Shown: in pieces, positions 1 through 64,000 of the stretch
How positions within the stretch are numbered: position 1 is the first letter of the stretch
Layout of the letters: every line of letters starts with the position of its first letter
NCBI RefSeq assembly: GCF_900155385.1
Contig: NZ_LT699746.1
Coordinates: 62,001 to 126,000 of the forward strand
Length of the DNA: 64,000 nucleotides
DNA from: Vreelandella massiliensis
GTDB lineage: Bacteria; Pseudomonadota; Gammaproteobacteria; Pseudomonadales; Halomonadaceae
Reading direction: 5' to 3'
Position numbers and translations under genes: made by a program
The notes under the pieces: generated by a model
What the model was told of the DNA's origin: nothing
Database searches by the model: none
The model's input: the letters and a program-made list of their open reading frames with translations, nothing else

Positions 1-7
1 GTTTTCG

Positions 8-181
8 ATGACACTTGCTGACTGCGTAGCGCGGGATGTGTTTGTCGAGTTCGCCGAGGATCACTACAAGCACTTTGGTTGCTACCCTGGCGACGTTGCG
101 CTGGAAGATCAGCATGGGGTTGAAGCGATCTACGGCTTCGATAGCTATATGGCGCTGGCACGTATCGGAGGTGGTGCATGA
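8..181 (+). CDS. Small hypothetical protein (57 aa), start uncertain
   Basis: A reading frame starts with ATG at 8 and stops at 179-181, where the stop overlaps the ATG of the next gene in an ATGA junction typical of translational coupling. The protein is short and acidic, with an aromatic patch (HYKHFGCYPGD). No family was recognised. The frame is open to the left edge of the window, so the true start may lie upstream and this could be only the C-terminal part of a longer gene. Coupling to the next gene is the best evidence that it is real. Confidence 0.5.
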   Translation: MTLADCVARDVFVEFAEDHYKHFGCYPGDVALEDQHGVEAIYGFDSYMALARIGGGA

Positions 182-402
182 AGTTCACTATCGACATGCA
201 ATGGAACGGCACGGCCAGCGTCGATAATCACGATCACTTGGAGCAGCTTAAAGAAACGGGTATTGAGCGAGTGGCGCAACTGGTCAACGAAGGTTACATA
301 GCGGGTGAGCTGTCTGCTGAGATTGCCGATCTTGAAACCGATGAAACGACACCCTATCGAGGATGGTGGAGCATTCGGGTAGACAACACAGATAGTAACT
401 AG
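178..402 (+). CDS. Small hypothetical protein (74 aa)
   Basis: The start ATG overlaps the stop of the preceding frame (ATGA), so the two are probably coupled. The product is acidic and soluble, with a central helix-rich stretch (HLEQLKETGIERVAQLVNEG) and a C-terminal tryptophan pair (YRGWWSIRV). It has no signal peptide, membrane segment or cysteine motif. It resembles the small orphan proteins common on plasmids and phages; no function can be given. Confidence 0.6.
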   Translation: MKFTIDMQWNGTASVDNHDHLEQLKETGIERVAQLVNEGYIAGELSAEIADLETDETTPYRGWWSIRVDNTDSN

Positions 403-551
403 GCATTTCGACGAAGATAATTGATCACGCGCAAGGTAATTGACCTCATATCCTCAAAAGAGGCTCTACTCATTCTCGCTCGCTTGCCCAAATTAAAACC
501 TGTGGTATTCCTATTCATAATCAATAAACGAAGGAATAGGAAGCCACCGTT

Positions 552-2348
552 ATGCCGTTTTTCTCGCCTCGATGCTCCCTGTTGGCGCTCACATTGGCTC
601 TTGCCGGTTGCGCCTCGACACCAACGCCGCCCACCGAGACACCGGACGCCGATAGCGGCGAAGTTGAGCAACGCCCTACCCCTGAACGCGACCAGATCAC
701 ACATACTGGGCTGTACCAAGAGGGGCAGTACGATGGGGAAACATCGCGCTTGTCTGGCCATTTTGAAAAAGAAGCCGGTGACGGGCGTTACGCCGTTCAA
801 GATGCGTACTTGCTAGGGGATCGTGACACCCTACAAACCGCTCGACGGGTACTGACCGAGCGCTTGAAAAAACAGGCGCTTGAGCAAGCAGGGGTTTATC
901 GTGCTTTTGAAGAACGGCTGACCGAAGATCAACAGCTATCCGCAACATCCGTGCTGGTATCCGGCAGCATCGTGAAAATGCACGGCGTTGAAGAAGAAAT
1001 GCGTGCCGTCGGCAATGATCGTGTCGAAATGGTCATGCAAGCCGTGGCCAGCGTCGATAGTTCAGGCTTGCAACAACATTTGGATGCGCTGTACGACAAT
1101 AACGCCCTGGCAGCCGCCAATGAACACTTGCAGCGTGAAAACCTGCGGCTGCGGTCAGGTGTGACCGCAAAGGCATCGCCCGACGGCAACGGCCAAAATC
1201 GTGTGTCTGTCTCGGCAGCCCAAGTCGCTGCTCCCGACGCGCCTGCGACAATGGCTTTTGGTGCCTACAAATACGCTGCCGACTTAGCGCCGTGGCTCAA
1301 GAAAGACACCCTGGCGCCGTGGCTCCACGATTATAATATGTCGCAAATGTACGCCCTCGGTACTTATCCCTATCGCTACGATTGGGTCGAGGCATTTGAG
1401 GTTCACGATCCATCCCATTACAACATGAGCTACCGTTCGGTCTATAAGCCCGAAGGGGTCGAAGCCATCCCGCAACAATATGACGCATTGGATTCGCTTC
1501 GCCGAAAGCTCTCCGATGATATGTCATCACTCATTGACGACTACAACGCCGCGCTCGATGTTCGTGTGCTTTCCCGTTCGCCAAGCCCTAACGGGAAAGG
1601 CACTCGATACAAAGTGGCCATCAGCGGGTTCAGTGGCTTTGTCGAAAGCCTATTGGACGCCACGGGCTTACCCTTCGCACATGGCCAGCTAACACCAGAG
1701 CAGATCGAGGCGCTTGATCCGTGGAGTGCCCTCAACTACTGGGTGCTAGCGGATAAAATGGCGCTGAAACCGCTTATGTTGACACTGAGAGTCAATGCCA
1801 ACATGGATGCGCCTGGTCGGGAGAGTGAAGCGGCAGCTTTCCACCAGGCCGTGCTATCCCCCGTGGTGTTCAATGGAAATCGGCGTGACGCCTCACTTTT
1901 GGCATTCTCACCACTAGAGCACTATCTATGGTATCTCGGTGGACGGCACCTACCCAATATGGGCTTAAAAGCCCCACAGTCAGCCTATGAAATTGACGGG
2001 GAGCGCCATAGTGACTCCGATATACCGTCGTTCCGCCGCGACGTGACGAGAAAACACATGAACAATCTCGGTACTTATCGGGAAGTGCTTAATGGCAGCG
2101 CCCATTCGATGACAGCATCTTTTCACTCTAAGGTGCTGGATTGGTTTCAGGTAGAGGATTACGACCCTGCCGAGGGTAAGGCCATCTTTGCTTTCACGAT
2201 GCCAAATGATCATCCCCCTATAGAGAGCTTGTCGGCAGTTTTTGAGCGCAAGCGCAGCAGCGAACTCCTGCCTTTAGCGACCCGCGATCCGCGAAAACAG
2301 TACAGCCAGCGAGACATGAACATTGAGCGCTACAAGTGGTTTTTCTAG
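552..2348 (+). CDS. Large predicted lipoprotein (598 aa), unknown function
   Basis: The N-terminus carries a lipoprotein signal: a hydrophobic stretch (LLALTLALAGC) with a lipobox ending at Cys20, followed by a Pro/Thr-rich linker. The mature protein should be anchored to the outer membrane or the periplasmic face. The rest is a long soluble domain rich in Tyr and Trp (for example the ALGTYPYRYDWVEAF region), possibly with a coiled coil around residues 170-200. An AGGAATAGGAAG stretch precedes the ATG. It is followed 150 bp later by another lipoprotein gene of LPP20 type on the same strand, so the two may form a cell-envelope unit. I do not recognise the large domain. Confidence 0.75.
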   Translation: MPFFSPRCSLLALTLALAGCASTPTPPTETPDADSGEVEQRPTPERDQITHTGLYQEGQYDGETSRLSGHFEKEAGDGRYAVQDAYLLGDRDTLQTARRVLTERLKKQALEQAGVYRAFEERLTEDQQLSATSVLVSGSIVKMHGVEEEMRAVGNDRVEMVMQAVASVDSSGLQQHLDALYDNNALAAANEHLQRENLRLRSGVTAKASPDGNGQNRVSVSAAQVAAPDAPATMAFGAYKYAADLAPWLKKDTLAPWLHDYNMSQMYALGTYPYRYDWVEAFEVHDPSHYNMSYRSVYKPEGVEAIPQQYDALDSLRRKLSDDMSSLIDDYNAALDVRVLSRSPSPNGKGTRYKVAISGFSGFVESLLDATGLPFAHGQLTPEQIEALDPWSALNYWVLADKMALKPLMLTLRVNANMDAPGRESEAAAFHQAVLSPVVFNGNRRDASLLAFSPLEHYLWYLGGRHLPNMGLKAPQSAYEIDGERHSDSDIPSFRRDVTRKHMNNLGTYREVLNGSAHSMTASFHSKVLDWFQVEDYDPAEGKAIFAFTMPNDHPPIESLSAVFERKRSSELLPLATRDPRKQYSQRDMNIERYKWFF

Positions 2349-2497
2349 CCACTCACGACCCTGGCGAAGATCACAAAATGGGTAAGATTGGGGTAGATGC
2401 TCCAAAGACAGTTGAGCCAAAACCTCCGGTGAGGCACGCCAGCGTGGGTGCTTCGCCGTCATTCAATTTAGCTTTAACTTTACAAGGAGAAGTCACG

Positions 2498-3232
2498 ATG
2501 GGCCATAACCGGACACTGCTTTGCCGTTCCGTTTTTGTAGGTGGTGCCAGCATGATGCTGATGCTTGCCGGTTGCGCGGGGCAAACCGCCACAGAGAAGG
2601 CATTGGATCGTGAAGCAGCCTTGCACGAACGCGCAGAACAGCGTGTGGCTGAGAGGGAGTCGCGTCAGAGTGACGTAATTGAAACCCTACCGGATTGGAT
2701 CGTGAAAAAGCCCTCACCAGACGCCACAGGCGTTTATGGTGCCGGTATTGGCACCAGTGAGTCGATTTCACTGGCGCTGCAAAAAGCCAATATCGACGCT
2801 CGCCGCGATATGGCGCAAGAGATCGACCAAGTGTTGTCGGCTGAGACAACAATGGCCGGTGATAGTGATGCGAGCTTTAAGAGTATCGTTAATACCTTCA
2901 TCGACAGCGTGGACGTAGCCGGTGCTGAGGACGTGGATCGTGTGATTCAATCCGGTCGTGAAGGGTATCGAGTCTATACCCTGTTGAAACTGCCCTACCC
3001 TGAGTTTAATCGCGCGTTGTCAGAGTTTTCACGCCAAGACGAATCAGCGGCACAGGCGATGCAGTCGCAATACGATCAGTTAATGGCCCGTGTGAGCGAC
3101 ACCCCAGCATTTGAGTCTGAGGCGTCAGAACAAAACGCCCCGTCGGATCAGCAAAGCCGCCGCCGCGTGACCCCGATTGACGGCGAAATGCCCGATGAAG
3201 CGCTTGTGAGGGCACTGCAAGAGTCGCGTTAG
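2498..3232 (+). CDS. LPP20-like lipoprotein (244 aa)
   Basis: The start at 2498 was chosen because AAGGAGA lies 7 bases upstream and because it gives a clean signal peptide (MGHNRTLLCRSVFVGG then LMLAGC lipobox). An upstream in-frame ATG at 2336 would bury the signal. After a charged helical stretch, the segment LPDWIVKKPSPDATGVYGAG followed by a helix and a second beta-rich part (YRVYTLLKLPYPEFNRAL) resembles the LPP20 lipoprotein domain also seen in FlgP-like proteins. The C-terminal 60 residues are low-complexity and polar. It probably sits in the outer membrane; the partner may be the preceding large lipoprotein. Function unknown. Confidence 0.7.
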   Translation: MGHNRTLLCRSVFVGGASMMLMLAGCAGQTATEKALDREAALHERAEQRVAERESRQSDVIETLPDWIVKKPSPDATGVYGAGIGTSESISLALQKANIDARRDMAQEIDQVLSAETTMAGDSDASFKSIVNTFIDSVDVAGAEDVDRVIQSGREGYRVYTLLKLPYPEFNRALSEFSRQDESAAQAMQSQYDQLMARVSDTPAFESEASEQNAPSDQQSRRRVTPIDGEMPDEALVRALQESR

Positions 3233-3267
3233 CAGGATCACGGACAATTTGCTGAAGGAACCAGGGT

Positions 3268-4926
3268 ATGCCAATACAGGAGTTGCGTGTTCCATTCGGT
3301 GAGCGACACGGCGAAATGGTGGCACCAGCCGATGTGCCGCGCGGGCTAGCGTGTGGGTGTTTTTGCCCCAGCTGCGGTGCTTCGCTGGTTGCTAAACGAA
3401 TGCAAAAGTCGGGTTTGTGCTTTTTTGCCCATCACAATGCGCCTGAATGCCCTGGTGGTTACGAAACAGCTTTGCACCGAATGGCAAAACAGATCATTCA
3501 AGAGGCTGGGTATGTCACCCTCGCTGCGAAAAAAAAGCCCGTTAGTGTGACCTATCAAGGGTTAACGCACCGCGATACGCTCGTATTTCCCGAAAAGCGA
3601 GCTGGTCTAACTCACATTGTTCAAGAACAGCGGGTGGAACAATGGGTGCCAGACGTATCAGCCAAGCTACTAGGTAACGGCATCCCTGTTTTCATTGAAA
3701 TTCGCGTTACCCACGAGGTCGAGGATAACAAAGCGCAAGGGCTTAATAACGTCATAGAGATTGATTTAAGAGGGTTATATAAGGAAACAACATTAGACGT
3801 GGCGGCGGTGAGTGAAGCGGTGCTACACGACGCGCCGAGAAAATGGCATCGCTGTTCCTTATACGACCACTCGCCTGCGATACAGAAGGCAAAAGATGCG
3901 CTACTAGCCAAGGCAAAAGAAGAATGGATAGCGCAGCAAAAGGCGCAACAGTTTATGCGCTATCAAGATCAAAAACGAAGGGACTTCCAAAAAGAATTGG
4001 AACAGCTTGCCGTGATGCAAACCTCCGAAACAGTTGAGCAAAGGCAAGCCGTCTTACGGTGCGATGAAAGATACGCGAAAGCAACCTCATGGCTCGCCAG
4101 TAGGCTCAATGAGCACCCCAAGGCGCAAGATGCCAACAAGGTTATGCCGCTATGGGATATTCCCCAAAAAAACGACTGGATTTTCTCGGTTCATCGGCTT
4201 GTTTGGCAGGCCAAGGTCGTGTTTGGTTTGATATTCAAGAAGTCCATCAATCAGCGTATTACTGTGCCGGAAGTCTTAGCCTTCCTTGAAAGCGAATACC
4301 CCCTTCTGCCTTGGGTCAGTCGACTCGATAAGATGAAACGTGACTACAAAAAGCAAGGCAAAAATCGCCAGCAGTGGTATGGCGAAGAAGGAGCTTGGTT
4401 TCTCGATCATCAAGAGAATAGGGCTATTATTTCGCCGTATCGCGTCGTTATCCAATACCTCGATCATCTTGCAGCCTCCAAGGCAAACTTGCTGACAAAG
4501 CACGCGGATAAGCCTGTTTTCTTTGTCCGTGGTAACTCCATAGCGTACTGGATTGCTCAATATGAAAAAAACCGACGCGCTGAAGAACAGATAAGGAAAG
4601 CGGCATTAGAGCAAGCCCGTAAAGCACAAGAGGCCCATGCGAAACAACAAGAGTGCCGACAGGCGACACGAGATCAACGCAACAAAGACGCTGAATATTG
4701 CGCGGCACAACTCACGGTTTATGCAGAAAGTGGAGCCAAAGCCCTCAGTTTTTGCTGCCATTGCCGAGCGGCTTACGGGTATGCCGTTACCCCCAATCAG
4801 TGTTTAAAATGCGGACAGCCGACGATCTATATTCTCAACACTGATGATATTGAGCTTGCCTCGATTTACCCTCGCGTCAAAAGTGTTTCCGCTTCACCTG
4901 CTCAACTCACCTCGTCGTCGACCTGA
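3268..4926 (+). CDS. CoiA-like protein with two zinc ribbons (552 aa)
   Basis: The N-terminal 150 residues look like the competence protein CoiA family: a CxCFCPSCGA ribbon at about residues 30-38, a histidine motif (CFFAHHNAPECPGGYETALHRMAKQ) and a nuclease-like core with VPDVSA and FIEIRVTHEVEDNKA. The middle is long, basic and helical. The C-terminus has a second ribbon (FCCHCRAAYG ... NQCLKCGQP). A GAAGGAACC ribosome site precedes the ATG. CoiA-like proteins on plasmids are usually annotated from this N-terminal nuclease-type fold; their role outside natural transformation is unclear. It may process incoming DNA, which is inference. It stands alone between the lipoproteins and a run of small genes. 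Confidence 0.7.
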   Translation: MPIQELRVPFGERHGEMVAPADVPRGLACGCFCPSCGASLVAKRMQKSGLCFFAHHNAPECPGGYETALHRMAKQIIQEAGYVTLAAKKKPVSVTYQGLTHRDTLVFPEKRAGLTHIVQEQRVEQWVPDVSAKLLGNGIPVFIEIRVTHEVEDNKAQGLNNVIEIDLRGLYKETTLDVAAVSEAVLHDAPRKWHRCSLYDHSPAIQKAKDALLAKAKEEWIAQQKAQQFMRYQDQKRRDFQKELEQLAVMQTSETVEQRQAVLRCDERYAKATSWLASRLNEHPKAQDANKVMPLWDIPQKNDWIFSVHRLVWQAKVVFGLIFKKSINQRITVPEVLAFLESEYPLLPWVSRLDKMKRDYKKQGKNRQQWYGEEGAWFLDHQENRAIISPYRVVIQYLDHLAASKANLLTKHADKPVFFVRGNSIAYWIAQYEKNRRAEEQIRKAALEQARKAQEAHAKQQECRQATRDQRNKDAEYCAAQLTVYAESGAKALSFCCHCRAAYGYAVTPNQCLKCGQPTIYILNTDDIELASIYPRVKSVSASPAQLTSSST

Positions 4927-4991
4927 CTGCGGTTGCCCAGCATGGCAACATAGTGCGTGACAATAACGAAACGGAAAAGGGATAAAAAAAC

Positions 4992-5291
4992 GTGAAAATT
5001 CACCACATCAAACTTGATCCATCATCGAAAACAGCCTTGGAAGCGCTGATTTCGGTTGCGCAAACCGATACCGGACAGGCCAAAGTCTGCGCGGACTTCC
5101 TTTTGGCTTGGCACAACCCTGACGAAAATGGCGGATTTGCGATCACTGACCTGTGGGGGCTTGATGCTGAGCTGGCGGACGCTTGCACAAAGGTTTTCCA
5201 ATGGCTGTGTGAGCATTCGGTTTATCCCGACGAGCTTGGATATGGTGATGAAATGAAGTTGATATGGACGCGCTGGCGCAGCCACGCTTAA
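4992..5291 (+). CDS. Small plasmid protein, DUF7673-like (99 aa)
   Basis: It starts with GTG at 4992. The pattern LLAWHNPDENGGFAITDLWGLDAELADACTKV followed by a tryptophan-containing C-terminus matches the small DUF7673-type proteins I recall from plasmids and integrative elements. The product is acidic and soluble, with no export signal. It is followed 75 bp later by another small gene on the same strand. Function unknown; the family assignment is from memory of the motif. Confidence 0.6.
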   Translation: MKIHHIKLDPSSKTALEALISVAQTDTGQAKVCADFLLAWHNPDENGGFAITDLWGLDAELADACTKVFQWLCEHSVYPDELGYGDEMKLIWTRWRSHA

Positions 5292-5365
5292 CCCCCTTCT
5301 CTCCGGCCTTGGTCGATGCCAACTCCGTGCGATACTGCCCATGAATACACCCGCAGGAGCGCACA

Positions 5366-5605
5366 ATGGATATGCCCAAGGCCAATGCCCCAGAGCTTGA
5401 CCCCCAAAACCCCAAGCACACACTCCCCCCAGGCTATCGTGTCGTCGAATCGGCTTTTGGCGGTTTCTATTTTGAGGCACCCGTTCACATTGGCGGTGCC
5501 AGCGACGATTTCAAACACCTAGAAGATGCCTGCCAGAAAGCCCGCGGGCACTATCGCCGCTGGCGAGGTACTCAGCGCCAGCGTCAGAAATCAACGCAAA
5601 GATAA
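5366..5605 (+). CDS. Small hypothetical protein (79 aa)
   Basis: ATG at 5366 is preceded by an AGGAG-like site (CGCAGGAGCGCACA). The product has a Pro-rich N-terminus, a central beta-like part (GYRVVESAFGGFYFEAPVHIGG) and a strongly basic C-terminus (HYRRWRGTQRQRQK), which suggests nucleic-acid contact. It lies in a series of same-strand small genes. No family was recognised. Confidence 0.55.
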   Translation: MDMPKANAPELDPQNPKHTLPPGYRVVESAFGGFYFEAPVHIGGASDDFKHLEDACQKARGHYRRWRGTQRQRQKSTQR

Positions 5606-5668
5606 CGCGGCCAATTACACCTATCTATCTGATATAGTTGCTTTTCGATAGCCAGGAGAGAAGAACGC

Positions 5669-6289
5669 ATGGCCAAGAAGAAGCCTGCTCGCAAGCACGT
5701 CAAAGCGCAACACAAACCAATATCGGCGCGTGAGCGCAACAAACTGCATCAAATGACGCGGTTGGTCTATAGCTGGCGCTACATCGACCATGCAAGAGCC
5801 GAGGCGGGTGATCCGATTGCTGACAAGCACCACGGCTTCAATCTTTTAGCTATAGCTACGCAGGAAAAAATCGAGGCGGCGTACACGGTGGCCACCAGCA
5901 CGCCGAGGCATTGGCAGGCTATTGTAATTGCGTATGTGCGCGAGGGAGAGGGCGAATACCGAAACTGGGCATGGGTTAAGACACAATCCCCCATCGTTGC
6001 GGCTGGTGACGGCATTACGCCGCTTTTGGCACAAGCGAATGACATTGCACTAGAGGGGCTAGAGGAAAACGACAACTGCTACGCGCGTGCTACGATCATG
6101 GCGCCTTTTGATGCTAACCATCCGATTCGACCTGACCGCTATGCCGCCCGCCTTCAAAGCCGATTAGCGCTCACAAAAGATGAAGTGCTGGCGTTAGCAG
6201 AGTGGGACGAACCGGAAACGATGGAGGTAGACGCGGAAAACCTAGATCTCGCGCTGGCGAAGGCGTTAAGTGAGGAGGATAGCGCGTGA
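5669..6289 (+). CDS. Hypothetical protein (206 aa)
   Basis: A good ribosome site (CCAGGAGAGAAG) precedes ATG 5669. The first 30 residues are Lys/Arg-rich (MAKKKPARKHVKAQHKPIS); the remainder is a mixed alpha/beta acidic domain (HWQAIVIAYVREGEGEYRNW). No membrane segment or cysteine motif. The 3' end carries GGAGGAT, which could serve a downstream start. The unit probably ends the small-gene cluster on the left of the window. No family was recognised. Confidence 0.65.
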   Translation: MAKKKPARKHVKAQHKPISARERNKLHQMTRLVYSWRYIDHARAEAGDPIADKHHGFNLLAIATQEKIEAAYTVATSTPRHWQAIVIAYVREGEGEYRNWAWVKTQSPIVAAGDGITPLLAQANDIALEGLEENDNCYARATIMAPFDANHPIRPDRYAARLQSRLALTKDEVLALAEWDEPETMEVDAENLDLALAKALSEEDSA

Positions 6290-6641
6290 GTATCCCCTCC
6301 CCGCTGGCGCAAGACTATCCCTGATTAACGGAAAATGCCTAGATACGGTCACCCTCTATGTGTCGAGCACAGCCCGCGCCTGTGGGAAGGGTTTTACCAG
6401 CGCAAGTCCGTGGGCCGGCTGCCCGGTAGAGGGCCGGTATGTCGCCGGGGTGCCCGCCTGGGAGACGGAAAACGCCCTTGCTCAACAAAAGCAGCGATTG
6501 ACCAAGATCCTCAAGGAGTGGGCGGCTTTCCAAGCGAAGTTCTTTGCCGAGGCGTCCATTCGCTCCACGACGGCGCCAGCGCCAGCTAATGGGGATGTCG
6601 CGCCAGCCGCAAGAAACCCGTTGTTGGAGCGGGTGCATTAA
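6270..6641 (+). CDS. Uncertain short frame, possibly a frameshifted gene
   Basis: A frame opens at GTG 6270 inside the preceding gene. Only its second half looks like a genuine protein (a helical stretch LAQQKQRLTKILKEWAAFQ). The better-placed start, GTG 6286 after GGAGG, runs into a stop after 12 codons. The intervening bases read plausibly in different frames, so the locus may be a frameshifted remnant of a small gene. No homology was recognised. Treat the N-terminus as unreliable. Confidence 0.3.
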   Translation: MRRIAREYPLPAGARLSLINGKCLDTVTLYVSSTARACGKGFTSASPWAGCPVEGRYVAGVPAWETENALAQQKQRLTKILKEWAAFQAKFFAEASIRSTTAPAPANGDVAPAARNPLLERVH

Positions 6642-6689
6642 GCGGCTGTCTCGGCATAGGAGCGGAGCGTGCGTCAAAGCGCTAGAGAA

Positions 6690-8207
6690 TCACTCAGTCA
6701 GTAAAGTCTTTAACAGGCGTTCTTCTGAAGCAGGAATTTCTAGCTGCTCGCACAGCTGAGTCAGTAGCGTCAATCGGGTTTCAAGGGGCAGCCCTGCCAG
6801 CATCGAGGGAAAAAGCATCACCAAGGCATCGACCCATACTTGACGAACGGTATCATCTGTCAGGGACTGCCAATCGGTATGCGGGGCATGATGCAGACAT
6901 ACTTGATAGAACTCCCCCAGGATGCGTGATGTCATAGCGCCGGCCGTTTCCGCTTTCATGATCTTGGCTGTTCGGAGCAGGGCATGAAGGCGTAAAGCCG
7001 ATTCGTCGGGGACTTCAATACCATTCTGGGTATAGGCTTTCTTGAGCAGACTGAGCTCATCAAACGCGTTCGGAATCGTCAGCCAAATGACAGTCTGATC
7101 CACGCGCGCCCTGTCCAGCACCCTCAATGCCTCTTGTTGTCGCGCGGTGTGTAGTATCCAGCATGCCGATGGTACAAGCGACGCTATATCATTGTGCTCT
7201 GAATACGCGAGATCATCCCCCATCGCGTGCAAGCGGCTAACCTGAACGGGGTGCACCTCTAAATGTGAGGCCAGCATATCGCCCAAGGCGTAAGAAAGCG
7301 AAGGCTCCAGGGATACGATGACAAACCGCTGAAAACCATCCCGAAGCGCTTTGCGAGCGCGCCTGAGTGTATCCGGGGGGATTTCCTTTTCCCGCTGCGT
7401 CTCGGGCGCAGCGATATTGCCTTCCGCTATTGTCTCGGCCAGCGCGGGCGCTTCCAGTGCATCAAATGCCCGCGCAAAAGACATCGCTGCCTTGCTGCTT
7501 TTCTCTCCCCGCCAGACAGATGGTGACCATTGCGTGAGAGCCTTGAGAAGCTCTTCTTCAAGGCAACACTGATGGGCTTGGGAAAGCCCTTCGATACTCC
7601 CTGTGGGGGGTGACAGCAATAGAGATGCTTCGACGCAGACCTGCTGGGCAGGGCCATTTCGGCGCTGCAACCACAGATCATCACTTAAAGGAGCAGGCTC
7701 TCCGATCCGTGCGGGCTCTTCATCTTCGCAGTCGGGGCTTTTCTCTCCTGTTTTAAGCGGGTGTGCCGCTGACATGCAATGGACCGTGTTACTTGAAGAT
7801 CCGGTAGGAAATGGCGGGCGGGACAGTATCAATAGCCGATGCTCGTATTTCGGCACCGCCACCCAAGGGTCATCTGGTGTGCGGCGATGTAAAAGCAATA
7901 CGCGCACACCGATTAAATCCGCGCCTCCGTTAAGATTAAAGCTCCCGATACACCGCTCGGCATGGGTGTTCAGGTCGTCGGGTTTATCGAGATCGCCTTC
8001 AATACGCACAATCCACCGCGTTGGCTTGCTAAGCATTGCATTGGGAAGGCGCCCTGTTGCAGGATGATACGTCACATCATCGCGTGAACCACATGTGCGC
8101 AGGCGGGCATTTTTGCGCTTAATCACCGGCTTGATCATTTCATTGAACGCCTTAAATGACGCTTCCACCGTTTCATTCCGGCTCTCAACAACATCCATAT
8201 CATTCAT
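6690..8207 (-). CDS. Defence-locus protein of unknown fold (505 aa)
   Basis: This gene follows the helicase directly; its ATG at 8207 overlaps the helicase stop in ATGAATGA, so the two are translationally coupled. A second ATG at 8198 is also possible. The N-terminal third is basic (KPVIKRKNARLRTCGSRDD) with beta-rich segments (WIVRIEGDL, LIGVRVLLLHRR). The C-terminal half is helical and acidic and includes RARKALRDGFQRF and several Leu-rich helices. I see no Walker, HxK or cysteine motif and do not recognise a family. Its position implies that it works with the helicase, perhaps as an effector or adaptor of the Hma-like locus; that is inference from context. Confidence 0.75.
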   Translation of the reverse strand: MNDMDVVESRNETVEASFKAFNEMIKPVIKRKNARLRTCGSRDDVTYHPATGRLPNAMLSKPTRWIVRIEGDLDKPDDLNTHAERCIGSFNLNGGADLIGVRVLLLHRRTPDDPWVAVPKYEHRLLILSRPPFPTGSSSNTVHCMSAAHPLKTGEKSPDCEDEEPARIGEPAPLSDDLWLQRRNGPAQQVCVEASLLLSPPTGSIEGLSQAHQCCLEEELLKALTQWSPSVWRGEKSSKAAMSFARAFDALEAPALAETIAEGNIAAPETQREKEIPPDTLRRARKALRDGFQRFVIVSLEPSLSYALGDMLASHLEVHPVQVSRLHAMGDDLAYSEHNDIASLVPSACWILHTARQQEALRVLDRARVDQTVIWLTIPNAFDELSLLKKAYTQNGIEVPDESALRLHALLRTAKIMKAETAGAMTSRILGEFYQVCLHHAPHTDWQSLTDDTVRQVWVDALVMLFPSMLAGLPLETRLTLLTQLCEQLEIPASEERLLKTLLTE

Positions 8208-10464
8208 CCTCTTCGGTATCCGGTTCCGCCAGGCCGTATATTTCATCGACAGACAGGCCAAGCGATGCTGCTAATGTGCGTAAGCGGGAAGCGCCCCCCC
8301 CTTGGTCAGCGGCATGTTCAGCAAACTCAATGGCTCGCAATAGCTCAGAGCGTGTCAACGAGCCGTGGATATCATTTTCCGTATCAGGGGGCAAAACCAG
8401 CGCATCCCAAATGTGGGCGCGATGTTTCCCGGGGGAGCGTCGCAATACACGCCCGCGACGTTGAATGAACTGTCGAGGATTCTGGCTAGATGCGAGAATG
8501 ATGGCGTGAGAAATCTCAGGAATATCCACGCCTTCATCCAGGCAGCGTATAGACACGATAACGCCGCTATGGCGCCGGAACGCCGCCAGGGTGGCATCCG
8601 GGTCGCCCGCCATATCCGCGTAATACACCCAAGGGGCAATCCCCGTTTCCGCAATGGCAGCCGCCACTTCTCCTAATTGCTCCTGATCTTCACAATACAC
8701 AAGCCAGTGCTGCCCCGGTGCGTAATGCGCTTCAATAATCTCTTTGGCAATACGTGTTTTTGCCGCGGCTTTTTTCGCAATGCGAGAGCGCTTGATCTTT
8801 AACAACCGTGTGCGCTGATTATCCTGTGGCTTGCCGTTTTCATCACGCGGCCCCTTCTGTATCGCCTCCCGTAACTGCTCGGTTAGCTCTTCCCAGGCGT
8901 CGGCTTCTTCTGCGTTGAGCGATAATGTCTCGGGATGGTAGTGGTATTGCGTCAAGCGCCCAGCGCTCATGGCATCGGACAAGGTAAAAGGGGCGCCGAC
9001 GATACCCCCAAAGTAATGCATCAAGATCGCCGTGCCGTCGGGGTCGCCGAATCGCTCTGGTGTCGCGGACAACCCAAGGCGTGACCCCATGTTCAGATTA
9101 AGCAGTTGGCGATGAAGGTCGCTGCCCAACTGATGCACTTCATCAGCGACCAGCAGGATATTACTCAGACGACGTAATCGGTCCCGGAAGGCTTTTTTGG
9201 CCGCTGTTTGCATGGTGGCTAACATGACCAACGGATGCTTCTGAGAGGGGCGCTGCATTCGCCACTCAAGATCCCCTGGGGAGCGCCAACGATTGTGACC
9301 ACCCCCGACGCGAACGACATTGGCATCCGGTATTTCAAGGGATAGCTCAGCAAACCAGCCTTTCATCAGGAGGGTGCTGGGAACGACGATAAGCACAACG
9401 CCTTGCTGGCGCAAATGGTCACGGATGATATGCAGGGCTGTAAATGTCTTACCCGAGCCCGTGGCGTGCTCAAAGATGCCACGTTGCCCGGCCTCGTACC
9501 AAGCCTTTATTGCCACGGCTTGATGGGGTGCGGCGACACGACCGCTTGGCCATTGGTTGGTCTTGTCAGGAGCTTGGTCGTCCTCTTGTTCTGAGAGGGT
9601 AAGCGTTTTGGCGGCGTTGTCGGGCGGGTGCATCACGCCGACGATTCGCACCCCGCTCTTGGCACGATAAGATTGGTACCGCGCCAGCAGCGCCCGCGCC
9701 TCTTCAGGGTCGTCCGGTGCTTTTTCGAGAATGGCGGCATCAATCGCCTCCCCCAACGTCAGGGTGCTTACCTTTTGATAGCGTCCTTCCCACACGTCCA
9801 GGAAATCCTTGTGGTGATCATCGACACGCGGGGCATCTTCGGGCAACCAGCTGTAAAAGGTATCAATCGACTCAATGTTGCCCTGCAACCCCCAGCCGCT
9901 AAACGTTTCATTGACCGACCCTTTAAAGCTTATACGATGACCATGGGCATCATGAAAGACCCCTAGCTTTTCATGGAACAACCCATTGCCTGCGCGCAAC
10001 ACACCAATACGAATATCCAGAAAGCCATGGCGCACCATTCCACCTAAAATTTTCTGGTGCCAGTCTCCGTGTGCGCCATTGAACAGGGCCTTCACCTCGG
10101 ACAGAAACGCCTGCCGAGAAAACGCGGTTAAGGCCTCTTGGCCATCATTACGCTGGCGCAGCAAGGCATGAAAAGTCTCGGTATCATCCGGTGACAAATA
10201 AGGGGAGCAAAGAATAGAGAGGTGCCCATTACGGGCAAGAAACCCCTGTAGAGGTTCGTACAGCAAGGCAAACACGGTCGAACGAAAGTACCCTGATGTT
10301 CGCTCGATGCGCGTGGCGCGCGCCATGGCGGGGGCATAGAAATCGGTCGCCAGATCATCGCGGCCCGTTCGATAAGAGGGCTGCCAGGCGTGGTCGGTAA
10401 ACGTCGGTAGATTCGATGAGGTTAAAGTGGTGGCGTCGTTTTGATAAGGCTTATCCATGTCCAT
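8200..10464 (-). CDS. PLD-nuclease/SF2 DEVH-box helicase (754 aa), Hma-like helicase
   Basis: Start 10464 was chosen because AGGGGAAG lies just upstream; a longer frame to 10554 would read through the divergent promoter. Residues about 160-190 carry a phospholipase-D-type nuclease motif (FHEKLGVF followed by FKGSVNET). Next come superfamily 2 helicase motifs: ATGSGKT (about 334-340), VADEVH (about 440-445), LSATPERFG, and a C-terminal DEGVDIPE plus QRRGRVLRR arginine-finger motif. Such PLD-helicase fusions act as translocating nucleases in restriction-like systems. It is divergent from the methylase and coupled to the 505-aa downstream gene. Helicase, methylase and ATPase together match Hma-type defence. 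Confidence 0.85.
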   Translation of the reverse strand: MDMDKPYQNDATTLTSSNLPTFTDHAWQPSYRTGRDDLATDFYAPAMARATRIERTSGYFRSTVFALLYEPLQGFLARNGHLSILCSPYLSPDDTETFHALLRQRNDGQEALTAFSRQAFLSEVKALFNGAHGDWHQKILGGMVRHGFLDIRIGVLRAGNGLFHEKLGVFHDAHGHRISFKGSVNETFSGWGLQGNIESIDTFYSWLPEDAPRVDDHHKDFLDVWEGRYQKVSTLTLGEAIDAAILEKAPDDPEEARALLARYQSYRAKSGVRIVGVMHPPDNAAKTLTLSEQEDDQAPDKTNQWPSGRVAAPHQAVAIKAWYEAGQRGIFEHATGSGKTFTALHIIRDHLRQQGVVLIVVPSTLLMKGWFAELSLEIPDANVVRVGGGHNRWRSPGDLEWRMQRPSQKHPLVMLATMQTAAKKAFRDRLRRLSNILLVADEVHQLGSDLHRQLLNLNMGSRLGLSATPERFGDPDGTAILMHYFGGIVGAPFTLSDAMSAGRLTQYHYHPETLSLNAEEADAWEELTEQLREAIQKGPRDENGKPQDNQRTRLLKIKRSRIAKKAAAKTRIAKEIIEAHYAPGQHWLVYCEDQEQLGEVAAAIAETGIAPWVYYADMAGDPDATLAAFRRHSGVIVSIRCLDEGVDIPEISHAIILASSQNPRQFIQRRGRVLRRSPGKHRAHIWDALVLPPDTENDIHGSLTRSELLRAIEFAEHAADQGGGASRLRTLAASLGLSVDEIYGLAEPDTEEDE

Positions 10465-10576
10465 GTAATCTTCCCCTAGTGAGTCCTTGCGTGTTTCGAC
10501 GGGCCACGCTATAAGTGATATCATATCATATATAGCACAAATTACACTGGACACAACCTGGACAAGGAGGTCTGAT
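10465..10576. promoter_or_regulatory. Divergent promoter region with paired CTGGACA repeats
   Basis: The 112 bases between the helicase and methylase starts hold an AT-rich core (about 10517-10540, repeated ATATCATATCATATATA-type sequence) suited to promoters in both directions. They also hold two copies of CTGGACA at 10547-10553 and 10558-10564, 11 bp apart, so on the same DNA face. They sit just before the AAGGAGG of the methylase gene. An operator for a regulator encoded in the locus is plausible but untested. Confidence 0.45.
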
Positions 10577-11809
10577 ATGTCACCGCCACAGGACTTGCAG
10601 GGGCTGACCCCCGGGGCCGTTAGAGCGCTTCAGCACATGGCGCGTCAATCGGGTTACGAAAGCCCGGAAGCGTACCTCGATGCCCTGGAGGTGCGTGATA
10701 AAAATATCCAGCGAACCTTGATGGCGGCTCGGGCGCAACCACTAAATCCGGTGCAGCGAACAGCCTATGGCACCCTGTACCACTGCAATGCCCTGACGTA
10801 CATGCAAGCACAGCCTGAAGCCTCACACGATCTGATCATAACCTCCCCGCCATTTGGGCTGGTGCGTAAAAAGGAGTACGGCAACGCCGCTTCAACCCAC
10901 TATTGCGACTGGTTCCGCCCATTTGCGCAGGAAATGCACCGCCTGCTAAGGGAGAGCGGAAGCCTGGTGATTGATATCGGCGGTTCATGGGTCAAGGGGC
11001 AGCCGACACGTTCGCTATATCACTTTGATCTTCTGACCATGCTAGTGAAGGAGTACGGCTTCCATCTCTGTCTTGAGCATTTCTGGTACAACCCAAGTAA
11101 GCTCCCAAGCCCGGCCGAGTGGGTCACCATTCGCCGAGTACGCCCAAAAGACGCGGTGAATTGCGTTTGGTGGTTATCCAAGTCACCTTATCCAAAAGCG
11201 AGCAACAAACGGGTCGTATCGCCCTACTCCGGTCGCATGGAAAAACTGTTGGAAGATGGTTACGAGGGGCGCAAACGGCCCAGCGGGCACAATATCAGCC
11301 AGGGTTTCTCCCAGCGCCAGCAAGGCGCCATTCCCTCTAATTTGTTAGCCATCGCCAATACCGAGAGCAACTCCGCGTATTCGGCATATTGTCGTGAAAA
11401 CGACTTGCCGATTCATCCAGCGCGCTTTCCCGCCAAACTTCCCGAGTATTTTATTCGGATGCTGACCGACCCTGGCGATAAAGTATTTGATCCTTTTTCT
11501 GGCTCATTTTTAACCGGACGTGTGTGTGAGGAACTGGGGAGATCCTGGGCCGGCACGGAGTTGGAGTGGGACTATGTGCAAGGCGGAAAATCGCGTTTTC
11601 TACCGGAAGCGCCCGATGTTGTCCGACCGGGCATAACGTCTTACACCCTAACAGCCCCCTGCTCATTCGATGATACCGATGATATCGCCCTACCGCCGGA
11701 TGGGGGTAAAAAGCGACAGAAGAAACCCGCCAAGACCGAGAAAACGACTGACAACACCATCAATGATATAGCCGATCAAGCCTGTACCAAGGAGGCCGAC
11801 AATGGATGA
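10577..11809 (+). CDS. DNA methyltransferase, N4-cytosine/beta-class type (410 aa)
   Basis: Start 10577 follows AAGGAGG by 6 bases. The catalytic motif IV reads TSPPFG (residues about 89-94), the form usual for N4-cytosine methylases rather than the DPPY of N6-adenine enzymes. The SAM-binding motif I reads FDPFSGSF (about 304-311) near the C-terminus, so motif IV precedes motif I as in beta-class enzymes. The central region (about 180-290) is probably the target-recognition part. The last 50 residues are Lys/Asp-rich and disordered-looking. Its stop overlaps the start of the next gene. In the Hma-like locus it would mark host DNA for self/non-self discrimination. Confidence 0.85.
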   Translation: MSPPQDLQGLTPGAVRALQHMARQSGYESPEAYLDALEVRDKNIQRTLMAARAQPLNPVQRTAYGTLYHCNALTYMQAQPEASHDLIITSPPFGLVRKKEYGNAASTHYCDWFRPFAQEMHRLLRESGSLVIDIGGSWVKGQPTRSLYHFDLLTMLVKEYGFHLCLEHFWYNPSKLPSPAEWVTIRRVRPKDAVNCVWWLSKSPYPKASNKRVVSPYSGRMEKLLEDGYEGRKRPSGHNISQGFSQRQQGAIPSNLLAIANTESNSAYSAYCRENDLPIHPARFPAKLPEYFIRMLTDPGDKVFDPFSGSFLTGRVCEELGRSWAGTELEWDYVQGGKSRFLPEAPDVVRPGITSYTLTAPCSFDDTDDIALPPDGGKKRQKKPAKTEKTTDNTINDIADQACTKEADNG

Positions 11810-12125
11810 GAACTTTGACCCCGCCGCGTTTGATGCACTGGCAGCGGAAAGCGAGCGCCCGCTGGAAGAAGTATCGAGCCGAGATATCGCGCTTGAAACG
11901 CTTGAAGCGGTTTGTCGTGAGATGGCGGACACGCCCGAAGATGCCGAGTCGCTTTGGTCTGACGTTCGCCATCTTTATAAGGTGGCAGCGGTCATCGAAG
12001 ATGAAACCCTGGGGCGCGATACCGTTCAGCAAGGAAAATCGGAAGCGCGAAGCTTGATTGAACGCGAAGGCGCCGACCTTTTCGATCAATTTAATGGCGA
12101 AGTCGGGAGGGAGCCACATGCATAA
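11802..12125 (+). CDS. Small acidic defence-locus protein (107 aa)
   Basis: Its ATG overlaps the methylase stop (ATGGATGA) and its own 3' end overlaps the ATPase start by 8 bases, so it is the middle cistron of a tightly coupled methylase-X-ATPase operon. The protein is strongly acidic and helical (LETLEAVCREMADTPEDAES). It could be a chaperone, inhibitor or bridge between methylase and ATPase; nothing in the sequence decides this. No family was recognised. Confidence 0.7.
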   Translation: MDENFDPAAFDALAAESERPLEEVSSRDIALETLEAVCREMADTPEDAESLWSDVRHLYKVAAVIEDETLGRDTVQQGKSEARSLIEREGADLFDQFNGEVGREPHA

Positions 12126-14139
12126 GCTTACCCTTTCATTTAACCACGTCATTGTTCAGAACGTCGGCGGGTACTACGGCGAACATCGCCTGGACTTCCC
12201 CAGCGGCCAACGCAATATGTTGATGGTCTCCGGTGATAACACGGCAGGCAAGACGAGTCTGATCAACGGCTTGAAATGGTGCCTGTTTAACCAAATCGCC
12301 GGTAGTAGAGACCGGTTGCTTGACCCCTATACGCTTTACAACAGGAAGGCCTTGCGCTCTGGGGCTGACCACCCTATGTCGGTCACGATTGCAGGGCATT
12401 ACAACGGGCGGCCGATCATTATTGAGCGCCGGGCGGACTGGCTTTACCCCAAAACGCCACCCGCCAATATGAGCGAGATGGAAATCGCCTTTACGGTTAC
12501 ACAATATGATGAGAACGGCGTCAAAAACGTACTTGATCAGGACAAGTCTGAGCGCTTTATCAGCCGAATTGCCCCGCCCATCTTGGCACGCTTCTTTTTA
12601 TTCGATGGTGAGTTGCTGGATGAATACAGGGATTTAGTCAGTGCGTCACAGATGGAAAACCGAGCCTTGGCAAAAGCCATCGAAGGGGTTCTTGGCTTAC
12701 CCGTGATCAGTAAGGCGCAGAGCATCGTCAAGAGTGCCACTAACAGAGGCCGGAAAGTCTCAACGCGCCTGGCCAAGGGGCAACGCGCCGAACAGACCGC
12801 CGCCTTGATTGATGCCATGCAGGAGGATAATCGACGGTTTGAGAGCGAAGCTGATGAAATGGATGACACCCTGGATCAGGTACAGAAAAGCTACCATAAG
12901 GCGAGCAACGAACTGGAAAAGCATCTTGAGGACGAGCGTATTCAGCATCAGCTAAGCGTCCAAAAGAATAACCTGGATACCGTGACCGCTCGTATTCAGC
13001 AGCATCGTGAAACGCTAAGCCAGTACGGGGGCTTTGCATGGCATGATCTCGCGCTACAAGGGTTAGCGCAGTATCGCGATACCGTCACCCAGCGCACCGA
13101 CCGTCTCGCCCGGGCGTCACAAAACGCCACACAAAAGGATTATTTAGAATCACTGCGCCGTGAGGTGCTCGCCAATGATCAGTGTCCGGTCTGCGATCAA
13201 GCGCCCGACACCCATGCTCGTGAGCGCCTTGCTCGCCTTATCGATGAACTCGATGCCGACCGTAACCAGCAGGCGTCTCATGAGGCCGAGCTTGAAGGTC
13301 TGATCAGTACACGAAATCGAATACAGGGACTGCTGAGTCACTTGACGCCTGTGAAGGATCGCTACATGAGCCTGCTAGAGACGATTGACGACGAGCAGGA
13401 CCAAAAGTCGAGCGCCGAAAGTGCCATTGAAGCGCTTTACCATCACCATACGCACAAGTCTCCAGAGGAGATTGCGAAGTTACGCAATGCGTGTCATGCC
13501 TACTCAAAAGAAATTGGCGTCCTTGAAAACAAGATCAAGACGCTAAAGCAGACAATGGCCGGCAACGAGCAGCAGATTCAAAAGCTAGATGACAAGCTTC
13601 AGCAAGAATCTGAGCAAAATGAAAAATCCAAGCAAGCCCGCAAAGTGGTTAAACGGCTGGAAAAAATCGAAGCCGTCATTGAAAAAGCCCGTGAGCGCCA
13701 GGCCGAAGCTATGCGCCAGAAAGTTGAGGAATACACCAGTCATGCATACGCCGCCATGACGCATGAGGCGCATCACGAACGTGTTGAGATTGCCAAAGAC
13801 ACCTTTTGCATGACCATTATTGATGATGCCGGTGACCCGGTATCCGTGCCGTCTGCAGGCGCTACACAGATTCTCGCTCTCTCTCTGATCATTTCCCTGG
13901 GGCAAATTGGCCGCAAGATTGGGCCGCTTATCATGGATACCCCGCTAGGACGCCTGGATAGCACTCACCGCTTGAAGGTTCTCGAATACCTGCCCAAGCA
14001 CTCCCATCAGGTCGCCATGTTTTATCACAATGGCGAAATTGATGGCGCCATGTATGACCGGATTGCCGACAAGGTGGGCAAGTCCTATCTCATCCGGAAA
14101 GACGATCGTGAAAACAGTTCGCGTTTTGAAGCCCTTTAA
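12118..14139 (+). CDS. DndD/SMC-like AAA ATPase (673 aa), Hma-like ATPase
   Basis: The ATG at 12118 follows GGGAGG. The N-terminus is an ABC/SMC-type head: Walker A GDNTAGKT at about residues 39-46 and a nearby FxLFxG-like segment (RFFLFDGELLDEY). Long coiled coils follow, interrupted by a zinc-hook-like CPVC (356-359). Then come the signature motif SAGATQ (about 579-584) and the Walker B/D-loop MDTPLGRLD (about 606-614). This arrangement is typical of DndD-like ATPases found in DNA modification and restriction loci. No sulphur-transfer genes (DndA, DndC) are adjacent, so phosphorothioation is not implied. The fusion-free head/coil/head layout suggests a dimer that senses or bridges DNA. Confidence 0.85.
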   Translation: MHKLTLSFNHVIVQNVGGYYGEHRLDFPSGQRNMLMVSGDNTAGKTSLINGLKWCLFNQIAGSRDRLLDPYTLYNRKALRSGADHPMSVTIAGHYNGRPIIIERRADWLYPKTPPANMSEMEIAFTVTQYDENGVKNVLDQDKSERFISRIAPPILARFFLFDGELLDEYRDLVSASQMENRALAKAIEGVLGLPVISKAQSIVKSATNRGRKVSTRLAKGQRAEQTAALIDAMQEDNRRFESEADEMDDTLDQVQKSYHKASNELEKHLEDERIQHQLSVQKNNLDTVTARIQQHRETLSQYGGFAWHDLALQGLAQYRDTVTQRTDRLARASQNATQKDYLESLRREVLANDQCPVCDQAPDTHARERLARLIDELDADRNQQASHEAELEGLISTRNRIQGLLSHLTPVKDRYMSLLETIDDEQDQKSSAESAIEALYHHHTHKSPEEIAKLRNACHAYSKEIGVLENKIKTLKQTMAGNEQQIQKLDDKLQQESEQNEKSKQARKVVKRLEKIEAVIEKARERQAEAMRQKVEEYTSHAYAAMTHEAHHERVEIAKDTFCMTIIDDAGDPVSVPSAGATQILALSLIISLGQIGRKIGPLIMDTPLGRLDSTHRLKVLEYLPKHSHQVAMFYHNGEIDGAMYDRIADKVGKSYLIRKDDRENSSRFEAL

Positions 14140-14155
14140 CTCGGAGAGAGAGGCC

Positions 14156-14659
14156 ATGGACAACGAAAAATCTCAAGCCTTGGATGAGGTTAAACAGGAG
14201 CGCGGCAGCACTATCAGCATGTCTCCTCGGGCACGCATGACGATGAAATCGCTATCTGACGCCGACGCGACTTTTGACAGTGGGGATGTCCCGCCCTTTC
14301 AGCGAGAAATCGATGTGTTGCGCTTTGCCTGCATTTTGGCGATCAGGGCAAACGGCGACACCCTGCTCCCCATCGCCAATGAAGCCAATAGCGAAACGTA
14401 TATCAACATCGGCTCACTCGATAGTGGCGATACGGGCGCGACGTTCTCCGATACCGTGTCATTGCTGGCGCCCCAGGCAGTCGCCCAGGAACGCTTTACA
14501 CGGGTAGTCCGCCGTTATGCAGAATGGGGGATTGCTAAGATGCAAATGTGGCACGAAGACGCCATGCAGAACCAATCCTCGCTGACACTACTGGACTTCA
14601 TCGAGAACAGCGAGACGTTGATTGCCGAGACTCAGGCAGACGAAAGCCAAGACCGCTAA
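14156..14659 (+). CDS. Defence-locus protein of unknown function (167 aa)
   Basis: The ATG at 14156 was chosen from its GGAGAGAGAGG ribosome site 16 bases after the ATPase stop; the frame extends further upstream but overlaps the ATPase. The N-terminal 50 residues carry a short basic segment (SMSPRARMTMKS), then a helical core (REIDVLRFACILAIRANG) followed by an acidic tail. A distant similarity to small DndE-like proteins is conceivable from length and position after a DndD-like ATPase, but I cannot support it from motifs. It is probably co-transcribed with the flanking genes. Confidence 0.65.
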   Translation: MDNEKSQALDEVKQERGSTISMSPRARMTMKSLSDADATFDSGDVPPFQREIDVLRFACILAIRANGDTLLPIANEANSETYINIGSLDSGDTGATFSDTVSLLAPQAVAQERFTRVVRRYAEWGIAKMQMWHEDAMQNQSSLTLLDFIENSETLIAETQADESQDR

Positions 14660-14673
14660 GACAGGAGGTGTGC

Positions 14674-17600
14674 ATGACAGGGATAGTGACTAACGCCTAT
14701 TTCTATCTCCACGGCGAACGTGGGCTTCAACTCTCCACTGTTTTAAAGACAGCAGATGGCCTGCGTCGATTCATGGACTCCCACGACCGGGGTGTGGTGC
14801 TCTACTCCGACTACACGCTATCCGACAAAAAAGAGTGGGCGGCTGTTTGCCACACGGATGCCTTACTGGATGCAGCGGCCAGCGGCATAGCGGTCTGTCC
14901 GATCACAGCCGCCATTCTTGAACGTTTGTCATATCCTCTTGACGAGATCGTGGGGCTGGACGGGCAACCACTAGGCGCAACGCCCACCTCTCCTTCGGTC
15001 GATAAACCGATGGCCGATAGCGACAGCATGACAGATGGGCGCCCACATGGGATGCACCCCCCCAGGATGCAGGCGGATCGTCAGCTACAACAAGTCTTCA
15101 AGGATGCACCGGATGTCGCTGACGAGATGGTGGAAAAAGGCATTGAAACCCTTTCCGACTTCCGCCAACACTGGGAAACACTGACGACGGAAACCGCAGA
15201 GAAAATCGCCATAACGCACTATCAGCAAGTGTGCGAAAACGTATTAACGCACGTCCGATGGAAGAGTCAAGAAAGTGTTGCCATGGGCTGCAAGGATATC
15301 GCTGCAGCAATACCCCCTTGGTGTGACAGCCTGACACCCTTTATGCCGCACTTTGCTAATCGCACTCACAATGTACTTATCCGAGAAGGTATCACAAGCC
15401 CAGCCAAACTCAGCACCCTCTCTATTCGGAGTTATTTGAGTTGGAAACATTCGGGCATCACGACGCTTCAAAATTTGCTGAAGGCTCTTGCTTCTTATCA
15501 GAACAGTTCCTCGGCCTCCCCTTCCTTCAGCGACCCATGGGGTGTAGAAGGCGATATCGGTCATGCCGCTGATGAATCAAAGGTCAACGCTGCACTGCCC
15601 TCTATTACCGACATAAACGGCGAGAACCTTGTCGACATTGTGTTCAACGGCCTCAATGCCATCAAAGACGCGGCGAATATCCTGCTCAAAACGGGAAAAG
15701 AGCGCGCTAAATGTGGCCGGGGCGTGGATATACTCATCAAGCGCGCCGAAGGATTAACCCTGGAAGATGTTGGGCAGTTGCATAACGTAACGCGGGAGCG
15801 TATCCGGCAATTAGAAGCCGACGCAAGGCGTGATATGCCGGCCATCATGCTGAGAGTGTTTAGCGATCTTCAACCCAGGCTCACACAGCTTTCAGACGCC
15901 CATGCTTCGGACGACATGAAAAAATGGCTGCGTATTCATAACCAGATCGGCGCTTTCTTAACACTTAAAAAGGGATTGGCTGGAATTGCTCAAGGCGACC
16001 AGTGTGATAGCGCCACTCTTGCCGTATGGTCAAAGCTCCTTATCGTGACTCCACAGCAATTAAACGAGGTGGATGTCAAAAGCCTTATCAGCATTCTGGA
16101 GCAACCGCTTTGGCACGACAAAACCACGATGACAATGGCGTTGGTGTATCCCGGCGAGTTCTTTTCACGCCCTTTGGTACCTCGTGCCGAAATGCCCTCT
16201 GAAATATTGCTGGCGCCATTCCCAAAGGGAATAGACGGCACCGTGGAATCTCAGTTTATCACCGATACCGTTCTCCCCATGCTCGACGGGCTGGACGTTG
16301 AATCGGCCACTTCCCGAATTCCTACCCAGTTCACCTTGCGAGGATGGCCGCCCGTCACGACCTCCTTGGTCTCCGAATGCCTGATGCTATATTGGATGGC
16401 ACGGGATGGCGCAACACTTCACGCGATTGATACTGATTCAAGCGCTAAACAAGAGCGTAAGCGCTTTATTGAGTTATTGAGAGAAAGCCCTCGACCCCTT
16501 CACGATGCTGATGAAATTTTTGCGGCGATTCGTCCCGACGCATCTGATCATCCTAACCCAAAGTCCATCGTTCATAATTGGATCATCTCTGTCCACGCGA
16601 ATTACCTCTCGACAGATGATGAGGATTTCCCGGTCAAAATAGGCAAATCCATGATCGCAACGATGCGCCATGCGCGCGCAATCGGTATCACCGATCAAAA
16701 AGCGGCTGAGATCACCGCGTTTATTGAAAAAACGCTGGCGTCTCACCCAGAGCGTCAATTTTCTGTGACAGCGCTTTTCGCCAAATTGAAGAAAAATGGC
16801 TATCTCACTGGGTTACGTTGGCCTGATGAGTGGGATCACCCTAATGTCACAGCGGATCGTTTTCCCAATATGCTTAAAGTGGTTCTTTATAACCAGCGTC
16901 CGCGAAATGTCCGCTACATGGGGCGCTTTATCTGGAAGTACGGTCCATGGACGGACTCACCTGACACAGAGAATCGCCAGCATGTGTATGATTTTTACCG
17001 GAGCCTTTTTCTTCAACAGCGACGGCCGCTGACGGCACGCAAAATGCTCCAAGAATTAAAGAAGCAGCGCGATATTGTCGGCGTCAACCAAAACCAGATT
17101 TTGGAGGACCAAGGGTTAATCAAGCTCAGAGGTAACGGCCTCGATGCGGTCTACTGGCATGAGGATCTGGGAGACTTAAACGGCGTTGACGCCAGTATCA
17201 ACGAGGAAGCGGATTCATCGTCAGGAAAAGTCGAGAAGGAAGAGCAGAGCAGCGGCGTGTCCGACGCTGAGGAAGCGAGGACGAAGCCTAATCCTCCGGC
17301 TGAGAGCGATGAACAGCCCTCTTCCCCGGCTGTGCATACGCCGCCTCCTGTATTTCGTGACCATGAAGCGGAAAGCCATGACCCTTCATCGCCACTCACC
17401 TCAACGGTACCCGACCGCCTTAACAAGAAAGTCGTGTACAAAAGTGAGATTGTGGCGGCGATTGATTCCATGATTCAGGCAAAAAAGCGCCCGATGCGAG
17501 CACGCGAAATCAGAAGGAAGCTTGAAGCCGACTATGGTAGGGCACCCAGCCAAATAGAGCCAAGCGGGCCTCTGGTTGTCCTGCAGGGGGAAGGACCGTC

Positions 17601-17862
17601 GGCACTTTTCTGGTCGCGCTCACTCAACAAAGAAAGTGATGACGATATCAATGCCCTTCAGCAAGATGCGCTCAACTGGCTGAATGAAAAGGACGAAGGA
17701 TTGCCTGTCGATAAGCTGATGTCTCTTTTTCCCAGGCATCAGAAAATGTTGACCCGCCATGACGTCATCGTGTGGGCCGCTTGGCTTGCTCAACACGAAG
17801 CCATGGAGATCACCCTATCAAGAAAGTCTCGCCCTTTGATTTACAAGCGTATCGACACATAA
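14674..17862 (+). CDS. Large defence-locus protein with sigma-70 region-4-like HTH (1062 aa)
   Basis: The start at 14674 has AGGAGGTG directly upstream. Around residues 360-385 the segment LTLEDVGQLHNVTRERIRQL is a close match to the sigma-70 region 4 helix-turn-helix that reads -35 elements. There is no region 2, so it is not an ordinary sigma factor. The C-terminal third holds two similar winged-helix-looking stretches (ARKMLQELKKQ... and ARE IRRKLEADYG...) separated by an acidic, Ser/Glu/Pro-rich linker (about 840-920). The N-terminus (about 1-110) is a separate alpha/beta domain. Proteins of this kind occur in defence islands with unassigned roles. DNA recognition within the complex, or sensing of phage transcription, are possible jobs. 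Confidence 0.75.
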   Translation: MTGIVTNAYFYLHGERGLQLSTVLKTADGLRRFMDSHDRGVVLYSDYTLSDKKEWAAVCHTDALLDAAASGIAVCPITAAILERLSYPLDEIVGLDGQPLGATPTSPSVDKPMADSDSMTDGRPHGMHPPRMQADRQLQQVFKDAPDVADEMVEKGIETLSDFRQHWETLTTETAEKIAITHYQQVCENVLTHVRWKSQESVAMGCKDIAAAIPPWCDSLTPFMPHFANRTHNVLIREGITSPAKLSTLSIRSYLSWKHSGITTLQNLLKALASYQNSSSASPSFSDPWGVEGDIGHAADESKVNAALPSITDINGENLVDIVFNGLNAIKDAANILLKTGKERAKCGRGVDILIKRAEGLTLEDVGQLHNVTRERIRQLEADARRDMPAIMLRVFSDLQPRLTQLSDAHASDDMKKWLRIHNQIGAFLTLKKGLAGIAQGDQCDSATLAVWSKLLIVTPQQLNEVDVKSLISILEQPLWHDKTTMTMALVYPGEFFSRPLVPRAEMPSEILLAPFPKGIDGTVESQFITDTVLPMLDGLDVESATSRIPTQFTLRGWPPVTTSLVSECLMLYWMARDGATLHAIDTDSSAKQERKRFIELLRESPRPLHDADEIFAAIRPDASDHPNPKSIVHNWIISVHANYLSTDDEDFPVKIGKSMIATMRHARAIGITDQKAAEITAFIEKTLASHPERQFSVTALFAKLKKNGYLTGLRWPDEWDHPNVTADRFPNMLKVVLYNQRPRNVRYMGRFIWKYGPWTDSPDTENRQHVYDFYRSLFLQQRRPLTARKMLQELKKQRDIVGVNQNQILEDQGLIKLRGNGLDAVYWHEDLGDLNGVDASINEEADSSSGKVEKEEQSSGVSDAEEARTKPNPPAESDEQPSSPAVHTPPPVFRDHEAESHDPSSPLTSTVPDRLNKKVVYKSEIVAAIDSMIQAKKRPMRAREIRRKLEADYGRAPSQIEPSGPLVVLQGEGPSALFWSRSLNKESDDDINALQQDALNWLNEKDEGLPVDKLMSLFPRHQKMLTRHDVIVWAAWLAQHEAMEITLSRKSRPLIYKRIDT

Positions 17863-17874
17863 AAGGTGCCCATA

Positions 17875-18144
17875 ATGGCAGAGAATACAAGCGAACAGTC
17901 TGTGGTGTACCAGCACCAGAAGGCGCTATCACAATGCCTCAAGGGTAAGCCAACCGAGGGCGTATTGATGCGCTTTAACGAGCAAGAGTTTTACCTGCTC
18001 AATCTCGCCTCTCGCGTGGCGGCCAAAAAAGGGTTTTCCTCACGCCAAGCCTGGATGCGCCATGTGATCTTAAACGCCGTCCGTGAAGAGTTAGCTCAAG
18101 ATGATGCGCTACACCCGTTTGTGTCGGTTCTGGAAAATCCATAA
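17875..18144 (+). CDS. Small defence-operon protein (89 aa)
   Basis: The ATG at 17875 lies 12 bases after the stop of the 1062-aa gene with AAAAGG upstream, so it is the last cistron of the rightward operon. The sequence VLMRFNEQEFYLLNLASRVAAKKGFSS followed by a helix with WMRHVILNAV looks like a ribbon-helix-helix protein (beta strand, then two helices). That would make it a candidate autoregulator of the locus, perhaps acting at the divergent promoter; this is inference. Confidence 0.6.
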   Translation: MAENTSEQSVVYQHQKALSQCLKGKPTEGVLMRFNEQEFYLLNLASRVAAKKGFSSRQAWMRHVILNAVREELAQDDALHPFVSVLENP

Positions 18145-18159
18145 CAGCGAGGAAGCAAG

Positions 18160-18390
18160 ATGGCATTAAGCGCCGAGGAAAAAGAACGGATCATGGCCGA
18201 GCGCGGTGAGTCAGGCCGCGTGGCCACTGGCAAGATGCGCCGCTTCTCGATCAAGTTCACGGACGGCAAATCGACCACGATGCTCGACCCCAAAGGCGGC
18301 ACCGTGGGCGATATCTGGGAGAGTGCCGAAGCCCGATTTGGCCGTGGTAAAGTGCTGGATGTGATTGTCCAGGGAGAAGACGATGAGTGA
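18160..18390 (+). CDS. Small hypothetical protein (76 aa)
   Basis: ATG 18160 follows GAGGAAGC. The product is basic at the N-terminus and has a beta-rich core (MRRFSIKFTDGKSTTMLDPKGGTVGDIWESA). Its stop overlaps the start of the next gene (ATGAGTGA), so the two are coupled. Pairing with a DUF2442-type gene suggests a small two-gene plasmid cassette. No function was recognised. Confidence 0.6.
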   Translation: MALSAEEKERIMAERGESGRVATGKMRRFSIKFTDGKSTTMLDPKGGTVGDIWESAEARFGRGKVLDVIVQGEDDE

Positions 18391-18652
18391 CGCAGCCCCC
18401 GAGATCGTGAACGTCGAGGCCGATGCTGAGGTGTTTGTGGTAGATTTCGCCAATGGCTGGCGCTTGCAAATCCCCTATGCCCGGTATGCCTGCCTGCGCG
18501 ATGCAGCTCCAAACCAGCGTCAGCACTTTACGTTCAACGTCAAAGGCATCCACTGGCCGGAGGTGGAGGAGGATTTGAGCGATGAGGGGTTAATCCGGGA
18601 ATTGTTTAAGTATCACGTCGATCCCAAACACTACGACCGCTGTCATACTTAA
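18383..18652 (+). CDS. DUF2442-like protein (89 aa)
   Basis: The ATG at 18383 overlaps the preceding stop. The pattern VVDFANGWRLQIPYARYACLRDA, then FNVKGIHWPEVEEDLSDEGLI, is the usual layout of DUF2442 proteins, which often sit in toxin-antitoxin-like pairs with DUF4160 partners. Here the usual partner is absent. The 3' end of the gene forms half of an unusual pair of interleaved inverted repeats, so the last dozen codons may have been rewritten by recombination. Confidence 0.7.
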   Translation: MSDAAPEIVNVEADAEVFVVDFANGWRLQIPYARYACLRDAAPNQRQHFTFNVKGIHWPEVEEDLSDEGLIRELFKYHVDPKHYDRCHT

Positions 18653-18688
18653 ACGATTCCCGGATTAAATATGATAGCGGTCGTAGTG
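18590..18688. repeat. Two interleaved near-perfect inverted repeats
   Basis: Arm A (18590-18613) is the inverse complement of 18645-18668 with one mismatch in 24. Arm B (18629-18647) is the inverse complement of 18670-18688 with one mismatch in 19. The order is A, B, A', B', so the two stems cannot form together as plain hairpins; they would form a pseudoknot or alternate. The repeats span the end of the DUF2442-like gene and the start of a truncated antitoxin frame. Confidence 0.75.
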
Positions 18689-18772
18689 CAGGCATCTCTC
18701 GATGACCCGCGCCCCGGTATCCCCCACGAACAGGTGATGGCCGAGATGAAGGCGATGCTCGCAAAAAAATAA
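18671..18772 (+). pseudogene. C-terminal fragment of a RelB/ParD-type antitoxin (33 aa)
   Basis: An ATG-initiated frame reads ASLDDPRPGIPHEQVMAEM and ends AKK-stop. This is the characteristic C-terminal half of small antitoxins of plasmid addiction modules (pattern DPRPxIPHxEVMAEM). The N-terminal DNA-binding half is missing and its place is taken by the inverted-repeat structure. No toxin gene follows. It is best read as a truncated antitoxin relic. Confidence 0.6.
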
Positions 18773-18784
18773 AAGGAGGTAACC

Positions 18785-19006
18785 ATGCCAAAAGTCAATC
18801 ACCTCGCGGGCATCGCCTGCCCTGATTGCGGACACTCTCAGGATCTTGATATCGAGGTGCTTGCCACCTGGCGGGTATCCCAAGCTGGACCACAACGACT
18901 ACGCGGTAAATGCGAGTGGAACGACGACAGTCGTATCACCTGCCCTATCTGCAAGACCACCGGCACGGCCGGCACGGTCCGCGATTTCCGTCAAGCACAG
19001 CCTTGA
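18785..19006 (+). CDS. Small zinc-ribbon protein (73 aa)
   Basis: AAGGAGGT lies just before ATG 18785. Two Cys pairs are visible, CPDCG near residue 12 and CPIC near residue 54, which together can bind one zinc as a ribbon. The core between them is polar (WRVSQAGPQRLRGKCEWNDDSR). Such one-ribbon proteins often bind nucleic acids or partner proteins. No specific family was recognised. It is followed by a degraded gene. Confidence 0.6.
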   Translation: MPKVNHLAGIACPDCGHSQDLDIEVLATWRVSQAGPQRLRGKCEWNDDSRITCPICKTTGTAGTVRDFRQAQP

Positions 19007-19047
19007 ACATAGTGCCGTTTGCTTTGAGAGCGGGGGTATCCCAGTCG

Positions 19048-19352
19048 CGTGATTTTATCGATAACGAAGCGGGCTTCTCTGTGCGCGTCATGGGCGAATG
19101 GTACCGGGATGAGGCCAATACGGGGATGCGCGAAACCGCTGAGCATCTCGCCGAGGTCAAAGCGCTATATGGGCTCTACAAACGCTTCCATGAGCCAGAC
19201 TGGGTCCTTCAAGGCAATAAGCCGCCAAGGAGCGCGCGTTCAAAATTCTGCGGGATACCGGCAGCGTAGAAGCGGCTGTCACGACGCTTGACAGGTTGGC
19301 GCAAGATGAGATGCACGCCACTTTTACAAAGCTTTTTGCCCGCGGGAAATAG
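19048..19352 (+). pseudogene. Frameshifted conserved hypothetical gene
   Basis: The first half reads FIDNEAGFSVRVMGEWYRDE and continues to KALYGLYKRFHEP in one frame. After about 19200 the sensible protein continues in another frame (KERAFKILRDTGSVEAAVTT ... HATFTKLFARGK-stop). Each half looks like genuine protein and they abut at the frame change. This suggests one soluble helical protein of about 100 residues broken by an indel. The original start is not clear. Confidence 0.5.
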
Positions 19353-19584
19353 CCGTAACGCAAACGGGTTACACCTTGAGCTTGAGTTCCGCCCCCGTGA
19401 CACTGGCGGCACCCTATCTCAAACGGCCGCCCGGGCGACCACCGGAGACGCCGCGGGAGTGCTGCCATGACCTGGACTAGCAGGCCGGTAGTTGGGAGTC
19501 TCCGCGACGTGTGGTCGTTCAGTAGCTCTAAGTCTATGCACGTTTATTTTTGCAAAGTCATTTAGCGCAACAGCCAACTAAATA

Positions 19585-19680
19585 CGAACCTTTTCTTGGG
19601 ATGAGTCGTTTGACAACGATGAGCAGGTATTAAATGATGCTAAGCATAATCTAGAGAAATATGAGTTAGAGGCATGCAAA
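19585..19680 (+). pseudogene. Relic of a paralogue of the 78-aa gene at 23768-24004
   Basis: The frame reads TFSWDESFDNDEQVLNDAKH, which matches the C-terminal part of the 78-aa protein at 23768-24004 (TSFVWDESFETDDQALNEAKH). A stop codon lies just upstream, so the N-terminal part is lost. It overlaps the start of the next gene. It shows that the small family once had two copies in this region. Confidence 0.55.
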
Positions 19681-20327
19681 CAAACCAAGAACAGCAATTT
19701 AGAGAGCAATGGCCTGCGTGTCTGGATGCGATGGAAGCGCTGTATGGCAAACGGATGCCTCTACCCGATCATCGTTATGAGGCCACAAGGGAGCAATTGC
19801 AACGCTTGCGCCAACGTCCAGAAGCCAATGAGATTGAAAAGGCAGTGCGTCAGCTTTTTGACTTTGATGGGCGGTTTTGCGGCCTATTGATGGGTTATGA
19901 TTACGAATGGACGGTCTATTCCCTCTGCTACCTTTGCAAGGATGAAGCGTTCATCAAGGACTTGCTGAACATCTATGTTCCTCTGCTTGGAGGATATATG
20001 CAGGAGTCTTTGGGTAGGAGTTTTCATCTCATGACCGGATCGACTTTCATGGACGATGTAGGTCACGTACTGTGGGATGTCGAGGGGCTTATTGAATTCG
20101 AGGACCATGACCTATTCGATTGGCATGGCAACCGGAACGATCTGTCCAACAAGCAGATCGAAGCATGGTTGCGTTTGGCAGACTTGCCGCCGCTACCTAA
20201 TCCCAGCTTTCCGCCGCGCAGGATTTTGCTGCAATTTACCGATCTGCTAGACCATTTTGATTCCGAAGATGAGTACTTAAGGGACTTGAAAAATTTTTAC
20301 GACGAGCGAGGCTATACTATTGAATAA
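19674..20327 (+). CDS. Hypothetical protein (217 aa)
   Basis: The product is an acidic, helical, soluble protein with aromatic-rich motifs (DFDGRFCGLLMGYDYEWTVYS, DLFDWHGNRND). There is no signal peptide or nucleic-acid motif. It stands alone among relics and has no obvious ribosome site except a weak TTAGAGG before the ATG. Immunity-type proteins of contact-dependent toxins can look like this, but no toxin gene is near, so that idea is weak. Function unknown. Confidence 0.55.
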   Translation: MQTNQEQQFREQWPACLDAMEALYGKRMPLPDHRYEATREQLQRLRQRPEANEIEKAVRQLFDFDGRFCGLLMGYDYEWTVYSLCYLCKDEAFIKDLLNIYVPLLGGYMQESLGRSFHLMTGSTFMDDVGHVLWDVEGLIEFEDHDLFDWHGNRNDLSNKQIEAWLRLADLPPLPNPSFPPRRILLQFTDLLDHFDSEDEYLRDLKNFYDERGYTIE

Positions 20328-20362
20328 TATTGTCAATCCATAAAATCTAGCTAAGGTCTTTA

Positions 20363-20623
20363 ATGACGCCCCCCTTGAAAAAGGGATTAACCAACTGCGA
20401 AGGCGTGACTCGGGGTATCTATTGCTACGCTCTTCAACTTACTCCCGATTCATACCAGCTGGAACGAATCGCTCGCGCTATGCGCCGTGGCGTGTAAAGC
20501 TACGTGTCGTTGGAGTCCGCCCTATCAGAATACGGGGCGATCTCACATACCCCCGTCGATCGCCTGAACGATAATGACAACAGACCAGAAAGCGAAACAC
20601 CGTACACCTTATGGAACGATTGA
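20363..20623 (+). pseudogene. AbiEi-like antitoxin relic with in-frame stop
   Basis: One frame from ATG 20363 reads LTNCEGVTRGIYCYAL then YQLERIARAMRRGV, a stop at 20495-20497, then SYVSLESALSEYGAIS and TPVDRLN. This is the signature of small AbiEi-family type IV antitoxins (their pattern is YxYVSLESALSEYGxIS). The stop sits in the middle of the most conserved motif, and the C-terminal domain is missing. No AbiEii nucleotidyltransferase toxin is visible, so the module is dead. Confidence 0.6.
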
Positions 20624-20917
20624 GTGAACCGTACCGGCTTTATCGGAGATCCGTTTGTTTGAGTCAGGCCGCTTTATCGGTGATTTTTAACCCTGTTGCT
20701 CATAATACAGAGCTTCTCGATCTTCCGGTGGTATATGTTGACTCCAATAGACGCCGATGATTGAACCAGGCGACCCACTCCAGTAACGGCAACATCATGG
20801 TAAGAGTGATTGGCCGGCACGGCGGAAGTATTGCCTGACAAATGGTTGATAGATGACTGGATCAGCAAAGGCTTTGACGACTACATGTCGTTCTTCCCGC
20901 CTCAAATTTAACCAAGA
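20624..20917. other. Gene-free stretch, degraded
   Basis: Between the AbiEi relic and the next leftward gene I see only short interrupted frames on both strands. The composition resembles decayed coding DNA. No hairpin or repeat was convincing. Confidence 0.4.
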
Positions 20918-21367
20918 TTAGCTCTCGCTTGTTACATACCTCGCATTTTCCGTTACACAATCTGCCTTCGACAATCGCTGCCATAACTGTGCTTTCGCTC
21001 GCCGCAAGCACACTTGCTGCCCTTTACAAAGACGTTTTTGTTTCGCATCGTTGGCGAGCCATGCGAGCAGGTCATCCAGCGTTTTAAAGTCCAGGCAAAA
21101 CGGCTTTGACGGCCAGTCACCTGACCAGAACCCGCGCATTTCCCCTGTCACTTGCACCACCAGCGCCCCGTTAGTTTCCCGATACAGCGCGAGCGTAACG
21201 TTGTTACCGTCGCTCGCCGTGTCCGAATACTCGCCTGCTGGCCGACCGTGGATCACGCGCTGTTTTCTTCCCTCTTTCAATCCGATGTTGTGATTGCCTT
21301 CAGCGTCTAGCGTTTTGGGATCAACCTTTAACGCATAATACATAAACGTGTCATAGTCTATTGGCAT
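20918..21367 (-). CDS. Hypothetical protein (149 aa)
   Basis: The start at 21367 overlaps the end of the upstream 95-aa gene, so the two are probably one unit. The product has a beta-rich centre (NNVTLALYRETNGALVVQVTGEMRGFWSGDW) and a basic Cys-containing C-terminus (KGQQVCLRRAKAQLWQRLSK). It has no signal peptide or known catalytic motif. No family was recognised. Confidence 0.55.
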   Translation of the reverse strand: MPIDYDTFMYYALKVDPKTLDAEGNHNIGLKEGRKQRVIHGRPAGEYSDTASDGNNVTLALYRETNGALVVQVTGEMRGFWSGDWPSKPFCLDFKTLDDLLAWLANDAKQKRLCKGQQVCLRRAKAQLWQRLSKADCVTENARYVTSES

Positions 21368-21638
21368 GCATTATCTCCGTTATCCGTACTTCTTTTTCGG
21401 CGATCCGAGCTTTAATTGTCGGTTTTTTTACAGTTCGGCAAGTCGTCACCCCACATGACGTCATCCAAGCAACTGGCTTCCACCGATCAATTTTTTTATC
21501 CGTGAATTTATGTTCGCGCTTTAAGCGCTTGCAAGATATGACCTTTTTGTTTGCCTCAATGTGCCCGGCTAACCTAACTAAGTCGAGCAGATCGTTTTTA
21601 TGGGGTTGACCAGAAAATTTTCCGCCTTTATCAAGCAA
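21351..21638 (-). CDS. Small basic hypothetical protein (95 aa)
   Basis: This Lys/Arg-rich protein (KKVISCKRLKREHKFTDKKIDRWK) overlaps the start of the 149-aa gene by 17 bases. The charge suggests nucleic-acid binding. Its start at 21638 is followed by no obvious domain. A strong hairpin lies just upstream at 21641-21685. It could also be a decayed remnant, as the area holds several relics. Confidence 0.4.
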   Translation of the reverse strand: MLDKGGKFSGQPHKNDLLDLVRLAGHIEANKKVISCKRLKREHKFTDKKIDRWKPVAWMTSCGVTTCRTVKKPTIKARIAEKEVRITEIMHANRL

Positions 21639-21640
21639 GC

Positions 21641-21685
21641 TGCCTGACTGGCGTAGTCGCTGCTGGTGACTACGTCAGTCAGGCA
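21641..21685. terminator. 18-bp stem inverted repeat, possible terminator
   Basis: Arms 21641-21658 and 21668-21685 pair over 18 bases with one G-T wobble around a 9-base loop. The arm begins TGCCTGACTGGC. No T-run follows on either strand, so it may instead be a protein site or a remnant of an element end. Confidence 0.45.
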
Positions 21686-21957
21686 AATGTCGTGGCTAGG
21701 CCTCGGTGCTGAGCTATAACTTGGTTTAGCTTACGAAATTTGGACCGACTTATCCCTAAGGTGCACCCGAAAAAACGACCAAACCAATGGAATAAGCGGT
21801 TTAATTCACGCGCATGGTCGAAATTCGGGCACCTGGCCTATGATGGCCAAGCCAGTCAGTATTGTGAGTCGACCTTGTGCTTCTTTAAGGTGCTCACCTC
21901 AACATCTACTACAAGAAGTCCTTTGCAGTGACTGAAAAAGCATGTTTTGGATAGGCA

Positions 21958-22434
21958 CTAATTACCAAGGAATGTAGCTTGTTGCTGAGCTATCCACGCA
22001 CGATCTTCGTCAGTAATGATTGGTCGAATATTTCCAACATCATCCTCATAAAGAATAGTCACAACACAGAGGGGATCTTCAGGAACAGTCTGCGTTACAT
22101 TCGTAACATCCTGACCAGAGAAGTCGGGCAATGGTGGTAGTTCAGCCTCGATATTTTTAAACACCTCTTCGAAGAGTTGAGCATTCGGATCATTTATCGT
22201 ACTAAGATAGGTAACTTCGTGCCGAATCTCTCCGTCCGGGAACGAAATACTGAACCGCTCTGGAACCCTGTAGCGATTCACGGTTACATAATCAGTTCCT
22301 GAAGCAACCTTTAAAAAATCAAGTTTTTCTTTATCAGTACCTGCAATGTTATACGCCTTTCCGGACAGCCCATAAACAGTACCGGAGGCTGAGTCATACA
22401 ATGCCCATAGGTTAAAAACCAATTCAGAATTCAT
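21958..22434 (-). CDS. Hypothetical protein (158 aa)
   Basis: The ATG at 22434 follows AAGGAAAAAAT and was preferred to an upstream in-frame start at 22464. The product is acidic with alternating beta strands (FNLWALYDSASGTVYGLSGKA, CVVTILYEDDVGNIRP). It has no membrane segment. It lies alone between relics and a transposable element, AT-richer than the plasmid backbone, which hints at recent gain. No family was recognised. Confidence 0.55.
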   Translation of the reverse strand: MNSELVFNLWALYDSASGTVYGLSGKAYNIAGTDKEKLDFLKVASGTDYVTVNRYRVPERFSISFPDGEIRHEVTYLSTINDPNAQLFEEVFKNIEAELPPLPDFSGQDVTNVTQTVPEDPLCVVTILYEDDVGNIRPIITDEDRAWIAQQQATFLGN

Positions 22435-22646
22435 ATTTTTTCCTTTTTTCCTGGGTTTATTCACTCATTCAGTAACATCTATTACATTCCGTCCTGCTTG
22501 TGCTTAACTACTTCCCAGAGTGGCATAGCTTAATAGATCATAGAATCTTGGGCTGTGGCAGTGCTCTTCCAGATGGCAAAGTTCGCAGTAACTATACATA
22601 GTATGGGCTTTCATCAGGTGTGGATTTAGCAACTTATCACTTTAGG

Positions 22647-22811
22647 CCGAGGCTGTGTGAAAATGCTCGGAAAGTCTCGGACCAGTCAAAAAATGACTGA
22701 AAATGACGCTTTCTTGCTCATTCTGAGGCATCGCGTCTTTACAAAGCTTCGCCAGATTTCGCGTATGGAGGCCTTGTTCTGGACGGCTCGGGAGTTTTCA
22801 CACAGACTCGG
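22647..22811. mobile_element. 165-bp MITE-like element
   Basis: The ends 22647-22663 and 22795-22811 are 17-bp inverted repeats with one mismatch (core GGCTGTGTGAAAA). The interior has no convincing gene. Short elements with such ends are either non-autonomous transposons or solo remnants of a larger insertion sequence. No clear target duplication was seen. The IS5-type element at 22831 has a different end sequence, so it is not the obvious mobiliser. Confidence 0.5.
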
Positions 22812-22827
22812 TTGTCAGCCGTCATTC

Positions 22828-23394
22828 CTAGGTTTTGTCTGAAAAGTTAGCTCGCAAGCAGCGATCTATGCACCCTAGGCATACCATCGCCTTGAAGCTG
22901 CTTTCGAGCTTATCGTAGCGCGTGCAAATATGGCGTAGTTCTTTCACCCATCCAATGCAGCGCTCAATGATATTTCTTTCTCGGTATTTGGGCTTATCAA
23001 AGCCTCTTGGCAGTCCGGGACGAGATTTACGCTGCATGTTTCGGCTCGCGATAATCGGCTTTATCCCGCGTCTATCACAGTAACGGCGAAGAAAATCACT
23101 GTCGTAGCCCTTATCGCCCACGATAAACCGGCAGCGCTTTCGAGGACGCCCTAAGAAGCCGGGCAAACGTATACACTCCAGAGTGGAAATGAAGTGCTGT
23201 GTATCCGAATGCTGTCCGGGTGATAGCGTAAATGCCAAAGGCCAGCCGTTTCGAACACAGACCATATGAATTTTGGTCGTTAAGCCACCTCGGCTACGTC
23301 CCAGCGCATGATCTATGGGTTCTCCCTGGCCCCCTTTTTGCCGCCTCCCGAGGCAGCACGTGTGGCACGAATTGACGTTGAATCGATCATCCAT
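22828..23394 (-). CDS. IS5-family transposase, C-terminal part (orfB)
   Basis: This frame carries the second Asp (VGDKGYDS) and the Glu (ERNIIERCIGWVKE) of the DDE triad, and the RGGLTTKIH motif typical of IS5/IS427-type enzymes. Its own start is not convincing; it is expected to be made by a -1 frameshift from orfA. Its stop coincides with the TA flank at the element's end. Transposition is by cut-and-paste, with the full enzyme the fused product of both frames. Confidence 0.8.
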   Translation of the reverse strand: MDDRFNVNSCHTCCLGRRQKGGQGEPIDHALGRSRGGLTTKIHMVCVRNGWPLAFTLSPGQHSDTQHFISTLECIRLPGFLGRPRKRCRFIVGDKGYDSDFLRRYCDRRGIKPIIASRNMQRKSRPGLPRGFDKPKYRERNIIERCIGWVKELRHICTRYDKLESSFKAMVCLGCIDRCLRANFSDKT

Positions 23395-23745
23395 GTATCT
23401 AGATCCATCAAACCGTCTTCACGCAATCGTAGCTGCAAACGCGCTAAAACCGCTTCAAAAGTGCCATCATCGCGCCATTGTCGAAATCGGTCATAAACCG
23501 TTTTCCAAGGGCCATAACGGTCGGGTAAATCCCGCCATTTGGCCCCAGAACAAAGGATCCAAAAAATGCCGTTTAACATTTGGCGATCATCACGACGGGG
23601 GCGGCCAGTCATTTTTGCTGGCGATACCACAAGATCTTTGATGAGCTCCCAGCCCTGTTCAGAGATTTCGTAACGTCCTGCCATACATCACCTATGCAAC
23701 TGCTGCATAGAAAACATTAGCAAATTCAGGTTTTCAGACAAAGCC
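22831..23745 (-). mobile_element. IS5-family insertion sequence, about 915 bp
   Basis: The element has inverted ends GGTTTTGTCTGAAAA and TTTTCAGACAAAGCC (one mismatch), flanked by TA on both sides. That fits the short TA-type target duplication of this family. It contains two overlapping transposase frames read from the minus strand. The DDE residues are all present, so it may be active. Confidence 0.8.
23313..23684 (-). CDS. IS5-family transposase, N-terminal part (orfA)
   Basis: The product starts MAGRYEISEQGWELIKDLV and contains the helix-turn-helix, RPRRDDRQMLNGIFWIL, and the first catalytic Asp (WMIDSTSIRA). Near its end an A5G5 run (about 23335-23344) is a likely slippery site for a -1 shift into orfB. 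It overlaps orfB by about 80 bases, the arrangement known from IS427-like members of IS5. Confidence 0.8.
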   Translation of the reverse strand: MAGRYEISEQGWELIKDLVVSPAKMTGRPRRDDRQMLNGIFWILCSGAKWRDLPDRYGPWKTVYDRFRQWRDDGTFEAVLARLQLRLREDGLMDLDTWMIDSTSIRATRAASGGGKKGARENP

Positions 23746-23767
23746 TAAATTTTTAAAAGACACTTTG

Positions 23768-24004
23768 TTAGCCTAAAAACGCCCCTACCCCTTCTTCATC
23801 GACGCTGTGTTTTGCTTCATTTAGCGCCTGATCATCAGTCTCAAACGACTCATCCCAAACGAAGGATGTTCCCGACTCATTAACGATTTCAAGTGTCCAA
23901 GATGCTTCCGTTTCTAGTCGGTAAATATTTATCTGAAGCACGTTGTCTTCAATTTCCAGCGTTTGATTGAACGGGCTATCGACTAGATCAGGTTCGCCTT
24001 GCAT
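23768..24004 (-). CDS. Small acidic protein (78 aa)
   Basis: ATG 24004 follows AAAAGGAGA at good spacing, whereas the longer frame to 24091 overlaps the replication gene. The product is acidic and mostly beta (LQINIYRLETEASWTLEIVNESG) with a helical tail. A paralogous relic lies at 19585-19680. It is directly downstream of rep on the same strand, so it may be co-transcribed with it. Function unknown. Confidence 0.6.
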   Translation of the reverse strand: MQGEPDLVDSPFNQTLEIEDNVLQINIYRLETEASWTLEIVNESGTSFVWDESFETDDQALNEAKHSVDEEGVGAFLG

Positions 24005-24029
24005 ATTGATTCTCCTTTTCGGTGCGAAA

Positions 24030-25298
24030 CTATCCGTTCGTTTTCTCAATCGAGGCTCGAACCTGGCGACGCTGCTGCAATATGTTGGCACGCTTATGCG
24101 AGGCTTTCATATCACGGACGAGGGAGCTAGAGGCAAACATTCGCGCCTCGATGTCGACAACGCGCTTGCCACGACGCTTTTCGATAAATTCGATTTTGGA
24201 AAGCAGCCCTTCAGCTTCAAGCCTTTTGACATGCTCTCGGAATTTACGTCGCGCATGGTAAGGGCTCTTATAGTTCAATAGCCCCGTGGCTTCCTGAAGG
24301 TACGAAAGTGACAGTGAATACGGTGTTTGCTCAGAGATATTCCGGCCATTGAGTATCACCATCTTGATGATGGCATGACCCACATGCGTCTTGATCTGTG
24401 TAACACGAAACACGTTGTATTGCTGATAAAGCCCTGCGTGTATCCCTAAGCTAATGATGGGGTGAAACCGTGCCGTCCAGAACCCATTTCGGTCATGCGC
24501 GTCAAAGCCGTTCTGCTCAAACGACACCAGCTCCGGCAGAATCGCACCTCGCGCATTGATACCGCCTTTCGATGTCGACTTTACTGACAGGTTGCATTTG
24601 TTCAGTACATCGAGTGACTGCATGAGAGCCCCGTGGCTGCGCCCTCTCCCCCACTGCTTGAGCTGTTGCATGAGCTGGTTGATCGTGAAATGGACGCCGT
24701 AACTAGGTAGCGGGCTATGCCCCTTAGCTGATTTCTGGGATATGTCGGCGGGGGGTAAAATATCTCCGTTATCTAAGGCAATTTTGATCAGCGCCAGCTC
24801 CACCAGTTCGTCAGTGCTGTCTGGATAACAAAAAACGGTTTGCTGAACCCCATCCGTTTCGACACGAACCTGAGCGGGCGTCATTTCCAAGGTGTAGCGT
24901 TCACCATTGTCTTCAAACGAGTAATTGACGATCCCCATTTGCTTAACGTCAGTGCTATTGTTGACGCCCTGGATGTCACCGCAGTTATAACGCGGTATGC
25001 GCTCCCAAAAATGAAGCAGATTGGACGTGTTTTCTCGCTCTTGGGGGGTATTGGTCAGCGTTGACTGAAAATCCCGAAGTGGTTGCCCTTCCGGTGTTTC
25101 CGCTGACTGAGGCAAAGTGTCAGGCTCGGCTAGCCTAAGTGATGAGACGTTTGCGACATCTTCGACACGCCCGCTTTCTGGCATCAATGTGTCAAGATCG
25201 AGCGAAAGGTTGGTTGGCGTATCAGTCTGCTTTGCTTTCGGTGATTTTCGCAGTTCGCTGACCGTCTTCTCCCAATCCGTGCGAGGATGCTTAGCCAT
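24030..25298 (-). CDS. rep: Plasmid replication initiator protein (422 aa)
   Basis: The gene reads away from a cluster of about 13 iterons and a DnaA box located upstream of its start, the classic layout of an iteron-controlled theta replicon. The C-terminal 250 residues form the winged-helix part (YGVHFTINQLMQQLKQWGRGRSHGALMQ, LSLSYLQEATG, ARRKFREHVKRLEAEGLLSK). The N-terminal 100 residues are polar and low-complexity. The protein should bind the iterons, open the adjacent AT-rich region and recruit DnaA/DnaB. I cannot place it in a named incompatibility group. Confidence 0.8.
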   Translation of the reverse strand: MAKHPRTDWEKTVSELRKSPKAKQTDTPTNLSLDLDTLMPESGRVEDVANVSSLRLAEPDTLPQSAETPEGQPLRDFQSTLTNTPQERENTSNLLHFWERIPRYNCGDIQGVNNSTDVKQMGIVNYSFEDNGERYTLEMTPAQVRVETDGVQQTVFCYPDSTDELVELALIKIALDNGDILPPADISQKSAKGHSPLPSYGVHFTINQLMQQLKQWGRGRSHGALMQSLDVLNKCNLSVKSTSKGGINARGAILPELVSFEQNGFDAHDRNGFWTARFHPIISLGIHAGLYQQYNVFRVTQIKTHVGHAIIKMVILNGRNISEQTPYSLSLSYLQEATGLLNYKSPYHARRKFREHVKRLEAEGLLSKIEFIEKRRGKRVVDIEARMFASSSLVRDMKASHKRANILQQRRQVRASIEKTNG

Positions 25299-25360
25299 GA
25301 CAATCTCTATGGTTGAGTGGTTCTAGCTTTTTTCCGAGTGTAGCTGAGCCAGCAAGCCGC

Positions 25361-25851
25361 TTCTATGGACGCTCTGTACAGGTTTGCCCTTTTTTTGCGG
25401 GTGCCACCGCGATTTTCTATGGACGCTCTGTACGGGTTTGCCGCTTTTATTGCGGGGCCACCGCGATTTTCTATGGATGATCTGTACGGGTTTGCCGTTT
25501 TTATCGCGGTGGGCATCTCAATTTTCTATGGATGATCTGTACAGTTTTCTATGGACGCTCTGTAAACATGGCAAATTATCCACAGATTTTGGGGATAACC
25601 CAGTGAAGAAATCCGGTTCCTCTATGGACGCTCTGTACGGGTTTCCTCTTATCGGATGTTTTCTATAGACGCTGTGTACAGGTTTCTATAGACGCTGCGG
25701 ACAGGTTTTCTATGAATGAACTGTACAGGTTTTATGATTTGACCCCGATGAAGGCCTCTTTCTATAGATGCTCTGTACAGGTTGCTATGGACGATCCGAA
25801 CGAGTTTCTATGGATTCTCTGTACAGCTTTCTATGTATCAATAGAACGGGT
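25361..25851. repeat. oriV: Iteron cluster with DnaA box: origin of replication
   Basis: About 13 direct copies of a 22-bp unit, consensus TTCTATGGACGCTCTGTACAGG. They begin near 25361, 25415, 25468, 25524, 25546, 25620, 25661, 25684, 25708, 25760, 25783, 25806 and 25830. The last copies diverge most. A perfect DnaA box TTATCCACA lies at 25576-25584 with a second imperfect one just right of it. Past 25851 an AT-rich stretch with repeats of TCCTTTAATCC type (about 25890-25940) is a candidate unwinding element. Confidence 0.85.
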
Positions 25852-26153
25852 TTGGTCAGTAACACACTGATTAATAGCGTTAATTTTGTGCTCCCTTTAG
25901 TCCTTTAATCCTTTTATCCTTTCCTCATATCCTTTAAGACTGCTTGCGTCCCTGGCCAAGCCGCGCGGTGACAAACCACATTTAGCGTTCCACTCTTATG
26001 AGTGCTGAAAAAAATCAATGCGTAAGCCTTGGCTTACAAAAATTTAGGAGAAAACTGACAACCCAAAGCTCAAATCCCTGCCATGCTGAAAACGTCGCCT
26101 AAAAGCACGCGTGACCTAGAGGTTTCGCCAGAAGAATGCGACAGATGAAGTAA
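25852..26153. other. AT-rich origin flank without gene
   Basis: The stretch contains TTTA/CCTTT-rich direct repeats near 25890-25940, then unremarkable sequence up to the terminator at 26154. It is best seen as the outer part of the replication origin. Confidence 0.5.
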
Positions 26154-26179
26154 AACCCCGGCCATTTCTGGCCGGGGTT
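26154..26179. terminator. Perfect 11-bp stem hairpin
   Basis: Arms AACCCCGGCCA and TGGCCGGGGTT pair without mismatch around a TTTC loop. It lies downstream of the leftward genes ending at 26209 and probably terminates their transcript before the origin. Confidence 0.7.
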
Positions 26180-26208
26180 CTATGTTGAAACTGCATACAT
26201 TGAAGCGC

Positions 26209-26382
26209 TTAGGAGAGGCGAAACACCGAGTGGTTAGCTCGCTTTTGGGCTTCTTCTGCGGAAAGGCTGATTTTGACCAACCCCTGTTTTTTAGCCGTAA
26301 TATAACGCTTACGTGCAGCGTTGATCTTGGCTGCTTTACGCTGCTGGGTTGTTACCGTGGTATTAGTCGCGTAGGAATGCAT
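26209..26382 (-). CDS. Small basic protein (57 aa)
   Basis: The frame runs from ATG 26382 to TAA 26209-26211. Its start overlaps the end of the upstream 167-aa gene by 20 bases, and a perfect terminator follows 30 bp after its stop, so it closes a two-gene leftward operon. The protein is very basic (QQRKAAKINAARKRYITAKKQG) followed by LVKISLSAEEAQKRANHS. The latter resembles the strand-helix start of ribbon-helix-helix proteins. A DNA-binding role is likely; no family was assigned. Confidence 0.55.
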   Translation of the reverse strand: MHSYATNTTVTTQQRKAAKINAARKRYITAKKQGLVKISLSAEEAQKRANHSVFRLS

Positions 26383-26866
26383 AGCATGTCCCCCTTGTGG
26401 AGGTATGGGGCATTAGACCGCACTCGATGAAGTAGTTCCCGTAACGCCGGTAAAGCCTCTTGTAATAGTGGCATAGCTGCGGGTTGTCATCAACGGCACA
26501 ACCATAATAACCGGAACCACGAAAGTCCTGGTCAAACAGGATAATCGACTCAAGTAACCCCGCGCCTAAAAGGTTGAGCTCTTTGAAGGTAAATGGGCGC
26601 AAGCCAAGCTGATGACGAGAGCGAAAACCATGTGCTGGGGTGTCATCTAACAGGCTATCCAACGTATCAAATTTGATTTCGTAGGCATCTACTGGCAAGT
26701 GAATGCCAAGCTCTCGATTAACTTTTTGCGCAGTGCTGTCATCCCAAGCTTGTCGAGGAATGAATAATGCACCGTAGCGGGTGCCCTCAAGCGAAAAATG
26801 CTGAACCTGTGCCCCTGGGAGGGTCACATCATCAATAAACTCCCGATTGCCGAAAATAACACCCAT
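26363..26866 (-). CDS. Hypothetical protein (167 aa)
   Basis: A purine-rich TATGGAGGTGGC stretch precedes the ATG at 26866. The product is a soluble mixed alpha/beta protein with several Tyr-rich motifs (CHYYKRLYRRYGNYF) and no export signal. It heads a two-gene operon with the 57-aa basic protein. Nothing in the sequence points to a known enzyme. Function unknown. Confidence 0.65.
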   Translation of the reverse strand: MGVIFGNREFIDDVTLPGAQVQHFSLEGTRYGALFIPRQAWDDSTAQKVNRELGIHLPVDAYEIKFDTLDSLLDDTPAHGFRSRHQLGLRPFTFKELNLLGAGLLESIILFDQDFRGSGYYGCAVDDNPQLCHYYKRLYRRYGNYFIECGLMPHTSTRGTCYAFLRD

Positions 26867-26930
26867 GCCACCTCCATATAACGGGGCGAGTATTATGACA
26901 TGAAAGCACGGCTCTCAAGCCGTTGAGTGC

Positions 26931-28010
26931 CTAATGACATAGCAACCCAGATGACATGATTTCCTCGACCCTGCCAGCACTCAGTCCATTCACCCTTATC
27001 AAATTACTCGCTGACGACCAGGGACGACCTTCTATAACCTCCTGAGCACGGCTTCCCCCTACGTGCGGTAGCTGATCCAAAGCGCTCACAGGCGATTCGT
27101 TCAGATCAATACAAGTGCTTTCTGAACTTGCAGTCACGCCTATTTCGTCAAGCTCAGCGTTTGTACGAAGACTTGCGCTATTCAATGCTATCCAAACCGG
27201 CACATGGTCAGAGATAGAATCTCGCGCAACGTCATGGGTAATCCCCCACTTCTCAGGGAAGCGTAATATGCCCTGATCCGTCACATTCAGCGCTGAGCCA
27301 CGCTGGAGAAAAATATGGTCATAGTGGTTGGGGTATCGGCCCTCCGTGGTGCTGATCGTTGTTCCGCGTCCATCGCTGTAGCTAGGCTCGACACCTAGTT
27401 GTTCTAACGTATCGAATCCTAAATGCTCACTATCTAGGTTAAAGTCGCCCACCAATATACGGGGTACGTCAGGATAGACTTCATCACCAAGCCACTGCCA
27501 ATAATCTGATAGAGCCTCGATTTCGGGCAGCCGATCACTCACGCCGTCACCGTACAGAATATGGACATTTGAGAGAGCGAATGTCTCGTTGGTATCACGA
27601 TCAGTAAACAGCGCAGAATACGGCTCGCGAGCAAAAACATCGCCACCATCAAAGAAAACGACATCACCACCGGCACTTGCGACCTCGGATTCACGCCAAA
27701 AAAAAGCGTAGGCTTCTTTGTAACTGCTACGCCCGATTAAGTGGCTCATGGTGTAAGCCCATGATTCATTAGATGCGGCTTCCAAGGAACGGTGCAATTT
27801 TGCTGCACCTTCCTCACTCATTACTTCTTGCACCGCCAACAAATCAAATACGCTGCCGATTTCGCCCAAGACGGCGTAGTTCTTCCCATTTTTCCAACCT
27901 AAGTGCTTGATATTCCAGGTCGCTATCGTGACATCTGCATGGAGATACGGTGCCAACATCGAGGCAGCCGCAAAACCTGTAAAACTCAAAACCTTAAATA
28001 TTTTATTCAT
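26931..28010 (-). CDS. Secreted endonuclease/exonuclease/phosphatase with C-terminal HhH (359 aa)
   Basis: The N-terminus is a signal peptide (KIFKVLSFTGFAAASMLAPYLHA). The mature domain carries EEP-fold nuclease motifs in order: ATWNIKHLG, LAVQEV, VGDFNLDSE, NHYDHIFL and SDHVPVW, which supply the metal and His-Asp catalytic residues. The last 60 residues (ALDQLPHVGGSRAQEVIEGR) are a ComEA-like helix-hairpin-helix that binds DNA. It should be an exported DNase. The ATG at 28010 was preferred to a TTG one codon earlier. It lies 15 bp after a DUF4236 gene, so the two are probably co-transcribed. Confidence 0.85.
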   Translation of the reverse strand: MNKIFKVLSFTGFAAASMLAPYLHADVTIATWNIKHLGWKNGKNYAVLGEIGSVFDLLAVQEVMSEEGAAKLHRSLEAASNESWAYTMSHLIGRSSYKEAYAFFWRESEVASAGGDVVFFDGGDVFAREPYSALFTDRDTNETFALSNVHILYGDGVSDRLPEIEALSDYWQWLGDEVYPDVPRILVGDFNLDSEHLGFDTLEQLGVEPSYSDGRGTTISTTEGRYPNHYDHIFLQRGSALNVTDQGILRFPEKWGITHDVARDSISDHVPVWIALNSASLRTNAELDEIGVTASSESTCIDLNESPVSALDQLPHVGGSRAQEVIEGRPWSSASNLIRVNGLSAGRVEEIMSSGLLCH

Positions 28011-28025
28011 CAAATACTCATAACC

Positions 28026-29234
28026 TCAAACGAGTTTAAACGGTTCAATCTGGCGGAAGATTCCCGTCTTTGTCATATCTCGCCGCAACGTGAAGGCTTC
28101 AACGGCTGCCACCGGATCAACTTGGTCTAGCTTGTCAAACTCAATACGATTCCACTGCTCCCGCGACACTTTGATGCTGTAAATATATTCGTCCTTTTCA
28201 GCACCCGTCGCAGGTGATACTACCTGTCGATAGCCCGACACCCTCGCTTCTTTTACGTTGGGCAAGCGCGTGAACACAGCCCCCAGTACACGAAACGCAA
28301 TGCCATGCACATGATCTCGATAGAGCTTACGTTGCCGTGTGGCACTGATCTCTTTTGGGGTCAATTTGAGTCGCTTTTTCGGCATCGTCCATTCTTGGCA
28401 CGGCATTTCGTCTTCGCTTGGCAAATCTATATCTACCGCGATGGTGCTTTCATCGGAACCCAAGTCAAAATCAATAACCGTTTCGCGTGGCCAGTCGATT
28501 TCCTCTAATCGCTCTTTTAGGGTTAGCTCCATCGCATCTATGCTTTCGTATACGCCCTGCTGTTCTCGTTGTTGACGCGCAAACTCACTGGCATCGAACT
28601 CAGCTTTTCGCCACTCCCACAATCGGTAGGATTCATCGAAGTCGTGTTGTCGCTGGGTATTTTCGTTCTGAATTTGGCGATACAGGGGTGGCCACAAGTG
28701 ATGCCACCAACGTTCAGACGTAAGAGAGGGGGCTGAGGGCGCTGGCTCTGTAAAGGATTCTGGCTTGTAACCTATGGTGTCAGGTGCAGGGGTTTCGCAA
28801 TGGAGCTGGCCAAGGTGTTCCAAGTCAGCGTTTAAGTCATCGCACAGATTTCGTAATTTAGCCCGAATAGCCTCTCCCGCATGACGCTTAACAGCCCGTT
28901 CTTCTTTCTCGGTCATCCGAGTGCCATCAGCGAACAAATAACGAACATCTCCATGTTCATCGACTTTGAGCGTCATTGCCAATGTGCTGCCTTTGGTCAG
29001 CTGCGAGTCTACAGAAGATGGAAAATCTTTCTCTCTTGATGATTGTTGTTTGCGGTTGATCTTTGTCCGGTATGAAAGACCTGTTCCTGGGATACCCGCG
29101 TGTGCATGAGCACCGCTTGGGCCAATGCTGACACTAGCCCCACGGGGGCCAACAGAGAAACCAATTCCCCGCTTGCTGAGATTTAGCCTCACGCCTGGGG
29201 CGAGCGTAATTCGACGTTGGAAACGGAATGCCAT
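28026..29234 (-). CDS. DUF4236 protein (402 aa)
   Basis: The first 60 residues ([20 protein letters not shown], then [17 protein letters not shown] and [12 protein letters not shown]) match the Gly-rich DUF4236 domain. The rest is a long, charged, helical region with possible coiled coils. The start at 29234 matches the canonical domain start, though a longer frame begins at 29261. An array of seven perfect octamers (29254-29309) sits immediately upstream. The role of DUF4236 proteins is unknown; the secreted nuclease gene follows directly. Confidence 0.75.
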
Positions 29235-29253
29235 AGGGGTGCTATCCTTTGCC

Positions 29254-29309
29254 GACCTCAAGACCTCAAGACCTCAAGACCTCAAGACCTCAAGACCTCA
29301 AGACCTCAA
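29254..29309. repeat. Seven perfect tandem octamers (GACCTCAA)
   Basis: The unit GACCTCAA is repeated seven times without a mismatch, 20 bp upstream of the DUF4236 start. CTCA boxes with 4-bp spacers match the geometry of the other octamer arrays around the partition genes. It may be an operator bound by the ParG-like protein or a slippage-prone expression switch. Confidence 0.75.
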
Positions 29310-29323
29310 AAGTGTTTTGTGGT

Positions 29324-30106
29324 TTAGGGTTTTTCTCCAAAAGGCCTATCGTTGTGGATTTTTTCTGTAAGCCCTAGTGCCCACCAATATGGCTCAAAAC
29401 TACGCTGTACGGTGTCACTGAGTAGGTCTATAAACGGGTCATAGTCACCGCTACAGTGCGCCGTATCCAGTGCTTCATAATAAGCTAAGCGCTGATCCAC
29501 CTGGATTAAGGCCGCTGGAAAACCGGATTTCATCAATTCCAAATTCATCAGCAATCGTGAAGTCCGCCCGTTGCCATCAACAAAGGGGTGAATCTTCACG
29601 AACTCACCATGTACACGAGCTGCACGTTCGACGGGATGTAATGCGCCAGCCTCATTGCGATACCAAGTAATAAAGTCATTCATCGCCTGGGCAACCATAT
29701 AGGCTTCTGGTGGCCGATGCTCGGCACCTGAAATCATCACATTGACTTGACGATAGACACCGGCATTCTCGTCGTCGATGTTTTTCAATACCAGCTGGTG
29801 AAGTGACTTAATCAACCACTCTGAAAGCGGCTCATTTTGGGCCACTAAATCCTCAACCATCAGGATCGCTTCACGGTGGTTAATGACTTCAAAATGCTCG
29901 CGGAGAGTCTTACCGCCTACGGTGATCCCTTCCAGGGCCACCTTGGTTTCTTTAAGGGTAAGCGTGTTCCCCTCTATGGCGTTGCTATGGTATGTCCATT
30001 GCAAAACCAGCGATTCATGTAGGTTACTGACAACATGCCGAGATAATGGTCGATGCTGATCTAGCTGCTCCTTCAGCCAATCTAGTCGTGCAAAGCGCTT
30101 AGGCAT
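29324..30106 (-). CDS. Fic-domain protein (260 aa)
   Basis: The catalytic motif HPFVDGNGRTSR (about residues 172-183) is intact, so AMP transfer or a related nucleotide transfer to a protein hydroxyl is expected. An N-terminal SNAIEG (residues 41-46) fits the (S/T)xxxE(G/N) autoinhibitory helix, so this is a self-inhibited (class II) Fic enzyme. The N-terminal 50 residues form the usual Fic_N part (TYHSNAIEGNTLTLKET). There is no antitoxin-like partner. It lies in the partition region with an octamer array before its start. Confidence 0.85.
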   Translation of the reverse strand: MPKRFARLDWLKEQLDQHRPLSRHVVSNLHESLVLQWTYHSNAIEGNTLTLKETKVALEGITVGGKTLREHFEVINHREAILMVEDLVAQNEPLSEWLIKSLHQLVLKNIDDENAGVYRQVNVMISGAEHRPPEAYMVAQAMNDFITWYRNEAGALHPVERAARVHGEFVKIHPFVDGNGRTSRLLMNLELMKSGFPAALIQVDQRLAYYEALDTAHCSGDYDPFIDLLSDTVQRSFEPYWWALGLTEKIHNDRPFGEKP

Positions 30107-30140
30107 CTATGCTTCCTTTTTGGCCATGCGAATATGAAGG

Positions 30141-30180
30141 AAACCTCAAAACTTCAAAACCTCAAAAACATATATGAGCT
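30141..30180. repeat. Octamer-phased boxes upstream of fic
   Basis: Five successive octamers begin AAACCTCA, AAACTTCA, AAACCTCA, AAAACATA, TATGAGCT. CTCA-type boxes recur every 8 bases with A-rich spacers, as in the larger array upstream of parA. It lies 35 bp before the Fic start codon. Confidence 0.6.
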
Positions 30181-30215
30181 TTAAGGTGAAAGCGTTTTAT
30201 AGCTCTCGGCCATTT

Positions 30216-30440
30216 TTACTCCCCGTCTATGAGCTTGTCGATTTGCTCACGGAGAATATCTTTGATCGTCATGCCATTCTGAGCGGCATATATCTTGAGC
30301 CTTTGATGTTCTTCATACGTCAGGTCGATGTTCACACGCTTCTTCGCTGGCTTGTCTGACAAGCTAGCTAACGTGGCTTCTTTCCGCTTATCTGCTGCTT
30401 TTGCGCTGGGGCGTCCAGCGCTGAGTACACTTTTAGTCAT
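30216..30440 (-). CDS. parG: ParG-like ribbon-helix-helix partition protein (74 aa)
   Basis: This small protein has a disordered basic N-terminus (KAADKRKEATLASLSDKPAKK) followed by a ribbon-helix-helix core (KRVNIDLTYEEHQRLKIYAAQNGMTIKDIL). Length and layout match ParG of plasmid TP228, which binds tetramer boxes as a centromere protein and repressor and stimulates its ParF ATPase through the flexible N-tail. It lies directly downstream of parA. The ATG at 30440 was chosen over an adjacent GTG. Confidence 0.75.
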   Translation of the reverse strand: MTKSVLSAGRPSAKAADKRKEATLASLSDKPAKKRVNIDLTYEEHQRLKIYAAQNGMTIKDILREQIDKLIDGE

Positions 30441-30441
30441 C

Positions 30442-30539
30442 ACTTGAACCTCAAAAACTCATAACCGCTTTGGAGTATTGCGCCATCCGTGCAAAAACTC
30501 AATAACTTAAAGCATCAAAGCCTTAAATGAGTTTTTGCA
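30442..30539. repeat. Octamer-phased boxes between parA and parG
   Basis: Two short clusters lie at about 30450-30465 (CTCAAAAA then CTCATAAC) and 30492-30539 (CAAAAACT, CAATAACT, TAAAGCAT, CAAAGCCT, TAAATGAG). Boxes recur every 8 bases. The second cluster overlaps the 3' end of parA. They are smaller versions of the array upstream of parA. Confidence 0.55.
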
Positions 30540-31152
30540 ACATTTCATCCATTAGCGCATTGATTTCGGCTGCCGCTGGGCCATTGGGGTCTTCCTCGAA
30601 AACGGAGGTGCCTGTAGCAGCGGTCGTGGGATAAATCACCCGTTGGGTGATCCGGCTTTCAAGAACAGGTAGCTCGTATTCATATAAAGCGTTGCTGACT
30701 TCTGATCCGATACGGGTGCCCTTAATAGCCCGTGATACGACGAAGGCCGCTTGCAATTTTCCGTCTGTAATCTCGATGCGCTGTTTTACAAGCTCAACCA
30801 AGTCCGATGTTGCCCAAATGTCATAAGGGCTGGGTTGGACGGGGATTAAAACAAAGTCAGCGGCTTTGATGGCTGACGCCGCCAGGTCGGCGGCTTGGGG
30901 AGCGCCGTCGATAACGATGAACTCTTTGCGTGCCAGGTTCTTTAAGTCGCGGCCTATCGTTGGACGGTCAATGCCAACAACCGGCACGGGCTGATCTTCC
31001 CTCACAGCTGCCCAGTCTCGCGCGCTGCCCTGTGGGTCAGAATCGACAAGCAGGATGTCATGGCCTGCTCTGTGTAGGGCGGTGGCAAGATGCGTCGCAA
31101 TCGTGGTTTTGCCTGAGCCACCTTTCTGGTTCAACACCGCTATCGTCTTCAT
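30523..31152 (-). CDS. parA: ParA/ParF-type partition ATPase (209 aa)
   Basis: The deviant Walker A motif KGGSGKTTIATHL lies at residues 9-21, with VDSDPQGSARDW and FIVIDGAPQ as the other ATP-site motifs. Length (209 aa, no N-terminal HTH) fits the type Ib ParF group, which pairs with a small ribbon-helix-helix partner as found here. It drives plasmid segregation by ATP-dependent assembly on the nucleoid. The region upstream (31207-31374) carries a long octamer-phased array that is a candidate centromere and operator. Confidence 0.85.
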   Translation of the reverse strand: MKTIAVLNQKGGSGKTTIATHLATALHRAGHDILLVDSDPQGSARDWAAVREDQPVPVVGIDRPTIGRDLKNLARKEFIVIDGAPQAADLAASAIKAADFVLIPVQPSPYDIWATSDLVELVKQRIEITDGKLQAAFVVSRAIKGTRIGSEVSNALYEYELPVLESRITQRVIYPTTAATGTSVFEEDPNGPAAAEINALMDEMLQKLI

Positions 31153-31206
31153 TGTCGCACTCTCCTTTCAAATTACCGTACTGAGAACAATCCTAGCGGC
31201 TATACG

Positions 31207-31374
31207 CAAAAACTCAAAAACTTATAGGTTTCTTTAAGTATTTGATGTTTTGAGGTTGGCCGTTTTATCGTTTTTGATGATATGGGCTAATGGGCTAATG
31301 GGCTAATCATTCAATGAGCTAATAAATAAATGAGGTAATGAGGCTAAAAGGTAATGAGGTTTGAAGATTAGGAT
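31207..31374. promoter_or_regulatory. Octamer-phased array upstream of parA, candidate centromere/operator (parH-like)
   Basis: About 21 successive octamers keep one phase. The first two are CAAAAACT; later ones include GTTTTGAG, CTAATGGG (twice), TCAATGAG, TAAATGAG and GTAATGAG (twice). A 4-bp box (ACTC/CTCA or its complement TGAG) followed by a 4-bp AT-rich spacer is the arrangement known for ParG sites on TP228. The boxes are direct at the left and inverted for the rest. Confidence 0.7.
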
Positions 31375-31442
31375 AGCTGCCACCGTTGCATGTATGTTTA
31401 AACAGCCTATACTGTTTTTTTATCCACGCTATCGGTGTCGTT

Positions 31443-31889
31443 ATGCAAACATTAGCCTGCGTTGTTGGCGGAGCTGCCTTCGATAATTCAACAACGATGT
31501 CGCCGCTATTGGGCTGTGCGGTGAGAGCCGGTTTTCCGAGCCCTGCGGATGATCATCTCGACAGTGAATTAAACCTGCATCGCTATGTTGTGAAACGTCC
31601 AGCCGCGACGTTTTTTGTTCGGGCGGAAGGGGATTCGATGGTTGGTGATGGCATATATCACGGTGATCTTTTGGTCGTGGACAGGAGCCTAGAAGCAATG
31701 CCTGGCCGCATTATTATTGTGGCCTTGGAAGGTGAGCTAACAGTAAAGCGCTTGGAGCGAGTGGATGACAACCTGCACCTGGTCGCCAGTAACCCCAAGT
31801 TTGCACCTATCACGCTTGAAGACAAAGACGCGCACGTATGGGGCGTTGTCACCCATGTCGTGCATAGCTTACCAGGAGCATCGCCGTGA
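31443..31889 (+). CDS. umuD: UmuD-like SOS mutagenesis protein (148 aa)
   Basis: ATG 31443 gives a product of usual UmuD length. The self-cleavage site is AG|FPSP (near residue 29), the nucleophile Ser is in EGDSMVGDG, and the general-base Lys in GELTVKRLE. RecA filaments should trigger autocleavage to UmuD', which joins UmuC as polymerase V. Its stop overlaps the umuC start (GTGA). A poly-T -10/-35 region with a CTGT half-site lies upstream, but I could not confirm a full LexA box. Confidence 0.9.
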
Positions 31890-33160
31890 TCAGTCTGGTG
31901 GATTGCAATAATTTCTACGTCAGCTGTGAGCGGGTATTTGATCCATCGCTAGAAGGTCGTCCGGTAGGCGTACTGTCAAATAATGACGGTTGCATTGTGG
32001 CACGCTCAAACGAACTGAAAGCGCTTGGCGTGGAAATGGGGGCGGCTCAACACCATCTTGCGCCTGAGATACGGCGTCAAACCGTTTTGCTATCGAGCAA
32101 CTATGCCCTCTACGGAGACATGTCTAAGCGTGTGACCGATGTATTAGCGCAATTTTCACCGCATGTAGAGCCGTATTCCATCGACGAATCATTTGTTGGG
32201 TTTCAGGGATTCGATCCTGACACGCTACTAGAGCGTGGCCATCAAATGCGAAACACCGTCAGACAGTGGACAGGGATACCCGTTTCGGTTGGTTTTGCGC
32301 CGACGAGGGTGCTAGCGAAACTGGCGAATCAGGTGGCGAAAAAAGTACCGGCTCACGAAGGCGTCTGCCGATTGGAAGCAGATAGCCATACGACAAAAAC
32401 CATCCTCAAGCAGCTGCCCGTGACAGAAATATGGGGTGTAGCTAGAAGGACGGCTGAACGCCTTAAACTTATGGGCATCGAGTCAGCGTGGGAGTTTCGG
32501 CAAGCTGATCCTAAGCACATACGCAGTCGGTTTTCCGTGGTGCAGGAGCGTATTGTTTGGGAGTTACGGGGGCAACCCGTCATCCGGTTAGACGATATGG
32601 ATGCGCCCAAAAAGCAGATCATGGTGTCTCGCTCGTTCGGCAGGGTGACAAACAATCCGCACGATCTCCGCGAAGCGCTCCGGCATCATGCTGCCAGGGC
32701 GAGTGAAAAGCTGCGTCTTCAGCGTGGTGTGTCTAGTGGGATCATGGTGTTTGTGCGTACCAATCCTTTTCGCACCGATTTACCTCAGTACCGGAACCGT
32801 ATCGTGGTAACGCTGGATCGTCCCACAGACGACAGCCGCGACATCGTGGCTGCCGCCATTGAAGGACTGAGACACCTGTGGCGAAAGGGTTACGCCTTCC
32901 AAAAAGTCGGTGTCATGTTGCTCGACATTACCCCCAAAGCGAATCGCCAACTAACACTCACGGAAACCCCTCAGTGCGAATTGGAAAGTCAACGCAGCGA
33001 GCGATTGATGGCAACCGTCGATAAGCTCAACCGAGAGCTGGGGAAAGGCACAGTGCAGCTCGGCTTGCCAAGAAAGGGCAACGCTTGGTCATTGCGAAGC
33101 GAGCGCCGGACGCCGCGATATACAACTCAATGGCAGGAGCTTGTCACGGTTTCAGCATGA
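31886..33160 (+). CDS. umuC: UmuC-like Y-family DNA polymerase (424 aa)
   Basis: It starts with GTG in overlap with umuD. Y-family motifs are clear: [15 protein letters not shown] (first metal Asp at 6), [19 protein letters not shown] (catalytic Asp-Glu) and [17 protein letters not shown]. Little-finger motifs [10 protein letters not shown] follow, and the C-terminal part has the usual UmuC tail. Length is standard. It should be the catalytic subunit of an error-prone translesion polymerase. Plasmid-borne umuDC is well known. Confidence 0.92.
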
Positions 33161-33172
33161 AAAGGCGATGGT

Positions 33173-33404
33173 GAAATACGCAAATCATCAAAAGCTCATT
33201 GCCTTAAAAAAGCATGACCTCATTCTGCCAAAGGCGCAAAGGCGCAAAGGCGCAAAGGCGCAAAGGCGCAAAGGCGCAAAGGCGCATAATCGCTTAACCA
33301 GAAAGCCCCATAAACTTAAAAGTGCCAAAGTGCAAAACCACAAAACACCAAAGCTACATTTCCGTTTAGACGCAAAAACTCATAACCTCATTTGAGTTTT
33401 AGAG
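33173..33404. repeat. Long octamer-phased array with seven perfect CAAAGGCG units
   Basis: About 29 octamers keep a single phase over 232 bp between umuC and the M48 protease gene. Most begin with CA: CAAATCAT, CAAAAGCT, CATTGCCT, then CAAAGGCG seven times (33229-33284), and later CATAAACT, CAAAACCA, CAAAAACT, CATAACCT, CATTTGAG. The right end repeats the box/spacer pattern of the array before parA. It is a candidate second centromere-like site. Confidence 0.7.
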
Positions 33405-33410
33405 GCTTTA

Positions 33411-34391
33411 TCATTCGCGGAAAGATAGCCGATAAAGCGCTTTGACCCGATCCTGGTGCGTCGGGTGAGTGCGTACCAGCACCTTGAATGGCATCGGCTC
33501 AAACGACGCCTCGCTTGCCAGTGAGCGGAATAGCGTAACACCTGGCTCCACGCCCTCATGTGCCGCAGCAAACGCATCCGCACGAAACTCAATACGGCGC
33601 GACGCCCAGCGAGACATCACTTCATACCAGGCGCCAGCGACCTTCATGCCAGCCGAGAAGGTTCTTTGGAATAGCCGCTCAATGCCGATGGCCACCCGCA
33701 TGGATGGACGCCCCAGTAAGGGGATAAACCGCAGCACGTTGGCAATACGGGCCAAAATACGAAAGCGTAGCCGGTGGAGCATCGTCAAGCTGTCGAGGAA
33801 GCACCACCAGGCGTAGATATGTTTGGCGTCACGATGCACCAAATGGCCAATTTCGTGAGCGATAATCCAACGCAAAAGGTCGGGAGGTAAGCGTAAGACG
33901 CCTTGTGACAGAACGAGCTGAGGCTTTCGCAGTGGCGGTGCAAATACAAACGCAGCGATGTTTTCCGACGGGGCCGCCAATATGGCCGGACGGCGGATAG
34001 CGTGCTTCAGGCAAAGTTGCTCAACATACTCAGAAATGGCGTTGTCCGAAGGAATTTTCATTAGTCTTCCGCCAGCAAGGCGCCGCAGCTGTGCTTTTCT
34101 AGGCGTCAGCGCTTGTTTCGTCCACGCCAAAGCCGCAAGGCCCATGACAAGCGTGAAGACCCAATATGCGATCTCATTCAGGTCGCTCATAAGGATATAT
34201 GAGTGTGTTGGCATGGCGGATAATGAAGGAAGCAACCTGCCAACAAAGTAAGCCAGAAGATCAAAGAAGGAGAACAGGATAAATAGCGGCGTAAAGACAC
34301 ATAAAAAGCATAAAAGCATAACGCCACCTAGTAAGGCTGTATTGTGCAAAAAAGCACAAGAAGTGCCGTTCAAATTTGCTTTAACTGGCAT
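33411..34391 (-). CDS. M48-family metalloprotease (326 aa)
   Basis: The zinc motif HEIGHLVHRD (His179, Glu180, His183) with a downstream Glu-rich segment (FRADAFAAAHEG) identifies an HtpX/Ste24-like M48 peptidase. Two hydrophobic segments near residues 22-45 and 72-92 should anchor it in the inner membrane. It is shorter than oligomeric BepA-type enzymes. On a plasmid it might serve envelope quality control during conjugation; this is inference. It converges on umuC with an octamer array between the two genes. Confidence 0.85.
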   Translation of the reverse strand: MPVKANLNGTSCAFLHNTALLGGVMLLCFLCVFTPLFILFSFFDLLAYFVGRLLPSLSAMPTHSYILMSDLNEIAYWVFTLVMGLAALAWTKQALTPRKAQLRRLAGGRLMKIPSDNAISEYVEQLCLKHAIRRPAILAAPSENIAAFVFAPPLRKPQLVLSQGVLRLPPDLLRWIIAHEIGHLVHRDAKHIYAWWCFLDSLTMLHRLRFRILARIANVLRFIPLLGRPSMRVAIGIERLFQRTFSAGMKVAGAWYEVMSRWASRRIEFRADAFAAAHEGVEPGVTLFRSLASEASFEPMPFKVLVRTHPTHQDRVKALYRLSFRE

Positions 34392-34427
34392 GTAAGGCCA
34401 CCTTAATAGCTTTGTATGCCTTTAGGT

Positions 34428-35030
34428 TTATTCGTTTTCGGCTAAACCCCTTAATTTATCAACCAAAGGGAATATGAAGCCCTTAACAGCATTATTTATG
34501 CGAGGTAGCCATTCTTGTGCTTTTTCATCCGCTTTGCGCACAACCGCTTCCGGTGACATGGTTTGCAGTTCTCGCAGGTGTGCTCCGTACTGCCAGTCCG
34601 TATCCAGGAATCCAGAAGCCGCCTTTTTCGTAGACGACAATCCTTTTGCCAGTAATTCGTCGTTGACCCATGATTGCGATGATCCCGTGGCACCTGGACG
34701 GCTACGGCCAGCAGCCAGCGGAGTTAAGCGTCGATCCGGCTCAGCAAAGGGATTGTGGCTGGCAGTCGTATTAAGTGCGGTAATGGCGCGGGATGGCGAT
34801 TCGTTGGCCGCTGCCTGTCGGTTAAAAACCTGCACTTTCATCCTTTCCCCAACGTCAGGACACCAGCGCCGTTCGCAACTATGGCTGACCACAACTTTGA
34901 CGGTGCTGTTATTGGTTGTCTGAGAGGTCGTATCTGACGAATCACGGATGGTTGTTGCTTCTGCGTTTGTGCCAGCACAAAGAACGAGGCTGGCCAGGAG
35001 TGACGCTGGCAACATGCGGGAGTTCTGCAT
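34428..35030 (-). CDS. Predicted secreted protein (200 aa)
   Basis: The N-terminus is a signal peptide (MLPASLLASLVLCAGTNAEA). The mature part has two cysteines close together (SHSCERRWCPD) that may form a disulphide, then a polar Ser/Thr-rich stretch and a helical C-terminal half (WLPRINNAVKGFIFPLVDKL). With the neighbouring DsbA-like gene, periplasmic folding is likely. It may belong to the conjugation or pilus accessory set of such plasmids. No family was recognised. Confidence 0.65.
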   Translation of the reverse strand: MQNSRMLPASLLASLVLCAGTNAEATTIRDSSDTTSQTTNNSTVKVVVSHSCERRWCPDVGERMKVQVFNRQAAANESPSRAITALNTTASHNPFAEPDRRLTPLAAGRSRPGATGSSQSWVNDELLAKGLSSTKKAASGFLDTDWQYGAHLRELQTMSPEAVVRKADEKAQEWLPRINNAVKGFIFPLVDKLRGLAENE

Positions 35031-35041
35031 AGCTCACCTAC

Positions 35042-35065
35042 AAAAAACGCCCATTGAAGGGCGTT
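35042..35065 (-). terminator. Intrinsic terminator for leftward genes
   Basis: Read on the minus strand, the stem AACGCCC/GGGCGTT with a short loop is followed by a T-run. It sits after the 75-aa gene and before the 200-aa gene. Confidence 0.75.
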
Positions 35066-35090
35066 GTGTCGTATTAAGATGGTGTGTCGA

Positions 35091-35318
35091 TTAGGAACCG
35101 TCCTGGCTTAAATCCTGCTCGGCTTCGCTGATCATCGAACTGAGCCCGCTAGCTTCCAGAAAACTACCTACCCAGTCGTAGATCGGCATGAAGGTATCAG
35201 GCCAAAGCTGCATTAACGCCATCGTGAGCAATCCACCGCCTATCAAGCCTGCTACGTTAGATCGGCTTAAAAATATAGCGGCACCAATCGCGGCGGTTAA
35301 AGGCGAAATAGGAAGCAT
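35091..35318 (-). CDS. Small membrane protein (75 aa)
   Basis: The product has two hydrophobic segments (ISPLTAAIGAAIFL and VAGLIGGGLLTMALMQLW) and an acidic tail. It is separated by only 2 bases from the DsbA-like gene upstream, so the pair is an operon ending at the terminator at 35042. A structural or holdfast role at the membrane is possible; no family was recognised. Confidence 0.65.
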   Translation of the reverse strand: MLPISPLTAAIGAAIFLSRSNVAGLIGGGLLTMALMQLWPDTFMPIYDWVGSFLEASGLSSMISEAEQDLSQDGS

Positions 35319-35320
35319 AA

Positions 35321-36217
35321 TTAGCCCTCTTGCGCTTCAGCAGTGCTACTTGCCTCGCTTGCCGTCCGTTCTTGAAGCATGTCACGCAATGCGGAAATAA
35401 TCGCGCCTGGGGGCTGAGCACCGGCAAGGCGTACTGAGTCGCCTGTCTTATTGTCGATCAAGAATGATGTGGGTGTACCCGTCACGTCCTTGTCTTTCGC
35501 TTGCTGAGCACGCTTAGCGACATGGCGATTGACCTCAGAATCATTCATGCAGCTTTCAAATTGGTCTTGATCAAATCCTAGCGTTTCAGCGACATCCAGA
35601 AGCCCATTCTTACGCACCTGATGGTTTTCGTAGATAAAGTCGTTCATGGCCCAAAATACCTGATTGTCACCCAAGCGACCCGCGCACTCGCTTGCTAGCG
35701 CCTGTGTGGTCGAGTTCGCATCCATGATTGTCATGTGGTGGTACTGCGTATTCAGCACACCGTCACTGCTATCGACTAGCTGCTTTGGCGTGCCGTGAAA
35801 TTGGCGGCAGTAAGGGCAGTTGGGATCAGAGTAGGTGTATAGGGTGAACCGAGCGTCAACATCCCCATACGTCCATTTGCCGGTTTCGGGAATGTCCTTG
35901 GGCGCATTATCGAAATCAGCGAGCAATGCCTGTTGTTGGGCTTCACGTTCAGCTTGCTCTCGTTTATCCATCACCATGTCTATCGCGGCAACCAGCTCTT
36001 GTTCGTCTGCTTGACCGTTTTGGTTTGATGACTCAATCGCGGACGCCAGTGCCGATAACTTCTGATTCGTTTCGTTAAGGTGATCGTTCGTTTGCAATTG
36101 CGCGTTGACCACCAGGCCAAACGCAAACGTAGCAAGAAGACCGCTACCGATTACGCCGCCTAACGCCAAGTAGGGTGTATTTCGGCCTGTGTTCTGATTG
36201 ACATTTTTCCGTGCCAT
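35321..36217 (-). CDS. Membrane-anchored DsbA-like thiol oxidoreductase (298 aa)
   Basis: A single membrane segment (about residues 17-39) is followed by a coiled linker and a DsbA/DsbG-type thioredoxin domain with the active site DPNCPYCRQF (Cys134 and Cys137) and the cis-proline loop TGTPTSF. The large helical insert typical of DsbA is present between them. It should form or shuffle disulphides in the periplasm. Likely clients are conjugation proteins, many of which are Cys-rich in F-type systems. A perfect palindrome lies just before the start and no strong ribosome site is seen. Confidence 0.85.
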   Translation of the reverse strand: MARKNVNQNTGRNTPYLALGGVIGSGLLATFAFGLVVNAQLQTNDHLNETNQKLSALASAIESSNQNGQADEQELVAAIDMVMDKREQAEREAQQQALLADFDNAPKDIPETGKWTYGDVDARFTLYTYSDPNCPYCRQFHGTPKQLVDSSDGVLNTQYHHMTIMDANSTTQALASECAGRLGDNQVFWAMNDFIYENHQVRKNGLLDVAETLGFDQDQFESCMNDSEVNRHVAKRAQQAKDKDVTGTPTSFLIDNKTGDSVRLAGAQPPGAIISALRDMLQERTASEASSTAEAQEG

Positions 36218-36231
36218 GCTTTTTGCCCAAG

Positions 36232-36248
36232 GTTGTGAATTTCACAAC
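36232..36248. promoter_or_regulatory. Perfect 8-bp-arm palindrome before the DsbA-like gene
   Basis: GTTGTGAA-T-TTCACAAC lies 15 bp upstream of the start codon at 36217. It could be an operator or a hairpin that affects translation. It is the most symmetrical site in this part of the window. Confidence 0.5.
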
Positions 36249-36312
36249 AGGTTAGCGCTCCACTGATATGGGTAATGCGATCTGACAGCCGTTTTTTTGG
36301 GGAGTCACGCAC

Positions 36313-36338
36313 AAAAAAGCGCCCGTCGATGGGGCGCT
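36313..36338 (-). terminator. Intrinsic terminator for leftward genes
   Basis: Read leftward, AGCGCCCC/GGGCGCT forms a stem followed by TTTTTT. It ends the transcript of the 128-aa membrane protein gene. Confidence 0.8.
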
Positions 36339-36373
36339 GAATGTAGGCTGGTGAGGGTGGTATCAGGGTGGTA

Positions 36374-36760
36374 TCAGGGTGATAGCAAGGGGATCAAGCA
36401 AGCGGCTACCGCGACCAAGCTCCAAAGGCCCAGTGATACGAGCAAATGGCGAGCAAAAACGCCGCCAAGCCCCGCTTTTAGATGCCCCCAAACTGCGCTG
36501 ATCAGAAGCATTAGGCTCGCCAGATAGAAACTCGCCACGATAGGCAGGATCAACGACGGTTTTGCGTCGGCAAATGCTGCCCACAACACCACGGCCACCA
36601 TGACGGCGATTGATCCGGCGCTGTTTAATAGCTCCGCAGCAGCAAATTGCTTCACTTTCCGGTACGGCGCGTCCTCAGCGATGAAATGACGGCCCATACG
36701 GAAGTGACCGGCGAAGAACTTTTTAACATCGAGGCGAAGACTACGGATTGCATCAGACAT
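36374..36760 (-). CDS. Membrane protein (128 aa)
   Basis: Start 36760 was chosen for its GGAGGAATACC ribosome site; a longer frame to 36829 has none. The N-terminal 45 residues are basic and soluble. Three hydrophobic segments follow (SIAVMVAVVLWAAF, LILPIVASFYLASLMLLISAV, HLLVSLGLWSLVAVAACLI). An inner-membrane location is expected. It ends at a strong terminator. Function unknown. Confidence 0.7.
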   Translation of the reverse strand: MSDAIRSLRLDVKKFFAGHFRMGRHFIAEDAPYRKVKQFAAAELLNSAGSIAVMVAVVLWAAFADAKPSLILPIVASFYLASLMLLISAVWGHLKAGLGGVFARHLLVSLGLWSLVAVAACLIPLLSP

Positions 36761-36838
36761 GGTATTCCTCCGTTGTGCTGTCTCTTTCGTTACTAACAGA
36801 ATACCCCAACTGTTGAAATGGCCGAGCACATGAGAAAA

Positions 36839-37279
36839 TCACCCCGTACCCCGTGGTATCTCCAATACCGCTGACCAAGACGGTGGTAGCATCATCACGG
36901 CATCCATCAGCACTTGCATGTCGATTGTCTCAATCGGAATACCAAGCCGATCTTCTAAGACTGAGGGGCGCAGGGTGCGCTGCCCCCACAGCTGGATGCG
37001 ACCACTCTCTGATTCGATAGGTTCGTCTGAGAGCGTGACCAGTGGGAATCTGGGGCTAAGTTGATCCAGCTTCACTTGCAGACGTACCGCACGCACAGCA
37101 TCGAGCCATTCGTCATCGTCCAAGCCATATAGAGCAATGCTTTCAATCGAGGGCTGATCTCGTACCGACGGGATAAGCCGGTTTTCGCCAGCTAAAAGAT
37201 GATGTGCGTATTGAAGCGTCGACGAATCCGGTTCGTAATGGCGCAGAAACGCTAAGGTATGGCGAGTGGCTTTCGACAT
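36839..37279 (-). CDS. Hypothetical protein (146 aa)
   Basis: This soluble, acidic, Leu-rich protein follows the 173-aa gene by 12 bases on the same strand, so the two are co-transcribed. Visible segments include LAFLRHYEPDSSTLQYAHHL and a C-terminal MQVLMDAVMMLPPSWSAVLE. It has no signal peptide or catalytic motif. No family was recognised. Confidence 0.6.
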   Translation of the reverse strand: MSKATRHTLAFLRHYEPDSSTLQYAHHLLAGENRLIPSVRDQPSIESIALYGLDDDEWLDAVRAVRLQVKLDQLSPRFPLVTLSDEPIESESGRIQLWGQRTLRPSVLEDRLGIPIETIDMQVLMDAVMMLPPSWSAVLEIPRGTG

Positions 37280-37291
37280 AACAGGGCTCGC

Positions 37292-37813
37292 TTACTTCAA
37301 CCGTTCGTAGTTGCGAATTAAGCCGTCACAGAAACGGCATTCAGGGTACAAGGAAATCGCAGAGCTATCGGCTTGACCCACCAGCTCAGGAAAGTCGATT
37401 TGCTCTCCATGATAGATACGGCCTCGATGATCACTCAGCTTCTTGATCAGCACCGTCGGGATGTCAAAGTTGGTCATTTCGGCATCGGGATCAGTCAGCC
37501 AGTAGGGAAGCGTCAGATCAACGATGATCTTGGTATCTCGTAGTGGTAACTCCAACCAGTAGTGCGGACGCAAGATAATCTTTTCGCCTTCCTCGGCGGT
37601 ATGTAGCTCTCCAAAGTGCAGCTCACGCGGCATACCCGCATAAGCGAAAAAGGCGGCTGCTTCGTGCGCAATGTCAGCGCAGTCCGCTTTTTCGGTAATG
37701 TCCGGTGTCAGGTTGAAAAAGGCCATGCAGATTTCGTCGGCAAGATTCTGCTGTTCTTCCTCAAGCTCAGTGAGTTCTGTAAAAGGTTTGTCGATGATGG
37801 TGCTGTCACTCAT
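37292..37813 (-). CDS. Hypothetical protein with Cys-His-Asp pattern (173 aa)
   Basis: The sequence shows ADCADIAHEAAAFFAYAG, then RPHYWLELPL, then IIVDLTLPYW. A cysteine on a helix, a His in a strand and an Asp in the next strand is the order found in transglutaminase/papain-like folds. That would suggest a thiol enzyme or an inactive relative. A C-terminal CRFC pair is also present. The assignment is a pattern match only. It heads a leftward two- or three-gene unit. Confidence 0.55.
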   Translation of the reverse strand: MSDSTIIDKPFTELTELEEEQQNLADEICMAFFNLTPDITEKADCADIAHEAAAFFAYAGMPRELHFGELHTAEEGEKIILRPHYWLELPLRDTKIIVDLTLPYWLTDPDAEMTNFDIPTVLIKKLSDHRGRIYHGEQIDFPELVGQADSSAISLYPECRFCDGLIRNYERLK

Positions 37814-38407
37814 GCAAAGCCCTCATAGTGAATGTATCCGCTTATTGTACTGATCAGAAAAAAACGGCCAGTGACTTGAGAGGCATTTTTTTGAGGTTTC
37901 ACGCATGATTGGCATCAGCAGGCGAATTTAAAACCTAATGGTATAGGTTGTGCTTTTATGCTTGTAATACGCCTAAAAGCATCTTCGTGCTCATGAAGCG
38001 CACTTTAGACTGAAATGAGTACCATGTATTTTTATGTCTCCTTTGCGACCCAAAGGCTACAAGCATCATTCGCGCATAGTGATCCTTGGTTATTCGCTCA
38101 CCGGATATGCAGCCCAGAGATATTCAGTTTAAGCGCCAATCTAGGCTTGAATATAAAATGAGAGGCTATTTAGCGATAGTGACGAAAGTGATGATAAATA
38201 TGATGATTCAGTATCTATTGTTTTTATCTACTTATTGCAAAAGGGGGGTTCCGAAAAACGTCTATGTGTTTTGTAAAGCATGTTTGCAGAGGGTCAGCAT
38301 AAACGTATGTAAAAATAGTCAAGAGAATAGGGCAGCCAGCCATAAATCACTGTACTAAGGCTGACATAGTTGCTAGCCATTCAATGAAGTCACTACTCGC
38401 CAAGCAA
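37814..38407. other. 594-bp stretch without a supported gene
   Basis: The stretch is AT-richer than its neighbours. Short frames occur on both strands, including a 90-codon frame at 38086-38358 that lacks a ribosome site and sensible composition. Near 37860-37890 there are short T-runs and imperfect dyads that may terminate transcription. I see nothing else. Confidence 0.5.
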
Positions 38408-38941
38408 TCATTTATCTAATGCCTTCTTAATCGCTTTAAGTGAACGCCTAGCCTTTGAAAGCTCATTAAATAACTTCCTGTTTCTGGCGTGGTCAACTTC
38501 GTGCGTTAGTGCCAGTTCGTGCTCCCAGGCTTCAGCACCATTAAAGTCTCTTGAGTTGTAATGATAGCGCCCTGAACGGGGAATGTGCTTAGCATAAAAC
38601 GCTTTACCGTCGCGGCGCTTTGAACCGCCATTACGAGTGAAGGCGTTACGGAAATACATTATCTCTAGCGACCCCTTATGTACACGAACCCGCAAGCCGA
38701 GCTTTCCAGGCTCGTTCTGCTCAAAATGCTCGATTTGTTCTTCCCAAAACAAGTCAGCAATGATCCTTGAGTCCAGCGCCAACAGATAGATCGAACGCTC
38801 AACTTCTTCCAGCATTGCATCCACTTTGTCGCTTAGCATCGAGGATAACTGCAAAGGATCAATGCCTTCCCTATCCTCAGCAGCATTCGGGTTAAGAAGC
38901 GATTTCAAAACCTCAATTTCGTCTAGCTGGCTCCGCTCCAA
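38408..38941 (-). CDS. mobI: MobI-like conjugative transfer protein (177 aa)
   Basis: The C-terminal two thirds (LGLRVRVHKGSLEIMYFRN, a Gly/Lys loop with DGKAFYAKHIPRSGRYHY, then a helical tail with NELSKARRSLKAIKKAL) fits the MobI(A/C) family of SXT/IncA/C elements, an auxiliary relaxosome protein needed for transfer. In those elements mobI lies beside oriT. Here the gene is followed upstream by a 390-bp region full of GGGGAAT boxes. The relaxase itself is outside this window or not recognised. Confidence 0.7.
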   Translation of the reverse strand: MERSQLDEIEVLKSLLNPNAAEDREGIDPLQLSSMLSDKVDAMLEEVERSIYLLALDSRIIADLFWEEQIEHFEQNEPGKLGLRVRVHKGSLEIMYFRNAFTRNGGSKRRDGKAFYAKHIPRSGRYHYNSRDFNGAEAWEHELALTHEVDHARNRKLFNELSKARRSLKAIKKALDK

Positions 38942-38964
38942 AATTAGCCCCTTATACGCGGTTT

Positions 38965-39192
38965 TTACGGTGAATTTCCCTTAAAAATCCCTGGGGAAAA
39001 AAGCCTTCCTACCCATGATATTACTTACTGGGGAATTTCGTAAATAAAAACCGCAAATTTTCGCTATACCCTGTACCAAAATCCCCACTGGGGAAAATCG
39101 CATAGATCACCTGGGGAATAACTGTTATTCCCCAATAGTGGAAAATACAAAAATTCCCCAGATAGATAAGGGAATCAATAAAAATTCCCCAT
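38965..39192. promoter_or_regulatory. Box-rich divergent region (GGGGAAT/ATTCCCC), candidate oriT or parC
   Basis: At least eight copies of CTGGGGAA or its complement occur. Forward copies start near 38991, 39028, 39088 and 39111. Reverse ones lie near 39081, 39127, 39153 and 39184. One pair forms a 10-bp palindrome (39112-39134) with a 3-base loop and another a 5-bp one (39083-39093). The region lies between leftward mobI and rightward parM. Both oriT beside mobI and parC beside parM are plausible; I cannot decide from sequence. Confidence 0.6.
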
Positions 39193-39333
39193 GAGCGCGT
39201 TGGGCCGTTGTCAAGCCTTCACTAAAATGCCAAAATGACTTCAACAAACCGAAGGGTTTGTGATAAACACTCAAGGTCAAAAGCGTATTAGGCTGTTCTG
39301 ACTTCTTTTTTGACGCAAAACGTGGAGGTTTGC

Positions 39334-40344
39334 ATGGGAACGAACGTCGGGCTGGACATTGGCTACAGTAATGCCAAGGCCGTTTTTTCAGGCGGAGAAG
39401 AAGGCTATCAAGAGGTGGTTTTTCCGGTGGGTGTATCCCGCCTGGATCAGTTCAACCGGCAGATTAAAGGCATCACGGGCGGCAATGTAGAGACAACAAC
39501 TGTACTCATTGATGGGGTGGAATATGCCGCTGGTATTGAGCCAGGAAAGGTAGTTGGAAGTGCCCGCGATATTACGGAAAACTATTCAAAGACGATGCAA
39601 TATCGCGCCTTGTTTTATGCCGCATTGTTGCATGCCAATGATACAGAGATTGATCGTTTGGTTACGGGTTTACCCGTTTCGCATTGGCAAAATGAGGAAT
39701 TAAAAAACCAAATTAAAGAAATGATGCAAGGTCAGCATCAAGTGGCGAATAAGCGCACTGTGACAGTTAATGAGGTGGAAATTATACCGCAACCAGGCGG
39801 TGCCTTTTTAGACGCGATTCACTTTGCGGAAACAGAAGGGGATCAAGAAACAGTCGATGACCTTACAGAAGGTAGTGTACTTATCATTGATCCAGGATTT
39901 TATAGCACCGACTTTGTTGTATTTGACGAAGGTGAGTTAAACGCAGAACTTTCAGGTACAACGCTGCAAGCGACATCAAGAATTATAGATCGTGTCGCTG
40001 AGCTTATTAGTCAAGACTATGGCGCGGCGCCAGGAAAGAGCTTAAAGCCTGAAAAAATCGAAAGCATGTTACGTGCTAATTCACTCACAGCACGCTACGC
40101 AGGACAAAAGATAGACATTTCGCCTTACAAGCATCAAAGCTCTGAAGAAGTCTCTGAGGTGGCTATAAGCGAAATCGCGGGTAGTATGCGTAATGCCGTG
40201 ATTGATACCGTTGTGATTGCAGGGGGCGGTGGCGAGTATTTTGAGCCTCAAGCACGCAGGATTTTTTCACATTGCGGCGTGGTAAAAGCGGCTGATCCTG
40301 TATTAGCCATTGCACGCGGCTACCACGGCTGGGCGGCACGATAA
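39334..40344 (+). CDS. parM: ParM/StbA-like actin-type partition ATPase (336 aa)
   Basis: ATG 39334 follows GGAGG. Actin-fold motifs are visible: phosphate-1 GLDIGYSNAKA, phosphate-2 LIIDPGFYSTDFVV and the adenosine motif VVIAGGGGEYF near the C-terminus. It should polymerise with ATP to push plasmid copies apart, using an adaptor bound to a centromere. The next gene has a duplicated small domain and is the likely adaptor. With parFG this plasmid carries two partition systems. Confidence 0.85.
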   Translation: MGTNVGLDIGYSNAKAVFSGGEEGYQEVVFPVGVSRLDQFNRQIKGITGGNVETTTVLIDGVEYAAGIEPGKVVGSARDITENYSKTMQYRALFYAALLHANDTEIDRLVTGLPVSHWQNEELKNQIKEMMQGQHQVANKRTVTVNEVEIIPQPGGAFLDAIHFAETEGDQETVDDLTEGSVLIIDPGFYSTDFVVFDEGELNAELSGTTLQATSRIIDRVAELISQDYGAAPGKSLKPEKIESMLRANSLTARYAGQKIDISPYKHQSSEEVSEVAISEIAGSMRNAVIDTVVIAGGGGEYFEPQARRIFSHCGVVKAADPVLAIARGYHGWAAR

Positions 40345-40417
40345 CCCAAGCCACACCCGAAATAGCTGTCTGTTGCTGGGGTAATAGGCAGCTTTTCTCT
40401 GACGAAGGGGAATCGTT

Positions 40418-41143
40418 ATGCAAGACCTATATCATCCGCTGATCGTCAATATCATGGTTTACCGCCGCCGTGATCGTGCTCTTTATCGTGAATTGACTTC
40501 CGTGCCTAATAAGTACCGTTCCGAACGTCTGCGCAATTTGGCTAACCAGTGCTGTCTATTGCGAGAAATGGGTGGACTGTCGATTGATGCGGCAACGCTC
40601 AATGGATTGGCATCGAGGTACGCGCATGAAATTGATGATGTCGAGGAAGCTGAGGTTGGCGATGAAGGGCAGGGGAAAGACGTATCTATGCCGATAAAGC
40701 TCACCGTCAATGTCTATAACTACCCTGAGCTTTACCGTGACTTGATGGCTGTGCCGAATGGCAGTATATCTAGCCGAATTAAGCAACTGGCATCCGCAGG
40801 GGCTTTATTGGATCGTCTTTCACGCCTGGTTCAACGAGAAGGGCGGGAGCCAAGAATGGCCACACAAGCGCCGCTAACTGAGCCAGATACATCGCCAGAG
40901 CCGCTAAACCAGCAAAGGCGGCCAGAAGCCCAAGGTAGTGAGCACGTCGCATCTGCGTCAGCTCCGGCACCCGTAACGGCACCTGTTGAGGCTGACCATA
41001 GTGAAGCCATAAACGAGACGCCAGCAGGGGGAAATGTTCAGGAGCATGAGCAGACGCAAGCAGACGAAAAAAGCGATCAGCCACCCAATAAGCCTCAAGA
41101 ACACCCTCGCAAATCCAGTGCAATCGGTAAGATTAAAATGTAG
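40418..41143 (+). CDS. Adaptor of the ParM-like system with duplicated domain (241 aa)
   Basis: Two related copies are visible. The first is near residues 7-55 (VNIMVYRRRDRALYRELTSV, then RSERLRNLANQCCLL). The second is near 91-135 (LTVNVYNYPELYRDLMAVPN, then SSRIKQLASAGALL). Each has a beta strand plus helices compatible with a ribbon-helix-helix or ParR-like fold, so one chain may equal a pre-made dimer. The C-terminal 100 residues are low-complexity, rich in Glu, Pro, Ala and Gln, and end in basic IGKIKM. It lies 74 bp after parM and probably shares its transcript. Confidence 0.7.
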   Translation: MQDLYHPLIVNIMVYRRRDRALYRELTSVPNKYRSERLRNLANQCCLLREMGGLSIDAATLNGLASRYAHEIDDVEEAEVGDEGQGKDVSMPIKLTVNVYNYPELYRDLMAVPNGSISSRIKQLASAGALLDRLSRLVQREGREPRMATQAPLTEPDTSPEPLNQQRRPEAQGSEHVASASAPAPVTAPVEADHSEAINETPAGGNVQEHEQTQADEKSDQPPNKPQEHPRKSSAIGKIKM

Positions 41144-41206
41144 AGAGTGAAAGAAGCCAGCTTTAAGCTGGCTTCTTTGGGTTTGAGACTATATCGAGAA
41201 GGGCGG

Positions 41207-41770
41207 TTATACCGCTGTGGCGGATTTCTCTGAAAACCACGTAGCGCCAGTGGTGATCCCTCGTTCGTTGCAATACGGGCAACGCTCAGCGGATGTCGGC
41301 GTATCAATGGCAAGCAACGACCATGATTGACATGTCGGGCATTGACGAAAGCAAACAGTGCCTTGATTCCAACCTTCGGCAAGCGCATGTAGATCGTTAA
41401 TCTCAATGCCTTTTGCATTTCCGGCGATCTCCATCTGCGCTGTGACCGTGCGAAACGCCATGACAAGCTGATAAGCGTCAACGCGCTCATGCACCGTTTG
41501 TTCCGCGTTGCAGTAAATGTGCATCGCTGGGCTATAGCGTCGTATTTCCGAGTGAGTGCGCAAGATGGCATACGGATCACGTATACACCGTCTTTTCTCA
41601 AAAGCAGGGCATTCGCCGCGCTCAACCAGCAGGCGCCGGTTCTTACGGATACGGTCTGTCGTGACCATGACGCCCTCATGCTCATTAAGCATTTTTTCGA
41701 TCACCGCATCCGTAAAACCCGCGCGTAGCAGGAGTTGTATCGCTTCTGGCATATTTAAGTAGCAAAGCAT
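41207..41770 (-). CDS. FlhC-like transcriptional activator with zinc site (187 aa)
   Basis: The middle (SPAMHIYCNAEQTVHERVDA followed by YQLVMAFRT) and the C-terminal CPTCQSWSLL ... CPYCNERG zinc site follow the FlhC pattern. The N-terminus (EAIQLLLRAGFTDAVIEKML) is similar to the next gene's. SXT-type elements and IncC plasmids use such FlhC-like proteins (SetC, AcaC) as master activators of transfer genes. Its start overlaps the stop of the upstream relative, so the two are coupled. Alternative starts, such as the MPEAIQ codon, are possible. Confidence 0.7.
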   Translation of the reverse strand: MLCYLNMPEAIQLLLRAGFTDAVIEKMLNEHEGVMVTTDRIRKNRRLLVERGECPAFEKRRCIRDPYAILRTHSEIRRYSPAMHIYCNAEQTVHERVDAYQLVMAFRTVTAQMEIAGNAKGIEINDLHALAEGWNQGTVCFRQCPTCQSWSLLAIDTPTSAERCPYCNERGITTGATWFSEKSATAV

Positions 41771-42318
41771 TCACGGCTCTCCTTCTTACGCTTTCCACGC
41801 TTTCCACGCTTTGCTTTTTGCTGGATAGAAGTCACCGTTGAGCCTGTAGGCTGCTCAACTTCTGTCAACCATGCCATACCATCTTCGTCAGGCGCCCCAA
41901 GGGTAACTTGCCTTTGTTCGTACCACTCGGCTGCCCGAAAAAACTTGTTTATGCAGAATTTAACCTTGTTATCGTCGTCGAGTACCGAGGCTAAGAGAAG
42001 ATTGTAGGAACGAATCAGCGCTACTACATCCACAGCCTGTTCGGACAACGGAGTTCGTAACTGAGCGTACATAGCGATAGCAATGGAGTATTGCCGGTGC
42101 GCTTGTTTGCAGCGCATCAGTGATCGAGGTGCGATACGACCGACTTGATAGGGGCGAGGTAGCCCCATCTCGGTTTCCATCTGCTTACGGTTATCATCAA
42201 TCCTCGATGGGTTGACGCCTAAAGCGCGCTGAATGTGAGGGTTGCTAAGGCCGCCGCGTAGCAATGTGCGAATAGCGGCATTCGACTCGCGCTGATCTAC
42301 TTTTGCATTTTGAGACAT
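41755..42318 (-). CDS. FlhC-like partner protein without zinc site (187 aa)
   Basis: This gene is immediately upstream of the zinc-containing FlhC-like gene and shares its domain plan: an N-terminal helix-turn-helix-like part (AIRTLLRGGLSNPHIQRAL), a middle helix (YSIAIAMYAQLRTPLSEQAV then YNLLLAS) and a basic C-tail (KRGKRGKRKK). The Cys pairs are missing. It may be the second subunit of a heteromeric activator, like AcaD or SetD with AcaC or SetC. Start at 42318; the 3' end overlaps the next gene. Confidence 0.6.
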   Translation of the reverse strand: MSQNAKVDQRESNAAIRTLLRGGLSNPHIQRALGVNPSRIDDNRKQMETEMGLPRPYQVGRIAPRSLMRCKQAHRQYSIAIAMYAQLRTPLSEQAVDVVALIRSYNLLLASVLDDDNKVKFCINKFFRAAEWYEQRQVTLGAPDEDGMAWLTEVEQPTGSTVTSIQQKAKRGKRGKRKKESRECFAT

Positions 42319-42330
42319 GGCGGACAGAGC

Positions 42331-42957
42331 TTAAAGGGGTTGAGTGGTTACGAGTTGGGCCAGCCGCATTTCTGAGAAAGATTGCGGATTGCGTGATGCA
42401 ATGACAAGCAAACTGGGGTCATACCGTAGTTCAAACAGTGGTTTACCATTTTTCTCGCAGCTATCCACGATAGCCTTGGCGGCATCGCGTAGAGCAGGGA
42501 AGGTCGTTGACACAAGCGCATCGGTGTCGTCTTCACAAAGGCCCGTTTTCGCTTGCATGAGATCGGGTGACGGTGCTTTCTCCCCCAAGTTGCGAAGCGT
42601 CAGTAAGAAGTCACTGGCCAACATTTCTTTCCCATTTGCGCTAGCGGCGCTGATTTCTTGAAGGGGGCAAAATTCACTAACAGATTGCATTGGCATATTG
42701 TCGATGAACGCTGAAATATCGGCATTTACGCGAAACGATGCGCAGACCGCAGAGGCTATCTGCTGGATTTCGCCATGCGTCATGCGACGAAGTGCTCGCA
42801 AACCGCGTGGGTGCTGGATGGATACCACATCGTCATAACTCTCTTGCTGCGCAATCATAAAAAGGCGCGTTTCGAGCAAGTGCAGATTAGGATCAATTTC
42901 GGCACAGGGGTCTGGGGGTGTGCGGTTAAGCTCAAAAATTTTCTGACTCACTTTCAT
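42331..42957 (-). CDS. Hypothetical protein (208 aa) next to the FlhC-like pair
   Basis: Start at 42957 (MKVSQKIFEL) is preferred to a longer frame from 43032 that would take in the end of the iscB element. The product is acidic and helical with a possible HTH-like part (LRALRRMTHGEIQQIASAVC). It is separated by only 12 bp from the FlhC-like pair, so it may be part of the same regulatory operon. The iscB insertion abuts its upstream region and may have displaced its promoter. Confidence 0.55.
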   Translation of the reverse strand: MKVSQKIFELNRTPPDPCAEIDPNLHLLETRLFMIAQQESYDDVVSIQHPRGLRALRRMTHGEIQQIASAVCASFRVNADISAFIDNMPMQSVSEFCPLQEISAASANGKEMLASDFLLTLRNLGEKAPSPDLMQAKTGLCEDDTDALVSTTFPALRDAAKAIVDSCEKNGKPLFELRYDPSLLVIASRNPQSFSEMRLAQLVTTQPL

Positions 42958-43028
42958 CAGATTTTGCGCGGGATACCCGGTATTTTTAGTGCCGGGGGGA
43001 TAGCGCGTCGCCCACAAGGCGACCTGGA

Positions 43029-44405
43029 TCACGCCACCGCGTGTCCCGCTCCTCCTTTTATTGGTTGATGGATCGTCGGCGTGACATGATAGCCGTAGCC
43101 ATCACCTCGCTGGATCACGGTGCAGTGTTTGTGCGAAATGCCTTGCACGGCACCGTGCTCGGTCTGGATGTTGAAGCTGCCTGTCTTGCGCACCGCGACA
43201 CGGCCCGTATGGGTGCCCGTTTTCTTGCCGGCAGGCACCACGGCTCTCACCATGTCGCCGGTTTGAAAGCCGTGTACCTGCTTTTGCCGCATCAACACAC
43301 CGCGCGGAAAGCCATGCTTTGTCAAACGCGTGCGCTGGTAGCTGCCGCGTCCGGTGGCTTTGATCGTCAGCGTCGGCACTGTCCAGTCATGCAGCGTCTC
43401 AAAAGCACCGACACAGGCGGCATCCAGGGCATGGGTTTTGGGAATGTCGAGGAGATTACGGTTGAATTTGGTGCGGCCACCACTGGCTACTGTCACCGGC
43501 AGGCCGGTGGCTTTGAGCGCATTAAACAGCGCCCAACGAGTGGCATTGACCGCACTGGCATCCCGTAGCGGGCGCTTGAGTTCACGCTGCACGCGCTCCA
43601 GCCGTGTGTCCGCCGACAAGCCGTTGGCCTTGAGGCGCTTTTTCAGGCCTTTGTCACGCGCAAAGAAGTCCGCCAGAGGCAACGCATTCTTGGCCTGGTT
43701 GCAGTTGTGACAGCTTAGCGTCAAATTACTGACGCGGTTGGAGCCACCGCGCGAGCGTGGCACTACATGCTCGATTTCCAGCGGTGTATCGGCGGTGCCG
43801 CAGTAGGCACACTCGCGGCCCCACTTCTCCAACAGGTACTCGCGCACCTCGTAACCGAGCAAGGTTCCCTGCTGGTACTCGACGCCGCTGATCTCGGGGT
43901 TGTCGAGTTGCTGGGTATCAAAGCGCACCAACTCCTGACTGATTGCGGTGATCGGCGTCAGCCGAGACAGCCGATCCACCCACGCCATGACGGTATCCAC
44001 CCGATGCTGCAAGCTGGGTGGCTGCCAGCCGGCTTTGCGCGTCCGGTTGTCAAAACGTGGCGCCCGGTAGCGCAAATTGGCCGACCGGCGGCGACGACGA
44101 AAGCCCCGGCGCTGCTCCAATGCCTTTTTGATCTGAAAGCCGCGATGCACCAGATCAAACAGGCACAGTACATGGCGCTGCTCACCCTCCGACTCGCGCA
44201 TCAGCGCCAGCCCCGTGGTCTTGCTGCCGGGATCGAGCCCTAAGCGAAGCGGTTGCGTCTCACCGCCCACCCGATCCTTAAGCCGGATCGTGAACGGGTA
44301 GCGTTTATGCACCACGGCACGACCGCGCTCTAGCAGCAACCGCGCGCGCTTTTCGCAACACGGCATCAACGGCTGCTTCTGTTTATCCCATACGAAAACC
44401 GCCAT
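43029..44405 (-). CDS. iscB: IscB RNA-guided nuclease (458 aa), catalytically intact
   Basis: All IscB landmarks are visible. The N-terminal PLMP motif is at residues 12-15. RuvC-I is LGLDPGSKTTG with Asp58. An Arg-rich bridge helix covers residues 94-117, and RuvC-II is ISQELVRFD with Glu158. The HNH domain runs from CAYC (199-202) and IEHVVPRSRGG (His213) to CHNCNQAKN. RuvC-III is HALDAACVG (His325, Asp328). All catalytic residues are present, so RNA-guided DNA cleavage is expected. The omega RNA lies just upstream at 44406-44705. No tnpA transposase is adjacent. Confidence 0.93.
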   Translation of the reverse strand: MAVFVWDKQKQPLMPCCEKRARLLLERGRAVVHKRYPFTIRLKDRVGGETQPLRLGLDPGSKTTGLALMRESEGEQRHVLCLFDLVHRGFQIKKALEQRRGFRRRRRSANLRYRAPRFDNRTRKAGWQPPSLQHRVDTVMAWVDRLSRLTPITAISQELVRFDTQQLDNPEISGVEYQQGTLLGYEVREYLLEKWGRECAYCGTADTPLEIEHVVPRSRGGSNRVSNLTLSCHNCNQAKNALPLADFFARDKGLKKRLKANGLSADTRLERVQRELKRPLRDASAVNATRWALFNALKATGLPVTVASGGRTKFNRNLLDIPKTHALDAACVGAFETLHDWTVPTLTIKATGRGSYQRTRLTKHGFPRGVLMRQKQVHGFQTGDMVRAVVPAGKKTGTHTGRVAVRKTGSFNIQTEHGAVQGISHKHCTVIQRGDGYGYHVTPTIHQPIKGGAGHAVA

Positions 44406-44705
44406 GAGATTTCCTCCTTAAAACATGCCCTTACGGGCCTCGTGTCGCGGGGCTTGCGCCCCGTCTCCCCTCGGGAATGTCGATAACCGGCTCCTGCCGA
44501 CGATACTGCTATCGGCAGCGATCAAGACCTTCGGCGTTTTACCTTGCGCCAGCATGATCCTGACCTTTCAGAGCAGCGGACTGAGGAAGCATCCACTGGT
44601 GAGTCTTGGCGACCTGTTATCAACGTAGCGGCCATACGGCCCGCTCTCCCTGGTCAACCCGGCTTGTGGTTACAAGCCTCTGTATTCAGGCAGAGGTAGT
44701 TGACC
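44406..44705 (-). ncRNA. IscB omega RNA scaffold
   Basis: The transcript leading into iscB is highly structured. The 5' GGTCAAC pairs with GTTGACC to close the first stem. An inner hairpin with CCTCTGCC/CAGAGG lies within. Then come GGGAGAGCGGGCC and a GGCCGCTACG arm, and near the 3' end GGCCCGTAAGGGC just before the ribosome site AAGGAGG. This block is strongly reminiscent of the conserved omega RNA found 5' of iscB genes. The guide lies 5' of the first stem. Confidence 0.8.
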
Positions 44706-44724
44706 ATCCCTTGTCTCCCTGTGC
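44706..44724 (-). ncRNA. Candidate omega RNA guide segment
   Basis: In IscB loci the guide is the stretch immediately 5' of the conserved omega RNA stem. Read on the minus strand it ends CAGGGAGACAAGGGAT directly before the first stem. Upstream of it the transglycosylase gene ends at 44725, so the guide copies host sequence at the insertion edge. Exact length is unknown. Confidence 0.5.
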
Positions 44725-45267
44725 TCAAAACTGCTGTTGCAGTTGTCGATAGAAATGTGTGACGCGCTCGCCGTACCGGCGCGAGGCGTTATCGTCGCTA
44801 TATGTGTAGTAGCGACCTATCCCAATCAAAGGATCGTCCGTACTGTTCATGGCCTCTTGTAGAATTTCAGCGCCTACTTCCAGGTTGGTGCGAACATCGA
44901 GTAGGTCGGTTGGGTCATCTACTCGATGGCCGTGCCAATGAAGATTGATTTGCAACATTCCCACGTCAATGCTTCGGTGCGATTGCAAAAGCTCGGTGAG
45001 CTGGCGTTCTGCTTCTTCACGGCTGTCTGGGTATTGACCTGGCAACGAGGCAACGCGCAGAGCGAAAGGGTGGGGGGAAACACCACTCTTGTCGCCGTGT
45101 GCAGATTCAGCCAGCGCCACGGAGTACAAAAGCATTGGATCAATACCGACTTGTTCTCCGACGGTGCCGAACACGCTGTTTTCGATGGGGTTGGCGGAAG
45201 TTAATGAGCTTCCCATAAGAGAGACTACAAGCACCCCGCTTGACCAAGTGTGAGTCCTTATATTCAT
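44725..45267 (-). CDS. Lytic transglycosylase, conjugation type (180 aa)
   Basis: A signal peptide (SGVLVVSLMGSSLTSA) precedes an SLT-like domain. The catalytic Glu is in SVALAESAHGDKSG, followed by VGMLQINLHWHG and a C-terminal YGERVTHFYRQL. Such proteins (VirB1/P19-like) open peptidoglycan for the conjugation channel, and it sits between regulators and transfer genes. The gene is complete; the iscB/omega RNA element abuts its 3' end without truncating it. Confidence 0.8.
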   Translation of the reverse strand: MNIRTHTWSSGVLVVSLMGSSLTSANPIENSVFGTVGEQVGIDPMLLYSVALAESAHGDKSGVSPHPFALRVASLPGQYPDSREEAERQLTELLQSHRSIDVGMLQINLHWHGHRVDDPTDLLDVRTNLEVGAEILQEAMNSTDDPLIGIGRYYTYSDDNASRRYGERVTHFYRQLQQQF

Positions 45268-45621
45268 AGCTGATAAGCCTTTCCAATTTCTATTTCGTTA
45301 TAAAAATGGAGGCAGCCTGGTGTCAGTGGGATTATCTATATCCGTGTGCTTAGCGCTGCTTTACCTTTCTGGGTATTAGGCTAACCCGCTATCAAAAGCG
45401 ACCAAGTGTGTGAGACAAGGGCGTTCATCCTGAACGTATCGGCGGGAACACTGGTGCCTTCGGGGTTGAGCCTTTTTTTTAATATAAATCAAGGGGATGC
45501 AGATATATAAGCTAACAAAAAATTGTCTTTTAAGGAAGGTGTAAAATTGACATATCTCAAATTAGGTCGTCACCGGAAGGCTGCTAAAATGGAAAGTAGG
45601 AAGCACTAAGGAGAGGAAATT
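45268..45621. other. 354-bp intergenic region before the 140-aa membrane protein
   Basis: The region holds a short hairpin (CGTTCA-TCC-TGAACG near 45431-45445), a T8 run after GAGCC near 45470, and a TTGACA near 45547. A transcription terminator followed by a promoter is likely. A small structured leader is possible, but I could not match one. Confidence 0.45.
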
Positions 45622-46044
45622 ATGCAGTGGTTAAATCCCGATGCCGTTAGACAAAAAGATCATCGTCGATTGCTGATGTACGCCGGTATTTTCAGTGCAG
45701 TGTTGCTTGTAATGGGTGGCTGGCTATACGCGGGTGGACTGGTGTACCACGGTCATTTGGTTTTTGCAGGCGTTGTTATTTTTGGTGCTATCACACTGAT
45801 CAGTGGCGTTATGCACGTTTTCCCCGTCGTCCATTGGGCATTGTTGCCCCTCGTCTTGGCGGGAATGGCACTACCCTTGTTCCCGACGTTCCAATACGAA
45901 ATCCTGCGTTTAACCGATATTGACTTGATCGGTATGAAGTCGCTCATGGTTGCTATACCGGCAGCGATGATGCTGTTTGGTCGTGTGGTTTGGTCAGGCT
46001 ACTTATCTGATCCTCGCTATGTGAAGATCATTGATAGCAACTAG
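45622..46044 (+). CDS. Membrane protein, four TM segments (140 aa)
   Basis: AAGGAGAGG precedes the ATG. Four hydrophobic segments are visible (IFSAVLLVMGGWLYAGG, HLVFAGVVIFGAITLISGV, WALLPLVLAGMALPLF, SLMVAIPAAMMLFGRVVW). It should be an inner-membrane protein. It converges on traG, with a bidirectional terminator between. No family was recognised; it may be an accessory transfer or exclusion protein. Confidence 0.7.
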   Translation: MQWLNPDAVRQKDHRRLLMYAGIFSAVLLVMGGWLYAGGLVYHGHLVFAGVVIFGAITLISGVMHVFPVVHWALLPLVLAGMALPLFPTFQYEILRLTDIDLIGMKSLMVAIPAAMMLFGRVVWSGYLSDPRYVKIIDSN

Positions 46045-46062
46045 CGAAAAGATCACATACCG

Positions 46063-46088
46063 AAAAAACCCGCCTCGGCGGGTTTTTT
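46063..46088. terminator. Bidirectional intrinsic terminator
   Basis: AAAAAACCCGCC and GGCGGGTTTTTT form a perfect stem with flanking A- and T-runs, suiting termination of both the rightward membrane-protein gene and the leftward transcript that ends with traG. Confidence 0.9.
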
Positions 46089-46105
46089 CATTGGAGAGTT
46101 AAGGC

Positions 46106-49100
46106 TTATCCGTTATGTAATCGCATGATTTCAGAATGTTCGTAAGCCGCTCTAGCCCCACCTTCTCTTTGCTCGCTTGTGAGCCCTGTTGCTACGGAGT
46201 CAGCGACGTTAGTGGCCCAGTTGTCATAACGGCTTTGGTCTTGTGGTGAAAGCTGATCATAATTCACTCCTTCCGCAGTGGCCGCTTCGCGTGCAACGGC
46301 GTCAATACCACTCTGGAAAAGCGCTTGACGCTGATCCGCATCGCTTGAATGGAGTGCCGAGGCGATAGTGCCTACACCCGCTGAATCAAACTGGCTGGCA
46401 TAGTAATCACGCGCATTTTCAACACGGCCTTGGTTATATGCTCCCCGTGCTTCATTGATGTCGCCGGTATCACGGTACGTTTGGCCAGCATTGAACGCAG
46501 CTTGTGCTGCCGGTGAACTCAGGTCGACCGACCCACCACCGGCTTCAAAGGCTTGACGCTGATCTTCGTTCATAGAGCCGTAACCGAAGGCTTGGGCTTG
46601 ATGATCCGGTAGCCCCAGTCCTTGTCCGACTGAAGAAACAGCACCACCACCCGTCGGGTTTTGAAGCATGGTGGGCGCCATCATATCGCCGCTGCTGCTA
46701 GTAGGGTCGTTACCCGACCACCCGCCACCTGGCATGATTCGATCCGACGCGCCAGCAAAGCCGCCTTGCACATCGGCGGTTGCGCTTTCGCCTAGCACCG
46801 CTGATGCGAGTTTATTGCCAGCCCAGGTATTCGACGGTGATCCAGCCCCATCTATACGAGAGCTAATCGCATCGCCAGCTTGTTTTTGCTGGTTATCGGA
46901 GTTGGTCTGGCGTGCAGCGTCGGCATTGGCCCCGTAATGGGATTCGACAAGGCCACGATCCCCATTGGGGCCGAGGCTATGTTCAGGCGTCGGAGTGCTT
47001 TGATAAGCACCGCCACCGACATCCGCAGGCTGATCAATACCGTCACCAATACCTTCATTACGGCCAGCCCCCGATCCAGGCATGGTGTCACCGTAGCTAC
47101 CGCCGGATGCGTCACCCAGTACGCTAAGAAATTCCGCTTGATGTTCTGAATCGCCATGATAAAGCTCGTACATTTGCGCAGCAGCCTTCGCGTCGGTGCT
47201 CGACATGCCATAACCGCCATCATCTTTATCCGCTGCATACCGAATGGCCCGCTCATTAGCGGACTGTTTCATATCGCTGGACGCATTGGTGTTGAAGTAG
47301 CCATCCAGTTTAGCGGATGCGCCGCTGTCGGTCAGCATTTTACCAACGCGATCAGCGCGGAAAGATTCGCTGGCACCGAATTGCTCGCTGGCTTGTTCTA
47401 GCTTCTGAAAACTCTTGGAAGTCGACGTTACTTCACTGGCAGAAGACTGCATGGAGTGAGCACGTTCAGCCCCCCATGTTTGAGCCAGCTGTTCCTGCGA
47501 GGTGCCCTGTAGCTGATGCGAAAGCGATTCAGCAAGTGCGGCTGTATCCGATTCGCTCCAACTGCTACCCGCCGTGCTTTGAAGTGTATCGCTAACCGTT
47601 TGGTCAACAGAAAAGCCTTGAGAGGCCGCAGCGGAAACACTGATGCCCATTTTGCTGAGAATGCCGCCCAGTGTTTTTCCTGTCCCTGCGCTGGCGTTGG
47701 CCGCCATTTCAGAACGCAGTGCTTCCGTTTGTGTCTTGGAAAGATCGAGCTTTTCCCCAATCTGCGAGGCTGTGTCATTAAGCGCGTTGACGCCTTCCGT
47801 GCTGGTACTATTAAGCGCACTATTAAATGATTCGACGCGCCCTTGCGAGCTAGATAGTGTTTCACCTTCTTTATAGCCCGTTGTGGCAGAGCCCATAAGC
47901 GATTCCGACGCCTGCACCTGCTCTTGCCGTGCTGACTGCATGGAGCTTTGTGATAGCTGCCCCACATCGAACTTGAATAAGCTATCTTCAGCCCCAGAGA
48001 GGACTCGACCAGAACCGGCGCTATGTTGGTACATCGCCGCGCTTTGCATGACAGCGCCAGGCTGAACCGCATCGGGAGAAGCGACTTTTTCATTTACATG
48101 GTCAGCACCTTGCATACGCTGGGCGAGCGATGTCATGGCGTATGCCGAGCCGGTCAACAGCACAAGCGTTAAGATTGGTGTTGAAGCAGCGAGCATCCCC
48201 CCAACCGCAATCCAGTGTGATAGGCGTTTATCTGCTTGATCGAGTGCATAGAACGACGAGGAAAAGTTGTCGATTTGCGCCAGCTCGCCAGCGGCGACGG
48301 TATGCAAGTACAAATTTGTCATGGCTAATACTGGCATCCAAAGTTGTACCCACAACAACATTTGCCCGTATTTCATGGCGAGCTTCATCCCGATACCGCC
48401 CAGCACAAGGATGAAGGCAGCAAAAGGCAGGATGGAGTACGCAAATCCCTCGATGAACGTCATCATCGGCCTAACTGTTGACATAAAGATGGTCTGTTCA
48501 CTGGCCCATTGCACATTACGCTGATCAAGCGCCTGATTCACCATGACAGCCGTATTGGTATCGAGAAAGTCCTTATAGCGATCCCCCATTGATTGAATAA
48601 AAATGGGTTCCAAAAGGGACAATTTCACAAAATCTTGAGCATCTTCAGTGCCCAGACCCAACATATCGAGTGAGTCCGATATTTCCTCAGAAGGGGTGTT
48701 GCCACTGGGGCCAGCGCTCATACCGCCTTCGGGCTTGATAAGTCGTTCCAAAACATCGTCGAGGTCATGGCCACTGCTGACCGAATCCGTCCAGCTAATG
48801 AGCTTAGGGTAGGCAGCGGTGCAAGTTTTATTGACAGGCGAGCTTAATCCACCCGTTTCATAATAGGGTGTCGAAAACGTCTTTGAGTTAAATTTGATGC
48901 CTTCCGTCTCGTCGAAAGGGTCGTCGTAGATTTCCTCAATCGTCGCTTCACCGCGCAGAATCTTTTGTGAGGTGCAGTTACGAAGGTATTGATCCCAGCT
49001 TTCACGAAAACCTGGCTCTGCCTCGTCCAGTGCGGCTAATAGGGCTGTATCAGAGCCACCACGGCGGACAGTGTTAAGCACCTTCAGGGCGTCAACAAAA

Positions 49101-49513
49101 CCGCCGCCTTGTGATAGGCCCGTGGGAGCAGTCGAGGCGTTCAATGGGGCAAAGGCGGTTTCAAACATTTCGGTTAACCCTAGCCCGACTTGTGACACCA
49201 TCGCGCCAGGAGCCGCGATACCCAGTGGTACATCACCCACCGTTTCATCGTGATTGTCGTAAACGCCGTGGACAGCCACATCCACGGTGGGGCCAAACAT
49301 CAGGGCATAGAGCAAAAAGGCAGCAGCAATCTGACCGACGCTGATCTCCTTGCCGCCGTTCATAATGGTCTGAAAGCCTAAAATAATGATGCCCAGCACC
49401 ATGCCGATTTGAATCAACTGGGAAAAGTCACCGCTGCCGGTAATGGACGCGACGGCTTTTAATACTTCGGCTAAGTAGGCACCGGAGCCGATAGAATAAA
49501 TCACATAATCCAT
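46106..49513 (-). CDS. traG: TraG-like mating-pair stabilisation protein (1135 aa)
   Basis: The N-terminal half is hydrophobic with several membrane segments (for example IQIGMVLGIIILGF, IAAAFLLYALMFG, AFILVLGGIGMKLAMKYG), as in the TraG_N domain. The C-terminal half (from about residue 470) is a large polar periplasmic part rich in Ser, Gln and Ala, with helices that recall the F TraG distal region. It closes the cluster traF-traH-traG, read leftward, and ends at the strong terminator. It stabilises mating pairs and may affect entry exclusion. Confidence 0.85.
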   Translation of the reverse strand: MDYVIYSIGSGAYLAEVLKAVASITGSGDFSQLIQIGMVLGIIILGFQTIMNGGKEISVGQIAAAFLLYALMFGPTVDVAVHGVYDNHDETVGDVPLGIAAPGAMVSQVGLGLTEMFETAFAPLNASTAPTGLSQGGGFVDALKVLNTVRRGGSDTALLAALDEAEPGFRESWDQYLRNCTSQKILRGEATIEEIYDDPFDETEGIKFNSKTFSTPYYETGGLSSPVNKTCTAAYPKLISWTDSVSSGHDLDDVLERLIKPEGGMSAGPSGNTPSEEISDSLDMLGLGTEDAQDFVKLSLLEPIFIQSMGDRYKDFLDTNTAVMVNQALDQRNVQWASEQTIFMSTVRPMMTFIEGFAYSILPFAAFILVLGGIGMKLAMKYGQMLLWVQLWMPVLAMTNLYLHTVAAGELAQIDNFSSSFYALDQADKRLSHWIAVGGMLAASTPILTLVLLTGSAYAMTSLAQRMQGADHVNEKVASPDAVQPGAVMQSAAMYQHSAGSGRVLSGAEDSLFKFDVGQLSQSSMQSARQEQVQASESLMGSATTGYKEGETLSSSQGRVESFNSALNSTSTEGVNALNDTASQIGEKLDLSKTQTEALRSEMAANASAGTGKTLGGILSKMGISVSAAASQGFSVDQTVSDTLQSTAGSSWSESDTAALAESLSHQLQGTSQEQLAQTWGAERAHSMQSSASEVTSTSKSFQKLEQASEQFGASESFRADRVGKMLTDSGASAKLDGYFNTNASSDMKQSANERAIRYAADKDDGGYGMSSTDAKAAAQMYELYHGDSEHQAEFLSVLGDASGGSYGDTMPGSGAGRNEGIGDGIDQPADVGGGAYQSTPTPEHSLGPNGDRGLVESHYGANADAARQTNSDNQQKQAGDAISSRIDGAGSPSNTWAGNKLASAVLGESATADVQGGFAGASDRIMPGGGWSGNDPTSSSGDMMAPTMLQNPTGGGAVSSVGQGLGLPDHQAQAFGYGSMNEDQRQAFEAGGGSVDLSSPAAQAAFNAGQTYRDTGDINEARGAYNQGRVENARDYYASQFDSAGVGTIASALHSSDADQRQALFQSGIDAVAREAATAEGVNYDQLSPQDQSRYDNWATNVADSVATGLTSEQREGGARAAYEHSEIMRLHNG

Positions 49514-49522
49514 AGAGCCTCC

Positions 49523-50941
49523 TTAGTTTGTGCCTACTACATCAGGGTTGGTGTTGCTTAGATGGTGGCGAGGCACGTCCGCTTCTTGTAAAAGCGCACG
49601 GTACATCGCTTCCATATCCGCTACGTTTTGATCCACCTGAATTTCACGGGTTTGCGCGTGGAGCAGGTCAGTCGCCTCAGTGATTAAATCCATCACGCGG
49701 CTTCGATGTGGAGAGTCCATATTGTTAGCAGCGGTGCGCGCCGCACGAAGTTGCGCACGAACCAAGTTGACTGACATTTCAAGAGACAGGAGTGGTAGAA
49801 ACTCACGGGCGAGGTGTTCGGCGGCGGCCTGGTTGATAGGTGCTAAACGTGCCATGCGAGCGCCAAACTCAAACGGCAACGATGTCATTAGGTTTTGCTG
49901 CGACTGAGGTACGGCGCTATCGGGATTGTGTTCTTCACCATAAGCGGCAATGAGGCCGGAGCTTGAAGACGAACCAAGAAGTGCGTCTTCTAGTAATTGC
50001 GACATCCCTTCAACGTCTTGCGTCGTTGCGGTAGGGGAGTCGCATTCGCTGTAATTGTTGCAAGAGACGACCTGTTCGTTATCGCCGCCAAAAACGAAAG
50101 AGTAGAGGTTGAGTTGTCCGTTTATCGTGTCGACATCGCGTTCTTCGTCGGGACTGCCTTTTTGTCCGACAATCACGGTGCCGGTGACGGACTGCACCAT
50201 TTCCATGATTTCATTGTTGCTGCCATTGCCGACCCATGACCAACTGCCAACATCGGCATCCTGCAAAGCCGTCCAAAAGATATTGCCGACCATTTCGTTG
50301 TAGTCGTCTTGGGTTTGAGTGTTGGTGCTAATAGCGGATTCGGTATTGCTGCCGTCGCCGATATTGCTGAAAGAGTCAAAGAAGTCGTCGAACGCCTGTC
50401 CTTCTTGCCCTGTCAGGCCCATGTCGACATTGAAACTACGCTCAATCGCTTGCGCCCCTGGTGCCATGATCCCTTGTGCCATTTCACAAGAGTTCATTGA
50501 TAACGCATTGAGTTCCCTGACGGTATTTTCAATTTCTTGCATCAAACCCGCGATTTTGGGGGATACCACTTCCAGGCCGAGTTTAAAGGCCATGTTTTTC
50601 GCGTTACTGATGATGGCACGGCCAATTTGCGTTAGCTGGTCAGAGTCAACGAACGAGAACGAGCCGCCAAATAAGTCGATGCCGCCGCAAGAAGCATCGG
50701 CGCTGGGCATTTGAATATTGACTAGCTGTTCTTCCATCACGGGTGAGCGCACGCGCATTCCGCCGCCGGAAATGACACCACGAGACTGGGTTTCCCATTT
50801 CCCCGCAGGTGAATGAGACACCATGCCGTCAAACATGCCGCTAATCGTTTCGTTCACGCCTGTTGCCTGAGCTGTTGCGCTTATTAAAGTGAAGCTAGCA
50901 AGGGCGATGGCACCGGCTAGCGGTTTCACACGTAGCGTCAT
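49523..50941 (-). CDS. traH: TraH-like conjugation protein (472 aa)
   Basis: A signal peptide (GAIALASFTLISATAQA) is followed by the typical TraH opening (ETISGMFDGMVSH, then ETQSRGVISGGGMRVRSP) and several conserved Cys (DASCGGIDLFGGSFSFVD, MNSCEMAQGIM). TraH is a periplasmic/outer-membrane-associated component of F-type pili that acts with TraF and TraW. It overlaps traF by 4 bases and lies 9 bases before traG, so the three are one operon. Confidence 0.9.
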   Translation of the reverse strand: MTLRVKPLAGAIALASFTLISATAQATGVNETISGMFDGMVSHSPAGKWETQSRGVISGGGMRVRSPVMEEQLVNIQMPSADASCGGIDLFGGSFSFVDSDQLTQIGRAIISNAKNMAFKLGLEVVSPKIAGLMQEIENTVRELNALSMNSCEMAQGIMAPGAQAIERSFNVDMGLTGQEGQAFDDFFDSFSNIGDGSNTESAISTNTQTQDDYNEMVGNIFWTALQDADVGSWSWVGNGSNNEIMEMVQSVTGTVIVGQKGSPDEERDVDTINGQLNLYSFVFGGDNEQVVSCNNYSECDSPTATTQDVEGMSQLLEDALLGSSSSSGLIAAYGEEHNPDSAVPQSQQNLMTSLPFEFGARMARLAPINQAAAEHLAREFLPLLSLEMSVNLVRAQLRAARTAANNMDSPHRSRVMDLITEATDLLHAQTREIQVDQNVADMEAMYRALLQEADVPRHHLSNTNPDVVGTN

Positions 50942-51990
50942 TGGCTTTGCTCCTCAAAAAAACTGTTTTCAGCCTCTTTCACGACACGCATGAGTTCATT
51001 GGGTGGAATGAAATTGGTGTCGCTGTCGCGCTGCAAGTCTGAAAGGTCTTCGTTGGCTAGCATCCGTGTCAGGTCGACATCCAAGTTTTCGATGGGGCGT
51101 GCGCTGTTATATTCCTCTTGTGTTACCCAGCCCTGACGGTATGCGCCGATCAAAATACGGTGGCGTGCATCGTCGACGGACACAGGAGAGTGAGCGATGG
51201 GTTCAAAGATTTCGCCAGGCGCAGCGAGATAGAGTGCAGGCGCACGCGGCACACCGATTTGCTCAGCGTGGCCCTGGTCGCGTCGCATATTGGGAAAGGG
51301 ATTACCAGGCAGGTGTTTACCGTCTAGCGAGATAGGGATAACGGCGAAGTCTTTTTCCAGCTCCCGTATAACAGGCGCCATCGTGGCGCAGGCTTCACAA
51401 GTGGAGGAATAGAAAAAGAACATGCCGACTTCCTCAGCGAGTTCACTGACAAGCCGATTACGTGTGCGGTTGGCGCGCTCTGTCTGGCGTTGTGCGGCTG
51501 CGCTGGCGCTGGGTCGCCGGTTGGTTTCATCCAGCACAGGATCACCCAATACGGCGAGTTGAGCACTTTGGGCAAACTGCTCACTGCGATCCATGACGTA
51601 GCGCTGCAAATACATGTACGCCCTGACGTTCTCCACTGTCGGGTTGTTCCAGGCGGCGTCTTCGTATTTTTCGAGGTTTTCCCGAAACCATGCCGCCGAC
51701 AAAGCCGGTGGCCCTTCGGGCTGTTGAGCCTCTTGAGGCTTAGGTGTTTGTTTTTTCGGTTCCGGTGCCGGTGGCGGTGTTTTTTTTGCGACCGTCTCCG
51801 GCTCTTTGTTAGGTTCCTTTTCGGGTTCTGGCTCTGGTTCCGGTGGTGACTCATAGAAAAACCAGCCGTCGCGACCATCTTCCCAAAAGGTTGATTGCTG
51901 GGGGGCATTGTCTAGCGCCAGTGCTGGCGCTGGCATCGTCAGGGCTAAAGCCAACGCGAACGTGCGTAAGCGAAGATTAGGTAGCGCCAT
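50938..51990 (-). CDS. traF: TraF-like conjugation protein (350 aa)
   Basis: A signal peptide (FALALALTMPAPALA) precedes a Pro/Glu/Lys-rich linker (about residues 48-95) and a thioredoxin-fold domain with the motif STCEACATMAPV (Cys198 and Cys201). The two cysteines are retained; F TraF itself lacks a CxxC, so an active oxidoreductase is possible. It helps assemble the pilus with TraH. It overlaps traH, and upstream transfer genes are not in this window. Confidence 0.9.
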   Translation of the reverse strand: MALPNLRLRTFALALALTMPAPALALDNAPQQSTFWEDGRDGWFFYESPPEPEPEPEKEPNKEPETVAKKTPPPAPEPKKQTPKPQEAQQPEGPPALSAAWFRENLEKYEDAAWNNPTVENVRAYMYLQRYVMDRSEQFAQSAQLAVLGDPVLDETNRRPSASAAAQRQTERANRTRNRLVSELAEEVGMFFFYSSTCEACATMAPVIRELEKDFAVIPISLDGKHLPGNPFPNMRRDQGHAEQIGVPRAPALYLAAPGEIFEPIAHSPVSVDDARHRILIGAYRQGWVTQEEYNSARPIENLDVDLTRMLANEDLSDLQRDSDTNFIPPNELMRVVKEAENSFFEEQSQ

Positions 51991-52307
51991 CGTAGACCTC
52001 TTTGGTGTGTCACTTACCGTCGATGGTACGAGGCCGTTACGAAAACGAGTGCGGCTGAAGTTGGAAAAAACAGGTATTCAGTGGCGAAACGCCGGTGAGG
52101 TGGACCCAAAGTGACTCGCGGGCCTGAGATGCCTTTCCATAAAGGAGCGTTGATGATCTACCTTGAAAAAACGGCGTATTGATCACGACATCGAAAAGGG
52201 GAGTCAATTACAATACAAAGTACAAAATACACTATAGCACCCTTGCCCAAGGAACCGGCAGCAGTGGTGTAGGCTGACTTGCAGACAATATAAGGGAGAG
52301 TACGGAA
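51991..52307. other. 317-bp divergent intergenic region
   Basis: The region between leftward traF and a rightward unknown gene has an AT-rich patch at about 52206-52240 (TACAATACAAAGTACAAAAT type with ACAAA repeats) that suits a promoter for the rightward gene. No strong dyad was seen; GAGGTGGA-like segments may serve the traF side. Confidence 0.4.
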
Positions 52308-53153
52308 ATGGCCCCCGCACGTCATATACTTGAGAGTGTTAAAGCGATAGAGAATAACGATCCAACCAAGGGGGAGGCCGCAAGTTATACCGATGATGTT
52401 GATTTGCTAAAATCGGCAGCACTATCTGTACTTGCTGGTGTTTATCAGATGCGAAGTGCTGCGTTGCCGCCGATGACAACGCCAGCCTTGTCAGCTAATC
52501 CGCCTTTTGGCGATTGGCCAAGCGCGTTTCAGCACAGTCTTGTGCTGGGCGAATTTGAAGTGCTGGAAGATTTTTTACACCTAGACGTGTGTATCGCGCC
52601 TTTTTGGCCGGTCGGTAACGCCGGTTGTCCTCTCTATCGTATCGCCTCGGTCTACGATGCGGTAAGAAGCATCAAGGCTGTTGAGTATGCCTTCACGACT
52701 AGACGTGGGCCACCCAATAAAATCGAAGATGCGGGTTCGCAGCGGATTATCGAGCGAGCTTATGAGCGGATGGCGCTTTTACCCAAAGATACATTTCTAT
52801 TTTGGCAGCCAGAAGCAAAACAGCTCGCTGATACCTTTGCGCATGAACAGCAAGAGCGACTTCATGCCCATGAGAAACGGGCCGAAGAAACCATGCGCCA
52901 TCCGGTAGGCCGTCGCCTTCACGAACGCCTGGTGGCCGCTCTCTCTGATGTACCTTATTTATTGGATCAGACAGTGCCCGATGCCGCATGGCAAGAACTA
53001 GACACCTTCGCGGGTATCGTGGGAACACAGCGAGTCGCGGATATGGTGGAGTCCATGACGCTGCCGACAAGCCCTGTCATCTGGGAAACGATGGTCGACA
53101 CCATGAGAAAACGTGCAGAAACGGAGCTAAAAAGTATCTCAGGCGGCGCTTAG
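52308..53153 (+). CDS. Hypothetical protein (281 aa)
   Basis: AAGGGAGAG precedes the ATG. The product is soluble and helical with several Trp and a central Pro-rich stretch (FGDWPSAFQHSL, CIAPFWPVGNAGCPLYR). The second half has long charged helices (EQQERLHAHEKRAEETMRHP). Its 3' end overlaps the convergent helicase gene by 15 bases. No family was recognised. Confidence 0.65.
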   Translation: MAPARHILESVKAIENNDPTKGEAASYTDDVDLLKSAALSVLAGVYQMRSAALPPMTTPALSANPPFGDWPSAFQHSLVLGEFEVLEDFLHLDVCIAPFWPVGNAGCPLYRIASVYDAVRSIKAVEYAFTTRRGPPNKIEDAGSQRIIERAYERMALLPKDTFLFWQPEAKQLADTFAHEQQERLHAHEKRAEETMRHPVGRRLHERLVAALSDVPYLLDQTVPDAAWQELDTFAGIVGTQRVADMVESMTLPTSPVIWETMVDTMRKRAETELKSISGGA

Positions 53154-54608
53154 CCCTTTGGCTCTGTTGTGCCGCGTGACCACTTTTTGCAATTGCGTAT
53201 TGATCGCCAGCAGTGTCTTTGCCCGCGTAGCCGCGACATACATGAGGTTAATTTCAGCGTCACGTTCGGCTGGATCGAGGTCGTCGAATAGATCAGGAAA
53301 ATCATCGACGAGGTAGACGCACTCCCATTCCAACCCCTTAGCGCGATGCGCAGTCGTTACGACTATATCGGCGTCGTCTGGCGATGCCGATAGCCGCTTT
53401 TCCAGCATTTTCATTTCCTGATCGAAGTGCGGATAGGTATCGAGCACTTTGATAGCGCGGAGCATTTCGGGGTCTTTGGTTTCCTCGGCAATGGCTTTGT
53501 ACTGCGTGAAATCATTGAAATCCCGTAGCAGCTGCTTATTGCGGATATGGTCACGCTTGTTACGTGAAAGCCAGAACAAGTCTTCCATGTCGGCGAGTGG
53601 ATACGAGTCACCGCCACCGACAAGATGCACCGATAATTTGCGACGTGAGAAATGCAGGGCTGTTTGCATAACGCCCATCATGGTGCGGGCCAAGAACGTC
53701 ACCTGCGGCACGGGCGACTGTTTGAGCTGGAATTGATTGCTGGGGATAACGCAATCCTGGCGTTGGCTCAATCCGCGCAGCGGCACTTTTTCCCCGCGTA
53801 GCGCCAGCAAAGCGTTCGCCGTGGCACTAATACGCTCACCGAACCGAAACGATGTGGCGATCCGCATCACCTTGGCGTCTTTAACTCGATGTGAGGCCAT
53901 TGCGTCTTGAGCCCCACGCCACTGATAAATCGCTTGATAGGGATCACCCGCCAGCAACACGCGGCACCTGGGCTGGTCTATGACAATGGCCTCAGCGCAT
54001 GGGTTGGAGTCCTGAGCTTCATCAAGCAGCACGATGTCATAGCGCGAAGATAAGTCCGGCTGGCTTAGCTGGTAGAGCTTAAAGTAGCCGTCGTGGGTCA
54101 TAGATACTTCGCGGTTTTCTACATCGCACATCGCTTTCCATAAGCGTTTAGCGTGATGAATCACAATCGCTTGGCGATCTTTGGCCTTGCTGGTGGCATC
54201 GAGAGAAATGGGCCAATGATGGCGATCAATCGTTTTGTCGGCGCTAATGGCAAACGCATGAATCGTGGCGCGAATGTCTTGTGCCAGCGACCAATCAAAC
54301 GTATTTACCGCGTCGGTAATGTCGCGTAAACGCAGGTTGGGAGAGAGCTTGTGCCGGTAATCTTTCCCGATAGCAGCATACGCGAGCTGGTGCGTGGTTT
54401 TGCAAGTGACGTTTGACGGAAATCGAGCCTGCGCGTCTTCCCGAATCGCACGGTTATAGGCGACGTAGAGTATCCGAGCATCGGGATTCGCCTTGGCAAA
54501 CGCCACAAGCGTTGTGGTCTTACCTGTACCGGCATACGCCTTAACGACGAGCTTTTGCCCCTTAAAGTTAGCCACGGGCTGCTGTTCTTCTGTTAGGGCA
54601 TGAGACAC
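53139..54608 (-). CDS. UvrD/Rep-like SF1 helicase (489 aa)
   Basis: SF1 motifs appear in order: Walker A AYAGTGKTTTLVAF, Walker B VLLDEAQDSNP, GDPYQAIYQWRGAQD, TSFRFGERI, TTAHRAKGLEWECVYLVDDF, and MYVAATRAKTLLAIN. The protein is shorter than full UvrD, lacking a long 2B insert, and resembles plasmid and phage F-box-helicase-like proteins. It should translocate on single-stranded DNA with 3'-5' polarity. A role in plasmid replication or repair is likely. Confidence 0.88.
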   Translation of the reverse strand: MSHALTEEQQPVANFKGQKLVVKAYAGTGKTTTLVAFAKANPDARILYVAYNRAIREDAQARFPSNVTCKTTHQLAYAAIGKDYRHKLSPNLRLRDITDAVNTFDWSLAQDIRATIHAFAISADKTIDRHHWPISLDATSKAKDRQAIVIHHAKRLWKAMCDVENREVSMTHDGYFKLYQLSQPDLSSRYDIVLLDEAQDSNPCAEAIVIDQPRCRVLLAGDPYQAIYQWRGAQDAMASHRVKDAKVMRIATSFRFGERISATANALLALRGEKVPLRGLSQRQDCVIPSNQFQLKQSPVPQVTFLARTMMGVMQTALHFSRRKLSVHLVGGGDSYPLADMEDLFWLSRNKRDHIRNKQLLRDFNDFTQYKAIAEETKDPEMLRAIKVLDTYPHFDQEMKMLEKRLSASPDDADIVVTTAHRAKGLEWECVYLVDDFPDLFDDLDPAERDAEINLMYVAATRAKTLLAINTQLQKVVTRHNRAKGLSAA

Positions 54609-54724
54609 CGCTACCCCTCCTTCTGACGATTTTTGCCAACGTTAGCACGGCATTCGGAGCGACCTAGCAGGTGAGAGGCGGCTTTTTGGGGTTGTGCGCG
54701 GGGCTTTCACCGAGGCAACAGGTT

Positions 54725-54796
54725 TTCGACAAGTCGGCAAACCGTCGTGTCGGTAATCCGTCGTGTCGGAAAACCGACATGTCGATAATCCGCGCT
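54725..54796. promoter_or_regulatory. Octamer-phased array with GTCG/CCG boxes
   Basis: Nine octamers keep one phase: TTCGACAA, GTCGGCAA, ACCGTCGT, GTCGGTAA, TCCGTCGT, GTCGGAAA, ACCGACAT, GTCGATAA, TCCGCGCT. GTCG and CCG boxes alternate, so the true period is 16 bases. It lies upstream of the rightward operon starting at 54840 and is a candidate operator. Confidence 0.65.
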
Positions 54797-54839
54797 CTTA
54801 GTAATGTATCTATTAGTAGAAATGTAAGGAGTCCTAAAA

Positions 54840-54965
54840 ATGGCCATTTGCGCACAGCGCAAATGGTTTTCTTGGCCAACACCCCAGTTTTCCCTTTCTC
54901 AGCGACGTGGCCATTTCGGCGCCGTGCTTACACTGGCGCTCAACGAAGGCAGCGACGATAAATAG
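54840..54965 (+). CDS. Possible 41-aa leader/small protein
   Basis: AAGGAG at 54827 is well spaced from ATG 54840. The frame reads MAICAQRKWFSWPTPQFSLS and ends with a stop at 54963-54965, 9 bases before the next ATG. A perfect 10-bp hairpin (54843-54865, CCATTTGCGC/GCGCAAATGG) followed by TTTT overlaps its first codons, as in an attenuator. It may be a leader peptide or chance. Confidence 0.35.
   Translation: MAICAQRKWFSWPTPQFSLSQRRGHFGAVLTLALNEGSDDK
54843..54869 (+). terminator. Hairpin with T-run, possible attenuator
   Basis: The stem CCATTTGCGC/GCGCAAATGG is perfect over 10 bp with an ACA loop, followed by TTTTC. It sits between the octamer array and the YdjM-like gene. Confidence 0.6.
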
Positions 54966-54974
54966 GAGGCAAGG

Positions 54975-55652
54975 ATGGCGATGTTTGGCACTCACTTAGG
55001 CGCCGCCGTGGTTGGTGGTACGGTGCTGGCCAACGCGGGGTATGCGGCCCACATCTGGCGAGCCAGTGAAATGCTGCCTGTCATCGCTTTGGTCATCATT
55101 GGTGGCTTGCTGCCGGACATTGACGCGAAGAAGTCGCATTCCGTGAAATTGATCTTTTCGGTGCTAGGGCTGATGGCAATGGTGGCCATGTCATTTTCCT
55201 TGCGTGAGGACATGGCGTTGTTACCGGCGTTACTCGCCAGTATTGGTGCTTATGTTGCAGTGCGACATGGGTTTTTCCATGCGTTTAACGCCATCACTGT
55301 GCATCGCGGAAATGCTCACTCTCTCGTCGCGTTGCTTTTTTCCAGCACGGCTACGACGGTTTTAACGCACTCTCTCACTGGTGCCTCGATTTTGAGTTGG
55401 TCATACGGATTCGCCTTGCTGGCTGGCGGGCTAATTCATTTGGTGCTTGATGAAATTTACTCGGTCGACCTGGCGGGAGCACGATTAAAAAAATCGTTTG
55501 GTTCGGCACTGAAATTCATGGATAAAAACTCGCCGGTTCCAGGGCTGGCAATGCTACTGGCGTCGCTTGTGATGTTGCCTGCGATGCCGCCTTTGCGCGA
55601 CGGCGTGACAATTCTCGCTGCCTTTGTCGATGCCTTCTCTCGTATAGGGTGA
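54975..55652 (+). CDS. YdjM-like membrane-bound metal-dependent hydrolase (225 aa)
   Basis: Motifs typical of the YdjM (DUF457) family are present: FGTHLGAAVVGG, GGLLPDIDAKKSHS, HRGNAHSLVAL and HLVLDEIYSVDLAG. They supply His and Asp residues for a metal site. Five to six hydrophobic segments place it in the inner membrane. Ribosome site AGGAGG. In E. coli ydjM is LexA-regulated and its function is unknown. The gene is followed 33 bp later by the DUF4942-methyltransferase, so the two are probably one operon. Confidence 0.8.
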   Translation: MAMFGTHLGAAVVGGTVLANAGYAAHIWRASEMLPVIALVIIGGLLPDIDAKKSHSVKLIFSVLGLMAMVAMSFSLREDMALLPALLASIGAYVAVRHGFFHAFNAITVHRGNAHSLVALLFSSTATTVLTHSLTGASILSWSYGFALLAGGLIHLVLDEIYSVDLAGARLKKSFGSALKFMDKNSPVPGLAMLLASLVMLPAMPPLRDGVTILAAFVDAFSRIG

Positions 55653-55685
55653 AAAGCAGACCTAGCGGAATTTAGGAGGCAAGAC

Positions 55686-57329
55686 ATGGGTGCCCTTAAC
55701 GATGCTGTGCTGAATACAACACCTGTTGCAGCGTGTGATGTTGATGGCGATGACGAGGCAATGGGTGGGGAGGCTATCAGCCATGATGCCTTTGATAGCC
55801 TCATTCGACGGTACGATAAATCCTATCGAGAGCTGAAAGCCATAGCAGAATTTATGGCGCACCACGGCCACGACACGCAGCTACTTGATATGTTCTTCAA
55901 GGGAAATATCACGGATCACCGTGTCAATTCCGTATCGTCTTTGTATTACGACCGCATTTTCCAGCTTGAAGGGGCCGTGAAGGCGCTTGATGCGCGGTTC
56001 TGGCAAGAGGCGCTAGCGCTGACCAATGTGATGTCTTTATTGCCTGCAAAACGCCGAAACGAGTGGAACGACGTGATAAGTCGCATGAAGACGCCTCCTT
56101 TTACCGCTGACAACCTGCGGGCTACGTTTACGGAGCTTTTCGCGCAGCGGAAAAATTACTTTGCAGAGCGTGTTGATGGTATTTTTCGAGCCCTTAGCCA
56201 TGAGCATGTCACAAATCGACCCGAAGGCTTCTCTAAGCGACTGATCACCTATGTTTCACGTTGCGTTAGCCTCCTGGTGCCGTCCGATACGGCTTATCTG
56301 GAAGACCTCAGACAAGTCATCGCTATCGTGTTAAAGCGCGAGATACCCAAGGATTTTTCAACCGGCATTTACTGGTTGCTGGATCGCATTATCAAAACCA
56401 ATCGAACGGGCGAGTGGTTTCCCGTTGATGGAAACGCCTTTCGACTTCGTTTCTACAAGAAGGGAACCGTACACGTTGAGATACATCCTGATGTGGCTTG
56501 GCAGCTGAACAAGGTGCTGGCGCATCTATATCCAGAGGCTATCCCGAATCAGCACAAGACGCCGCGTAAACGCAGTAAGGCTATCCAAGTAAAACCGCTA
56601 ACGACACCTTTGCCTCGCCCTGTTCTGTCCGCGCTTTACAATGATTTTTATGGCCAGCGATCCCCTTGCCGGTTTGTCATTTCGCGGGCAAACAATCGTT
56701 TCGTGCGTGAGCAGCTAATTGACGTGCTGACGCAGATTGGTGGTCAGTCAGAGGATGGGAGGGTCTTTGATTTTGACTATCCAATCGGCCCCGTGGTGGA
56801 CGATATTGTATTTTCGGGCTGTATCCCCAATGCCAAAAGCCACCAGTTTTACCCCACACCGGAAACTTTGGCCGCTTCGGTCGTAAATTTGCTGGACATA
56901 CAGACCGAGGATCGAGTGTTGGAGCCCAGTGCTGGCACAGGCGCGATTGCCGAGCGCCTGCCTTCGGAACAGCTAACGTGTGTGGAATATGCGCCGCTTC
57001 ATTGCGGCATTCTGAAGGCAAAGGGCATCACCGATGTTGTAGAGGCCGATTTTCTTGAGTGGTCGGCAAGCCAGCACCGCTGCTTTGATAAAATTGGGCT
57101 GAATCCGCCATATACCGGCGGGCAAGCAGAAGCACACCTCGATGCGGCTATTCGGTGTCTGGCTCCTGGCGGGCGGTTGGTCGCCATCCTGCCCCATAGC
57201 CTTTCATCGAGCTGGCAGCCCGAATGTGAACAAAGGGTGTCGGTTGAATGGCAGTCACCAATGCACGATGCGTTCCCTGGTGTTGCCATAAGCACCGCGA
57301 TAGCGGTTGTCAAAAAGAAGGCGCAATAA
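55686..57329 (+). CDS. DUF4942-N6-adenine methyltransferase fusion (547 aa)
   Basis: Residues about 30-250 form a helical DUF4942-type domain (YRELKAIAEFMAHHG, YDRIFQLEGAVKAL, then FSTGIYWLLDRIIKTN). From about 380 a SAM-dependent methylase follows: YPTPETLAASVV, motif I VLEPSAGTGAIAE and motif IV LNPPYTGG (Asn473-Tyr476), the form for adenine-N6 methylation. No restriction partner is adjacent, so it is an orphan methylase, perhaps protecting the plasmid from host restriction during transfer. Start ATG 55686 follows AGGAGGC. Confidence 0.85.
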   Translation: MGALNDAVLNTTPVAACDVDGDDEAMGGEAISHDAFDSLIRRYDKSYRELKAIAEFMAHHGHDTQLLDMFFKGNITDHRVNSVSSLYYDRIFQLEGAVKALDARFWQEALALTNVMSLLPAKRRNEWNDVISRMKTPPFTADNLRATFTELFAQRKNYFAERVDGIFRALSHEHVTNRPEGFSKRLITYVSRCVSLLVPSDTAYLEDLRQVIAIVLKREIPKDFSTGIYWLLDRIIKTNRTGEWFPVDGNAFRLRFYKKGTVHVEIHPDVAWQLNKVLAHLYPEAIPNQHKTPRKRSKAIQVKPLTTPLPRPVLSALYNDFYGQRSPCRFVISRANNRFVREQLIDVLTQIGGQSEDGRVFDFDYPIGPVVDDIVFSGCIPNAKSHQFYPTPETLAASVVNLLDIQTEDRVLEPSAGTGAIAERLPSEQLTCVEYAPLHCGILKAKGITDVVEADFLEWSASQHRCFDKIGLNPPYTGGQAEAHLDAAIRCLAPGGRLVAILPHSLSSSWQPECEQRVSVEWQSPMHDAFPGVAISTAIAVVKKKAQ

Positions 57330-57358
57330 GCCCATAAACTTGAGGAAGGAGAGGTGTC

Positions 57359-57643
57359 GTGCTGAAAGCAGATTTTTCAGTGGTGTGTGTCACCGATATG
57401 TTGGTCTTGATTGTCGATAACGACAGAGGTGGGCCAAGCGTGACCAATGATGCAGCTAACGTGATTGAGCGTGTTGATGCAGTCGTCGGGGGGCTTGCTA
57501 GGCGCAGAGTGTATTACCGCGATAGTGATTGGCGCTTTGATGAATTAGTCCATGAAAACGGTCAATTCAAAGGCTTTCAGCGTTGCACTGATGACCAGCA
57601 AGATTTTCTCAATGATGTCATGGCCTCTCAAGTGAGCGGATAG
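57359..57643 (+). CDS. Small hypothetical protein (94 aa)
   Basis: GTG 57359 follows GAAGGAGAGG. The product is acidic and starts with a hydrophobic strand (FSVVCVTDMLVLIVDN), then helices and a Tyr/Asp-rich part (RRVYYRDSDWRFDELVHENG). It lies 29 bp after the methylase on the same strand, so it belongs to that operon. No function was recognised. Confidence 0.65.
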   Translation: MLKADFSVVCVTDMLVLIVDNDRGGPSVTNDAANVIERVDAVVGGLARRRVYYRDSDWRFDELVHENGQFKGFQRCTDDQQDFLNDVMASQVSG

Positions 57644-57744
57644 GTTCAGCCAGGCGTGCTAGGTCAGGTTGCGAGGGGCGCGGTCACAACACTTAACCGC
57701 CATAACAGAAGTCGATACATTGAAGCGCAGAGGGCTGATAAAAC

Positions 57745-58167
57745 ATGAGGGTGAAGCTACATGGGAAATCCATTGCAGGCGTCGTTTTAGCAGGCATTGT
57801 GGCGGGCTGTGCAGGGCAAACGCCTTATGAGCCAGAGGATCATCCCTTAATGGGGATGCCATCGGCATCGCATGACGAAATGGAAAATATGTTTGAGCTA
57901 CCGGACAAGTGGCCAGATGGGGCGCCCACCACGGCGATGTATAACGGAAAGGAAATGGGAAGATGGCAACCCATAGGGCGAACGGATAACGGCTGCATCG
58001 AGTACCAGTTGCTACCCGAAGATACGCGCTATATTGCGCCCGATGTAACGCACTATTGGCATGGCGACATGTACCGGACGGAAAGCAAAGGGTGTGTGCC
58101 TGTCGAAGCAGTCGAGCACTCTGACATTAACCACAACGGCGGCAATAATGCCGCCGCTGGGGATTAA
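57745..58167 (+). CDS. Small predicted lipoprotein (140 aa)
   Basis: A lipobox signal (VVLAGIVAGC, Cys22) marks it as a lipoprotein. The mature part has a few Trp/Tyr motifs (GRWQPIGRTDNGCIEYQLL, HYWHGDMYRTESKGC) with two Cys that may form a disulphide. It ends with a His/Asn-rich tail. It may be an envelope protein linked to transfer or entry exclusion. Its 3' end overlaps the convergent Tus-like gene by 4 bases. Confidence 0.75.
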   Translation: MRVKLHGKSIAGVVLAGIVAGCAGQTPYEPEDHPLMGMPSASHDEMENMFELPDKWPDGAPTTAMYNGKEMGRWQPIGRTDNGCIEYQLLPEDTRYIAPDVTHYWHGDMYRTESKGCVPVEAVEHSDINHNGGNNAAAGD

Positions 58168-59096
58168 GCCGCTGACGAATCGGCTGTGTAGTAGCGATGC
58201 ACGCAGATAGAAGGTAGGAAGGGGGAATCCTCCACCTTCGTATCTTTACGGCGCTGGCTCTCGCCGCGAGGCTCATGCGGTTGAGCAGGGGGCGTGCGCA
58301 GCGGTGGCAAAAGCCCTGTATGCAGGTCAGGTGGCACAATCAGGGGCATGGATGAATTAAAGGCCACCGGACGCGGTTTAGGGTTCTCGTCTGTCTCGGC
58401 AAACTGGATATTGCACCGCAATAGGGGGCTTTGCTTGCGTACTAGCGCCAATGGCTCCCCAGGCGGGAGATTCGCCAGCTTCTTGAGCTGAATCGCCACA
58501 TGGGGCTGATCAGCGCCGAGCTTGATCAACCGCTTTTCCGCGTCTTCCACACTGATTTTTACGATAGAGCGCCCACTGACATACCAGCCGATGCCCACAT
58601 GCCGCACAGGTTCATCGAATACAAACAGTCGCCGCCACGTTTTCTTCAAACTCAGCCGTGCGAGCCCCGCCGTATTCAAGTGCGCCCGTAGCTGCGGGTG
58701 TTGCTTGGCAATTTCTTCTTTGAGCACCGACTGAGAGTTGTACGTCGGTTGCGTGCCCTTCATTTCGTCAGCAATCTCGTGAAATTCGCCTTTGAGTTCG
58801 TTCAGAGTGTGGAATGCCTCGCGCAGCTCCGGCGATGCCGCGATCACAGCGGTATGTTTCGACGTGGCATTTCCGGCAACACCCGCGTCATGCCACATAT
58901 CAGACAGCACGCGACGCAGCCAATCCGCGTTTGTATGGACGGTATTCATCGCCCAGGCGTGGGGCTGCTCTTTCTCATAACGCTCACAAACCGTATCAAT
59001 CGCCGCCAGGATGCGATCAAAGCATTCGCTGGCCTGATGGATCAGCTCAAAACGCCGACGATCATTATCGAGCAGGTCGTTGGTTGGTATTGGCAT
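58164..59096 (-). CDS. Tus-like replication terminus binding protein (310 aa)
   Basis: The middle segment (HLNTAGLARLSLKKTWRRLF, then VRHVGIGWYVSGRSIVKISVEDAEKRL) matches the plan of Tus, in which a Leu-rich strand is followed by FGWxxKHIIKN and a helix ending in LEK. Next, LANLPPGEPLALVRKQSPLL recalls the Tus IAALP...KIKRP part. The order and spacing agree along about 130 residues. A Tus-like protein would arrest one replication fork at Ter sites. I did not find a confident Ter sequence in the window. Confidence 0.55.
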   Translation of the reverse strand: MPIPTNDLLDNDRRRFELIHQASECFDRILAAIDTVCERYEKEQPHAWAMNTVHTNADWLRRVLSDMWHDAGVAGNATSKHTAVIAASPELREAFHTLNELKGEFHEIADEMKGTQPTYNSQSVLKEEIAKQHPQLRAHLNTAGLARLSLKKTWRRLFVFDEPVRHVGIGWYVSGRSIVKISVEDAEKRLIKLGADQPHVAIQLKKLANLPPGEPLALVRKQSPLLRCNIQFAETDENPKPRPVAFNSSMPLIVPPDLHTGLLPPLRTPPAQPHEPRGESQRRKDTKVEDSPFLPSICVHRYYTADSSAA

Positions 59097-59295
59097 AGAG
59101 ACTCCCCGCCGAAACTAATCTGTTACCTACTATCAGTATAGCAGGTTGACAATGACATGCAGCGTCGCAGTGACGCCGAGTGAACACCTAAAAATCACGA
59201 TCTGAGAAGGGCTGAACACAGGGTTGGCTTGCGTAAAGTTATCCAGTGGAAACAACCGTTAAATCCGAATCCATAACGAAAGCGGGAGTGACGAC

Positions 59296-62200
59296 ATGGC
59301 GGGAAACGGGAAACAGCCTTTTATGCTCATGCCGCTGGCGGCAGCGATCATGCTGTCTGCTGGCCAGTACGCGGGCGCTTCAGACGATCCAATGGTATTT
59401 CGGTACTACTCAACTGAATTTAGTAGCAGCTCGGCACCCGATTGGGACGGCGCTTTTGGTGGCTCAGGCTCAGGTGATGATGATTTCGGGGGCAACTTGG
59501 GCTCTGGTGGTGATGGCACGGGGGATGACTCTGATACTTCCGGCCCCGATGGCTCCGACGTGGAAGAACCTACAACGTCTTATATTGCCGATGTTTCGGT
59601 TAATACCGATGGCACAGTCTTAACAGGGCGCGGGCGTGAAGAAGAAACTGTTAGCGTGAAACGAGAAGGAGCTAGCCTGGGTAGCGCTGCCGTTGTGACC
59701 GGCAATCAATTTACGGTGATGCTGAACGAGGTTGTCACTAGTGGCGAGGTCTTGAACCTTGAAGCGTCTGGCGGCGCAACGGAAGATTACATTGTACCCC
59801 CTGGCATAAATGCACCGGATAAGCCGAGCAACATCCGTGTTGATGCCAGCGGTGAATACGCGATGGGTAAGGCGTTAGCAGATCAAGAGGTTGTCGCTGA
59901 AGACGAAGCGGATACCGAAGTTGGGCGTGTCATGGCTGACTCTAACGGCGATTTCCTCATGGAGCTAACGCCGGAAATGTCAGGCGGCGAGCTTTTGGGG
60001 TTTTATACCGAACGCGATGATGGAGCCACCAGTGAGAAAACCTTTTACTTGGTCAGCGAGGATATAGGACTGCCAGATTTTGGCGATTCGACCGACCCGC
60101 TTACTGACTTCAACATTACATTTTCGGAAGAAGGCGACTCTCTCACCGGCACGTTCTGGTCGCAAACGGAAGTCATTGTTAAAAATGATAGCGGCGTAGA
60201 GATAGGTAGGGGCAATACATATTCGGACGATAGGATCACGATCCCGCTTGATCCGCGAGTGATTGGTGGTGATGTCCTAACACTATCGGCACCTGGACGT
60301 GGTGACGTGACGGTAGTAGTACCGGATTACGTTAATGTGCCAGAAGATTATGTTTCACCCGAATGTAAAGCAGCACCAACACGCTCAATCGGCGAGTGGC
60401 CAGGGTGTGACGGCATGTTGATTGTGGAAGACCATCAAATGCTTTTAGATATTGCTGATGGAGCAGCGTATAAAGATGAGTATGGAAATTTTAGAGAGTG
60501 GCGCCTAGACGAACTTTATGTTGGAAACGTAGAAAAATTCAGCGAATTACTTTATACAAACGAACGCTTACTAAGAAATTCAGATGCAGATATATCTTAC
60601 TGGGATATGTCGAACGCAAAAAATTTCCAGGAAATTTTTGCTTTTGAGAATAGTAATTATGCTGGTGTAGAAAGAGATCATTGGAAAAGGTTTTGGAATA
60701 CAACAGATATAAGTAATTGGCGGCCGGGTAAACTTGATAATCTATTATCGGCATTTCGATATAACAAATATTTCAATCAGAATATAAATAATTGGGATGT
60801 GTCAGGAGTTACAGATTTTAGGCGTGCATTTTGGGGTGCTGAAAAATTTAACAAACCTCTTTGGAAATGGAATGTTGAAAATGCTAATACAATGAGATAC
60901 ATGTTTCGAGAAGCAGAATCATTTAATCAAGATATTTCAAAGTGGGCGCTTAAAGGCCCAATTACAATAAAGGATATGTTTGATCGCGCATCAAGCTTCA
61001 ATCAAGATTTGTCAAGGTGGAATGTTAAAAATGCAGATTCACACCATGAGTTTCGTAGAATGTTTAATGAAACTTCTATGTATCAGGACTTATCTTGCTG
61101 GAACGTAGAGAATTATGAAAGTAAAGAAGAATATAATAGTTGGCAAGGTGAGTGGCAACACACTACTGAATGGACATTTAGCGGAACACCAATGGAAGAC
61201 GTTACCTCTCTGCATCCTAAATGGGGAGAAAATGGGCGAGATTTACTTGATAACGACGGCAAAAGGCTTTGCGAAGAAGCTATAACGTCGTATTACTATG
61301 AAAATGTTGAAATTGATGAAAATTTTGGCTTTAACCAGCTAAACCATGCTCCTAACCCGTTGAGTGATTTCGATATTCAGTTTAATGAAGATGGCGATCT
61401 TATTACACTAACATTATGGCCAGACACAGAAATTGACGTACTGCTGGATAATAGTGTTATAGGTTCAGGTGATACAACCATTAGTGATCGAATCTCGATA
61501 GCGCTAGACCCAGCTGTATTTGCAGGTGATACTTTGACACTTCGCTCTGTTGAGAGAGATTCAGTTGATATTACTGTGCCAAATGGGATTGGTAAGATTA
61601 CATGGGCGATGTATGCTGATGAAAATGGCTATGAACCATCACTTTACTCTTCATATCCTGACTGGGCATATCCTGTTTGGAGTGCAATTTCCGGAGATTT
61701 GCCAACTTCAGAATATCCAATAGAAACTGGTATAAATTCGCTTATTTTTAAAGGTAATTTCTCAACAGTAAAAGGTCTTTCTAACATTAAAGAAGTAGAG
61801 CGTATTCATTTCGTTAGCGATGAACTTACGGACTTGAAAGGTTTAGAAAATCTAACGAAATTGGAAAAATTGAGGATAGAAGGGGACAGCATAACTTCAC
61901 TTTCAGGTCTTTCTGACGCAGTTAATCCACATAATTTATGGTTTGAAAATGCCACTAGCCTTTCTGATCCTGGTAGTCTAGCACCAACAGGAGAATTTAC
62001 TTTTGTAGCTATAGACGGTACAAATCTCACTAATGTAGACTTTTTATCAGGCTATACGCATAATAATCCAGATGAAGGTAACGGGTTTGTCTATATTCGG
62101 AACAATAGGAACTTGGAAAACCTTGATGGATTATCCAATATCACAGAAACAAATAGGATAGGAATATACGATTCAAACCCAAGTTTGAACGATATTTCTG

Positions 62201-62346
62201 GTATAGAGAATATGAAAGTTAATGATTCCGTTCACATTGCTGACGATAGCTTTCCAGGCCCCATTGATGGAAGTTCGACGCTTTGTTCAACAACACCTTC
62301 AAGTTATTTTACTGGTGATGTTTCAAAATACGAACTCTGTAATTAA
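59296..62346 (+). CDS. BspA-like mosaic surface protein (1016 aa)
   Basis: A signal peptide (FMLMPLAAAIMLSAGQYAGA) is followed by a Gly/Ser/Asp-rich linker. Two Ig-like domains (about residues 95-260 and 265-350) follow, each with a repeated NTDGTVLTG / FNITFSEEGDSLTG-type start. A BspA/DUF285-like repeat region covers about residues 400-640 (repeats such as WDVSGVTDFRRAFWGAEKFN, MFDRASSFNQDLSRWNV). Then comes another Ig-like copy (DFDIQFNEDGDLITLTL) and a leucine-rich C-terminal region (GLENLTKLEKLRIEGDSITS). The repeat-rich parts are visibly AT-richer than the 5' part. It is probably exported and acts as an adhesin; the partner is unknown. Confidence 0.8.
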   Translation: MAGNGKQPFMLMPLAAAIMLSAGQYAGASDDPMVFRYYSTEFSSSSAPDWDGAFGGSGSGDDDFGGNLGSGGDGTGDDSDTSGPDGSDVEEPTTSYIADVSVNTDGTVLTGRGREEETVSVKREGASLGSAAVVTGNQFTVMLNEVVTSGEVLNLEASGGATEDYIVPPGINAPDKPSNIRVDASGEYAMGKALADQEVVAEDEADTEVGRVMADSNGDFLMELTPEMSGGELLGFYTERDDGATSEKTFYLVSEDIGLPDFGDSTDPLTDFNITFSEEGDSLTGTFWSQTEVIVKNDSGVEIGRGNTYSDDRITIPLDPRVIGGDVLTLSAPGRGDVTVVVPDYVNVPEDYVSPECKAAPTRSIGEWPGCDGMLIVEDHQMLLDIADGAAYKDEYGNFREWRLDELYVGNVEKFSELLYTNERLLRNSDADISYWDMSNAKNFQEIFAFENSNYAGVERDHWKRFWNTTDISNWRPGKLDNLLSAFRYNKYFNQNINNWDVSGVTDFRRAFWGAEKFNKPLWKWNVENANTMRYMFREAESFNQDISKWALKGPITIKDMFDRASSFNQDLSRWNVKNADSHHEFRRMFNETSMYQDLSCWNVENYESKEEYNSWQGEWQHTTEWTFSGTPMEDVTSLHPKWGENGRDLLDNDGKRLCEEAITSYYYENVEIDENFGFNQLNHAPNPLSDFDIQFNEDGDLITLTLWPDTEIDVLLDNSVIGSGDTTISDRISIALDPAVFAGDTLTLRSVERDSVDITVPNGIGKITWAMYADENGYEPSLYSSYPDWAYPVWSAISGDLPTSEYPIETGINSLIFKGNFSTVKGLSNIKEVERIHFVSDELTDLKGLENLTKLEKLRIEGDSITSLSGLSDAVNPHNLWFENATSLSDPGSLAPTGEFTFVAIDGTNLTNVDFLSGYTHNNPDEGNGFVYIRNNRNLENLDGLSNITETNRIGIYDSNPSLNDISGIENMKVNDSVHIADDSFPGPIDGSSTLCSTTPSSYFTGDVSKYELCN

Positions 62347-62360
62347 TAAAGCGTAGTCCA

Positions 62361-62400
62361 CCCTAAACTTCTACTAAAAGTATTTGGTAGGGGTTTAGGG
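62361..62400. terminator. Inverted repeat between convergent genes
   Basis: CCCTAAAC (62361) pairs with GTTTAGGG (62393-62400), with a second short arm inside. It sits between the surface-protein stop and the integrase stop and may terminate both. Confidence 0.5.
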
Positions 62401-63525
62401 GTTATATCCAAACCTACCGGCCTGTAACCGAGCGGCTTTCTCCCGATGATCTTTGGTTTCGTCGAGAACATACCGCTCGGTTGTTACCACCGACGCATGA
62501 CCTAGCACTACCTGGATTTCCCGCATCGACATACCGGCTTCACGCAGATCGGTCGCGCAAGTGCGGCGTAGATCGTGCGGCGCCAGCTGTAGATCGTTAG
62601 GCAGCATAAGGCGCAAGCGCTCCAAGCGCTCATTCACACTGCGTAGACTCAGTGGCTTTTTCAGATAATCACGAGCCGGTGCTTTCTGCTTCACCCAGAT
62701 AGGATTGAACAGGTATCCGGCGTCACGGCCACGATAGCGATCCAGGTATTCGTTTAAGCGCCATAACACGCAGTCGGGCAGGGTGAGCGTGCGTTGCTTT
62801 TGGCCTTTACCCTCGACGGTGATCTCACCGTTGGAAAAGTCGATGTCTTTCAATTGCATACTGACGGCCTCGGCGCGGCGTAAGCCGACGGCAGCCATTA
62901 TCGAAATCATCAACCCATCCCGAAAGGCGCGAGCACTGGGCTCTTGATCACAAAGATCGAGTAGAGCGCGGATGGTTTCAGCGCTATGGGCTTTACCCGC
63001 ACGTTTGGCGTATGAATACCGCGCTGCCTTAATTTGCTTGATCCGATCCAGCGTGGCGTGACTCATTTGATCGAGCATCCAGGCTTCGGTGGCGATACCG
63101 CGTATCACGGAACGGACGGCATTTCGCTTTGCGGGTGAAACGCCGCCATCGCGGTACGTTGCCAATATCTCGCTGACCACATCGGGCGTGAGGCTTGCCC
63201 AATCCACATAATCATAGGGGAAGGCTTGCTGCGGGTGCAGGGCTCGCTGATCACCGTTCGGCGCCAGCAGCTTAGGTGGCTTTGGAGCACCGAGCGCTTT
63301 GGTGGCAATTTCGTTAATGAGGCTCCGCTTTGAAGATGCGCTGGCCGCTGATTCCTGGTTGCGCAAATGTCGGTGCGCCGCATTGGTGCCACGGGGGAAC
63401 GGATGGTTGATGTCATGGCGCACACGAATGGGCGGCGCTTCGTAATCGACCAAGCCGGACTGCGGCTGTTGCAACACAGTCAATGAATGATCAGCGGTGT
63501 CGACGTGCTTGATGTCTTGCTTCAT
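62395..63525 (-). CDS. Tyrosine recombinase/integrase (376 aa)
   Basis: The catalytic set is visible: Arg in AAVGLRRAEAVSMQL, a Lys in VEGKGQKQRTLTL, HDLRRTCATDLREAG, LGHASVVTTERYVLDE. The C-terminal domain is XerD-like. The N-terminal 100 residues are low-complexity and polar. It may resolve plasmid multimers or integrate an element. No att site was recognised, but an inverted TTATAACT/AGTTATAA pair lies at 63682-63719 upstream of its start. Confidence 0.85.
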   Translation of the reverse strand: MKQDIKHVDTADHSLTVLQQPQSGLVDYEAPPIRVRHDINHPFPRGTNAAHRHLRNQESAASASSKRSLINEIATKALGAPKPPKLLAPNGDQRALHPQQAFPYDYVDWASLTPDVVSEILATYRDGGVSPAKRNAVRSVIRGIATEAWMLDQMSHATLDRIKQIKAARYSYAKRAGKAHSAETIRALLDLCDQEPSARAFRDGLMISIMAAVGLRRAEAVSMQLKDIDFSNGEITVEGKGQKQRTLTLPDCVLWRLNEYLDRYRGRDAGYLFNPIWVKQKAPARDYLKKPLSLRSVNERLERLRLMLPNDLQLAPHDLRRTCATDLREAGMSMREIQVVLGHASVVTTERYVLDETKDHREKAARLQAGRFGYNP

Positions 63526-63886
63526 GCCAAAACTCCAAAGGGTCTGAGCAAATTTCCGTATCCGGCGGTACGAGAATACTTAACGATATTCTTACAGCCC
63601 GTTATCAACATGGAGGCTCAGTACCAATCGTGCCTCGATCCAGAGATCGTCAGCACGGGAAAGAGGGCTGCTGTGCCCATATTATAACTGCATTTAATGA
63701 ACCTTAAAGGTAGTTATAAAAATAAGTGGCTGACGAGCGGCCTGTATTTTGTTGGAGACATAAAAGGTTTGAGTTAGGTGCTCCATGTAGATAACGAGCT
63801 AGTGTGATACCCATAGGCAAAAAAAGACCCCGTACATGGTTTCCATGTCGGGGGAAGCACCAAGAAAGAAACTGCACAAGGAAGGG
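63526..63886. other. 361-bp region between integrase and cytochrome gene
   Basis: The region contains an 8-bp inverted repeat (TTATAACT at 63682, AGTTATAA at 63712) and, at 63820-63854, a terminator hairpin for the leftward cytochrome gene. No gene is supported. Confidence 0.5.
63820..63854 (-). terminator. Strong terminator for the cytochrome gene
   Basis: Read leftward, CCCCGACATGG and CCATGTACGGGG pair (with one bulge), followed by TTTTTTT. It lies 32 bp after the cytochrome stop. Confidence 0.85.
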
Positions 63887-64000
63887 TTATTTATTCCGGT
63901 AGTCGTCGTGGCAGCTTTTGCATGAAGAACCGACTTTCGATAACAAGCCCGCCAAGGTACGCATATCGGCATCGTTGGCGCTAGCTGCTTCTAAGTCTGA
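63887..64000 (-). CDS. C-terminal fragment of a cytochrome c (class II-like)
   Basis: The frame is open to the window edge and ends with a stop at 63887-63889. It reads TLAGLLSKVGSSCKSCHDDY then RNK-stop. CKSCH is the CxxCH haem motif, and its place 10 residues from the C-terminus, after a helix, is as in cytochromes c' and c556. The product would be a periplasmic electron carrier. It is unusual on a plasmid and could be a chromosomal gene beside an integrated element. Confidence 0.75.
   Translation of the reverse strand, partial: SDLEAASANDADMRTLAGLLSKVGSSCKSCHDDYRNK

What the first reader, a model, noticed from the sequence alone, without database searches (positions are those of the whole stretch)
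43029..44724. Intact IscB with omega RNA and a readable candidate guide
Seen: PLMP, both nuclease domains with all catalytic residues, and a structured 5' leader whose first stem closes GGTCAAC with GTTGACC. Known: the guide lies 5' of the omega RNA stem. Here it would end CAGGGAGACAAGGGAT and match the sequence at the insertion edge after the transglycosylase gene. No tnpA is present, so the element depends on a transposase elsewhere or is domesticated within the transfer region. Inference: it may cut molecules lacking the insertion and thus favour its own retention.
Basis: partly seen in the sequence, partly recalled or inferred. Interest (0 to 1): 0.75.

Follow-up and report, generated by a model that had tools for sequence, protein, structure and literature searches.

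The report
Start-codon-seeking IscB mobile element
A small mobile element carrying a Cas9-ancestor nuclease (IscB) and its guide RNA sits exactly in front of a gene's start codon; its relatives, and elements that carry the nuclease TnpB behind the same end sequence, do so far more often than chance, in some cases in front of genes that cells need to live.

Summary
An intact 458-aa IscB (43029-44405, -) follows a HEARO/omega RNA (44463-44704, -; 95 bits). The element is larger than reported: 42958-44704, 1747 bp, GTCAAC...AATCTG, abutting ATGA, the start of the 208-aa gene. The guide is one base off: it ends GGGATG (AGGGAGACAAGGGATG).

It is not a domesticated tra gene: this genome holds eight HEARO RNAs and six full-length IscBs, and 12 of 82 genus genomes carry IscB or its remnants. 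Four empty sites in sister species are contiguous; one keeps guide and ATGA perfectly in two species. The window's own empty site was not found.

New: insertions fall mostly at real start codons, between Shine-Dalgarno and ATGA (16 of 40 with both marks; matched-random mean 1.2; 0 of 20,000 draws). 26 of 41 sites open Pfam-recognised genes, among them the only alaS of its genome. TnpB elements with the same right end share the bias, so it probably belongs to a shared transposition route. No transposase with these ends was found.

Best model: a trans-mobilised ISC element whose guide is a host gene's leader and whose TAM is that gene's start codon, retained by cutting empty alleles. Cleavage and expression are untested.

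The parts
42958..44704 (-). whole mobile element (1747 bp), GTCAAC...AATCTG, no transposase gene
   Evidence: ends shared with copies elsewhere in the genome and with contiguous empty sites of other copies
44463..44704 (-). omega RNA (HEARO) scaffold; first stem 44698-44704 pairs with 44653-44659
   Evidence: Rfam RF02033 95.3 bits; covariation in 28 copies
44705..44720 (-). predicted 16-nt guide AGGGAGACAAGGGATG, in host DNA outside the element; holds a Shine-Dalgarno-like GGGAG
   Evidence: lies directly 5' of the mapped element end; guide length of about 16 nt is recalled for IscB
43029..44405 (-). iscB, 458 aa: PLMP, RuvC, HNH
42976..42996 (-). right-end hairpin CCCGGCACTAAAAATACCGGG
   Evidence: sequence; conserved in copies and, in variant form, in TnpB elements
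42954..42957 (-). ATGA flank: insertion-site motif, predicted TAM (ATGAAA) and start codon of the 208-aa gene
   Evidence: ATGA at 40 of 41 mapped junctions; TAM role inferred
42331..42957 (-). 208-aa gene of unknown family whose start codon abuts the element
   Evidence: no Pfam family
44725..45267 (-). transglycosylase (SLT) gene of the transfer region, upstream and codirectional

Best explanation
One copy of an ISC-type mobile element: omega RNA plus IscB, no transposase of its own, with hairpin ends in IS200/IS605 style whose right end is shared with TnpB elements. SHOWN by sequence: the element is a clean insertion of GTCAAC...AATCTG directly 5' of ATGA; insertions concentrate at real start codons; TnpB elements with the same right end do so too, in the opposite orientation. 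INFERRED: a Y1-type TnpA acting in trans inserts it next to TCAT on the strand opposite the gene. The leader of the host gene then supplies the guide and, since the guide lies outside the element, also the promoter of a functional omega RNA. IscB with this RNA recognises guide+ATGA, which exists only in an empty allele, and cuts it, favouring retention or re-copying of the element. Transcription reads through into the displaced gene, which can remain functional even when essential.
For: Eight HEARO RNAs and six full-length IscBs in the genome; common ends and ATGA at 40 of 41 junctions; four contiguous empty sites, three of them gapless over 160 nt, one with small gaps in a diverged flank; perfect guide+ATGA in the empty L009 allele of two species. 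Covarying omega RNA. IscB under constraint: median dN/dS 0.106 among six own copies. Start codons: both marks at 16 of 40 sites against a matched mean of 1.2, 0 of 20,000 draws; 26 Pfam-recognised genes among 30 ORFs tested. TnpB elements. ATGAA agrees with reported TAMs NTGA (DtIsrB, PMC9581776) and NTAAA/NWRRN (OrufIscB, PMC13180657), passages read. Few HEARO nucleases lie beside TnpA (PMC9755519, passages), so action in trans is usual.
Against: No empty copy of the window site. No TnpA with these ends: none in 30 fetched Y1 loci and none by tblastn in 32 fetched end loci. Complete genome G033 has a recent burst but only one Y1 hit, of RAYT type by my reading; G049, G055 and G081 carry IscB with no PF01797 match at all. 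No sigma-70-like promoter in 42600-46200. After the recent G033 burst dN/dS is higher (0.1-1.7 at very low dS), so constraint on each single copy is not shown. Nothing was measured on cleavage or transcription.
Confidence: 0.7

Rival explanations
1. The start-codon excess is made by selection alone: the element inserts at any ATGA, and only insertions that spare reading frames and lie behind a promoter in the right direction survive.
For: 12 of 41 sites were called inside genes by a simple caller and 9 intergenic, so other sites are used too; promoter-proximal, codirectional sites would keep a host-driven guide active.
Against: Even with intragenic sites left out, starts are 20 of 29 against 44 of 171. 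TnpB elements, antisense to the gene, share the bias. A site between Shine-Dalgarno and ATG should be a bad intergenic choice, since it takes the leader away (inference).
Confidence: 0.35
2. The copy in the window is a relic or has been taken over by the plasmid as a regulator or defence gene.
For: It lies in a transfer region, without a transposase, and the genome's other copies have diverged from it (dS about 0.5-0.7).
Against: Ends, omega RNA and catalytic residues are intact, as in copies at unrelated loci. A degenerate copy exists for contrast (L010).
Confidence: 0.1
3. The element spreads without a Y1 transposase, for instance by IscB-made breaks and repair.
For: G033, one contig, holds seven copies with dS of at most about 0.05 and only one RAYT-like Y1 hit; three other IscB genomes have no PF01797 match.
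Against: Hairpin ends, precise junctions without duplication and a right end shared with TnpB elements look like IS200/IS605 chemistry. A transposase can be lost after a burst. Break repair copies into the same site, not into new ones (established knowledge of homing).
Confidence: 0.08

Closest known systems
HEARO RNA and ORF elements (Rfam RF02033); ISC elements with IscB
   Same: HEARO RNA upstream of an HNH/RuvC ORF; clean mobile unit; insertion before ATGA (that HEARO elements precede ATGA or GTGA is recalled from the original description, which is not held)
   Different: start-codon placement and the right end shared with TnpB elements are, as far as held papers show, not described
OgeuIscB, OrufIscB, TbaIscB (studied IscBs)
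   Same: sequence relatives; ATGAA fits the reported NWRRN distribution (PMC13180657, passages)
   Different: shorter (458 aa) than the 441-547-aa single-chain IscB entries at the upper end; activity and TAM of this protein are unmeasured
DtIsrB
   Same: PLMP domain, omega RNA 5' of the ORF; reported TAM NTGA (PMC9581776, passages) equals the flank found here
   Different: IsrB lacks HNH; the window protein has it
IS200/IS605 TnpB elements
   Same: right end and ATGA/TCAT flank of one Halomonadaceae TnpB group; same start-codon bias
   Different: TnpB in opposite orientation; other end TTGACTGCTCC instead of GTCAACTACC; no HEARO RNA was looked for in them

Membership tests
IscB (OMEGA nuclease) | PLMP/RRXRR N-terminus with split RuvC and an HNH domain | tested here: met
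IscB (OMEGA nuclease) | omega RNA encoded just upstream, structure conserved | tested here: met
IscB (OMEGA nuclease) | RNA-guided cleavage with a 3' TAM | not testable with these tools
   flank and guide inferred only
ISC / IS200-IS605 element | defined ends with subterminal hairpins, precise insertion, no target duplication | tested here: met
ISC / IS200-IS605 element | encodes its own Y1 transposase | tested here: not met
   no PF01797 in the window; non-autonomous members are usual (PMC9755519, passages)
ISC / IS200-IS605 element | moved by a Y1 transposase in trans | tested here: inconclusive
   two TnpAs elsewhere in the genome without these ends; IscB genomes without PF01797 exist
Domesticated plasmid gene | single conserved locus on a plasmid backbone | tested here: not met
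   copies at unrelated loci

The most novel reading that the evidence does not exclude
IscB elements and TnpB elements with the same right end have an insertion system that finds the Shine-Dalgarno/start-codon junction of genes. Each such IscB then takes a gene's ribosome-binding region as guide and its start codon as TAM, runs its guide RNA from the host gene's promoter, and leaves even essential genes expressible through the element. In three plasmid relatives the iscB stop overlaps the target start (TGATG), a ready-made translational coupling. Start codons would be the safe harbour of these RNA-guided elements. The likeness of the PLMP domain to the N-terminal domain of initiation factor 3 (PMC9581776, passages) is a coincidence worth testing.
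Probability: 0.45. Interest if true: 0.8.

Novelty: new member of a known kind. Interest (0 to 1): 0.62.

Why it matters
IscB is the ancestor of Cas9, and how its elements move and choose sites is poorly known. One bacterial family here offers dozens of mapped insertions, sister genomes without the element, and TnpB elements with the same right end. That makes several open questions directly testable: the natural TAM, the transposase that acts in trans, the source of the omega RNA promoter, and how a gene survives the loss of its leader. A start-codon preference would also explain why the flank is ATGA (or GTGA, as recalled for HEARO).

Tried and rejected
Rejected: domestication (eight HEARO RNAs in the genome). 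Rejected as sole cause of the bias: promoter capture by IscB, since antisense TnpB elements share it. Tried without result: an empty copy of the window site; a transposase with these ends; a sigma-70-like promoter near the element; a second guide match in the window (only its own junction; the rest of the genome was not searched for it). Literature: searches joining IscB, HEARO or IS605 to start codons or ATGA listed nothing relevant (listings only). The original HEARO and ISC papers are not held, so absence from print is not shown.

Limits of the counts. The 41 junctions leave out, of the loci read: L010 (3' end degenerate), L121 (3' part lost), L134 (another element inside its right end), L145 and L147-L151 (unaligned or cut), L056 and L057 (same places as L122 and L133), L060 and L069 (ends not alignable). 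In G038, two G081 and one H. cerina copies the alignment stopped a few bases early and the junction was set at the nearby ATGA, so ATGA is partly by construction there. One search drops L136 (same site as L135) and corrects L058, which searches had misplaced by a base or more. The TnpB junctions were found with a pattern that demands [AG]TGA, and are compared with the background of the IscB flanks; one of 14 rows (L246, first) has the wrong 5' end, and without it the counts are 10 of 13 ORF>=60, 7 of 13 Shine-Dalgarno, 6 of 13 both. Of nine TnpB loci, L208 and L233 do not have ATGA. In one search L276 (same site as L274) and L281 (unannotated) were dropped; its test sets a 200-nt stretch against single sites and overstates the contrast. 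rests on a simple gene caller.

Full report
WHAT IS THERE. On the minus strand the window holds, in order: a transglycosylase gene (44725-45267), a short leader, a HEARO/omega RNA (44463-44704; 95.3 bits), an intact 458-aa iscB (43029-44405) and a 208-aa gene (42331-42957). The residues I assign to RuvC and HNH are invariant in 39 aligned full-length relatives, and solved IscBs match by sequence. The RNA fold of the single sequence is weak evidence (z -1.87); in 28 copies 98.9% of pair cells are standard and 25 of 72 pairs changed on both sides (shuffle mean 15.4, 0 of 500; slid structures 4-8).

BOUNDARIES. Other copies in the same genome (3.44 Mb, 23 contigs) start GTCAACTACC and, where the end is kept, stop at GCGCAAAATCT[GA] before ATGA. 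The window's element is therefore 42958-44704. Over 41 mapped junctions in the genus and in Halomonas cerina the 5' end reads GTCAAC (32), GTCAGC (8) or GTCAAT (1), and the 3' flank is ATGA in 40, ATCA in one (L114). Empty alleles from two sister genomes without an IscB match (G022, G039) are contiguous at the four sites compared: gapless over 160 nt at L009, L012 and L015, with small gaps in a diverged flank at L014. The 16-nt guide matches 16 of 16 at L009 in both species, with ATGA; 13 of 16 at L015, with ATGA; 11 and 12 of 16 at L012, without ATGA; 4 of 16 at L014, with ATGA. The window's own site has no relative in the collections searched.

HOST AND SPREAD. Named relatives are Vreelandella zhuhanensis (84%) and V. 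maris (83%), then Halomonas cerina (75, 74%); equal contig lengths make G081 and G025 the first two. Of 82 genus genomes 16 pass the cut-off for the IscB protein, but four of these (G015, G046, G071, G077) are weak HNH-region matches, and G008 has fragments only; so 12 of 82 carry IscB or remnants, the own genome included. HEARO was sought in 14 chosen genomes and found in 11: eight here, ten in G033, 33 in G038. Own IscBs differ by dS 0.09-0.80, median dN/dS 0.106; seven G033 copies differ by dS of at most 0.052, a recent burst.

START CODONS. The 5' flank shows a purine peak at -12 to -6, where a Shine-Dalgarno belongs. Against all other ATGA of the same empty-allele sequence, both marks (ORF of 60 aa or more, Shine-Dalgarno) occur at 15 of 41 versus 47 of 1383. 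With one random ATGA drawn per locus: ORF 30 of 40 (mean 13.5), Shine-Dalgarno 17 of 40 (2.6), both 16 of 40 (1.2); no draw of 20,000 reached any of the three. Without intragenic sites, starts are 20 of 29 versus 44 of 171 (simple gene caller; it put 12 of 41 sites inside genes). Of 30 ORFs opened by the ATGA and given to Pfam, 26 are recognised (25 of 29, and the trkA-type protein of L058). Named by Pfam family and recalled N-termini they include alaS, argS, lptA, purD, nth, rsmE, trmB and, in this genome, ispB (there behind an element whose IscB is broken). alaS occurs once in G044, directly behind an element with full-length IscB (L132). The window's 208-aa gene has no Pfam family but shows the same layout.

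TnpB ELEMENTS WITH THE SAME RIGHT END. The right-end pattern hit 27 of 275 Halomonadaceae genomes. Besides IscB elements, nine fetched loci hold TnpB in the opposite orientation behind this end; in seven the flank is ATGA, in two not. Their other end reads TTGACTGCTCC. In TnpB orientation the flank is TCAT, so one tetranucleotide would serve both nucleases from opposite strands. In a sample taken with an [AG]TGA-demanding pattern, 6 of 13 have both marks (one faulty row dropped) and 9 of 9 tested ORFs are Pfam genes. An rsmE-type gene was hit at its start by an IscB element in G004 (L127) and by a TnpB element in G046 (L253). No Y1 protein was found by tblastn in the 32 end loci examined. RNA-only derivatives exist in G038 (L197, L198).

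WIDER SAMPLE. Fifty-two plasmid records carry a relative; 26 places were read, 24 tabulated. In 9 of 24 an annotated gene beginning [AG]TGA starts within 200 nt behind iscB; 26 of 876 background [AG]TGA sites are annotated starts (the comparison favours the former). Of eight annotated relatives of 57-65% identity five start exactly behind the conserved end sequence (L270-L274; judged by sequence, not by mapped copies), and in three of them (two Polaromonas, one Cupriavidus) iscB stop and target start overlap as TGATG. In a Trichormus and a Deinococcus plasmid iscB lies between parA and parB. Fifteen of 24 show no such start, so the pattern is not universal at a distance, or the gene tables are incomplete.

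MECHANISM. Shown: a clean, repeated, site-preferring insertion with a constrained IscB family and a covarying omega RNA. Inferred: mobilisation in trans by a Y1 TnpA, transcription of the omega RNA from the host leader, recognition of guide+ATGA in empty alleles, retention by cleavage. The last is the general model for such nucleases, recalled and untested here. ATGAA agrees with the TAMs NTGA (DtIsrB) and NWRRN (OrufIscB) (PMC9581776, PMC13180657; passages). Against trans mobilisation: no TnpA with these ends was found, and four IscB genomes have no full-length Y1 protein (G033 one weak hit; G049, G055, G081 none). Why start codons: insertion-level targeting is favoured because TnpB elements share the bias; selection is not excluded. 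How the displaced gene is expressed is open: in 41 copies iscB stops 43-115 nt before the ATG, mostly 70-72 or 90, so stop-start coupling does not cover them.

NOVELTY. The locus is a new member of a known kind. The start-codon preference and the right end shared with TnpB elements are the new part; held literature gave nothing on them, with the original papers not held.

Noticed in passing
L197 1121-1584 and L198 1064-1646 (G038): Elements with HEARO RNA and right end but without iscB: RNA-only derivatives that may use IscB in trans.
   Followed up: partly
L193 3071-4400 (G033:C1) and L208, L210, L213, L214, L218, L219: TnpB elements with the same right end as the IscB element, TnpB in opposite orientation.
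   Followed up: yes
L192 about 3200-3265 (G026:C6): Short palindrome made of two right ends back to back, TCAT...ATGA, without a gene.
   Followed up: no
L114 (G033:C1:83975): A recent copy flanked by ATCA instead of ATGA, the one exception of 41.
   Followed up: no
L201 (G049:C1:2152500-2158500): IscB element whose right-end hairpin is split by another element of about 1.4 kb with a distant TnpB.
   Followed up: no
L203 2240-4020 (G000:C3, outside the window): An IS605-like pair of tnpA and tnpB genes on the same contig as the window; a candidate helper, but with other ends.
   Followed up: partly
L279 and L286: iscB between parA and parB, at the parB start, in plasmids of two phyla.
   Followed up: no
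L099 (G013:C97): Relatives of the window's ParM-like and 241-aa genes beside a partial tnpA: another plasmid of this backbone.
   Followed up: partly
G038:C104, C67, C134 (L204-L206): HEARO RNAs of a second, distant IscB family in the genome richest in copies.
   Followed up: no
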